In this document: positions 1 through 47,196 of the stretch, in pieces
Layout of the letters: each line of letters begins with the position of its first letter
Position numbering within the stretch: the stretch's first letter is position 1
Source: an uncultured Gammaproteobacteria bacterium
GTDB taxonomy: Bacteria > Pseudomonadota > Gammaproteobacteria > Pseudomonadales > Pseudohongiellaceae
Direction: 5' to 3'
DNA: 47,196 nucleotides
NCBI GenBank assembly: GCA_903887045.1
Contig: CAISOD010000166.1
Coordinates: 1 to 47,196 of the forward strand
Translations under genes and position numbers: made by a program
The notes under the pieces: generated by a model
Told to the model about the DNA's origin: nothing
Databases searched by the model: none
The model's input: only the letters and a program-made list of their open reading frames with translations

Positions 1-1536
1 CTGCAGCGACTGCTGCAACAGTTCACCGAGCTGGCCGAGTTCAGCGCACCCCTGCTGGCTGCTTGTCCGGATCACACGGCTGGCGTGCATCAGCTGGCGT
101 TACGTTTCGATCATCACACGGTCATGTTGACTCTGCTGTATGGCGATGCCCACACGATGCTGACTGCCCTGATGGGTGAAACACCAGACTTCCGGGTGGA
201 TGCATGGTTTCTTGATGGCTTCTCTCCCAAGGTAAACCCTGACTTGTGGCAACTACCACTGTTGCAAGTGCTGCGACGCTGTAGCCATGGCAACACCACA
301 CTCAGCACCTACTCGGTGTCGACCACTCTGCGCTCAGCGCTGAAGGCAGCAGGTTTCACCTTTGAAAAGCGTCGCGGCTTTACCGGCAAACGCCACATGC
401 TGACAGCCCGCCTGGTTGGCGCGCCACCGATTGCTCCTGCCGCCTCCCGGACGGTTTGCATCATCGGTGGCGGCCTTGCCGGCTGCAGCACGGCGCACGC
501 ATTGGCAGAGAGTGGCTGGCAGGTAACGTTACTGGAAAAGGCAGACAATCTCGCCAGTGCAGGCTCGGGCAATCTGCAAGCGGTGCTGCATTGCAAGCCT
601 GGCACCGCGCACAGTGCCGACAACGATTTCAACCTGCATGCCTACCTGCATGCATCGCGTCACTACGACTCACTGCAGCCGCGGGGTCTGCCATGGCATC
701 GCTGCGGCATGCTGCACGTCGGTACCGACAGCGAGCAGCTGCGTCGATTCACGCGCATCCACCAGAGTGGCAGGTTCAACGAGGCCATCCTGCAACCAAT
801 GGATGCCCGTGCCGCCAGCGCACTTGCCGGCGTAGAGCTGACACATCCCTGCCTGTATTTCCCGCTGTCGGGTTGGTTGTCGCCAGCTGCGTTGTGCCGC
901 TTCTACACGGATCATCCGGGCATAACTGTGCACTGTGGCGCCACAGCGGAAAAGTTGCAGCGGACAGCTACCCTCTGGGAGGTTAGCTGCGCCAACGGCA
1001 ACTCTCTGCAAGCTGATGCAGTAATTCTCTGCAATGCAGGCGATCTGTTCGATTTTCCACAATGCCGCCACCTGCCACTGATCTGCAATCGCGGCCAAGT
1101 CGATGTCTATACCAGCTCTGCTGCTTCCAGTGTTCGCACCATACTCTGTGGTCAAGGGTATCTGACACCGGCTTCCGATGGGCAGCAAAGCCTGGGCGGC
1201 AGCTACTATGTTGAAGGAACCAGCAACGAACAGAATCGGTTGCAACACCTGCAACTGCTTGCGCGTATGGATAGCGGGCTGGCAAATGAATTGGGCACAA
1301 AATCCCCAGTACATCAGCGCGTAGGGCAACGCTGTCAGACTCCGGATCGCATGCCGCTGGTTGGCGCGCTGGACGCGACCTTGCCGGGCCTGTACTTGAA
1401 TGTTGCCCACGGCTCCAACGGACTTGCCCGCACACCAATCACGGCTGCCTTGTTGGCCAGCCTATTGAGCAACACTCCCCCACCATTACCAGCCACTTTG
1501 CGGGCACTGCTGGAACCGGCACGCTTCCGCCGTTAG
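1..1536 (+). CDS. mnmC: MnmC, bifunctional tRNA 5-methylaminomethyl-2-thiouridine biosynthesis protein (5'-truncated by window edge)
   Basis: Frame open from base 1; DAWFLDGFSPKVNPDLW and STYSVSTTLRSALKAAGF (methyltransferase part) then VCIIGGGLAGCSTAHALAESGWQVTLLEK (FAD oxidoreductase part). Confidence 0.93.
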   Translation: MQRLLQQFTELAEFSAPLLAACPDHTAGVHQLALRFDHHTVMLTLLYGDAHTMLTALMGETPDFRVDAWFLDGFSPKVNPDLWQLPLLQVLRRCSHGNTTLSTYSVSTTLRSALKAAGFTFEKRRGFTGKRHMLTARLVGAPPIAPAASRTVCIIGGGLAGCSTAHALAESGWQVTLLEKADNLASAGSGNLQAVLHCKPGTAHSADNDFNLHAYLHASRHYDSLQPRGLPWHRCGMLHVGTDSEQLRRFTRIHQSGRFNEAILQPMDARAASALAGVELTHPCLYFPLSGWLSPAALCRFYTDHPGITVHCGATAEKLQRTATLWEVSCANGNSLQADAVILCNAGDLFDFPQCRHLPLICNRGQVDVYTSSAASSVRTILCGQGYLTPASDGQQSLGGSYYVEGTSNEQNRLQHLQLLARMDSGLANELGTKSPVHQRVGQRCQTPDRMPLVGALDATLPGLYLNVAHGSNGLARTPITAALLASLLSNTPPPLPATLRALLEPARFRR

Positions 1537-1557
1537 TGGTGCGGAGATGTACAGGAA

Positions 1558-2859
1558 TCAGTCCTGCCGACTGAAGAAGTGAGTCAACGCCGTTGCGAGA
1601 TACGCAGTATCGCGACTGCCGGCCAGCTCTCGGATTGAATGCATGGCAAATGTGGGCACACCGATGTCGACAGTAGTGATACCTAGCTCTGTTGCCACCA
1701 ATGGCCCAAGGGTCGAACCACAGCCCATATCGCTGCGCACGACAAAAGCCTGCAGTGGTACGTTGACCTCACGACACAGCTGGCGGAACCGCGCACTGCT
1801 ATCGCTGTTGGTGGCATAACGCTGGTTGGCGTTGAACTTCAGTACCGGGCCGGCATTAAGCTGAGGACCGTGTTTTCCATCGTGCTTGTCGGCAAAGTTG
1901 GGATGGATACCGTGAGCGTTGTCGACCGAAACCAACATGCTACTGCTGAGCTGGCGTACCCAGGTCTCATTGCTACTGCCCTGCAGCTTTTCGTTGAGGC
2001 GACGCAATACCGATTCCAAAAAGGGGCCAGCGGCACCTGCAGCGGTGCTACTGCCGACTTCTTCGTGATCGGAGCACACCAACAGGCAATTGGTATCGCC
2101 TGAGGCTGCCAGCAGGCTCTCGAGTCCGACATGGCAGCTCAGCAGGTTGTCGAGTCGCGCGGAGGCGATAAAGTCCTCATGCAACCCTGTTACAGCCGGA
2201 GCTTGCGTGTCGTACAGGCTGATTTCGTAATCGAGCACTTCCTTCACATCCAGATCCGGCTGTTCATTGCGCAATTGCGTGGACAGCAATGTGCGGAAGT
2301 CCGCTGCCTTGCCATCGCCTACCTGCATCAACAACGGCGGCAGATCGTTCTGCGCATTGATGCTGCGCTTCTGGTTAACCTCACGATCGAGATGGATCGC
2401 CAAGCTCGGAATCACCGCCACTGGTTTGCGGAAATCCACCAATGCCGGTTTCAGTTGCCCCGCACTGTCGAGATAGTGCACTCGGCCAGCCAGCGACAAA
2501 TCACGATCAAACCATGGATTCAGCAAGACGCCGCCGTAAACCTCGACGCCAAGCTGCAGATAGCCGTGGCGCACCAGTTCAGGCTGCGGTTTGATTTTCA
2601 GACAAGGACTGTCGGTATGGGCACCGACAATACGCCAACCATTATTGATACCGGCGACAGAAGCCAGTCGGAAGGCGATGATGGAACTCTGGTTGCGGAC
2701 TGCGTAGTAGCGACCACCGGGCACTGGTTCCCACGCGGCCTGCTCATCGAGATATTGATAACCGGCTTCCTGCAAGCGCCCCACCATCGCCGCCACAGCG
2801 TGGAACGGTGTTGGCGCTGCCTGCAGGAAGCGGCAGAGCGATTGATTAAGGCGCTGCAT
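1558..2859 (-). CDS. apeB: M18 family aminopeptidase (aspartyl aminopeptidase-like)
   Basis: ORF with [31 protein letters not shown] motifs; start chosen at MQRLNQSL (longer ORF to 2898). Confidence 0.9.
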
Positions 2860-3562
2860 TGCCTGCAGGAGCTTCAATGGCAAGCAGTTCGACATCAAAA
2901 ATCAGCGTGGAATTCGGCGGGATGGGACCGGCGCCGTTTTCGCCATAGCCGAGTTCCGACGGAATAAAGAAGCGATACTTGTCGCCCACTTTCATCAACT
3001 GCAGACCTTCGGTCCAGCCCGGGATCACACCATTGAGCGGGAACGAAATCGGTTCGTTGCGCTCAACTGAGCTATCGAACACGGTGCCATCGGTCAGTGT
3101 GCCATGATAGTGAACACGCACGGTGTCCGTTTCTTTTGGCTTCGCTGCGGAAGCGTCACTGCCTTCGGTTACGACGAGATACTGCAATCCGCTGGCGGTG
3201 GTTTTGACACCGGGGGCTGTGGCGTTCTTGGTAAGGAACTCCTTGGCAGCTTGCGACTGTTGTTCCATCTCGGCTTGGGCACGTGCCTGTACCTGGGCCG
3301 ACAGTTGCTCGAGTGAAGCCTGCATGTCTTCCATGGTCATCTTCATGTCGCCACCTGACATGGCATCCTGGATGCCCTGCAAGAGTGCATTCATATCCAG
3401 ATCCTGCTGCAAACCCTGACCAGCAAGAGCTCCGCCCATGTTGGCGCCTACGCTATAACCGGCTTTCTGCTGGGGAGTCGTCAGATCCTGCGCCAGCGCA
3501 ACTGACGAAAACGAAACGACCAGTGCGAGGGCGGTAAAGCCACGGCGTGCTGCAAATTTCAT
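2846..3562 (-). CDS. FKBP-type peptidyl-prolyl cis-trans isomerase with signal peptide
   Basis: Starts [24 protein letters not shown] with upstream [28 protein letters not shown]...[30 protein letters not shown]. Confidence 0.93.
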
Positions 3563-3717
3563 ACTGGATTCCTGTGGGAAGGCAGCCGGCCCGAACCGCC
3601 GCCAAAGTGGATGAAAGCCCGGAAAAACCGGGACTACGCGTAAATACACGGCGCGCATACTACCGGGTGACGATGATAATTACTACCATAGAGCTCCCCA
3701 CAAGATAGCCTCCCCTC

Positions 3718-4266
3718 ATGCATTATCCGGTCCTGAATTTGCGTTTTTCGCTGCAATTCTTGTTGCGCGCTGCCGGTTTAGCGGCAGCTGTTTCCGCAAC
3801 GGGTTGTCACGGCCCCTTTACCTACACTTTCAATGACAACGTGATCTTCTCGCCGGGAAGATCTACTACCGCCAATGACCACACTCTGCAGGATCCTGCG
3901 CTGCAGGGATGCCTTAACCAGTTCCTCGAAGCCAGCGGACAGTCCGCATTGGAGCAGGTGAAACTACTGGCCTGCCCCGGTAGTGGTGTCGAGACATTGG
4001 CTGGTATCGATGCGTTGAGCGGACTTGAACAACTGGAACTCAGTGACAACCGGATCAGTGATTTGCGTCCGCTGGTCAAGCTGCTCAATCTGCGGGTATT
4101 GGGGCTGCGCAACAACCCGCTGACAACGGTGACGCCTTTGCTGGAGTTGCCTATCCTGCGCTTCGTTTCATTGACCGGAGACGACCAATTGCGCTGCAAC
4201 GATGTTGCTGCGTTACGCAACAAACTCGGCAATACGCTGACCGGACCGCTTCAGTGCGCTGAGTAG
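3718..4266 (+). CDS. Putative lipoprotein with leucine-rich repeats
   Basis: Signal peptide with lipobox-like VSATGC; LRR units LEQLELSDNRISDLRPLVKLLNLRVLGLRNNPL. Confidence 0.75.
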   Translation: MHYPVLNLRFSLQFLLRAAGLAAAVSATGCHGPFTYTFNDNVIFSPGRSTTANDHTLQDPALQGCLNQFLEASGQSALEQVKLLACPGSGVETLAGIDALSGLEQLELSDNRISDLRPLVKLLNLRVLGLRNNPLTTVTPLLELPILRFVSLTGDDQLRCNDVAALRNKLGNTLTGPLQCAE

Positions 4267-4883
4267 TTACTGGCGGGATTGCCGCTGTGAAAACGGAACA
4301 GGTTGTCGTCACTCGCGATAAGCTGCGCTTCCAACTCGGCAAAGAACTCAATGCGCGGATTGATATCTTCATCGGTGTACTGCTGAGCCAGTGCCAGATA
4401 GTCGGCGAAATGACGCGATTCCGACCGCAGCAACGATACATAGAACTTCTGCAGCTCCGCATCCAGATGCGGGGCCACCGCGGCAAAGCGTTCGCACGAG
4501 CGAGCTTCGACAAATGCACCTATGATCATCACATCAACCAACTTGGCCGGCTCACTTGCGCGGATATGGTCGCGCAAACCAGAGGCGTAACGGGCCGGAC
4601 CAAGATGTGTGTAAGCAATACCTCGTTTGCGCATGATGGCAACTACCTGCTCGAAATGCAGTAATTCTTCACGCGCGAGCTGCGACATCTTCTCCAGCAG
4701 ATCCGGCTTGTCGACATAGCGGTACATCAGATTCATTGCAGTGGATGCAGCTTTCTTTTCACAGTTGGCATGATCAATCAACAATGTCGGAATTTCCCGT
4801 ATTGCAACATCGACCCACGCTTGTGGAGTTTTACAGAGCAGGAAATCATGCACCGCAGACAGATCATTCTTCTGCATCGTCAT
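4251..4883 (-). CDS. miaE: tRNA-(ms2io6A)-hydroxylase
   Basis: Diiron ferritin-like motifs ANCEKKAASTAMNLMYRYVDKPDL, ELLHFEQV, EARSCERFA, SESRHFADY. Confidence 0.9.
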   Translation of the reverse strand: MTMQKNDLSAVHDFLLCKTPQAWVDVAIREIPTLLIDHANCEKKAASTAMNLMYRYVDKPDLLEKMSQLAREELLHFEQVVAIMRKRGIAYTHLGPARYASGLRDHIRASEPAKLVDVMIIGAFVEARSCERFAAVAPHLDAELQKFYVSLLRSESRHFADYLALAQQYTDEDINPRIEFFAELEAQLIASDDNLFRFHSGNPASNYSAH

Positions 4884-6216
4884 CCACTCTGTCTGTCAGT
4901 TCCGGCAATTCGCCTGGCAGGCTCTTGCTTGCACGTACACCAAGTGCTTTGAGTCTCTCCGCACGACTGATCAGGTTGCCCTTGCCACTGCGCAGTTTGT
5001 TGTGGGCGTCGTCCCACGCCTTCTGGGTCTGGGCGATACGATCACCGACTTTCTCAATATCGCCGGCAAAAGCAGCGAACTTGTCATACAACTGGCCGGC
5101 CTGGCGCGCAATCTCCAGTGCATGCTTGTTCTGGTATTCGTAACGCCAGATGTTCTGGATCGTACGCAAGGTTGCCAGCAAGGTGGATGGTCCTACCAGG
5201 ATGATGTTGCGCTCAAAGGCTTCAGTGAACAGATTGTCGTCGTGCTGCACAGCCAGCGTGAAGGCGGCCTCCACCGGCAGGAACATCAGCACGTAATCCA
5301 ATGTGCGCAATCCGGGCAGATTCTGGTAATTCTTGCCGGCCAGGTTCCTGATGTGAGCACGGATGGCAGCAATATGTTGCCTGAGGAACTGCTCGCGCTG
5401 AAGGTCGTCGGCAGCGTTGTAGTAGGCCTGATAGGCGGTCAAGGTCACTTTCGAGTCAATGACTATGTCTTTGTGTTCCGGCAGATGCACCACCACATCC
5501 GGCTGGTTCCTGCGACCATCTTCGTCCTTCAGACTCACCTGCACATCATATTCACGGCCCTTTTCCAGACCGGATTTCTCCAGAACACGCTCCAGAATCA
5601 CTTCACCCCAGGTTCCCTGGGTCTTGTTGTCGCCCTTGAGTGCACTGGTCAGACGATTGGCGTCGGCACTGATGCGGGTATTGAGTTCAAGCAAGGATTT
5701 GATCTCGCGTTCCAGCGAGAAGCGCTGTTTGGATTCCTTGTCATAGGTTTCGTCGACCTTCTGTTCGAAGGTGCGCAACCTTTCGCCGAGCGGCTGCAGC
5801 AATTGTTGCATCTGGACATTGCTAGCTTCAGCGAACATACGGCCCTTTTGTTCGAGTACGTCGTTGGCGAGTTGACGGAACTCCAGCGTCATCTGCTCGC
5901 GAGCCTGCATCAGCATCTGCAGTTTTTCTTCGTGCTGTTGGCGTTCAACGCTGAAACCGCTTTCGAGCCGTGCGACTTGCTCACGCAACTGTTGGGTAGT
6001 CGACAATTGTTGTTCAACCTGCTGTTGCAGCAACGTGGCGCGCTGATTGATCAGGCTGTATTCGGCATCACGGGCAGCAAGCGCCGAAGTGAGCTCGCCT
6101 GCGCCCGCCATCAGCTCATCAATGCGTGCGGAACGCCGAAAATTGAGAAAGACGCTGACGAGCAGTGCCACAACCAGCACCACCAGTCCTGCCAGAATGA
6201 ACCCACCGGCGTCCAC
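4864..6216 (-). CDS. rmuC: DNA recombination protein RmuC
   Basis: N-terminal TM and coiled coil, then GTWGEVILERVLEKSGLEKGREYDVQ and DSKVTLTAYQAYYNA. Confidence 0.93.
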   Translation of the reverse strand: MDAGGFILAGLVVLVVALLVSVFLNFRRSARIDELMAGAGELTSALAARDAEYSLINQRATLLQQQVEQQLSTTQQLREQVARLESGFSVERQQHEEKLQMLMQAREQMTLEFRQLANDVLEQKGRMFAEASNVQMQQLLQPLGERLRTFEQKVDETYDKESKQRFSLEREIKSLLELNTRISADANRLTSALKGDNKTQGTWGEVILERVLEKSGLEKGREYDVQVSLKDEDGRRNQPDVVVHLPEHKDIVIDSKVTLTAYQAYYNAADDLQREQFLRQHIAAIRAHIRNLAGKNYQNLPGLRTLDYVLMFLPVEAAFTLAVQHDDNLFTEAFERNIILVGPSTLLATLRTIQNIWRYEYQNKHALEIARQAGQLYDKFAAFAGDIEKVGDRIAQTQKAWDDAHNKLRSGKGNLISRAERLKALGVRASKSLPGELPELTDRVDDDAEE

Positions 6217-6227
6217 GCGTGGCTACC

Positions 6228-6953
6228 TCAGTCTGACAGGATGGAAAAGTCGATCCCGAGCCGCTCACCGACTTCCTTGTAGGCTTCGATGACATTGCCG
6301 AGATCCTGGCGGAAACGGTCCTTGTCCAACTTCTTGCGGGTGGCCTTGTCCCAGATACGGCAACCATCGGGGCTGAATTCGTCACCGAGCATCAACTCCC
6401 CCTTGTACATGCCGAATTCAAGCTTGTAGTCGACCAGCAACATGCCGGCGTCGGCAAACAGCTGCTTCAATACTTCATTCACGCTGAAAGTGAGTTCCTT
6501 CATTGCCACTATCTGTGCCTGTGTGGCCCAGCCAAATGAAATGATGTGGTAATCGTTGATCATCGGGTCGTGCAGTGCATCGCTCTTCAGGAAAAACTCG
6601 AATGTAGGTGGGTTGATTTCGGTGCCTTCGGCAATACCGTAGCGCCTGCAGATGCTACCGGCCGCCAGGTTCCTGACCACGCACTCCACCGGGATCATCT
6701 GCAACTTCTTGACCAGCGAGTCGTTGTCGCTCAGCACCTTGACGAAGTGCGACTTGATGCCCGCTGCGGCCAACTTCTGCATGATGAAGGCGTTGAAAAT
6801 GTTGTTGACGCGGCCCTTGTCGGCCAGTTTCTCCACCTTGGTACCATCGAAGGCCGAGGTATCGTTGCGGTAATGCATCACGAACAGATCAGGGTCATCC
6901 GTGCGATGGACACTTTTGGCTTTGCCTTTGTAGATTTCTTCGCGTTTTTCCAT
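6228..6953 (-). CDS. purC: Phosphoribosylaminoimidazole-succinocarboxamide synthase
   Basis: [61 protein letters not shown]. Confidence 0.95.
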
Positions 6954-7036
6954 AGCTGACTCCGCTATTGATCTGCCGGACATTTGTGTCGGGCTTTTGT
7001 GTCGGACCTTTCGAAATTTGTGCCGAGGCAGCTGCT

Positions 7037-8170
7037 TCAGGCAATGGTATTGCGCAACAGTTCAAGCAGGCTCTTGCTGGCTGTGCTGGCAGCCTCGCCT
7101 TCAACTGGAGCAATCGGAGCGGCCAACACCTCTATCGAGTCACCCGCTTTGAGCAATTGCAGCCGGAGGTTGTAGGAAGGCAGATCATCACCACCACCGA
7201 ACAGGCCGCCCAGAGTCCACACCTGGTGGAAAAACCCTTCTTCCTGCTCTTCGCCGACAGGCTTTAGACCTGGCGTGTAGACAACGTCGTAGGTGCCCTG
7301 CCCTACATCCTGCGTTACGATTTCGGCGCCATTGCGCAGCAGGGCGCGGCCAACAGCAGCCCAGCTGCGGTTGTAATCGGCTCTCAATTGCAGGATCTCG
7401 TTGCCGCCTTCCGTGTTGATCAGTGTAGCTTTGCCGGTGCTGTTGATACTGCCTGCGAGGAACGAAACGGAAGACGCCTGGTATAGATCAGCCACGTCGG
7501 CCAGGTAACTCGACAGTGAACTCAGCACGGTGTACTCGGTTTCAGCATTCATTGAGGTCGCCGGAAATGGCATCTGTACAATCACCGGCGTTCCCCGCGC
7601 CGACTCCATGTGCAGCAAGCGGATTTCAGCACTATTGTCCTGGAAACCGGTTTCCACCGTTACCCTGAACCGCTCCTGCGTCGCCACGTTGCCTTCGAGT
7701 GTGAACCAGCCGGTTTCCATCAATCCAGCAGAAGGGTTTTCAAAGGTGATTTCCACCTCATTCTGGCGCCAATAGTCGCGGATACGCGGCCAAACCTGGC
7801 TCGGGCTGACATCGACGATGACCCAACCACGTTCTTCCATGCGCTGAATGACCACTTCCCGGTCAGAGCGGCCCTCGATGGCGCGGGGGCGTGGTGGATC
7901 AAGGAAGGCTTGTTGTTGCGCGCCTTCCGGCACATCTGGGATCACCAGCAGATCGTCGATGATGAAGCTGTCCATACCGGCAGGCACTTCAGTACGCGGC
8001 AATGTTTCGGCCTTCAGATAGTCGGCTTTGCGATCGCGGAAAATACCGGTTTCACCACCAACCTTGTCCCATCCCGGCACGCGGGGCAACAATGAACATC
8101 CGCCGAGCAGTAGCACTATCAAAGACGCAGCACAGATTTTTGCAACAGGGCAGTATTCACGCACGATCAT
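7037..8170 (-). CDS. bamC: Outer membrane assembly lipoprotein BamC
   Basis: Lipobox [25 protein letters not shown]; position next to purC and dapA. Confidence 0.85.
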
Positions 8171-9072
8171 AGGACTCCGCACTTTTGCATCGTTGTACGC
8201 AGGGTGTAATGGAACCTGGAATCCAGCTCAACAAGCGGCAGTCGCAGCGTATCACGCATGCGGCCCATGCGAGCGAGCGCCCATTTCACCGGTACCGGAT
8301 TGGATTCGAGGAAAAGATCCTTGTGCAGCGCAGCGACACTGTCGTTGAGAGCTCTCGCTTCGGCAACAAGCCGTTCACGCTCATGCCCGCTGCTGACAGC
8401 AGCCTGCAGACCAAGTCGGCAAACCTGAGCCATTACTGCCGGTACCACGTTGGCAGTTACCGAAATATTGCCCTTGGCGCCCATCAGTATCAATTCGAGC
8501 GCCGTGGCGTCGTCACCCGAATAGACAGCAAAGCCCGCGGGGCACCGTGCAAGCACTTCCCGACCGCGTTCGAGATTACCGGTAGCTTCCTTGACGCCGA
8601 TAATGTTGGGAACACCGGCAAGCGCAACAATGGTGTCGGGCAACATGTCGCAGGCAGTTCGACCGGGAACGTTATAAAGAATCTGCGGGATAGCCACGGC
8701 TTCGGCGATGCGAGTGTGGTGAGCGATCAAGCCGCGCTGGCTTGGCTTGTTGTAATACGGCGTTACCAACAGGCAGGCATTGGCACCAACCTCTTTGGCA
8801 GCCTGGGTAAGTTCGATGGCTTCACTGGTTGAATTGGCACCGGTACCGGCAATGACTGGAACGCGACCCGCACTCACACCCACGGTTTGGCGGATGACCT
8901 CGCAATGCTCTTCTACCGTTAACGTTGCGGATTCGCCCGTGGTGCCTACTGCGACGATGGCATTGGTTCCGCTTGCGATGTGCCACTCCACCAAGGCGGA
9001 CAACGCGCTGTAATCGACCCCGCCGTCACGGTCCATGGGAGTGACCAGGGCAACGATACTGCCTTCTATCAT
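8167..9072 (-). CDS. dapA: 4-hydroxy-tetrahydrodipicolinate synthase
   Basis: MIEGSIVALVTPMDRDGGVDY; VGTTGESATL; YNVPGRTACDM; GVKEATGNL. Confidence 0.96.
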   Translation of the reverse strand: MIEGSIVALVTPMDRDGGVDYSALSALVEWHIASGTNAIVAVGTTGESATLTVEEHCEVIRQTVGVSAGRVPVIAGTGANSTSEAIELTQAAKEVGANACLLVTPYYNKPSQRGLIAHHTRIAEAVAIPQILYNVPGRTACDMLPDTIVALAGVPNIIGVKEATGNLERGREVLARCPAGFAVYSGDDATALELILMGAKGNISVTANVVPAVMAQVCRLGLQAAVSSGHERERLVAEARALNDSVAALHKDLFLESNPVPVKWALARMGRMRDTLRLPLVELDSRFHYTLRTTMQKCGVL

Positions 9073-9429
9073 GCAAACCTCGAGGATTGGACTTGACCCG
9101 GCAACAGCTTTGGGCGCGTACGCGGCGGGGGCATGGAACCACAGGTTCCGGGCGATGCGGATTCTATCCCAACCACCCGCACTTGGCACAGGCCGCCATG
9201 GTTTGCCGGGCTAAGGTGGCGCCATTTGGGAACTGACCAACCGGGCCCTCACCGTAGCCATGATGAAGGTAGCCAACGGCCTCGCACCCCACCAACCACC
9301 AGATAACTACCAGCAAGCAGGATGATCATCAAAGCAGCAGGTATGCTGGCCTACTCTATGAAGAAGTACATTTTCTATAATGTGCAAAGAATCCAGATCG
9401 TAAAGCTGTCATTCAGATTCGTGTATGCA

Positions 9430-9663
9430 TCATGATTTGCGAAGCACGAAGATGAAACTACTGCCTGCTCTGTCCACGCTCAACAGTTGGTTGCCGCTCT
9501 GGTCGGCGAACACCTTGAAATCGCGCTCGGAGGACGGATCGGTTGCCACAACGCGCACCACATCACCACTGGCCATTTTGTTGAGGGCCTGCCGGGTTTT
9601 CAGCAGTGGCATCGGGCAGGTAAGACCGGACAGGTCGAGTTCGACAGTAATGACTTGATTCAT
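9430..9663 (-). CDS. TusA/SirA/YedF-family sulfurtransferase-like protein
   Basis: LDLSGLTCPMPLLKTRQALNKMASGDVVRVVATDPSSERDF. Confidence 0.88.
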   Translation of the reverse strand: MNQVITVELDLSGLTCPMPLLKTRQALNKMASGDVVRVVATDPSSERDFKVFADQSGNQLLSVDRAGSSFIFVLRKS

Positions 9664-9759
9664 CGTCGCATATTAGCAAGCGGTACCGCAAAAACCGAGT
9701 TTCGTCAGTCAATTTTCTGTATCATTCTCGCGCCTGCACCTGTTTGATTCACCCATTGA

Positions 9760-11220
9760 TTGACTGATTACATGCGTGTAACGCGATACCGCCAAAAACG
9801 ATTGAGCCTGGCTTTTCTGGCACTGTTGCTGTGTGGACAGCACGCTATTGCGCAGGTCAATCTGCCAGTGCTTGGCGACTCGGTGTCAGGCACCATTTCC
9901 ACCCAGCAGGAATACGAATACGGTCGCGAGTTCCTGCGCTCTGTACGCAAGCAGAGTCCCTCTTATAACGATCCACTGATTGCCGGCTACATCTCCAGCC
10001 TCACCTACAAGCTTGCCGCCAACAGCGAACTCACCGACCATCGTCTCGAATTCCTGCTGATCGACAGTGAAGTGCTGAATGCATTCGCCGCTCCCGGCGG
10101 GATTGTCGGTGTCAATGCGGGCCTCTTTCTCAACGCGCAGAACGAAGGCCAGTTTGCATCCGTGCTGGCACACGAATTGGCACATCTTTCACAGCGCCAC
10201 TATGCACGCAACGTGGAACAGAGCCGCAACAGTACTCTGCCAAATATTGCAGGATTGCTGGCAGGTCTTGCGATTGCCGCCGCTGCTGGTGGCGAAGCAG
10301 GACAAGCGGCCCTGATGGTCAACCAGGCACGAGGCATCGACAATCAATTACGATTCAGCCGCAGCCACGAACAGGAAGCCGACAGTGTCGGCATACGCAC
10401 ACTCTACAACTCGGGCTTCAATCCGGAAGACATGGCCGGAATGTTTGAAGGTATGTTGCGCAGCCGCAGTTTCTCTGAGCGCCCACCTGAATTCATGTCG
10501 ACCCACCCGCTGGACGAGAACCGTGTTGCCGACAGCCGCAACCGTGCCAACAGCTATCCTGGGGTCAGTCATGTGCAAGACCCTGAATTCTTGCTGATGC
10601 GGGAACGCGTACGCATCCACTACACCCGCAACCCGGATGCAGAGATCGAACAACGTCAGCGGGCATTATCGCAGTTGAACGGTGCTGAGGCCGATGCCGC
10701 CACCTACGGCATTGCTCTGGCGCAGATGAAAAGCGGCCAACATGTTGCAGCTACCGAAAGCCTGTCGCCGTTGCTGCTCCGCGAGCCCTCGCGGATCAGC
10801 TACGTTGTGCTGCAAGCCGAGATTGCGATCGCTGCCGAAGACTACCCACGTGCCATTGAAGGACTCGAAGCAGCATTGCGCCTGAACCCGGACAATCATC
10901 CGCTGACAATGACTTACGCCGCCGCTCTGACAAAGTCGCGTCGTTATGCCGACGCAGCTGCGGTATTGGAAATGCACTCGGTGAATTATCCCGACGATAT
11001 GCAACTCTGGTATGACCTCGCCGAAGTGGCGGGACTCGCCGGCAACATCAATCTGGTCCACCTGGCTCGAGCGGAGTATTTCATCACCGTAGGGGATTTC
11101 GCCCGCGCCAAAGACCACCTTAACTTCGCCATTCAACAGGAAAAGGACAGACTCACGCTGGCACGTTTGCGCCAGCGCCTCGAGTACATCAGGGATATAG
11201 AGAACCGTTACTACCGCTGA
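9760..11220 (+). CDS. bepA: M48 family metalloprotease with TPRs, BepA-like
   Basis: Signal peptide; [10 protein letters not shown] zinc motif; [16 protein letters not shown]-terminal TPR region. Confidence 0.88.
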
Positions 11221-12326
11221 CTATGGAAATCCAGCATCCGCTGTAGCGGTATCAAGGCTTTGCGCCCAAGTGCGGGATCCACCAGGATTTCATTCGCCAT
11301 TTGCATAGGCGCTTCTTGCTGCCCAATCTGCTCAAGGGTCAACCTTAAAGCTGCCAGGGTATTCATGCCCATCCACGGGCACTGGGCACAACTGCGACAG
11401 GTAGCACCATCACCAGAAGTTGGTGCCATGATGAATTCCTTGCCCGGCGCCTGCTGTTGCAGTTTGTAAAAAATGCCGTGATCTGTAGCAACGATGAACT
11501 GGCGTTCCGGCCTGCTCTGTGCCGCCTTGATAATCTGCGTAGTCGAACCGACTACGTCAGCGATCTCCAATACGCCCAGTGGTGATTCTGGATGTGCCAA
11601 AACCGCAGCTTGGGGATACAGGTGCTTCATGTCGAGCAATGCCCGCAGCTTGAACTCTTCATGCACGATGCAGGCACCGTCCCACAGTACGATGTCTTTA
11701 CTGCCAAGCTTGTGCTGGATATAGCGGCCAAGATGTTTGTCAGGGGCCCAGATCACCTGCTTGCCTTGCGACAGCAGATGCTCGACTACATCCACAGCAA
11801 TTGCTGAAGTTACCACCCAGTCTGACAGCGCCTTTACTGCCACTGACGTATTGGCATAAACGACAACTTCATGATCGGGATGCGCGGCACAGAATTCAGC
11901 GAATTCCTTCGCCGGACAGCCGATATCGAGCGAACAGGTCGCTTCCAGAGTCGGCATCAATACGGTTTTTTCGGGATTGAGAATCTTTGCGGTTTCGCCC
12001 ATGAAACGAACTCCGGCGACTACCAGCACATCAGCTGTGGTAGTGGTACCGAACCTTGCCATTTCAAGCGAATCAGCAACGCAACCACCTGTTTCTTCGG
12101 CCAGAGCCTGCAGCGATGCGTCGGTATAGTAATGGGCAACCAGAGAGGCGTTGTATTGCCGCAGCAACTGCTTTATGGCGACACGATCCTGTACGTCACG
12201 ATCTGTCGATGATTCAACTCGCGCAGGAATGCGGTGAAGCCAGGACCTCACCAGCGCACGATCGGCGACTATGTCCGACTGCAATCTGGATGGATTTTCA
12301 TTCGCAGACATCATCTCACTCCGCAA
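11211..12326 (-). CDS. nadA: Quinolinate synthase
   Basis: [50 protein letters not shown]. Confidence 0.95.
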
Positions 12327-12436
12327 ACGCCGATTTTGTTTGGTGATGATCCGCTTTAGAAAGCGCCTGCGGCGTTCGAAGCCGCCCAGCAGGAACTTTG
12401 CTTCGATTTCATTTGAAGCAACGGATCCAATTCATG

Positions 12437-12460
12437 AAAAAAAGGCTGCCGAAGCAGCCT
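12437..12460 (-). terminator. Intrinsic terminator downstream of tRNA-Lys
   Basis: Minus strand AGGCTGC-TTCG-GCAGCCT followed by TTTTTTT. Confidence 0.85.
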
Positions 12461-12467
12461 ATGGAAT

Positions 12468-12543
12468 TGGTGGGTCGTGATGGATTCGAACCATCGACCA
12501 ATTGGTTAAAAGCCAACTGCTCTACCAACTGAGCTAACGACCC
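12468..12543 (-). tRNA. tRNA-Lys (anticodon TTT)
   Basis: GGGTCGTTAGCTCAGTTGGTAGAGCAGTTGGCTTTTAACCAATTGGTCGATGGTTCGAATCCATCACGACCCACCA, full cloverleaf, 7-bp acceptor stem, encoded CCA. Confidence 0.97.
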
Positions 12544-12658
12544 TTGACGAAAGGCGCACATACTACTCAAAGCCGGCCAAATTTCAAGCCGATTTCGTTG
12601 TTTTCCCAGTCTGCAACAGCAGCGGGAATTCGACCACCAACAACATCAGCAACTGCCG

Positions 12659-13351
12659 CTATCCGGCATGCTGGTATGAAGTCGGATCGGCCACCCCGGC
12701 CTCCATGAAACCCTTGCGCCTGAGGCGACAGCTGTCACATTTTCCACAGGCTTCACCATTATTGCTCAGCTGATAACAAGAAACAGTGAGACTGTAATCG
12801 ACACCAACAGCTATACCCGCACGGATAATCTCTGCCTTGCTCATTCGCAGTAGTGGAGTTTCGACGATCAGCGTCAGTCCTTCCACTCCCGTTTTGGTGG
12901 CAAGGTTGGCAAGATGCTGGAAAGCCGCGATGAATTCGGGTCGACAGTCAGGATACCCGGAGTAATCAAGCGCATTGACACCGATGAAGATCGCAGCAGC
13001 CTGCAACACCTCAGCCCATGCCAGCGCGTAAGCAAGAAACATCGTGTTGCGAGCCGGCACATAAGTGATCGGGATGCCCTCGCTTTCAGTTTCCGGTATC
13101 GGTAGTGAGTCATCGGTAAGCGCGGAACCACCAAGTCCCCCGAGGTCAAGCTTGATAACCTTGTGGTCACGCGCACCCAGACTTTCAACAATTCGCTTGG
13201 CTGCCGCCAACTCTGCAATGTGGCGCTGGCCATAATCAAAACTGAGCGCGTAACAGTCATACCCCTGCCGCCTGGCAAGTGCGAGACAGGTGGCAGAATC
13301 AAGTCCACCTGACAACAACACGACTGCTTTTCGCACAGTTTGCATTCTCAA
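12659..13351 (-). CDS. queC: 7-cyano-7-deazaguanine synthase
   Basis: [53 protein letters not shown]. Confidence 0.95.
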
Positions 13352-13995
13352 CGTCCAGCGGCATCAGCCCAGAGATACTTGTGCAACTGCACTTGCATAC
13401 GCACTTTCAGGCAATCCTGCAGTATCCAATCAGCCAGTATCGCCGGGTTCAGCGTTGCATGGCTGGGAGAGAACAACACATCGCTTACCTTTTCCACCAG
13501 CGCGTACTTTTCAACGCAGCTTTTGGCCCAGCGATAGTCCACTTCATCACAGATGACGAACTTGACCTGATCGTGCATCAACAGGTGCTGCACATTTGGA
13601 TAGTGGTTCCGTTGCAGCTCGCCCGATCCCGGCGTTTTGAAATCCATTACCTTGCTGACGCGCGAATCAATCCCGGCCATGTCGATCGCACCGCTTGTTT
13701 CCAGCGACACCTGGTAGCCCGCAGCACACAAAGCAGTCAGCAATGGCCAGCAAGATTTCTGTGCTAGAGGTTCGCCACCGGTGACGCACACAAAGCGGGG
13801 ACTCCAGGATGCCACCGTGGCCAGGATCTCAGCTATGGATAACAACAGACCACCAGAGAACGCATAGGCAGTGTCGCAGTAGCCACAACGCAACGGGCAA
13901 CCAGTCAGGCGGACGAACACCGTTGGCCAGCCCACGGTTCTAGCCTCACCCTGCAGGGAATGGAATATCTCGGTAATGCGTAGCTTTTCTGTCAT
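13348..13995 (-). CDS. queE: 7-carboxy-7-deazaguanine synthase (radical SAM)
   Basis: [58 protein letters not shown]. Confidence 0.95.
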
Positions 13996-14054
13996 GGAGA
14001 AAGGGCAACTGCTGGTTACCGGGCAACCCGGCAACAGAACCCGGTCAGACCGTT

Positions 14055-14945
14055 TTACAGCTGCTTCAGGTATTCCTCAGACAAACGGATTTCGTTGGCA
14101 CTTTCAGGAAAGCGGGTCTTTAGGCTACGCCAAGTCTCGGAAGCCTGTGCCACATCTCCCATCTGCTTGTAGGCCATGCCCAGTTTCAGCATGGCTGCGG
14201 CTGCCTTGGCGTCCTGCGGAAATTCATTCAATACGCGGGCAAAAACGTCACGTGCTTGCGCAAACCCCGAAACCAACAGATATGCCTCGCCCTGCCAGTA
14301 AAGCGCATTCGGAAGCAATCGGCCTTGAGGGAATCTGTCGGTGTAGGTCTGGAACATACTGATCGCTTCATCGTACTTATCTTCCTCAAGCAGCACATTG
14401 AGCGCAGTTCGATAAAGTTCCTGTTCATCCAAATCCGCTGCCGCAGTACCCGTTGCGGCCGTAGCTGGAGGGGTAGCGACCTGGGTTGCAGGTGGGGGCG
14501 CGACAACAGTAGCGGCGGAATTCAAGGCAGCAGAGCTGCCATTCAGAGCTGGACTTACTGGCGCTGTTGTCGCCGGGGCTGCAGAAGTTGGCGCAGACGG
14601 CGTGGAGCTCCCGTTAACCGGAGCAGTTGCACTGGGCAAAGCCTGGGCGGGCGCCATGGTGCTGAGGCGACGATCAATATCAATGTAACGATCACGCTGC
14701 TCCGTCTGCAATCGCTTCAATTGATAACCTTGCTCCTCTACAACGCCACGCAACGTTTGCACTTCCTGTTGCAAGGCTTCTACCTGATTATAGAGAGAGA
14801 CGATGAGGTCATTGCTGCCAGCCTGGGCAGCCGCCGGGGCTGCAGCACGATTGCCGCCACCTGCTTCCCGTACCTGAACCTGGGCAATTGCCAGCGCAGA
14901 AGTGAATGTCAGAATGGCGAGAGCGCTCAAGAAACGGATCTGCAT
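14055..14945 (-). CDS. cpoB: Cell division coordinator CpoB / YbgF-like TPR protein
   Basis: Signal peptide, coiled coil, low-complexity A/P/T linker, TPR region LYRTALNVLLEEDKYDEAISMFQTYTDRFPQG; next to pal. Confidence 0.9.
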   Translation of the reverse strand: MQIRFLSALAILTFTSALAIAQVQVREAGGGNRAAAPAAAQAGSNDLIVSLYNQVEALQQEVQTLRGVVEEQGYQLKRLQTEQRDRYIDIDRRLSTMAPAQALPSATAPVNGSSTPSAPTSAAPATTAPVSPALNGSSAALNSAATVVAPPPATQVATPPATAATGTAAADLDEQELYRTALNVLLEEDKYDEAISMFQTYTDRFPQGRLLPNALYWQGEAYLLVSGFAQARDVFARVLNEFPQDAKAAAAMLKLGMAYKQMGDVAQASETWRSLKTRFPESANEIRLSEEYLKQL

Positions 14946-14957
14946 ACATTTCCTCCA

Positions 14958-14985
14958 CAAAAAATTAAGCCGGGCGAACCCGGCT
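14958..14985 (-). terminator. Terminator-like hairpin between pal and cpoB
   Basis: Minus strand AGCCGGG-TTCG-CCCGGCT followed by TAATTTTTT. Confidence 0.75.
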
Positions 14986-15013
14986 CAATTTTACATCTAT
15001 TGCGAGCTGTTGC

Positions 15014-15523
15014 TTACTTGATCATTTCAACGCGACGGTTGAGGGAGTAAGCAGCTTCGGTGGTACCACTGTCAGCAGGGCGCTCTTCGCCATAGCTGAT
15101 GGTTTCCATCTGGCCGGCGGCAACGCCCTGAACCTGCAGGTAGCGCTCAACCGACTGTGCACGACGCTCGCCCAATGCCAAGTTGTATTCACGGGTACCG
15201 CGCTCGTCAGCATGACCTTCGAGACGGATATTCATGTTCGGATTTGCCTTGAGCTGATTCGCGTGGAAAACCAGCGCATCGCGATCTTCTTGGCTCAGAT
15301 CCGACTTATCAAATTCGAAATAGAACTTGGTTTTGGCCAAGGCTCTGTCGCGGGCGGCACGTTGTTCAGCAGTAAGGCCATCGCCAGTGTTGGCAGCGCT
15401 TGGAGTTGCTGTGTTGGCAACAGGTGCAGCCTCAGTGGCAGCTTCCTCAGTCGATTGGCACGCCACCATCGTTACCGAAAGCAGTGCAACCATACCTAAT
15501 TTGATAAAACCTTGATTTTGCAT
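15014..15523 (-). CDS. pal: Peptidoglycan-associated lipoprotein
   Basis: Lipobox VTMVACQ; KFYFEFDKSDL; LEGHADERGTREYNLALGERRAQSV. Confidence 0.96.
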   Translation of the reverse strand: MQNQGFIKLGMVALLSVTMVACQSTEEAATEAAPVANTATPSAANTGDGLTAEQRAARDRALAKTKFYFEFDKSDLSQEDRDALVFHANQLKANPNMNIRLEGHADERGTREYNLALGERRAQSVERYLQVQGVAAGQMETISYGEERPADSGTTEAAYSLNRRVEMIK

Positions 15524-15657
15524 CTTTAAAAACTCCTGTGTTCTCTAAGCCGCGACAAATAACTACACCTATTTTCTTCAATTTCCTACCACCTTACAAG
15601 GGTAAGCCAATAAAAAAATGAACTTTTTTCTATATTCACTGTCCCATGCGCCATCTC

Positions 15658-16974
15658 TTAGTCCAAGAAAGGAGACCAAGCAGGCTCCCGGACGTCACCT
15701 TCGGTCACCGGCAATTGGTATTTTACCCTGCCATCGATCGAGACGGCATTTAAAATTCCCCGCCCGCCACTCTTTGATGCATACATCACCATGCTTGCGT
15801 TGGGTGCAATAGTAGGCGACTCATCCAGCGACGTATCGGTCAAGATACGGATCGAACCCCGCTCAAGATTCATAATGGTCAGATGAAAATCATCACTGAC
15901 GTCTTCACGGTGGATCAATACCATATTTTTGCCATCAGCCAGCATTGCTGCTTTGGAGTTATAGGTCCCTTCGAAGGTCACCCGCTCAGACCAGCCAGTT
16001 TCCAGCGTGACCTGGTAAATCTGAGGTCGGTTGTTACCACCCTGCTCCGACGTGTAAAGAATGGACTTGCTGTCCGGCATCCAGCTTGGCTCGGTATCCA
16101 CGGCGAAATGCGTGGTGATTTTCCGCAATTCCCGCGTACGCAGATCCATCACAAAAATGTCAGGGTTGCCGTCTTTTGACAGCACCATAGCCATCTTGGA
16201 CCCATCAGGAGACCAAGTTGGAGCACTGTTGATTCCCGGGAAATCGGTCAGCTGCTCACGGGCGCCCGTGCTGAGATTCTGGATATAAATGCGTGGACGC
16301 GAGGACTCAAAACTCACATAGGCAATCTGGCTGGCATCCGGCGACCAAGTCGGCGACATGATAGGTTCTTGTGATTCCAGCAATACTTGTGGGCGACCGC
16401 CATCCGCATCCGCGAGGTTCAACTGGTAGTTGGCTACTGTTTCCGAAATGCGTTGTGACGTCACATACAGGATCTTGGTGGCAAAAGCTCCGCGCACCCC
16501 GGTCACTTGCTCGAAAACGACGTCGCTGATCTGGTGCGAAATGTCACGCAGCTGGGCTTCGGTGCCGCTGATTACCTCACCAATCATGCGCTTCTCACCC
16601 CGCACATCAAACAGCTCATACTGTACCTGCACCAGCGCACTGTCTGTTGAGCGATTGATCTTGCCGATCAGCAAATAGTCGGCACCGAGGAAACGCCAGT
16701 CACGGAAGTAAACATCAGCCTCTGCATGTGGCGTGCTCAGCATGTTTTGTTCGGCAATTGGCGAGAACTCACCGCTGTTGCGAAGATCGCTGTTGACGAC
16801 ACCGGTAATGTTTTCCGGCAATTCACCGAAGCCTTCCCAGCCGAAAGGAACGATTGCTATCGGGATCGGGTTATCGACCCCCTGGGTGATCTGGATGGTC
16901 AATTGCTGGGCACTGACAGCATTGGCAATCAATGCGCACAACAGCAAACCCAATAAGCGGAATCTGGTCATCAT
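15658..16974 (-). CDS. tolB: Tol-Pal system protein TolB
   Basis: Signal peptide; beta-propeller repeats SPTWSPDASQIAYVSFES, APTWSPDGSKMAMVLSKDGNPDIFVMDL; operon context. Confidence 0.95.
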   Translation of the reverse strand: MMTRFRLLGLLLCALIANAVSAQQLTIQITQGVDNPIPIAIVPFGWEGFGELPENITGVVNSDLRNSGEFSPIAEQNMLSTPHAEADVYFRDWRFLGADYLLIGKINRSTDSALVQVQYELFDVRGEKRMIGEVISGTEAQLRDISHQISDVVFEQVTGVRGAFATKILYVTSQRISETVANYQLNLADADGGRPQVLLESQEPIMSPTWSPDASQIAYVSFESSRPRIYIQNLSTGAREQLTDFPGINSAPTWSPDGSKMAMVLSKDGNPDIFVMDLRTRELRKITTHFAVDTEPSWMPDSKSILYTSEQGGNNRPQIYQVTLETGWSERVTFEGTYNSKAAMLADGKNMVLIHREDVSDDFHLTIMNLERGSIRILTDTSLDESPTIAPNASMVMYASKSGGRGILNAVSIDGRVKYQLPVTEGDVREPAWSPFLD

Positions 16975-17777
16975 CGTAGTAAATCCTGTGGAGTGAACTC
17001 CAGGGCTATCTGGCGAAAATTGCGTTCGAATACAGCTATGGGCAATTCCTTCAACTCGGGAAAGCTGCCCACCCTGTCAACAGCCTGCAGTACCGAGCGG
17101 TCAAACAATGCGTCGCCACTGCTCTGTACGATCTCTTTCAGAATGATTTCACCCGTTGGGGTCAATCGCAACTGTACTACAGCCAGCATGCCGTTACGGG
17201 CACCCGGTGGCAGTTGCCAATTCTGTGTAATGAGGTCATGAATGATGGCTGAATATTGAGCCACCAATTGCTGCTCTTCCGTCAGCGCCTGTTGATTTGC
17301 TGCCTGCTGGCGCGCCAGCTCGGCTTCGCGTTGGGCCTGCTCGCGAGCCGCCTGCTGCTTGTTTTGTTCCTGTTCACGAGCCACACGCTGCTGGGTTTCC
17401 TGCTCCTTTTTGCGCGTTTGCTCCTGCTCCTGCTCCTTCTTTTTTTGCTGGGCTACCCGCTGACGATCAGCCTCTTGTTTCTGCTTTACTTCCTGCTGTT
17501 GTCGCTCCTGCTCGCGCGCACGATCACGCTGACGTTCCTGTTCCCGCGCAGCTTGTTGTCGCTGTTGCTGCCTTTGCAGTTCCATCTGCTCGACGCGACG
17601 CATGCGCTGAGGGTTGGCTTGAACGGTGGTGGCAACGATAGCCGGGCGCTCAATGCGGACCTGGTTTTGCCGGTCTTCATTCCGGTCGAAAATGATCCAC
17701 ACCAGAATTCCGTGCAGCAGCAACGCTGCAACCACAGACGGTGGATAACCTTCGTTCTTGAGCAACCAATACATCAT
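16971..17777 (-). CDS. tolA: Cell envelope integrity protein TolA
   Basis: N-terminal TM segment, long Q/E/R/K helical region, C-terminal TonB-like domain LRLTPTGEIILKEIVQSSGDALFDRSVLQAV. Confidence 0.9.
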   Translation of the reverse strand: MMYWLLKNEGYPPSVVAALLLHGILVWIIFDRNEDRQNQVRIERPAIVATTVQANPQRMRRVEQMELQRQQQRQQAAREQERQRDRAREQERQQQEVKQKQEADRQRVAQQKKKEQEQEQTRKKEQETQQRVAREQEQNKQQAAREQAQREAELARQQAANQQALTEEQQLVAQYSAIIHDLITQNWQLPPGARNGMLAVVQLRLTPTGEIILKEIVQSSGDALFDRSVLQAVDRVGSFPELKELPIAVFERNFRQIALEFTPQDLLR

Positions 17778-17792
17778 GGTCGGACCAACATC

Positions 17793-18260
17793 TCAGTCAG
17801 CATCTGCAACAGGAGCACCCGGCGGCTGGGTAATCAGGCGTACACCACTGGCACCGGCTTTTTCCAAGGTACCCAGCAGGCTCATCACCACGCCGTAACT
17901 GATGCCGCCATCGGCTTCCACGAAGACCGGTACAGCCGGATTTTGGCTCATGATCTTGGTTACATTGTCACCAATCTGCTCAAGTGGTACTGCCGGCGGA
18001 TTTTCTGCCTCGGTTTCGCCCAGACTGATGAAATACTCGCCCTGCGCATTGATAGACACCACCAGAGTCGGCTCATCGTCTTCCTCGACAGTTTCTGCAT
18101 CCACCTTCGGCAGGTCCACCTTGATGCCCTGCGTGATCAGCGGAGTTGCAACCATGAACACGATCAGCAGCACCAGCATGACGTCGATCATCGGCACTAC
18201 GTTGATTTCCGACATGGGCTTGCGGCGGGTTCGCCGACTGTTATTGGCATTGACCTGCAT
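17793..18260 (-). CDS. tolR: TolR (ExbD family)
   Basis: MSEINVVPMIDVMLVLLIVFMVATPLITQGIKVDLPK. Confidence 0.95.
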   Translation of the reverse strand: MQVNANNSRRTRRKPMSEINVVPMIDVMLVLLIVFMVATPLITQGIKVDLPKVDAETVEEDDEPTLVVSINAQGEYFISLGETEAENPPAVPLEQIGDNVTKIMSQNPAVPVFVEADGGISYGVVMSLLGTLEKAGASGVRLITQPPGAPVADAD

Positions 18261-18964
18261 CAGCTTTTTTCCGGTACGCGTTTGCTGTGGGCCTGACGAT
18301 GCAGAATGCTGGTGAACTCATCCAGAAAAGTGTAATAGCTGTGCAACACCGATTCCACTTTGCTGGAATAACGGTTGTAGGCGAGTACAGCCGGGATGGC
18401 CACAAACAGACCCATCGCTGTAGCGATCAGCGCCTCGGCGATTGGCCCGGCGACAACCTGGATACTGGCCTGGCTCTGGTTCGCCAATCCTATGAAAGCC
18501 GTCATGATGCCCCACACCGTGCCGAACAATCCCAGGTAAGGCGACACTGATGACACAGTTGCCAGCAGTGCCAAATGCTTTTCCAGTACTTTTTCTTCAC
18601 GCGACAGTGCAACACGCATCGCGCGCTGGGTGCCTTCCATAACAGCATCTGATTCGATGCCCGGCTGCTGGCGCAGCCGTGTGAATTCCTTGAACCCCGA
18701 ACGGAACAGATTTTCCATGCCGAAAATGCCAGTATTGCCTTTCTGCTTACCGGTGCCTTCGCGAAACAACTGGCTCAGGTCCATGCCTGACCAGAAGCGC
18801 TTTTCGAATCCCAGTACTTCCTGATCCGCATCACTGATCACCAGCCACTTCTGCACGATGACCACCCAAGACAATACCGACAACCCCAACAACGCCAACA
18901 TTACCAGCTTGCCCACGAAGGTGGCGCTGATGACGAGACTCCAGATATTTATTGATTCGCCCAT
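18260..18964 (-). CDS. tolQ: TolQ (ExbB/MotA family)
   Basis: [47 protein letters not shown]. Confidence 0.95.
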
Positions 18965-19023
18965 TCAATCCTCTTGTCTGCCTACTACCTGACTACCAAC
19001 CGGTTTACAAAATCACGCTGATT

Positions 19024-20100
19024 TCAATTATCAAACATATCCGTTACTGCATCGCCCCCGGCAGTCTCACGTCCCTGCTGCCGTGGTGGCGCCAACCCGA
19101 AATGACGATAGGCGAACTGCGTGGCTATTCTGCCTCTCGGGGTACGCTGAATAAAGCCCTGTTGGATGAGATAGGGCTCCAGTACGTCCTCAATGGTGCC
19201 GCGCTCCTCGCTGAGCGCAGCGGCCAAACTGTCGGCACCGACCGGCCCGCCATCGAAACGCTCAATGATGGTCATCAGCAGTCGCCGGTCGAGATGATCA
19301 AAGCCGTGTTTGTCGACACTCAGCATATCGAGCGCCTGTGTTGCCATGTCGAGTGAAATGACACCATCACCCTTCACCTCCGAAAAATCACGCACTCGTC
19401 GCAGCAGCCGGTTGGCAATGCGCGGTGTACCGCGTGCACGGCGGGCTATCTCCTCGGCTCCAAGGCCATCACACGGGGATTTGAGTATGGCTGCCGCCCG
19501 CACCACGATACGCGTCAGCTGTTCGACCGTATAAAACTCCAAACGTTGCACAATGCCGAAGCGATCTCTCAGGGGTGAGGTCAGCAAGCCTGCTCGTGTA
19601 GTCGCTCCAACCAGGGTGAACGGGGGTAAATCGAGCTTCAGTGAACGGGCAGAAGGCCCCTCGCCTATCATGATGTCTAGCTGGTAATCCTCCATTGCCG
19701 GATAGAGGATCTCCTCAATGGCCGGGTTAAGCCGGTGGATTTCGTCAATGAACAGTACATCGCCGGCTTCGAGATTGGTCAGCATTGCTGCCAAATCACC
19801 TGCCTTTTCCAATACCGGGCCCGAAGTAGCCTTCAAAGATACCCCCATCTCGTTGGCGATGATGTTGGACAATGTGGTCTTGCCGAGTCCGGGCGGACCA
19901 AAAATCAAGGTATGGTCAAGCGGTTCGCCACGCTTGCGCGCTGCACTGATGAAGATTTCCATCTGGGCCTTGACGGCGTCCTGGCCGATGTAATCCACGA
20001 GCTTCGCCGGACGGATGGCCCTGTCGTGTAACTCCTCCTGTCCACGCGTTCCAGCCGAAATCACCCTGTCTTCATCACGCATGCCCATGCCGCTCTCCAT
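19024..20100 (-). CDS. ruvB: Holliday junction branch migration ATPase RuvB
   Basis: [58 protein letters not shown]. Confidence 0.97.
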
Positions 20101-20103
20101 TCA

Positions 20104-20745
20104 TCAGGCCTGTGCGGCCCGCCCCAGGTTCTTCAGCGATAGCCGGATCAGGGTGGTGGTATCGATCGACTTGCCGTCGTTGTCGAGCTGACTGGCAGCA
20201 GACGCCACCGCCCGAGCCGCTTCCTGGGGTTTGTAACCAAGGGAAATGAGAGCAGATTCCGCTTCCTGCCAGCTGTCAGCGGCCTTGGCGCCAGCAACTT
20301 TCACCTGAGCCGCAGTAACGGCACCACCATAATGCAACTGCCAATCCTGCATGCGTTCCCGCAGTTCCAGCACCAGGCGCTCGGCTGTCTTGCGGCCAAC
20401 ACCCGGCAGTTTCACCAAGGCATTTACGTCACCATTGATGATCGATGCCACCAAACGGGCAGAGTCCATGCCAGACAATATCGCCAACGCCAGCTTCGGA
20501 CCGATGCCATTGGCCTTGATCAGCAAACGGAACAGGTTGCGCTCGGCGAGTTCGAGAAAACCAAACAACAGATGGGCGTCCTCACGGACGATGAAATGGG
20601 TATGCAGTACGATTTCTTTGCCGGTTTCGGGTAACTGGTACAAAGTCGGGGCCGACACCTCCACTTCGTAGGCGATTCCGCCCACATCCACCAGTATCAC
20701 TGCCTCGTCCCTGGCGAGCAGTCTGCCTTGCAATCTGCCTATCAT
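20104..20745 (-). CDS. ruvA: Holliday junction branch migration protein RuvA (possible extended form to 20850)
   Basis: MIGRLQGRLLARDEAVILVDVGGIAYEVEVSA; KANGIGPKLALAILSG; LPGVGRKTAERLVLEL. Confidence 0.95.
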   Translation of the reverse strand: MIGRLQGRLLARDEAVILVDVGGIAYEVEVSAPTLYQLPETGKEIVLHTHFIVREDAHLLFGFLELAERNLFRLLIKANGIGPKLALAILSGMDSARLVASIINGDVNALVKLPGVGRKTAERLVLELRERMQDWQLHYGGAVTAAQVKVAGAKAADSWQEAESALISLGYKPQEAARAVASAASQLDNDGKSIDTTTLIRLSLKNLGRAAQA

Positions 20746-20850
20746 GCCGTCTTGAAACTCAGGTTCCGGAAACTCAGGGGCTTGAAACTCACTGTTTTGA
20801 AATCGAGAACTATCGACTGGCGCCGGCCCGGGGGCTCTGGCAACACTCAA

Positions 20851-21384
20851 CTACTTCTTTGGAAGGGCCAACAGGCGACCGCGCCGGCCACTGCGAACCC
20901 CTGACAAACGTATCAGCGTTCGGTGGATATGAGCATGACACACTGCCACAGAAAGTGCATCCGCGGCGTCTTCCTTCGGCAGTGCAGACAGCTTGAGTAT
21001 GCTGCGGATCATGTGCTGCATCTGGGACTTGTCTGCCACACCAGTACCCACCAGCGCCAACTTGACCTTGCGGGCAGCATACTCATGTATCTCGAGATGA
21101 TGACTTGAGCACGCTACCATCGCTGCGCCCCTTGCCTGCCCCAGCTTCAGCGCTGACGACATACTCTTGCCGACAAAGACCTCCTCAACCGCCGCTACTT
21201 GAGGGGAATACTCTTCAATAATGTCGCACAGGTTGGAGAAGATCGCCTGCAGCCTATCCGGAAATTCCAGCTTTTCGACACGAATCACGCCGCAAGCGAC
21301 ATAATGAACCTCGGCACCCACGGCATTGACCAAACCATAGCCGCACTTGCGCGAACCAGGGTCAATGCCGAGGATGAGAGGCAT
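20851..21384 (-). CDS. ruvC: Crossover junction endodeoxyribonuclease RuvC
   Basis: MPLILGIDPGSRKCGYGLV; AAVEEVFVGKSMSSALKLGQARGA; DAADALSVAVCHAH. Confidence 0.96.
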   Translation of the reverse strand: MPLILGIDPGSRKCGYGLVNAVGAEVHYVACGVIRVEKLEFPDRLQAIFSNLCDIIEEYSPQVAAVEEVFVGKSMSSALKLGQARGAAMVACSSHHLEIHEYAARKVKLALVGTGVADKSQMQHMIRSILKLSALPKEDAADALSVAVCHAHIHRTLIRLSGVRSGRRGRLLALPKK

Positions 21385-21388
21385 CGCG

Positions 21389-23215
21389 TTATTTCTGCTC
21401 TGCTTTGGCTTCGGTTTTCTGCTCAGGCTTTTGCTCAGTCTTCTGTTCAACAATCGTTTCACGCAAGCGGATGTTGAGCTCGCGCAACTGCGCCGCCGGT
21501 ACCGTACCCGGAGCCTCGGTGAGCGGACAGCTGGCCGACTGTGTTTTAGGGAATGCGATCACATCACGGATCGACTGTGAACCGGTCATGATCATCACCA
21601 GACGGTCAAGACCGAACGCCAGGCCGCCATGCGGCGGTGCGCCGTAACGGAACGCGTTCAGCATGTGACCGAACTTCTCTTCGATCTCGTCCGGCCCCAC
21701 TCCGAGCAGGCGAAACACGGTGGCCTGCATGTCGGCTTTGTTGATACGGATGGAACCACCTCCCAACTCGGTGCCGTTCAGCACCAGGTCGTACGCGCGC
21801 GACAGTGCACCCAGCGGATTGGCTTCCAGCTCTGCCGGCGAGCACGACGGCGCTGTAAACGGATGGTGCACAGAAGTCGGGTTGCCCTCTTTGTCTTCCT
21901 CAAACATCGGGAAGTCCACCACCCACAACGGCGCCCATTCACAGGTGTACATCTTCAGGTCATGGCCAACGCGCAAGCGCAATGCACCGATCGCATCGTT
22001 GACTACCTTGGCCTTATCAGCACCGAAGAACAGGATATCGCCGGTTTTGGCGTCCACTCGCTGCAGCACAGCCTTTACTACCGCTTCGGGCATGAACTTG
22101 ATGATGGGCGACTGCAAGCCTTCGAGACCGGCGTTCAGATCGTTGACCTTGATCCACGCCAGACCCCTGGCGCCGTATTGCGCAACAAAATCGGTGTAGG
22201 AATCCACCTGCTTGCGCGAAAGCTTCTCGCCACCACCGGGCACCTTCAGCACAACCACACGACTCTTGGGGTCGTTGGCTGGGCCGTTGAACACCTTGAA
22301 CTCAACGGCCTGCATCAGATCAGCGATGTCGACCATCTCCATCGGGATGCGCAAGTCGGGGCGATCAATACCAAAACGGCGTATAGCGTCGTGGTAGGTC
22401 ATGCGCGGGCAGGCGGGCAAGTCAACGTTGATGTGCTTCTTGAATACCTCACGGATCATTTGCTCGGTGATCTGCATGATGGCGTCCTCGTCCATGAACG
22501 AGGTTTCGATATCGATCTGCGTGAACTCGGGCTGACGATCCGCGCGCAAGTCCTCGTCACGAAAGCATTTCGCAATCTGGTAGTAACGGTCGAAGCCGGC
22601 AACCATCAACAACTGTTTGTACTGTTGCGGCGATTGCGGCAGCGCAAAGAAATGCCCCGGATGGGTGCGACTTGGCACCAGGTAGTCGCTAGCGCCTTCG
22701 GGCGTTGCACGACCAAGAATTGGGGTTTCGATGTCAAGGAAGCCGTGCTCATCGAGAAAATTGCGCACAGAACTGGTGACGCGCGAGCGCATCTGCAGGC
22801 GACGCTGCATCTCCGGACGCCGCAGATCGATGTAGCGATTGCGCAAGCGCACGTCTTCGCTGACGTTGGCGTGTTCATCCAACTGGAACGGTGGTGTCTC
22901 TGACGGGTTGAGGATTTCGAGATGCTTGCACAACACTTCAATTTTGCCTGACGGCATGTCGGCGTTTTCGGTACCTGGTGGCCGCGCCCGCACAATACCC
23001 TGCAACTTCACCACGAACTCACTCCGGACAGATTCCGCAAGGGTAAAGCTTTCTTTCGTGTCCGGATCCACCACAACCTGCGCTATACCTTCGCGATCGC
23101 GCAGATCAAGAAAAATGACTCCACCGTGGTCGCGACGGCGATGCACCCAGCCGCACAAGGTGATGGACTGGCCAATGTGGGCGGTCTGCAATTCGCCGCA
23201 ATAATGAGTTCGCAT
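21389..23215 (-). CDS. aspS: Aspartyl-tRNA synthetase
   Basis: [99 protein letters not shown]. Confidence 0.97.
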
Positions 23216-23299
23216 AGTGGATTCCGGAATGTTTTGGTTTATCAAGAGTTGTTACAAAGTATCGCTGTTAACTGGTTTTTTTACATGCTGCCGACAGCG

Positions 23300-23716
23300 T
23301 CAGCCTGTACTTTTAGGGCTGGTGGTTGCCGCGGGCTTGGCGGCGGCCTTTGTATCAGCAGCAGGTTTCGCGTCAGCACTGCTTTTTTTCTCGCTGCTGT
23401 CCTTCACCGATTTAACTGCATCGGCGTTGCCGGCATCTGCCTTGGCCGCTTCTGCTTTGCCCTCTCCTTTGGCATCTCCTTTGCCCTCGCCATCCGACTT
23501 GGTCTCGCTTTCACCAAGTCCGTTTTTCTTGTTGCCGGTTTTGAAATCCGATTCGTACCAGCCACTGCCTTTCAGCCGGAAGCTGCTGGCCGACACCAGT
23601 TTCACCAGCGTTTCCCTGCTGCATTCGGGACATTCTGTCAGTAAAGGATCACTCAGCTTCTGCAGCTTCTCGAGTTGGGCACCACAAGCTTGACAACGGT
23701 ATTCATAAATTGGCAT
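23300..23716 (-). CDS. FmdB-family zinc ribbon protein with long low-complexity tail
   Basis: MPIYEYRCQACGAQLEKLQKLSDPLLTECPECSRETLVKLVSASSFRLKGSGWYESDF. Confidence 0.9.
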   Translation of the reverse strand: MPIYEYRCQACGAQLEKLQKLSDPLLTECPECSRETLVKLVSASSFRLKGSGWYESDFKTGNKKNGLGESETKSDGEGKGDAKGEGKAEAAKADAGNADAVKSVKDSSEKKSSADAKPAADTKAAAKPAATTSPKSTG

Positions 23717-24179
23717 TGCATTTCTCTCTACAGGGCGACCTGGAGGGCGATCCAAAAGTCTGCCGATTACGCTACCGATTGTTCGGCCCATCCGGATTCG
23801 ACAGTTGTGCGATCCGGCTGTACAACAATCGTCTGACAATCACCCGACAAACCACTGGCAGGCGCATCAAAAAAGCGTGGCATTGTAACTTAATTTCCAG
23901 TCGTGAAGCAGCTCCACCCATGCTTGCCCGACACTGTGAATACCGGCATATCTCGCAACTTGCACTACACAAACTTTTGTTGTTGAACCACATCAACAAT
24001 GACGGAAAAACTTTCATCAAAGCCCTTGCCGCTACATAGTGATTCCGCTATAAATAGATTTACTCATCAGAACAGCAAGCTCAGGGAAATCAAGCTATGC
24101 CCTGTGATTCTGGGAGTGTGCAGAGTTTCTCTCACTGCAATTGCAAGACAATTCCGCAATGTTTCGCAGTGCAGCGTCT

Positions 24180-24215
24180 AAGTAGCAAAAGAAGTAGCAA
24201 AAGAAGTAGCGAAAT
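24180..24215. repeat. Tandem 12-bp repeat, about 3 copies
   Basis: AAGTAGCAAAAG x2 followed by AAGTAGCGAAAT. Confidence 0.85.
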
Positions 24216-24272
24216 ACAAAAAGTGGAGAAATTGAAAGACGCACATCCTTGGCTGCAACTGAACGGGAATAC

Positions 24273-24293
24273 CCGGTTTGCGAAGCAAACCGG
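24273..24293. repeat. Perfect 9-bp inverted repeat with GAA loop
   Basis: CCGGTTTGC GAA GCAAACCGG. Confidence 0.85.
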
Positions 24294-24316
24294 ATGCAGG
24301 TCGGAAAGTCCGCTTC

Positions 24317-24350
24317 AATACTGAAATACTGATCGTTAATACTGATCGTC
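24317..24350. repeat. Tandem AATACTGATCGT-type repeats (one partial, two 13-bp copies)
   Basis: AATACTGA / AATACTGATCGTT / AATACTGATCGTC. Confidence 0.8.
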
Positions 24351-24500
24351 ACCAGCGAATCAAGGAACGAATCTAGAAAGCGGATCCAGGGTCTGCAGAA
24401 AAGCAGCAGCGCTAATCATTAACCAAATGGTAGCCAAACAGCAGTAGTCACAAACAATAAAGTTACTAACAACAACCCACACAACACACGAGATTGAAAT

Positions 24501-24857
24501 ATGGCTGGCACCAAATCCTCCGCAAAGAAAGCTGCAGCGATCGGCGAAAAGTTCACCAAAACCGCGATCCTGACTGCTATCTCAGATGACACTGGTCTGT
24601 CCAAGAAACAGGTAGGCTCTGTTCTTGATGGCCTGACCGACCTGATCGAACGCCACCTCAAAAAGCGCGGGGCTGGTGAATTCACGCTGCCCGGCCTGCT
24701 GAAAATCAAAGCTGTCAAACGTCCTGCCCGCCCGGCCCGCAAAGGCGTTCCTAACCCTTTCAAACCAGGCGAGTTGATGGACATCCCGAAAAAGCCGGCT
24801 TCTATCCGCGTCAAAGTACTGCCGCTGAAAAAGCTGAAAGGGTTCGCAGAACTCTGA
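24501..24857 (+). CDS. HU/IHF-family histone-like DNA-binding protein
   Basis: FTKTAILTAISDDTGLSKKQVGSVLDGLTDLIERHLKKRGAGEFTLPGLLKIKAVKRPARPARKGVPNPFKPGE. Confidence 0.88.
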   Translation: MAGTKSSAKKAAAIGEKFTKTAILTAISDDTGLSKKQVGSVLDGLTDLIERHLKKRGAGEFTLPGLLKIKAVKRPARPARKGVPNPFKPGELMDIPKKPASIRVKVLPLKKLKGFAEL

Positions 24858-24943
24858 TCGCTGACATTGCTTGACATAGTTACTGCGGATACGAGACCAG
24901 GACGCTTCCAGCGACCCAAGGCCTCCTCCCAGGAAAGACCCGG

Positions 24944-24967
24944 AAAAGCAGCCTCATGGCTGCTTTT
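24944..24967 (+). terminator. Intrinsic terminator after the HU-like gene
   Basis: AAAAGCAGCC TCAT GGCTGCTTTT. Confidence 0.8.
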
Positions 24968-24997
24968 CTGTTATAGCCACTCCCGAAAGGTAATCCG

Positions 24998-26734
24998 ATG
25001 CGTACTTCCCACTATCTGCTTGCAACTACCCGCGAAACTCCCGCCGACGCAGTGGTCGTCAGCCATCAGTTGATGCTGAAAGCAGGCCTGATCCGCAAAC
25101 TGGCCGCCGGCATGTATACGTGGTTGCCGATGGGATTGCGGGTGCTGCAGAAAGTTACCGAGGTGGTGCGGCAGGAAATGAATCGTGCCGGCGCGCTGGA
25201 AATATCGATGCCAGTCGTACAACCGGCAGAGCTATGGCAGGAATCAGGCCGCTGGGATCTCATGGGTGATGAATTGCAGCGTTTCAAGGATCGCCACCAG
25301 CGCGACTTCTGTCTCGGCCCCACCCATGAAGAAGTGATTACCGACCTGGTGCGCAACGAACTCACCAGCTACAAACAACTGCCGATCAATCTCTACCAGA
25401 TCCAGACCAAGTTCCGTGATGAGCGCCGTCCGCGCTTTGGTGTAATGCGTGCGCGCGAGTTCACCATGAAAGATGCCTACTCTTTCCACATCAACCAGGC
25501 ATCGCTGCAGGAAACCTATGATGTGATGTATGCCACCTACAGCCGCATCTTCACACGACTGGGGTTCGACTTCCGCGCCGTTATGGCTGACTCCGGCAAT
25601 ATAGGAGGCAGCAGTTCCCACGAATTCCACGTGTTGGCCGACTCAGGTGAAGACTTGATTGTGTTCAGTGACCAAGGAACTTACGCCGCCAACATCGAGA
25701 TGGCCTCGGCCTTGGCGCCAGCCACAGTCGCGCCCGCTCCAACCAAAGCCCTGACCGTAGTCGAGACACCGAACAGCAAAACCATAGATGAAGTAGCAGC
25801 GCAGTTGCAGATTGCCGCCCGCCAGACTGTCAAAACCCTGATCGTGCGTGGTGTTGCTGCGGAAGGCCAACCAGTACCGCTGGTAGCTCTGGTGCTGCGC
25901 GGCGACCATCAATTGAACGAGATCAAGGCCGCCAAGCTGGCTGATGTGCAAAGCCCGCTCAGCTTCGCCAGCGACAGTGAAATCATTGCCACGCTCGGTT
26001 GCGAACCCGGCTCAATCGGCCCCGTAGGCCTCGACATTCCGGTCATTGTCGATCGCGACGCCGCAGTACTCAGCGATTTTGTATGCGGCACCAATAGCAA
26101 CGGCGAGCACTACACCGGCGCCAACTGGGGCCGCGACGCCCACGTCACCCGCATTGAAGACCTGCGCAACGTGGTCGAAGGCGATGCCAGCCCGGATGGC
26201 ATCGGCACGCTGTTGATCAAGCGCGGCATCGAAGTAGGCCACATCTTCCAGCTCGGTCGTAAATACAGCACCGCCATGAATGCCACTGTGCTCGATGAAA
26301 ATGGTCGCAGCAGCATCATGGACATGGGCTGCTACGGTATTGGCGTTACCCGTATCGTCGCTGCCTGTATTGAACAGTGCCACGACGACAAGGGCATTAT
26401 GTGGCCGCTGAACATTGCACCGTTCCATGTTGCGCTGGTCCCACTCAACGCGCACAAGACGCCACGTGTACAGGAAATCTGTGAGCAACTTTACCAAGAC
26501 CTGAGCGCTGCCGGGATCGAGGTGCTGATGGACGACCGTGACAAGAAGACCAGCCCAGGCGTGAAGTTTGCCGACATGGAGCTGATCGGCATTCCACACC
26601 GACTGGTAGTGTCCGACCGTGGCCTCGAAAACGACCAGATCGAATACAAGGCGCGCAACGAAGCCGAGCCTCGCCTGTTGCCGCTCGTCGATGTTGTGGG
26701 CTTCGTGCGCCAGTTGGTGGCGCCTCAGACCTGA
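24998..26734 (+). CDS. proS: Prolyl-tRNA synthetase
   Basis: [64 protein letters not shown]; editing-domain insertion; [12 protein letters not shown]. Confidence 0.97.
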
Positions 26735-27375
<641 letters not shown>

Positions 27376-27376
<1 letters not shown>

Positions 27377-27735
27377 TGGCCTTACTGCCCGGACTCCCAG
27401 CTCGCATGCGCGCCCTGCTGCCCGGTGCCTGCCTGTTGATTTTGCTGTTTACGCTATCACTGTGGGTTACCCCCACCGGCGGTAGTCTGTTGTGGGGCAT
27501 GCAGGTGTTGCCGCTGCTGCTGACCTTGCCCGGCCTGTTTCACCAGCAACGCCGCGCCCGCCAATGGCTGGGCTTTCTGCTGTTGTTCGATCTGCTTGCC
27601 GGTATCGTGCAGTCATTCTCTCCCATCGACATCGTGCGTATGCTTGGCATCGCCATCACGTTGTTGTCGCTTGGTCTGTTTGTCCTGGTGATACTGACAA
27701 TGACGTCGTCACCCGCAAAATCCACGGAGTCCTGA
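27376..27735 (+). CDS. DUF2069-like small membrane protein
   Basis: Four hydrophobic segments, start overlaps wrbA stop (TGATG); LLWGMQVLPLLLTLPGLFHQQRRARQWLGFLLLFDLLAGIVQSFSP. Confidence 0.75.
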
Positions 27736-27737
27736 TC

Positions 27738-29600
27738 ATGGCCGCCCCACAGAGTGCACTGGCCCGTTTTTTTGGCGGTTTGCTCGGCATCTACCGGTTC
27801 TTCCGCTCGGTGCTGTTCAACCTGCTGTTCCTGTTCGTGCTGTTGATCGTGTTCGGCGCGTTGATGGGCACGCCGCCGGTGATGGTACAGCCAGGCTCGG
27901 CGCTGCTGCTTGATCCGGCCGGCATCATTGTCGAGCAGGAAAGTTACACCGATCCGCTGACACTGTTGACCAGCGGCTCGGCCGGGCTCGGCGACAACGG
28001 CGAAGTGCTGCTGCAGGATCTGCTTGATGTCATCAATGCCGCCCGTGACGACGAGCGCATCACCTCGATGCTGCTGATGACGGACAGGATGCAGGGCGCC
28101 GGACTGACGCAACTGTTCGACCTCGGTGATGCCATCGACAGTTTCCGCGCCAGCGGCAAAAAGGTATACGCCCTCGGCAGCAGCTTCGACCAGGGGCAGT
28201 ACCTGCTGGCCAGCCAGGCTGATGAAATCCTGATGCACGACTTCGGCCAGGTTGGCCTCGAGGGTTTGGCCGTGTGGCAGAACTATTTCCAGAACGCGCT
28301 GACCACGCTCGGGGTCAACGTCCATATCTTCCGGGTCGGCGAATACAAGTCGGCAGTGGAACCGTTCAGCCGCAATGACATGTCACCGGAATCGCGCACC
28401 AACTATACCCGGCTGCTCAATGATCTCTGGCGCTCCTATGTCAGCCGCATCGAGATGAACCGTACACTGGCGGCAGGCACCATCAATGACTATATCAATC
28501 AATACGATACCCATCTGGCGGAGTACCGCGGCGATACCGCCGACCTCGCAATCGCCATGAATCTGGTCGACCGAATCTACAGCCGTCCCGCCGTGGTCGA
28601 CTATCTCAAACAGCAGATTGGTACCAACCGCGACGACGAGCTGAGCACCGTGGATTACCGTGAGTATCTGCGCGCAAGCCCGTCCGACATATCGGAGACG
28701 GCCGATCGCATCGCTGTCATCGTGGCCGAAGGCGAGATTGTCGATGGCGAAGCCCCACAAGGCACCATTGGCGGCGAAACCCTCAGCGCCCTGATTCGCG
28801 ACACCGCCAGCGACGACGGCATCAAGGCACTGGTGCTGCGCATCAACAGTCCCGGCGGCAGCGCCTTTGCCTCCGAACTGGTGCGCTCCGAACTTGCTGC
28901 GTTCAAAGACAGCGGTCGGCCCGTTGTCGTTTCAATGGGGGACACCGCCGCCTCAGGCGGTTACTGGATCGCCAGTGCTGCTGACCAGATCTGGGCCCAT
29001 CCAGCCACGCTCACCGGCTCCATCGGCATCTTCGGCTTGTTGTTCACGCTGGAGGCAAGCTTCAACAAGCTCGGCGTTGGTACCGATGGCGTGGGCACTA
29101 CTGCACTTGCCGGCGCCAACGCCTTGGGGCGAGCACTGCCCGATATCGCCAGCCGCTCTCTGCAATTGCAGATCGAAAACGGCTATCAGCGCTTCATTAC
29201 CCTGGTCGCAGAAGCGCGCGATCTTGATCCGCTGCAGGTAGATGCCATTGCGCAGGGACAGGTGTGGTCGGGCCAGGCCGCACTCGACAATGGTCTGGTG
29301 GACCAACTCGGCAATCTGCAAGGAGCGATCGACGCCGCCGCCTCGCTGGCCGGCGTGGTCGACTACCGCGTGGAGTGGGAACAACCCTTTATGTCGCCCT
29401 ATGAACAGTTCCTCAAACAGCTGATGGAACAGTCCGGCGTGCAAGCGCTGCTGCAACCATTGACGAGCGGATTGCTGCAGACATCACCTGTGCAGCAGAT
29501 ACTGCAAAACCTTGAAAAGGAACTCGACTGGGCACTGCGCGCCAATGACCCGCAGCACACCTATGCCCGCTGCCTCGAGTGCGGCAGCCTCAGACTTTGA
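27738..29600 (+). CDS. sppA: Signal peptide peptidase SppA, 67K type
   Basis: N-terminal TM; FRVGEYKSAVEPFSRNDMSPESR (Lys region); GDTAASGGYWIASAADQIWAHPATLTGSIGIFG (Ser region). Confidence 0.94.
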   Translation: MAAPQSALARFFGGLLGIYRFFRSVLFNLLFLFVLLIVFGALMGTPPVMVQPGSALLLDPAGIIVEQESYTDPLTLLTSGSAGLGDNGEVLLQDLLDVINAARDDERITSMLLMTDRMQGAGLTQLFDLGDAIDSFRASGKKVYALGSSFDQGQYLLASQADEILMHDFGQVGLEGLAVWQNYFQNALTTLGVNVHIFRVGEYKSAVEPFSRNDMSPESRTNYTRLLNDLWRSYVSRIEMNRTLAAGTINDYINQYDTHLAEYRGDTADLAIAMNLVDRIYSRPAVVDYLKQQIGTNRDDELSTVDYREYLRASPSDISETADRIAVIVAEGEIVDGEAPQGTIGGETLSALIRDTASDDGIKALVLRINSPGGSAFASELVRSELAAFKDSGRPVVVSMGDTAASGGYWIASAADQIWAHPATLTGSIGIFGLLFTLEASFNKLGVGTDGVGTTALAGANALGRALPDIASRSLQLQIENGYQRFITLVAEARDLDPLQVDAIAQGQVWSGQAALDNGLVDQLGNLQGAIDAAASLAGVVDYRVEWEQPFMSPYEQFLKQLMEQSGVQALLQPLTSGLLQTSPVQQILQNLEKELDWALRANDPQHTYARCLECGSLRL

Positions 29601-29612
29601 GAAATCCGGGCT

Positions 29613-30302
29613 TTACCAATTCAGGCAGGCTTTGACGAAGGGAATCGTGATGCGGCGCTGCTCGGCCAGCGCCTGGCGGTCGAGCTGGTCGAGCACTGCC
29701 ATCAGCTCGTGCAGGCTGCGCGGGTGACGGGCCAGAATGTAGCTCACCACCTCGTCTTTCAATTCGATGCCACGCGCCGAAGCCCGCTGCAACAGCACCT
29801 GGGCCCTGCCCGCCTCATCGAGTGGATGCACGGCATAGACGAGCGCAAACTGCAGGCGCGATTGCAGATCGGCCAGCACAAACGGCAATTGCGCCGGCGG
29901 CGCCGAAGCGGTGCACACCAGGCGCCCGTCGCTGGCCAGCAGGTGATTGCACAGGGCAAACAACTGCTCTTCCCACTCGCGCTTGCCAAAGACCAAGGCA
30001 ATGTCATCAATCACGACGAAATCACTGTGCTGCAGCGAGGCCAGACACTGGGGTTCGTACGCCAGCAACTTCTGCATGGGCAGGTAAATGGCAGCCGGAT
30101 GCAGCTGACACAGGGCCTGCAGCAGGTGGCTCTTGCCGCTGCCCGCCTCACCCCACAGCCAACTCAAACGACCCGGGCTTTGCTCAATGTGCTGCAAGTG
30201 GGCCAGCACAGCCGCATTGGGTTGCGAGGCAAGAAAATTGTTGAAGCCGGCTTCACCGGCAAAGGCAAAACTGAACGGAAGCTGCAACGCCGCGGACATC
30301 AT
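29613..30302 (-). CDS. hda: DnaA regulatory inactivator Hda (DnaA-like AAA+)
   Basis: FNNFLASQPNAAVLAHL; LWGEAGSGKSHLLQALCQ; VVIDDIALVFGKREWEEQLFALCNHLL; start MMSAAL or MSAAL. Confidence 0.88.
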   Translation of the reverse strand: MMSAALQLPFSFAFAGEAGFNNFLASQPNAAVLAHLQHIEQSPGRLSWLWGEAGSGKSHLLQALCQLHPAAIYLPMQKLLAYEPQCLASLQHSDFVVIDDIALVFGKREWEEQLFALCNHLLASDGRLVCTASAPPAQLPFVLADLQSRLQFALVYAVHPLDEAGRAQVLLQRASARGIELKDEVVSYILARHPRSLHELMAVLDQLDRQALAEQRRITIPFVKACLNW

Positions 30303-30318
30303 TGAGGCCAAGGGGTGC

Positions 30319-31431
30319 TCAGAGCCGCTGCCAGCGGTACTGCAGGCGGAAGTAACCATCACTGCCCATCGCCGGATCGGCAACTGCCTGCAGCTTGCGG
30401 CCGAGTGCGAGGTTTTCCACCAACTGCCGCACCTGGCCGGCGGCATTGAGACTGAAGAGCAATTGGCCACCGTCAACTTCGCGTACCTGCAAGTCACTGA
30501 CGCCAGCCACCCCTTCGAGGTAATGCAGCAGGTCAGCGTAATCCGCCAGGCCGTTGACGCCAGCGACACTGAGCAACATCAACTTCTCGGCCTGCGTGCT
30601 GCCGGCCGCGGTCGAGGTGAGGCGTACGGCGTAATTGTCAGCCAGTTCACGCGCCACCATCGCCGTTGTGTCAGCAAAAAAGCTGTCGAGATCACTGTCG
30701 AAGGCCTCAACCTGCTGTACCCGATCACGGAACAGATGTACGGCCTTGGCCACCACCTGCCCTGTCACCGATTCGAGAATGCGCACAGCCAGGATGCTGT
30801 CGTAACGGTAGCGGGCGGAGGCCAGCCGCAAGGTTGGCTCGTCCAGCGTCCACAACAATTCGGGCCGCATCACCGTCAGGTCTTCGAAATCCCACAGTGG
30901 CCCCAGCACCGGCAGCCCTTGTTTCAAGGCTGCGGCCTGCAGTGCCTGCATCGCCTTCGCGCCGGTGACGGCATTCAGATCAGCGGTAACGCGCTGGCCC
31001 AGTTCGTCCTGCACGATCAGCCAAACCAGCGTTTCCGGCCGCGACGACGGCCACACCGGGATGCCGGCGTTGTCGAGCAGGCGCTGGATCTCGGCCTGGT
31101 AGAAGCTGATGTCGATCATCAATTGGGGTGCAGTGCCATCAGTCGAGGCCAACGTGCGGTAAGCCCAGCTCTCAACATAGGACTGTGGTGAGGCCAGCGC
31201 TGCCTGCACTGAAGCTTCGCTGGCAACATCGTTGTGGCCGGTGAGACGCACCAGCGCCTCCTGCATGCCAGCAGCAAAGGCGCGGATGCGTTGACGTTCG
31301 TTGTCGCGCGATTCGGCGGGTACCGAGGCCTGATACAGCCCCGTCACTTCGGCGGCCACAGCAACCGAAGCTGTACCGCTGCTCAGCAGGCAGGCCAGTA
31401 CCAACAACCAAGATGACAGCAGGATTTTCAT
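30319..31431 (-). CDS. DUF2066-type secreted protein
   Basis: Signal peptide MKILLSSWLLVLACLLSSGTASVAVA; position next to hda; VRLTGHNDVASEASVQAALASPQSYVESWAYR. Confidence 0.75.
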   Translation of the reverse strand: MKILLSSWLLVLACLLSSGTASVAVAAEVTGLYQASVPAESRDNERQRIRAFAAGMQEALVRLTGHNDVASEASVQAALASPQSYVESWAYRTLASTDGTAPQLMIDISFYQAEIQRLLDNAGIPVWPSSRPETLVWLIVQDELGQRVTADLNAVTGAKAMQALQAAALKQGLPVLGPLWDFEDLTVMRPELLWTLDEPTLRLASARYRYDSILAVRILESVTGQVVAKAVHLFRDRVQQVEAFDSDLDSFFADTTAMVARELADNYAVRLTSTAAGSTQAEKLMLLSVAGVNGLADYADLLHYLEGVAGVSDLQVREVDGGQLLFSLNAAGQVRQLVENLALGRKLQAVADPAMGSDGYFRLQYRWQRL

Positions 31432-31527
31432 GGCGGAATCATAACTGATAGAGCGCAGCCGTTCACTGGCGCGCCACTCAGCAGGCATTCAGGCAATCAC
31501 TTCAGGGTGCGGTGGGGCACTGTTACC

Positions 31528-32343
31528 ATGGCGCTGTACGGTCAAACTCCCATTCATAGTCCCATTCACACCGTCATTCACACCGTGTCGTGCCTCATGC
31601 CGCTGTTGCTGCTTCTGCTGGTCTGCTTGCTGCCAACCACCGCTCTGGCCGCTGAGCCGCAGCCATTCGAGCTGCACTATGCCGCCAGCTACGATGATTT
31701 TGCGGCAACGGCCGCACGCTCACTGCAAGTGGAAGCGAACGGCCAGTGGCTGATGCACTCGCAGGTGCACTTGCAGCTGTTCGGCAGCGTTGTCAGCAGT
31801 ATCGACGAAAGCAGCCGCTTCCATTGGCAGCTCGACCTTCCACTCGCGCGCGACTACCTGTTCGAACAAAAAGGCATAGGCAGCCGCAAACGCTCACTCA
31901 GCTTTGCCGCCGACGGCAGCAGCGTCTCGTTCACAGTCAACGACAACAGCGGCACCCTTGCACTGACAAATCCAACCTACGATGTGCTGAACAGCGAGCT
32001 GGTACTGAGGGCCCGTGTTGCTGCCGGCGATAACGACATCACCTTCAACGTGGCCGATCGCGGCGAAGTGAAGCAGTATCACTACAAGGTAGTAGGTACC
32101 GAAACCCTGGTACTGCCGGCCGGCCGCTTTGCCAGCGTGCATGTCGAACGTCTGCGCGACGCCGGCAACGACCGCACCACTGACCTGTGGCTGGCCAGCG
32201 ATCATGAGTTCGTAATGGTGAAGCTGCTGCAAAGCGAGCCTGACGGCGACACCATCACCCTGGAACTGAAGCAGGGCTCGGTGGGTGGAGTAGCGATTAC
32301 GCCGCTGGCGCCAGCAGACCGTACAGCTGCAGCCGCGCCTTGA
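31528..32343 (+). CDS. DUF3108-type periplasmic protein
   Basis: FELHYAASYDDFAATAARSLQVEANGQWLMHSQVHLQLFGSVVSSIDESSRF; start uncertain (31507, 31528 or 31597). Confidence 0.7.
   Translation: MALYGQTPIHSPIHTVIHTVSCLMPLLLLLLVCLLPTTALAAEPQPFELHYAASYDDFAATAARSLQVEANGQWLMHSQVHLQLFGSVVSSIDESSRFHWQLDLPLARDYLFEQKGIGSRKRSLSFAADGSSVSFTVNDNSGTLALTNPTYDVLNSELVLRARVAAGDNDITFNVADRGEVKQYHYKVVGTETLVLPAGRFASVHVERLRDAGNDRTTDLWLASDHEFVMVKLLQSEPDGDTITLELKQGSVGGVAITPLAPADRTAAAAP
31551..31586. repeat. Tandem 12-bp repeat, 3 copies (one diverged)
   Basis: CATTCATAGTCC / CATTCACACCGT / CATTCACACCGT. Confidence 0.85.
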
Positions 32344-33380
32344 AGCTCGCCACGTCGAGCTGCACCCGCTCGGCGGCGTAGTCGACCAGCCCGGCACAAT
32401 CTTCCAGCGCCACTGCCAGCAACTGCCGCTCGAAGTTGTCGAGATACTGCCGCAGACGTTCTTCATTGAGCTGCAACAGCGAATTGGCATCCACGGCAAC
32501 GTTGGCGATTGCCTCCGATGTAAGCTGTTCTGCAAAAGGCTGTGCAGCCGGAATTTCGACCCGCGGCTCCACCAGGTTGGCCAGCTCGCGCACGTTGCCG
32601 GGCCAGTCATGCTGCTGCCGCGACAGTATCGCCGAACTGTTGAAGCGCACCTGTCAGCTGCTCGCTGCCACCAATGCGCTGCAGACTCTTGTCTTCCAGA
32701 AAGCGCCGCAACTTCCCCTGCACCGGCAACGGCAGTTCGCTGACTTCATCCAGCAGCAGCGTGCCCCCATCGGCTTTTTGCAACAGACCGGTTACCCGGT
32801 CCTGCATGCCGTTATAGCCCTTCTCGTGGGCGAACAGTTCAACATCGAAGCGCTCGGGCGCCACCGCCGCACAATTGAGCACGATGAAGGACTTGTCGGC
32901 GCGACCGGCGTGGTAGTGCAGATTGCGCGCCACAATTTCCTTGCCTGTGCCGGACTCGCATGTGATCAGTACCGTCACCGGCCGCTTCGCCACCTGCATC
33001 ATCAACTGGCGCACCTGTTGGATCTTTTCGCTGTCGCCGCTGAGGCTGCGGAACAACGGCGTGCCGTTGGCTGACAGGATGCGGCTCTGCTGGCGCGGGT
33101 GATCGTGACCGGTGAGCTGGCGCGCGGTTTTGAGTACGGCCGACAGCGACTGATAATTCAGCACCTGCTCACCCAGCACCAACAAGCGCGGACGCAGCGT
33201 ATCCGGCAAATGTTCAAGTTGCTGGGGATCGGCCGCAGTCAGCAAAAGGATGGGCAGATGCGGATGGTGCAGGTGCAGTTGCAGTTGCAACAAGAGGTCA
33301 GTAAGGCCCTCACCCTTGATGACGCCAATAGAGCTGGCGGAAGGCCGCTCACCAGAGCTTCCAGCATTCCTGTGTGAGAC
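32297..33380 (-). pseudogene. Decayed FleQ-like sigma-54-dependent regulator (two frame-shifted ORFs, internal AAA+ deletion)
   Basis: ORF 33293-32607: IQQVRQLMMQVAKRPVTVLITCESGTGKEIVARNLHYHAGRADKSFIVLNCAAV...GGTLLLDEVSELPLPVQGKLRRFLEDKSLQRIGGSEQL; ORF 32650-32297: RFNSSAILSRQQHDWPGNVRELANLVE and a degenerate C-terminal HTH. Confidence 0.75.
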
Positions 33381-33942
33381 TCGTCACAGCCTGCGGCAGT
33401 CGCAGCGGTTTGGCCGCCAACAACAGCCGGCGGCTGGGGGCGGCTGAATGCTCAAAACCCTTCACCCGCTCAAAATAGTGGCGTCTGACAAACAAGCCTT
33501 GATCAAAGATGGCGGCACCGCTTCGTACCGCGCGGCGGTTGATCAGCCAGGCCAGCCCGTGGCCAACCAGACCGCTTTGCCCAAGCCGTAGGTCGAAATG
33601 TCCCCACTGCACCTCGGCAGCTGCGAGTGCTTCGGCGATCAGTGTGTCGGCATCGGGTGGCAGCCGGCAATCGAGCGGCAGGAACAGCAGGATCTCGTGC
33701 GAGGCATATTCGCTGCCAGCATTCATCTGCAACGACTGGCCGGTGCCGCTGAGCAGCACGCGGTCGGCCTGTTTGCGCGCCAGCGTTACGCTGCCATCGC
33801 GGCTGCCGCCGTCCACCACCAGCAACTCGTGGCCCCGCTGGCGCAACGGCTGCAAGGCAGACAGCCCCTCCTCCAACGTAGAAGCGTTATTGAATACGGG
33901 GACAATGATGCTGAGCGGAGCCGGAACAGACATGGAAACCAC
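33349..33942 (-). pseudogene. Family 2 glycosyltransferase (TIGR04283-like), probably C-terminally truncated
   Basis: LSIIVPVFNNASTLEEGLSALQPLRQRGHELLVVDGGSRDGSVTLARKQADRVL; ends soon after LPQAVTS. Confidence 0.6.
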
Positions 33943-34023
33943 GGGCGGTGAATGCAGCCTGCAGTATAGCCGCTGGCCGCTTACTGCTTATACTGACCAT
34001 CAGATAACAGCCGCCAACTTCCG

Positions 34024-35610
34024 ATGAATTCAGCCTCCCCGCTCCAGCTCGACAACCATTTCGTACGCCATCTGCCGGCCGATCCGGAACAGCGCAATAT
34101 CCGCCGCCAGGTCAGCAAAGCCTGTTACTCCCGCGTGCAGCCGCTGCAGTTTCCGCGCGCCACCTTGCTGGGCTGGTCGCAGCCACTGGCAGCACAGCTG
34201 GGCTTGAGCCCCCTGCAGTTGGGTGAAGCACGGTTCGCGCAGATTTTTTCGGGTAGTGAATTACTCAGCGGCTCCGAGCCCTTTGCCCAGTGTTATGGCG
34301 GCCACCAGTTCGGCAACTGGGCCGGCCAGCTCGGCGATGGCCGCGCCATCAACCTCGGTGAGATGCGTGATGTGAACGGTCAACACCAAATGTTGCAACT
34401 GAAAGGCGCCGGCCCCACACCCTATTCCCGCACCGCCGATGGCCTTGCCGTGCTGCGCTCGTCCTTGCGCGAATATCTCTGCAGCGAAGCCATGCATCAT
34501 CTCGGCATCGCCACTACCCGCGCGCTCAGTCTGGTGGCCACCGGCGAAACCGTGGTGCGCGACATGTTCTACGACGGCAACCCCAAAGCCGAACCCGGCG
34601 CTGTGGTGTGCCGGGTGGCACCCTCGTTCCTGCGCTTCGGTTCCTACGAAATTTTCAGCGCCCGCAACGATATCGACAGCCTGCGCACGCTGGCCAACTA
34701 CACCATCGCCCGCGATTTTCCGGAGCTGCCCAATGCCACCACGCCTGATGCCGATACCTACACCGCCTGGTTCGACACCATCTGCCAGCGCACCGCGCGC
34801 TTGATCGTCGACTGGATGCGGGTGGGCTTTGTGCACGGCGTGATGAACACCGACAACATGTCGATCCTCGGTCTCACCATCGACTACGGCCCCTACGGCT
34901 GGCTCGAACCGCACGATCCGACATGGACACCCAACACCACCGACGCCCAAGGCCGCCGCTACCGTTTCGGCCAACAGCCGCAGATTGCCATGTGGAATCT
35001 GGTGCAGCTGGCGAATGCGCTGTACCCGCTGATCAACGAAGTGAAACCTCTGGAGGACGCGCTCGACAGCTATCGCAATACCTACGAGCGTGAATGGCTG
35101 GCGATGATGCGACGCAAGCTCGGCCTGGCGCAGGCCGAACCGGACGACAAACCGTTGGTGGAAGCACTACTGCAAAGTTTCTCGCTGACAGAAACCGACT
35201 ACACACTGTACTTCCGCGCGCTGGCAAGGTTCGACGCCAGCACGGAAGTGACCGGCCTGCCCATTGCGCTGCGCTCCACCTGGTACGACGAGCAACCCGG
35301 CACCAAGGCCGAACAGGCAGCCACCGAATGGCTGCAACGCTACCGCGAACGCCTGTTGGCAGAACACTCAGACCCAAGCGCCCGCGCAAACCTGATGAAC
35401 GCCACCAACCCGCTTTACGTGTTGCGCAACTGGCTGGCCCAGCAGGCAATCGACGATGCCGAACAAGGCAAGCTCGACAAACTGCGCGAACTGGAACAAA
35501 TGATCCAACAGCCCTATACCGCCCAAGCCGGCAAAGACCACCTCGCCGAGAAGCGACCCGAATGGGCCCGCCAACGCGCCGGCTGCTCCATGCTCAGCTG
35601 CAGCTCCTGA
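34024..35610 (+). CDS. selO: SelO/YdiU-family protein adenylyltransferase
   Basis: CYGGHQFGNWAGQLGDGRAINLGE; LQLKGAGPTPYSRTADGLAVLRSSLREYLCSEAM; FVHGVMNTDNMSILGLTIDYGPYGW; C-terminal CSMLSCSS. Confidence 0.95.
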   Translation: MNSASPLQLDNHFVRHLPADPEQRNIRRQVSKACYSRVQPLQFPRATLLGWSQPLAAQLGLSPLQLGEARFAQIFSGSELLSGSEPFAQCYGGHQFGNWAGQLGDGRAINLGEMRDVNGQHQMLQLKGAGPTPYSRTADGLAVLRSSLREYLCSEAMHHLGIATTRALSLVATGETVVRDMFYDGNPKAEPGAVVCRVAPSFLRFGSYEIFSARNDIDSLRTLANYTIARDFPELPNATTPDADTYTAWFDTICQRTARLIVDWMRVGFVHGVMNTDNMSILGLTIDYGPYGWLEPHDPTWTPNTTDAQGRRYRFGQQPQIAMWNLVQLANALYPLINEVKPLEDALDSYRNTYEREWLAMMRRKLGLAQAEPDDKPLVEALLQSFSLTETDYTLYFRALARFDASTEVTGLPIALRSTWYDEQPGTKAEQAATEWLQRYRERLLAEHSDPSARANLMNATNPLYVLRNWLAQQAIDDAEQGKLDKLRELEQMIQQPYTAQAGKDHLAEKRPEWARQRAGCSMLSCSS

Positions 35611-35622
35611 ACCCAACCGTAC

Positions 35623-35642
35623 GGGCACGGCACGCCGTGCCC
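35623..35642. repeat. Perfect 9-bp inverted repeat after selO
   Basis: GGGCACGGC AC GCCGTGCCC, no T-tract. Confidence 0.8.
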
Positions 35643-35722
35643 CCACCCGCCGCAAATAAACTGGCAAATTCCCCCGCCTTCACTATGTTGTGATTACACC
35701 ACCCATCGCAAAAGGACTTGCC

Positions 35723-36088
35723 ATGAACAAACGCATCCCAGCCGTCAGCCGCCTCTGCCCACTCGCCCTGCTACTGAGCTACTCCGCCCTCAACGCCGCC
35801 GTACTCGACACCCCGCTCGACCCACTGCCGCCAGTGCAACACCCGGCACTGGTCGCCGAACTCAGTAACAGCGAACCCCAACTCTACGACCTTGGTTACT
35901 TGAAGATAGAAGCAGAACCCTGCCTGCCGCTCGCAACGATCCCAACAGCAACCCGCCAACTACTGGCGCCAAACCATCCACTCACCAGCGCCGAAGCCGC
36001 GGTGCAGCAGCGCTGGCGCCAGCTGCAACATCGCCAGGCCGAGCTGGCACAAGGACCTTTGATATGGTGCTACTACCCGGTGCCCTGA
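35723..36088 (+). CDS. Small secreted hypothetical protein
   Basis: Signal peptide MNKRIPAVSRLCPLALLLSYSALNAA; no recognised domain. Confidence 0.5.
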   Translation: MNKRIPAVSRLCPLALLLSYSALNAAVLDTPLDPLPPVQHPALVAELSNSEPQLYDLGYLKIEAEPCLPLATIPTATRQLLAPNHPLTSAEAAVQQRWRQLQHRQAELAQGPLIWCYYPVP

Positions 36089-36154
36089 ACATCAGGGTGG
36101 CCGACCCCACAGCTGCCAAGTAGAATGCCCGCATTGCGTAGCAACTCCCTCACC

Positions 36155-36230
36155 GCCCCGGTGGCTCAGTGGATAGCGCGGCCCCCTCCTAAGGGGCAGG
36201 TCGCAGGTTCGATTCCTGCCCGGGGCACCA
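36155..36230 (+). tRNA. tRNA-Arg (anticodon CCT)
   Basis: GCCCCGGTGGCTCAGTGGATAGCGCGGCCCCCTCCTAAGGGGCAGGTCGCAGGTTCGATTCCTGCCCGGGGCACCA, full cloverleaf with encoded CCA. Confidence 0.95.
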
Positions 36231-36231
36231 A
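36215..36231 (+). repeat. Left copy of 17-bp att-like direct repeat (tRNA-Arg 3' end)
   Basis: CCTGCCCGGGGCACCAA, identical to 41224-41240. Confidence 0.85.
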
Positions 36232-36278
36232 ATTCAGTTCCAAAATTCTGTTACACACCCGTGGTTGGCATACCCTGC

Positions 36279-38408
36279 TCACGAGTCGGCTGCGAAGGCC
36301 TGATGGGTGGCAGCACGCAACTTGGGATCGAGCCCAAGCATCTGCTCCAGCACTAGCGCCAAAGCTACAGGATTAAGCTGCAACTCGGGCCTGCCGCGCT
36401 CGTGCAACCACAACAGGTAGCACGCCCATGCTCGCAGCAGTCCACCCACCTGGTCCTCCGCCTCCTTGATACTGATCTGCAAAGAGTAGCCCAGCGACAG
36501 CGCCGTGACAGACTGCAGTCCCTGGCGGAAGTTCACGCCTTGCCTCGCTGCCGCATTGAAGGCAGCAACTATGTCCCGGCTGCTCTCGACACTACTTTCC
36601 CCAACGCTCCCCCGGTCAATCGACATAAACACATCAGGGGAATTAGATGAAACCTGTTGGCGCCGACTGAACAGGGGCGTCAACTCGTTCAGGGTGTTAC
36701 CCACCCCACCCCACCCAGCAGCCAACATCGGGCGAACCTTATGCAGCGCCGGCATGCCGTTGGTCTTGTCGGCTTCGGCACGCTCGATGACGAGCAGCAA
36801 GTTTGTGTGCTCCGTGACCAGTTGATAGCGTCCAGCCAGGGCGCTGGCAGTAGCTACATTTTCGGTAAGGCTGATCTCCCGAGCAGCAACCAAACGCGCC
36901 ACCAAGTCATCCTCACGCCAGCACAGGCCGGGCTGGGTTGCGGCTTCATCCCTCAGTTGCAGCGTGGGAGCTTGCGAAGGACGCGCAGGCAAACGCAGGA
37001 ACATGTGGATGGTTTCATCCGGCACCAGCCGGTTGGGCAAGGGGCTGGACCACAGGGCTGGCTCTTGCAGGCGCAACTGGGCTTGTACCGGCACAGCGAG
37101 CCGTATGCGACTCAACAAACGCTGCACAGCATCAGCCATGTTCTCGTTCGGGGCAGCAAATTCGCAGGCACCCCCGGTGGTTTCGGCCAACTCGCGCAAG
37201 AGACTTTCGGCAGGCGCGCTACCAACGCCCAAAGCGTAAATGCGGTGCCCACTGCGGCGAGCCGAGTCCACAATGTGCTGCGCGTCCCACACCTCACCGT
37301 CAGTGATCAATAGAACGTCAGCTTCCTCTGATTCCATACGCAAGGCGAAGCTGTCTTCAAGCGCCAGGGCCAGCTCCGTGCCTCCCATCGTGGCATCGGT
37401 AGCATCAATCGCGTGCAGGAGCGCGACTACGTTCTGTGCGGTAGCGTCGACAGCACCCACTACACGTTGGCAACGATTACCGAACTTGCTGTAGGACACC
37501 TGGTCCTGCGGCTGCAGGAGGTTCGCCAGCGGACGCAATGCACTCCGCGCCTGGGCAATGCTGTTACCAGCCATGGAGCCTGAACAATCCACCAGAATCT
37601 TCAGGCGCAGGCTGGCCCGCACCGCCGGCGGCAGCCTGGGACAGTAACTGGCGATCAGCGCCACCCTACCCTCGCCACTGCGCTCGTCTGGCCCGGCAAT
37701 GGCAAAGGATTGGCCCTGCAGATTCTCCAACAGCAGCACGAAGTCACGGTCGAGCCAGGCTTTGGCACCTTGCAGCGTCACCCGCACCGCCTCGCCTTCC
37801 CGCTGCTGGGCAATGGCATGCGAGGGGCTGGCGATGCGCGCCTGCGCCACCGGCCCCAGTAGAGTGATGGCAAAGTCGAAGGCATGCTCAGCGAACAGGT
37901 CCGGCGTGGTGACTTGATGCGGCGCCAGGCTACCCTGCTTCACCGCATCACCGTAGCGCGGCGCAATCGTAGTGGGCACCACCAGGCGGATGCGGCCCTG
38001 CTCGAAGGCCAGCAACTGCGCATAGCTCAGCTCAATCACTGCCTCCTCGCCCGGCTTGAGGCTGCCCAGCATGGCGCTGAATACGCCGTTCTGGGCCTTC
38101 TCCACCATGATGGGCGCATCTCCCTGCTCCACCGCATCTTCATAGCGCTCACGTGCCTCGGCCCGGGCCAGCACCTGGCCCTGCAGGCGCTTGCCTCCCA
38201 GTTCGGCGTCCAGCCGCGTCAACACCGCGCCCCAGGCCAGCGGAAAGGTATAGACCACCTCCAGGTTCTGACTACAGTCGTTGCGGAACACCTGCCGCAG
38301 CGTCAGCGACAGCAGCAAGCCTTCCAGCGTGCCGTGTGCACTCACAGAGCGCAGCATCGGGACAACATCGGAGCGGGTACTGCTGAGCGTGGCGTACTCA
38401 AGTTGCAT
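36279..38408 (-). CDS. VIT domain + von Willebrand factor A domain protein
   Basis: N-terminal VIT-like SAHGTLEGLLLSLTLRQVFRNDCSQNLEVVYTFPL; vWA MIDAS LKILVDCSGSMAGNSIAQARSAL, ATMGGTELALAL, LLITDGEVWD. Confidence 0.88.
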   Translation of the reverse strand: MQLEYATLSSTRSDVVPMLRSVSAHGTLEGLLLSLTLRQVFRNDCSQNLEVVYTFPLAWGAVLTRLDAELGGKRLQGQVLARAEARERYEDAVEQGDAPIMVEKAQNGVFSAMLGSLKPGEEAVIELSYAQLLAFEQGRIRLVVPTTIAPRYGDAVKQGSLAPHQVTTPDLFAEHAFDFAITLLGPVAQARIASPSHAIAQQREGEAVRVTLQGAKAWLDRDFVLLLENLQGQSFAIAGPDERSGEGRVALIASYCPRLPPAVRASLRLKILVDCSGSMAGNSIAQARSALRPLANLLQPQDQVSYSKFGNRCQRVVGAVDATAQNVVALLHAIDATDATMGGTELALALEDSFALRMESEEADVLLITDGEVWDAQHIVDSARRSGHRIYALGVGSAPAESLLRELAETTGGACEFAAPNENMADAVQRLLSRIRLAVPVQAQLRLQEPALWSSPLPNRLVPDETIHMFLRLPARPSQAPTLQLRDEAATQPGLCWREDDLVARLVAAREISLTENVATASALAGRYQLVTEHTNLLLVIERAEADKTNGMPALHKVRPMLAAGWGGVGNTLNELTPLFSRRQQVSSNSPDVFMSIDRGSVGESSVESSRDIVAAFNAAARQGVNFRQGLQSVTALSLGYSLQISIKEAEDQVGGLLRAWACYLLWLHERGRPELQLNPVALALVLEQMLGLDPKLRAATHQAFAADS

Positions 38409-38811
38409 CGTCTTCTCCCTTGATATCCTGCCAGGCGGCAAGGACGCGTTTGGCCAATGCGCGGATCTGTTCAGGGGTAGCGCCCGCCTGCTCGGGCGAC
38501 AGCTGCAGCTCGATACCCGGCGCAATCAGGATGTGGCTGCGCACCTCCACCGAGCCGAAGGCCTGGACGCGCGGGGGCACCACAGGCGGCTCCCCAGCGA
38601 GCACTTCCCGAATGCGTTCAAGCGAAATGCCCGCCTCGCTCAGCTGCTTGATGCGCAGCAAAGTGTCGAGGTGGGACTGCAAGTAGTAGGCCCCGCGCTT
38701 CTCCCCCTCTGGCCGCGGCAGCAGGCCGAGCTGGATGTAATAGCGCACGGTGCGGCGCGGGATGGCTGCGAGGGTAGCGAGTTCGTCGAGGGAGAAGGTC
38801 TTGATCGTCAT
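38398..38811 (-). CDS. MerR-family transcriptional regulator
   Basis: TFSLDELATLAAIPRRTVRYYIQLGLLPRPEGEKRGAYYLQSHLDTLLRIKQLSEAGISLERIREVL. Confidence 0.9.
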   Translation of the reverse strand: MTIKTFSLDELATLAAIPRRTVRYYIQLGLLPRPEGEKRGAYYLQSHLDTLLRIKQLSEAGISLERIREVLAGEPPVVPPRVQAFGSVEVRSHILIAPGIELQLSPEQAGATPEQIRALAKRVLAAWQDIKGEDDAT

Positions 38812-38816
38812 GGGAG

Positions 38817-38852
38817 ACACTTTATGACAGTGGTACTGTCTCATACAAGTGT
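38817..38852 (-). promoter_or_regulatory. Candidate MerR-type operator/promoter with nested dyads
   Basis: Minus strand ACACTTGTATGAGACAGTACCACTGTCATAAAGTGT: inner GACAGT-ACC-ACTGTC, outer ACACTT/AAGTGT. Confidence 0.55.
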
Positions 38853-38920
38853 TTTATATTGCGACCAGTCGCAACCACTCCTGCCGGTAATTCGCAGAAA
38901 CACTCAAACGGACACTTTCA

Positions 38921-39613
38921 ATGAAAATGCAGAAGATTGCAGGACTCTCCCGCCGCAGATTCCTTCAGGGCCTGGTCGCAGTGGGAATCCCGCTGAAGCT
39001 GGACACACCACTGGCCGATCAAAGCGATGCGCAGATCGACGAGTTGTGGGAATCCGTCTCCAGCGACCCCATCGTGTTCGAGGTGGACGATCGAACCATT
39101 TATCTCCCAGGGGTTGAATACCCGAGCGTCTATCGCGATGTGGTGGACATTCGGTCAAGCTACTCGAGTCATCAAGAGCTGCTGGACGACATGGACGAGT
39201 GGGAAGGCCTGTACCAGCATTTCGAGTTTATGTTTCTGGATGCCAAAGACGCCGAAGATGATGAAGATGCTGAATATCTTGACGAGTGTTCTTTGCCTGA
39301 ATTGCAAGACTACGAGAGCATGAGCTCCTGGATTCAGACTCTGCCGCTGGAGCGGATCAATGCAGAAGTACAGCAATGGCTCGAGCAAGAATTGCCGCTT
39401 GGCTACGAGGTTCCCCTGCACTTGGGCCCGATGGGTGAGGCCTATGGCTTCTTCCAAGGACTTGAGTACCCAACCCTCAAAGCACTTGGCGTCGTGGTCG
39501 TGGAAGGCGAGCATCCCGGTTCCAGCTACTATGCGGCGGAGTTGAGGAGGCCGGTAGAGGAAGCGAACAAGTCGGCTGAGCTGCTGGGAATTCCGATTCG
39601 CTTCCACACCTAG
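38921..39613 (+). CDS. Hypothetical acidic protein with twin-arginine signal
   Basis: SRRRFLQGLVAVGIPLKL near N-terminus; acidic run DAKDAEDDEDAEYLDE; no recognised family. Confidence 0.65.
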   Translation: MKMQKIAGLSRRRFLQGLVAVGIPLKLDTPLADQSDAQIDELWESVSSDPIVFEVDDRTIYLPGVEYPSVYRDVVDIRSSYSSHQELLDDMDEWEGLYQHFEFMFLDAKDAEDDEDAEYLDECSLPELQDYESMSSWIQTLPLERINAEVQQWLEQELPLGYEVPLHLGPMGEAYGFFQGLEYPTLKALGVVVVEGEHPGSSYYAAELRRPVEEANKSAELLGIPIRFHT

Positions 39614-39768
39614 AATTATCGGGATCAGCCGACGTCCCCTCGTCATCAAAAAGATACGTATTCTGCAATCAAGGCTGCATTGCTCCCTAGGGTCTTGCTA
39701 AGCAGACAAGGGGAATGTACTCGGCATGTAAAACCAATCAAACAGCGAGCAGCAGGCCCACCAAGAAC

Positions 39769-40560
39769 ATGATTATCACAGCCCCCACCAAGGCCCTCCT
39801 GCTATTCGCAGCTATCATCGCCACCTATGCAACCCTGGTGGAACCTGTGTGGTTGGACATCGACGAGTACTCGCTCAGCAGCAATAACGCCACTACACCA
39901 ATCACCATACTGCACCTGTCCGACCTGCATCTGCGCCACTTCGGTCGCCGCGAGCAGGCAGTAATAGCGGCTGTAACAGCAGCAAGACCTGACATCGTGG
40001 TGCTGAGCGGGGATGTGATCGACCAGAGCAGCGCCTTACCCGTGCTTGAGCAGTTCCTGGCGGCGCTGCCAGTAACACGCACCGTGGCTGTGCTTGGCAA
40101 CTGGGAACACTGGGCGGGTGTGGATCTGGCAGCGCTGGCCGCAACCTATACCGAACACAAGGCAACACTCCTGGTAAATGCCAATCTTGCCTTCAACGTA
40201 CGCGGGCGCAGCGTGCAGATTACCGGGCTGGACGACAACACCGCGGGCCAACCAGCACTACCACCACCAAGCGAATCGCTGCCAGCAGAGCTGACCATCT
40301 TGGCCCAACACTCACCGGACTGGTTCACTGGGCAAGATCTCGGCACCCAGGGTTACACGCTATGCCTTGCCGGGCACACCCACGGTGGCCAGGTAGCGCT
40401 GTTTGGCCGCCCTCTGTGGCGCCCGCAAGGAAGCGGCCGCTTCATCGCCGGCACATATCAACTGGCGGGCTGCCTGCTGCATGTGTCGCGCGGTGTTGGT
40501 ACGTCCATTCTGCCGATCCGCTTCGGTGCCCGACCGCAGATCACCATGTTTACACTCTGA
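39769..40560 (+). CDS. Membrane-anchored calcineurin-like metallophosphoesterase
   Basis: ILHLSDLHLRHFGRREQ, DIVVLSGDVID, AVLGNWEHW, LCLAGHTHGGQVALFG; start at MIITAP preferred (longer ORF from 39715). Confidence 0.88.
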   Translation: MIITAPTKALLLFAAIIATYATLVEPVWLDIDEYSLSSNNATTPITILHLSDLHLRHFGRREQAVIAAVTAARPDIVVLSGDVIDQSSALPVLEQFLAALPVTRTVAVLGNWEHWAGVDLAALAATYTEHKATLLVNANLAFNVRGRSVQITGLDDNTAGQPALPPPSESLPAELTILAQHSPDWFTGQDLGTQGYTLCLAGHTHGGQVALFGRPLWRPQGSGRFIAGTYQLAGCLLHVSRGVGTSILPIRFGARPQITMFTL

Positions 40561-40599
40561 TACCATCGCCGGCATGAATAACTTTGGGATTGTTACGAC

Positions 40600-40779
40600 A
40601 TGTCACATCAAGAGAATCAGTCAACTGCATCGATAAAATCCGAGATTACCCGTTTGCAGCAGCGGCTGGATGATCTCTTGGGTGAGTCTCCGCGAATGGA
40701 TGATGAGGTGAATGCAGTGGAGCGAGATTTGCGGGCGTTGATATCTCTTTTTGAGGCAGTCAAAGTTAACGCGCAGTGA
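40600..40779 (+). CDS. Small predicted coiled-coil protein (59 aa, below ORF-track cutoff)
   Basis: MSHQENQSTASIKSEITRLQQRLDDLLGESPRMDDEVNAVERDLRALISLFEAVKVNAQ. Confidence 0.4.
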   Translation: MSHQENQSTASIKSEITRLQQRLDDLLGESPRMDDEVNAVERDLRALISLFEAVKVNAQ

Positions 40780-40922
40780 TACCAGACTTGGTCACAAGAT
40801 GTCTGAGCCCCGGGGTAGCATCGACGGCAGATATGGGCCAAGTTTGAGGAGCAGTAGTTTATGAAGCTAACAGACGAGTTTGAAATCTCCGTGATTCACT
40901 TCCCAAGAAGGCTTCGGGCGTA

Positions 40923-41024
40923 TTAACACCAGCAGCCTATGCAAAACAGCTGGCTATGAACGCACTCAACAATCTGTCGAACGGCTTCTTCCTTAAACTC
41001 GGGGGTAAAACGAGGGGTGCTCAT
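40923..41024 (-). mobile_element. Remnant of an IS3-like OrfA transposase
   Basis: MSTPRFTPEFKEEAVRQIVE followed by unrelated codons and stop; upstream AGGAGG. Confidence 0.6.
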
Positions 41025-41223
41025 GGGACTTCCTCCTATGCAAATATCATAGTCGGGAAGTGTCTACCGCACTCGGGGAGGTCCACCTAGTATCAGACCG
41101 GCATCCCTCGACAGCGCACCAATTCGCGTAACAATCGCGTACCAAGCGCGCCGATGTAGCGTTACACTGAGTGTTAATCGTTGATTCCACCAGCGCAGCA
41201 ACGAGGAAATTATGGAGGCGGCG

Positions 41224-41240
41224 CCTGCCCGGGGCACCAA
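41224..41240 (+). repeat. Right copy of 17-bp att-like direct repeat
   Basis: CCTGCCCGGGGCACCAA, identical to tRNA-Arg 3' end plus one base. Confidence 0.85.
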
Positions 41241-41379
41241 TTCTGCACAACTTGCTGATTCATCCGTCCTTTCCGTTTCTGATTTTCCTTCGGCCTGAGC
41301 GGCTGTTCCATCCGCGCCAATGACATCCCCCGCCCGATCATCCTAGAATTCCAGTCCTGTACCAGAGGACACTGTTTGC

Positions 41380-42318
41380 ATGAGCGCTACCATCCTTCCC
41401 TTTGTTCGTCCCCCTCACGATGCCCTGATGGCGGTTCGCAGCCTGGTGCCGGATACGGCGCTGACTGCCGAACTGCTGGGCACCGAGCGCAGCAGTCATG
41501 CCGTGCAGGTGACTGCCGACGGGCTGCTGTTGACGGTGGGTTATTCGGTGCTGGAGGCTGCGGAAGTGTGGCTGACCAATCGCAAGGGTCAGACCACTGA
41601 AGCCATCGTGCTGGCGCAGGACTACGACAGTGGCATTGCGCTGCTGAAACCGCTGACACCGATCGGCCTGCATCATCTTGCCACTGCCGGCATTGGCGAG
41701 CTGCAGCCTGGCAGCGATCTGCACATCGTTGCGGCCAACGACAAGCAAATCCACAAGGTTGGCCTGCACGCGCTCGACGAATTTGCCGGCCGCTGGGAAT
41801 ACCTGCTGGATACTGCCCTCTACACGCAGCCGCTGTATGAGCGCTGGTCAGGGGCTGCGCTGCTCAATGACGACGGCGCGCTGGTTGGTATCGGCTCGCT
41901 GGCATTGGGTCTGCGTTCGCCCACGGGCCAAATGGAACCCGGCAACCTCTTCATACCGGTCGAGCTGGTGATGCCGCATCTTGAACACATGAAGCTGCAC
42001 GGCCAGCGGCCCGGCAAAATGCGGCCCTGGCTGGGTGCGATGGTGGAGGAATACAACCGCGAGGTGCACGTGGTGGGCATCTACCACGATGCGCCCGCTG
42101 CCAAAGCCGGGCTGCGGCCGGGCGACATCATTCTCTCGGTGGATCAGAAGCCGGTGCACAGCATGGCGTCGTTCTTCCGTACGGTGTGGCAACACGGCCC
42201 GGCGGGCTCGCCACTGCCGCTCACCCTGAGCGACGGCACCGACAAGCGTGAGGTTGTGCTCGCCACCACCGACCGTGACAGCTTTTTCATGCAGTACGCT
42301 GCCAACCTGATCAACTGA
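41380..42318 (+). CDS. HtrA/S1C trypsin-like protein with PDZ domain, probably catalytically degenerate
   Basis: HAVQVTADGLLLTVGYSVLEAAEV, DSGIALLKP, RWSGAALLNDDGALVGIGS, then PDZ APAAKAGLRPGDIILSVDQKPV. Confidence 0.75.
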   Translation: MSATILPFVRPPHDALMAVRSLVPDTALTAELLGTERSSHAVQVTADGLLLTVGYSVLEAAEVWLTNRKGQTTEAIVLAQDYDSGIALLKPLTPIGLHHLATAGIGELQPGSDLHIVAANDKQIHKVGLHALDEFAGRWEYLLDTALYTQPLYERWSGAALLNDDGALVGIGSLALGLRSPTGQMEPGNLFIPVELVMPHLEHMKLHGQRPGKMRPWLGAMVEEYNREVHVVGIYHDAPAAKAGLRPGDIILSVDQKPVHSMASFFRTVWQHGPAGSPLPLTLSDGTDKREVVLATTDRDSFFMQYAANLIN

Positions 42319-42358
42319 ATTCTTCCGACCTCCTCTGCCCTCCTCCGAAGGAAATCCC

Positions 42359-43120
42359 ATGCGACTGCTGTCCTGGAATGTCAACGGCATCCGTGCCTGT
42401 GTAAAAAAAGACTTCATCCCGTTGATGCAAAAGGTGGATGCCGATGTGATCTGTCTGCAGGAAACCAAGGCCAATCCAGAGCAGGTAAAGGAGGCGCTGG
42501 CTGAACTGCACGGCTATGACATTTACTGCAACAGCGCGCAAAAAGCCGGCTATTCCGGCACGGCGATACTGGCACGCAAACAGCCGCTGGCTGTACAGAA
42601 CGACATGGGCCAGCCGGAGCACGATCAGGAGGGCCGCGTTATTGCTGCCGAATACGCCGATTATTTTCTGGTGACGGTGTACACGCCCAATTCCGGCAAC
42701 GAACTGAAACGTCTTGGCTATCGCCAGCAATGGGACAGCGATTTTCTGGCCTACCTGAAGAAACTCGAGAAGAAAAAGCCGGTAGTGGTGTGCGGTGACT
42801 TGAACGTGGCCAATACCGATATTGATCTTGCCCGCCCGAAAGACAACTACAACAAGAGTGCCGGTTACATGCAGCAGGAAATCGATGGTATCAACGCCAT
42901 GCTCAAGGCTGATTTTGTCGACAGCTTCCGCCACTTGTACCCTACCGCGAAGAAGTACTCATGGTGGAGTTATCGCGCCGGTGCGCGTGAGCGGGATGTG
43001 GGATGGAGAATCGATTACTTCCTGACGTCAGCGGCGTTGAAGCCCCGCATCAAGCACGCTGATATTCTGAAGCATGTGGAAGGCTCGGATCATTGTCCGG
43101 TGTTGCTGGAGTTGGTCTGA
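42359..43120 (+). CDS. xth: Exodeoxyribonuclease III
   Basis: MRLLSWNVNGIRACVKKDF; ICLQETKA; CGDLNVANTDIDLARP; SDHCPVLLEL. Confidence 0.93.
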   Translation: MRLLSWNVNGIRACVKKDFIPLMQKVDADVICLQETKANPEQVKEALAELHGYDIYCNSAQKAGYSGTAILARKQPLAVQNDMGQPEHDQEGRVIAAEYADYFLVTVYTPNSGNELKRLGYRQQWDSDFLAYLKKLEKKKPVVVCGDLNVANTDIDLARPKDNYNKSAGYMQQEIDGINAMLKADFVDSFRHLYPTAKKYSWWSYRAGARERDVGWRIDYFLTSAALKPRIKHADILKHVEGSDHCPVLLELV

Positions 43121-43326
43121 GCATCCACCAGCGCAAACCGCGGCACTGATTTGCCGTCTACGACTACGTTCTCGGTAAACATCGCCAACGGCCTGACCCA
43201 GTAACCGCCTTCGCCGTATAGCGGCACGTACAGCACCATTACTTCTCCGGTTTCGGAATGGCGGGCAAAGCCCACTACGCTGTAGTCCCTGCCTTTGTAG
43301 TGGCGGTAACGTCCGAGTGGAATCAT
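43090..43326 (-). CDS. DUF1653 domain protein
   Basis: LGRYRHYKGRDYSVVGFARHSETGEVMVLYVPLYGEGGYWVRPLAMFTENV. Confidence 0.88.
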   Translation of the reverse strand: MIPLGRYRHYKGRDYSVVGFARHSETGEVMVLYVPLYGEGGYWVRPLAMFTENVVVDGKSVPRFALVDAQTNSSNTGQ

Positions 43327-43353
43327 GGGTCTGGTGTCCTGGTGGTGGGCGGA

Positions 43354-43728
43354 CTAGCTCAGCAAACGTGCTCGCCGTACCTGGCGCTGGAACTGTTTCA
43401 GTCGCTGCGGATCAGGTGCCGGTGTTGTGTAGGCCAGCGCGATGAATTCCTGCGTGATCGCTTCCGCCTCCCGCTGCCACTTTGGTTGCTGGCGGCCGAT
43501 GCGCTCGAGGTATTGCAGGGGCGATTCGCCGCGCTCGCGCGCGAAGCCGAGGCTCGCCATATAGTTGCAGCACGCTGTTGCTCCCGCGCTGCACCCGTTG
43601 CGGTGCCACTGCAGCGGTGGGATCAATACGCAGCCAGCCCTGTCCTGGCATCCATACTTACGTCCACGCATGTGCATCGTACTGGCGTACCGGCAAATGG
43701 CCACCGGAAAACAGGCAGCAAAGCGCAA
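43354..43728 (-). pseudogene. Remnant of a TgpA-type transglutaminase
   Basis: Minus-strand frame reads FSGGHLPVRQYDAHAWT*VWMPGQGWLRIDPTAAVAPQRVQRG, then a different frame gives a TgpA-like C-terminus GESPLQYLERIGRQQPKWQREAEAITQEFIALAY. Confidence 0.75.
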
Positions 43729-43879
43729 GTCTTATCTGTTGGGCCTTGCCCAGCACGACTTTGCCGATTTCAGCCACAGCCTGCTCGACTCTTTCCTGCA
43801 GGTTGCTGATCGGGGTCATCGGCATATTCATCGGGTCACCGTCAGTGTTGTGCCATTGGTTGAGGCATTGGATGTGGCA

Positions 43880-45421
43880 TTAGCTATTGCTGTGAAGGGC
43901 CAGCTGGCCCTCCTCTTCATCGTCGGCCACTTGACCAAACATCTCCACTTCCCTTTCGCCTTTGTGCTTGGTGGCATCGTTGCGACGGGATTCCAGTCCG
44001 GCCAGGTATTCCTGGGTAACATCGCCTGTCACGTAAATCCCGTCAAACACCGAGCATTCGAAGTCCATCGGCAGGATTTCGGCGGTGCACGAATCTATCA
44101 GGTCATGCAGATCCTGGAACAGCAGCCAGTCAGCGCCGATCTGTTGCTGAACTTCAGCAACCGTCTTGCCGTGGGCTATCAGCTCGCTGACAGCCGGCAT
44201 GTCGATGCCGTACACATTGGGAAACTTCACTGGCGGCGAGGCCGAACAGAAGTACACGCGGCGGGCACCGGCATCACGCGCCATTTCGATGATCTGCTTG
44301 CAGGTGGTGCCGCGCACGATGGAATCATCGACCAACAGCACTGTCTTGTCCTGGAATTCCTGCGGGATCGCGTTCAGCTTTTGCCGTACTGATTTCTTGC
44401 GCTGGCTCTGCCCGGGCATGATGAAGGTACGCCCGATATAGCGGTTCTTGACGAAACCTTCGCGGAATTTGACACCCAGTGCATTGGCCAGCTCCACCGC
44501 TGCGGTGCGACTGGTATCGGGAATCGGGATCACCACATCGATGCCGTGATCGGGCCGCTCGCGCATGATTTTCTTGGCCAGTTTCTCGCCCATTTTCAGG
44601 CGCGACGAATACACCGATACGCCGTCAATGCGTGAATCCGGCCTCGCAAAGTACACGTGTTCGAAAATACACGGTGTCAGTTTCGGATCATCTGCACACT
44701 GCTGCGCCTGCATGTTGCCTTCGATGTCGATGTAGATCGCTTCACCGGGAGCGACGTCTCGCACCAACTGGAAGCCCTGCGCATCAAGCGCAACGCTTTC
44801 GGAGGCCAGCATGTATTCAAAGCCCTTGCGGGTCTTGCGTTTACCGAATACCAAAGGCCGGATTCCGAACTTGTCACGGAAACCGATGATGCCGTAACCG
44901 ACGATCATCGCGATGGCAGCATAGGCACCACGGCAACGATGGTGCACCGCCCGCACGGCAGTGAACACATCCTCAGCTGTTGGCCGCATCTTGCTTTGCT
45001 TCTGCAGTTCGTGCGCGAGGATATTGAGCAATACTTCGGAATCGGAATCGGTATTGAGGTGCCGCAGGTCGTCGCGGAAGATCTCGCGCGAGAGTTCGTC
45101 AGAGTTGGTGAGATTGCCGTTGTGTGCCAGGGCGATACCGTACGGCGAGTTCACATAGAGTGGCTGCGCCTGCGCCGGACCCGAGCTGCCCGCAGTCGGG
45201 TAGCGCACATGGGCGATTCCCATGTTGCCGGGCAGCGCGCGCATATGGCGGGTGTGGAACACATCGCGCACAAGCCCGTTGTCTTTGCGCAGGTAGAGCC
45301 TGTTCTTGTCACTGGTGACGATCCCGGCGGCGTCCTGTCCCCGATGCTGCAATACCGTCAATGCGTCATACAACGCGAGATTGACGTTGGAGTGCCCGAC
45401 TATTCCGACTATGCCACACAT
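43880..45421 (-). CDS. purF: Amidophosphoribosyltransferase
   Basis: [49 protein letters not shown]. Confidence 0.97.
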
Positions 45422-45451
45422 GCTTTGCCCCTCTGTGCCGCTGCCGCCCTT

Positions 45452-45973
45452 TCAGGCGTGGGCTGCGGCGTTTTTGACTGTTTCTTCGACTGATTCTTCA
45501 AGGCTGGCTGGCGTTATTCCAAGCCGGTCCTGCAGCCAGTCTGCCATCGTCATCACATACGGCATTGCCTGTGATTCGCTGTAGACCTGCTGGGTGAAAC
45601 TGAATCTTGCTGTCAGCATTACAACCACTGTGACAATGGCGACACCGCGCACCAGGCCGAACATCGCACCGAGTGCGCGATCAGCAGCGCCAAGCCCTGC
45701 CTTGCTCAACAGGTGCGAAATACCGTTGCTGATCAGGCCACCGACAAAAACAACCAACACAAAGATCAGCACGAAAGCCGTAACCCGCTGCAACATCGGA
45801 CTGGCAATGAAATCCGACAACCATGCCCCGGCCGCGGTGCTGAACAAGCCGGCAGCGATGATGGCGCCGATCCAGAACACCAGCGACAGCGCTTCCTTGA
45901 TGAGTCCGCGGAAAACACCGATCAGGCAGGAAATGCCGATCACAAGGAGTATGAAGATGTCGACCGCAGCCAT
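45452..45973 (-). CDS. cvpA: CvpA family protein
   Basis: MAAVDIFILLVIGISCLIGVFRGLIKEALSLVFWIGA; next to purF. Confidence 0.92.
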   Translation of the reverse strand: MAAVDIFILLVIGISCLIGVFRGLIKEALSLVFWIGAIIAAGLFSTAAGAWLSDFIASPMLQRVTAFVLIFVLVVFVGGLISNGISHLLSKAGLGAADRALGAMFGLVRGVAIVTVVVMLTARFSFTQQVYSESQAMPYVMTMADWLQDRLGITPASLEESVEETVKNAAAHA

Positions 45974-45978
45974 GCCCG

Positions 45979-46710
45979 TCATTCCTGACGGCTGACCTGG
46001 CTGGAGAAAGTTTCCACCACGCCGCTGAGATTGAAGCCGGAGGCAAGCCGGCTGACCAGCGTACTGGCCTCTGCACGCGTTGGTACCGGGCCGACATAGA
46101 CGGCGGTCATGCTGCCTGCGGCCGTAGTGACCTGGCGGGCGTAGGCTTTGTGGCCTGCAGCCAGCAAGCGATTAACCAAGGCATCCGCATTGGCCTTCTC
46201 GCCAAAACTGCCGAGCCGCACGACGAATGCTTGTGGCAAACCGCTGCTGTCGAGCCGGGGCGTGGAATCCGCGTTGGCCCGTTCAGCAGCTTCCTCGCGC
46301 GCCATAATGGCGGCAACAGCGGCCTCAAGGGCGTCGGCAGATGCCGGCGTGGTGGTGGCGCGCTCACTGCCGGTGTTGGTTTGATTACTGGTGGCAGCAG
46401 CAGTGGGCACAGGTGTTTCATTTTTATCAAACGCTGGCAACGGCTGGGCCTGCGTCAGCGCGGATTCTGCTGTGGTGACCGGTGTTGCTTCGCCCGGGTC
46501 ACTGCCCGGCGGAGGTAAGGTATCGGCTACGATTACCGGCCGCACTGGTTCACCGATCGGCGTGTTGTCGAGCTCCGGTACAGGCGGGATTGTGGCCGAA
46601 AGTGGTGGTGGCTGGATGCCGGCACCGTCGAGCAGCAACGGGATGAGGATGAGGGCGAGGCATCCCAGCACAAGGGTGCCTACCAATCGCTGTTTCATCG
46701 CCTGATTCAA
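45979..46710 (-). CDS. dedD: SPOR-domain protein (DedD-like)
   Basis: N-terminal TM RLVGTLVLGCLALILIPLLLDG, linker, SPOR domain AFVVRLGSFGEKANADALVNRLLAAGHKAYA. Confidence 0.88.
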   Translation of the reverse strand: MNQAMKQRLVGTLVLGCLALILIPLLLDGAGIQPPPLSATIPPVPELDNTPIGEPVRPVIVADTLPPPGSDPGEATPVTTAESALTQAQPLPAFDKNETPVPTAAATSNQTNTGSERATTTPASADALEAAVAAIMAREEAAERANADSTPRLDSSGLPQAFVVRLGSFGEKANADALVNRLLAAGHKAYARQVTTAAGSMTAVYVGPVPTRAEASTLVSRLASGFNLSGVVETFSSQVSRQE

Positions 46711-47196
46711 ATTAGCTCCAGCACTGCTGAAATGGTGAAAAACGATCCGGTTACGACAATGACTGCTTCTCTGTCATTCCCCTCAACCCCATCGCCTGCG
46801 TCCTTGCACGCTGCCGCGAAAGCTTCGGCAGCAGACGCATGACAGCTGATCGCCTGATGGCCGAGCTGACGCGCGTGATTATACAGGACGTCGGCTGGCG
46901 CCCCACGATCGCCGCCGAGACTGGCGGCATAAATATGATCGACCGCTGGTGCCAGCAAACGCACGACACCGCCGCTGTCCTTGTCACCCAACATGCCCAA
47001 TACCAACAGCACCCGGCAGCCGGCCAGACGAGTGCGGATATTGTGGGCCAGATTTTTGGCGGCGTGCGGATTGTGTGCCACATCGAGGATCACACGCAGA
47101 CCCTGGTACTGCTTCTGCTGGAAGCGTCCCGCCAGCTCGGCAGCGGCCAGACCCTTGTCGATGGCAGCACGCGGCAATTCCAATCCGAGACTGTGC
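46707..47196 (-). CDS. folC: Folylpolyglutamate synthase/dihydrofolate synthase, C-terminal part (truncated by window edge)
   Basis: VILDVAHNPHAAKNLA; VLGMLGDKD; VIVVTGSFFTISAVLE; folC-dedD-cvpA-purF order. Confidence 0.93.
   Translation of the reverse strand, partial: HSLGLELPRAAIDKGLAAAELAGRFQQKQYQGLRVILDVAHNPHAAKNLAHNIRTRLAGCRVLLVLGMLGDKDSGGVVRLLAPAVDHIYAASLGGDRGAPADVLYNHARQLGHQAISCHASAAEAFAAACKDAGDGVEGNDREAVIVVTGSFFTISAVLELI

What the first reader, a model, noticed from the sequence alone, without database searches (positions are those of the whole stretch)
36155..41240. A roughly 5-kb genomic islet inserted at tRNA-Arg(CCT), bounded by a 17-bp direct repeat and without an integrase
The last 16 bases of tRNA-Arg plus one downstream base (CCTGCCCGGGGCACCAA, 36215-36231) recur exactly at 41224-41240. 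This is the classic attL/attR pattern of tyrosine-recombinase integration at a tRNA 3' end. Between the copies (5009 bp repeat to repeat) are a VIT/vWA protein, a MerR regulator, a Tat-signal hypothetical, a metallophosphoesterase, a small coiled-coil ORF and an IS3 remnant. I see no integrase gene, so the element is either decayed or mobilised in trans. The cargo combination is unusual and is the best candidate here for an undescribed accessory system.
Basis: partly seen in the sequence, partly recalled or inferred. Interest (0 to 1): 0.7.

Follow-up and report, generated by a model that had tools for sequence, protein, structure and literature searches.

The report
Integrase-less islet at tRNA-Arg(CCT)
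A 5-kb stretch of foreign genes sits at the end of an arginine tRNA gene, flanked by a copied piece of that tRNA as an integrating element would leave it; no integrase remains, so it looks like an ordinary immobile leftover, although it carries a widespread and apparently unstudied two-gene operon.

Summary
tRNA-Arg(CCT) spans 36155-36230, and its last 16 bases plus one recur exactly at 41224-41240. These are the only two copies (up to one mismatch) in the 3.39-Mb assembly. The segment between them behaves as foreign: of three cargo genes searched in sister species, two have no match and VIT/vWA has only distant ones. The flanks (SelO before the tRNA; HtrA-like and xth after) are syntenic in sister species, where other genes fill the gap. 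Two sister species (G001, G006) carry their own displaced tRNA tails, so this tRNA end is a recurrent integration site. The repeat has the geometry of the 16-nt core of prophage KplE1 in E. coli argW. No integrase or recognisable remnant is present, and only one tyrosine recombinase was found in the genome, a solitary type seen family-wide. Best reading: a decayed, now immobile islet. The cargo is not one system. It holds a MerR-VIT/vWA operon (MerR adjacent in 78 of 82 related loci, mostly Burkholderiales, often with an operator-like dyad), plus an orphan Tat-signal protein, a YaeI-like phosphoesterase, a 59-aa ORF and IS3 scraps. No conspecific empty site could be sought.

The parts
34024..35610 (+). 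SelO/YdiU gene, conserved left flank
   Evidence: PF02696 and NF000658; next to tRNA-Arg in several sister species
36155..36230 (+). tRNA-Arg(CCT), intact, CCA encoded; the integration target
   Evidence: ARAGORN
36215..36231 (+). Left copy of the 17-bp direct repeat (attL-type)
   Evidence: exact match, only two copies in the genome
36279..38408 (-). VIT/vWA protein, 709 aa; second gene of the MerR operon; vWA metal-binding residues conserved
   Evidence: PF08487, PF00092; alignment A1
38398..38811 (-). MerR-type regulator; its end overlaps the VIT start by 11 bp
   Evidence: PF13411; 78% identity to the Aquabacterium plasmid copy; start codon checked
38826..38840 (.). Operator-like dyad GACAGT-N3-ACTGTC in the merR promoter region
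   Evidence: at most 2 mismatches upstream of 25 of 68 related operons, shuffled mean 1.1
38921..39613 (+). Orphan protein of 230 aa with a twin-arginine motif (SRRRFL)
   Evidence: no Pfam or NCBIfam hit; no relative found
39769..40560 (+). Metallophosphoesterase, YaeI-like, N-terminal hydrophobic stretch; open frame begins at 39715
   Evidence: PF00149; YaeI model 111 bits, below its cut-off of 188
40600..40779 (+). 59-aa ORF, coiled-coil-like by eye
   Evidence: open frame; no Pfam family
40814..40868 (+). IS3-type OrfB C-terminus-like scrap
   Evidence: 80% DNA match to the insert end in G001; short protein match
40956..41024 (-). Possible IS3-type OrfA N-terminus scrap (weak)
   Evidence: 43% over 23 aa, E = 0.008
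41224..41240 (+). Right copy of the 17-bp direct repeat (attR-type, displaced tRNA tail)
41380..42318 (+). HtrA-like protease/PDZ gene, conserved right flank
   Evidence: PF13180; same place before xth in sister species

Best explanation
The segment 36215-41240 is the remnant of a small integrative element or genomic islet that a tyrosine recombinase inserted into the 3' end of tRNA-Arg(CCT). Crossover in the last bases of the tRNA kept the tRNA whole at the left end and left the displaced 17-bp tail at the right end. Shown here: the repeat, the intact tRNA, the conserved flanks, the absence of cargo from close relatives, displaced tails of the same tRNA in two sister species, and the absence of an integrase. 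Inferred: that a tyrosine recombinase did it, that its gene was lost, and that the islet is now immobile. Of the cargo, the MerR-VIT/vWA pair is a compact operon acquired as a unit; MerR probably represses its own promoter at the dyad and, on an unknown signal, lets the cell make a cytosolic, metal-binding VIT/vWA scaffold protein (inferred). The other cargo genes look like independent passengers.
For: Unique 17-bp repeat ending at CCA+1, the same geometry as the 16-nt core of KplE1 in E. coli argW (PMC2951348). Flanks syntenic with different content in between in G004, G008 and G010. Displaced tRNA tails in G001 (C50, directly before the gene that follows the tRNA in G008) and G006 (C4, beside SelO). 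Tat protein and phosphoesterase without a match, and VIT/vWA with only distant ones, in the genus. No integrase in the islet and one weak tyrosine recombinase in the genome.
Against: No conspecific empty site was available. No integrase is found beside this tRNA in any sister genome, so the recombinase type is inferred. GC and GC3 of the main cargo genes are close to those of the host. The sister displaced tails lie on other contigs than their tRNAs, so those inserts were not read through.
Confidence: 0.75

Rival explanations
1. The displaced tail is the scar of an older integration, and the present cargo arrived piecemeal later, by IS activity or homologous recombination at a variable spot. 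The repeats bracket the cargo but did not bring it.
For: Three unrelated transcription units of differing GC, IS3 scraps at the right end, and gene content that varies at this place in many sister species without any second repeat.
Against: The repeat is still exact over 17 bp, and no intermediate states were seen.
Confidence: 0.18
2. The islet is still mobile, moved in trans by a recombinase from elsewhere in the cell.
For: Both repeat copies are intact.
Against: Only one weak tyrosine recombinase was found in the assembly, of a solitary type seen across the family. The assembly is in 313 contigs, so a missed plasmid is possible.
Confidence: 0.06
3. An ordinary inherited region with a chance or unrelated duplication of the tRNA tail.
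For: Composition of the main genes is close to the host.
Against: Cargo is missing or only distantly matched in the genus; a duplicate ending at CCA+1 is typical of att sites, and two sister species show the same kind of duplicate.
Confidence: 0.01

Closest known systems
KplE1 (CPS-53) defective prophage in argW, E. coli K-12 (PMC2951348)
   Same: Small remnant bounded by a duplicated core covering the 3' end of a tRNA-Arg gene through CCA plus one base (16 nt there, 17 here)
   Different: KplE1 keeps its integrase IntS and can be excised; the present islet has no integrase and no phage genes
MerR-VIT/vWA operon of Aquabacterium olei plasmid pTB101
   Same: Same gene order, same 11-bp overlap, 61% (VIT/vWA) and 78% (MerR) identity
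   Different: Lies on a plasmid with other neighbours; no tRNA islet was seen there
Tycheposons (described as cargo-carrying elements at tRNA genes, PMC10872708)
   Same: Cargo next to a tRNA gene
   Different: Those described carry a tyrosine recombinase gene; none here

Membership tests
tRNA-integrated genomic islet (tyrosine-recombinase type) | Direct repeat of the tRNA 3' end at both borders | tested here: met
tRNA-integrated genomic islet (tyrosine-recombinase type) | Content absent from the same place in close relatives | tested here: met
   (sister species; no conspecific genome)
tRNA-integrated genomic islet (tyrosine-recombinase type) | Exact empty site in the same species | not testable with these tools
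   one genome per species is held
tRNA-integrated genomic islet (tyrosine-recombinase type) | Integrase gene (present in active members, may be lost in remnants) | tested here: not met
   hence filed as a remnant, not as an active element
MerR-VIT/vWA operon | MerR gene directly upstream of, and on the same strand as, a VIT/vWA gene | tested here: met
MerR-VIT/vWA operon | Dyad ACAGT-N3-ACTGT upstream of merR (common, not universal) | tested here: met
Marine proteobacterial sortase target protein (TIGR03788) | Score above the curated cut-off | tested here: not met
   188 bits against a cut-off of 551.65
Known anti-phage defence system (PADLOC) | Full component set of a described system | tested here: not met
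   only a helix-turn-helix match of MerR to mad1 and a weak phosphoesterase match

The most novel reading that the evidence does not exclude
The MerR-VIT/vWA operon is an unrecognised, horizontally moving stress or conflict module: a MerR repressor senses a signal at a conserved ACAGT-N3-ACTGT operator and releases a cytosolic VIT/vWA protein related to the VIT-vWA core of PARP4. Here it rides on a tRNA islet.
Probability: 0.2. Interest if true: 0.6.

Novelty: new member of a known kind. Interest (0 to 1): 0.33.

Why it matters
It documents tRNA-Arg(CCT) as a recurrent insertion site in this genus and shows an islet that survives as cargo between two repeats after its integrase has gone. It also points to an operon of unknown function, with MerR adjacent in 78 of 82 related loci, whose only steady partner is its own regulator and which can now be tested.

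Tried and rejected
The genome-contig scan with the single VIT sequence found nothing; with a three-sequence alignment it found 272 relatives, 80 kept. The viral-contig scan with the Tat protein found nothing. The viral-contig scan with the 17-mer found only phage-borne tRNA-Arg(TCT) genes, not att sites. The plasmid search for the Tat protein and the phage search for VIT found nothing. The AlphaFold model of the Tat protein from a single sequence is poor (pLDDT 44), so no fold search was made. The tail-like match in G003 is a complete tRNA-Arg(ACG) and was dropped as an att copy. No paper on a MerR-VIT/vWA operon was found in the library. By eye, an integrase start seemed to follow the tRNA in G009, but the contig ends there and the PF13356 search found none in G009.

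Full report
Observation. ARAGORN finds tRNA-Arg(CCT) at 36155-36230. The 17-mer CCTGCCCGGGGCACCAA, the last 16 bases of the tRNA plus one, is at 36215-36231 and 41224-41240 and nowhere else in the window at up to 2 mismatches. It is nowhere else in the 313-contig, 3.39-Mb assembly at up to 1 mismatch.

Surroundings and relatives. SelO, a small ORF and tRNA-Arg on the left, and the HtrA-like gene and xth on the right, form the conserved frame. In sister species G004 the tRNA-to-HtrA gap is 0.94 kb and holds one gene that looks like a SOUL heme-binding protein. In G008 it holds a PQQ-type and a SOUL-like gene, and in G010 it is 6.7 kb with other genes (the names SOUL and PQQ are my reading of the sequences, not profile hits). 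In another genus of the family (G011, G018) the tRNA lies inverted between SelO and HtrA with short gaps. The Tat-signal protein has no relative in a search of 137 genomes of the family or of 392 genomes sampled from the order, apart from this genome (the two sets overlap). The phosphoesterase has none in the genus, and VIT/vWA has only distant matches there.

Recurrent use of the site. One search gave stray matches to the tRNA tail in three sister genomes. Two are displaced tails without a complete tRNA. In G001 (C50:901-940) the tail directly precedes the same PQQ-type gene that directly follows the tRNA in G008, so G008 shows the unfilled and G001 the filled arrangement. In G006 (C4:3870-3902) the tail lies beside SelO, next to what reads like a BrnT/BrnA toxin-antitoxin pair (my reading). 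The third, in G003, is a complete tRNA-Arg(ACG) and was dropped. Integrases with an Arm-DNA-binding domain occur in six of eleven genomes of the genus, and several sit at tmRNA, tRNA-Leu(CAG) or tRNA-Phe. None was found at tRNA-Arg(CCT). The short flanks do not tell cleanly which side of the islet is the element's own: G001's left junction shares 28 bp with G008's chromosomal flank, and the other similarities are marginal. This is left unexplained.

Mobility. The only PF00589 match in the genome is weak and belongs to a solitary 421-aa recombinase next to an S41-protease-like gene. Matches in proteins of similar length occur throughout the family. No integrase trace lies in the islet. The simplest reading is a fossil. 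The closest published parallel is KplE1 in E. coli argW, whose 16-nt core CTGCAGGGGACACCAT covers the same stretch of a tRNA-Arg gene (PMC2951348).

Cargo. The MerR-VIT/vWA pair is the part with clear relatives: an Aquabacterium olei plasmid (61% and 78% identity, same 11-bp overlap), a Massilia plasmid and 80 genomic loci, mostly Burkholderiales. In 78 of 82 loci a MerR gene stands directly upstream on the same strand; L061 appears to be the same sequence as the Aquabacterium plasmid, so the count holds one near-duplicate. No other neighbour is steady. The vWA metal-binding residues are invariant in the three aligned proteins, and the profile matches the VIT-vWA region of PARP4 among solved structures. 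A dyad GACAGT-N3-ACTGTC at 38826-38840 lies in the merR promoter region. A version with at most two mismatches (spacers 1-5) occurs upstream of 25 of 68 operons, against a mean of 1.1 (maximum 4) in mononucleotide-shuffled sequences and 4 of 201 random segments. The motif was chosen from these sequences and the operons are related, so the contrast overstates independence. That MerR is a repressor here is inference.

Verdict. It is an ordinary kind of thing in a decayed state. The idea that the cargo is one accessory system is not supported.

Noticed in passing
G000:C86:22304-22903 (locus L141) and the whole family: None of 65 family genomes at 95% completeness or better, including some in one contig, has a XerD match over the TIGR02225 cut-off (the model is strict: only 4 of 14 control genomes pass it, though all 14 match). 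Many carry a solitary tyrosine recombinase of about 400-440 aa with a weak match. This family may have replaced XerC/XerD with a single recombinase.
   Followed up: partly
L024 (G005:C120), 0.1-4 kb after the tRNA-Arg(CCT): Genes that look by eye like PIN-domain and HTH toxin-antitoxin components and a DUF1016-type nuclease follow the same tRNA in G005.
   Followed up: no
L021 and L160 (G001), L026 (G008): The 28 bp after the tRNA in G001 are identical to the flank in G008, although G001's own copy of that flank, beside its displaced tail, has diverged. This suggests import from a G008-like donor.
   Followed up: partly
window 35617-35646: A GC-rich palindromic stretch after SelO recurs in tandem-like spacing in G004:C99 and once in G000:C116, like a REP-type repeat.
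   Followed up: no
MerR-VIT loci (L062-L140): A WYL-like regulator lies within 6 kb of the operon in 9 loci and a NERD-nuclease-like gene in 7 (named by eye); distances and strands vary.
   Followed up: no
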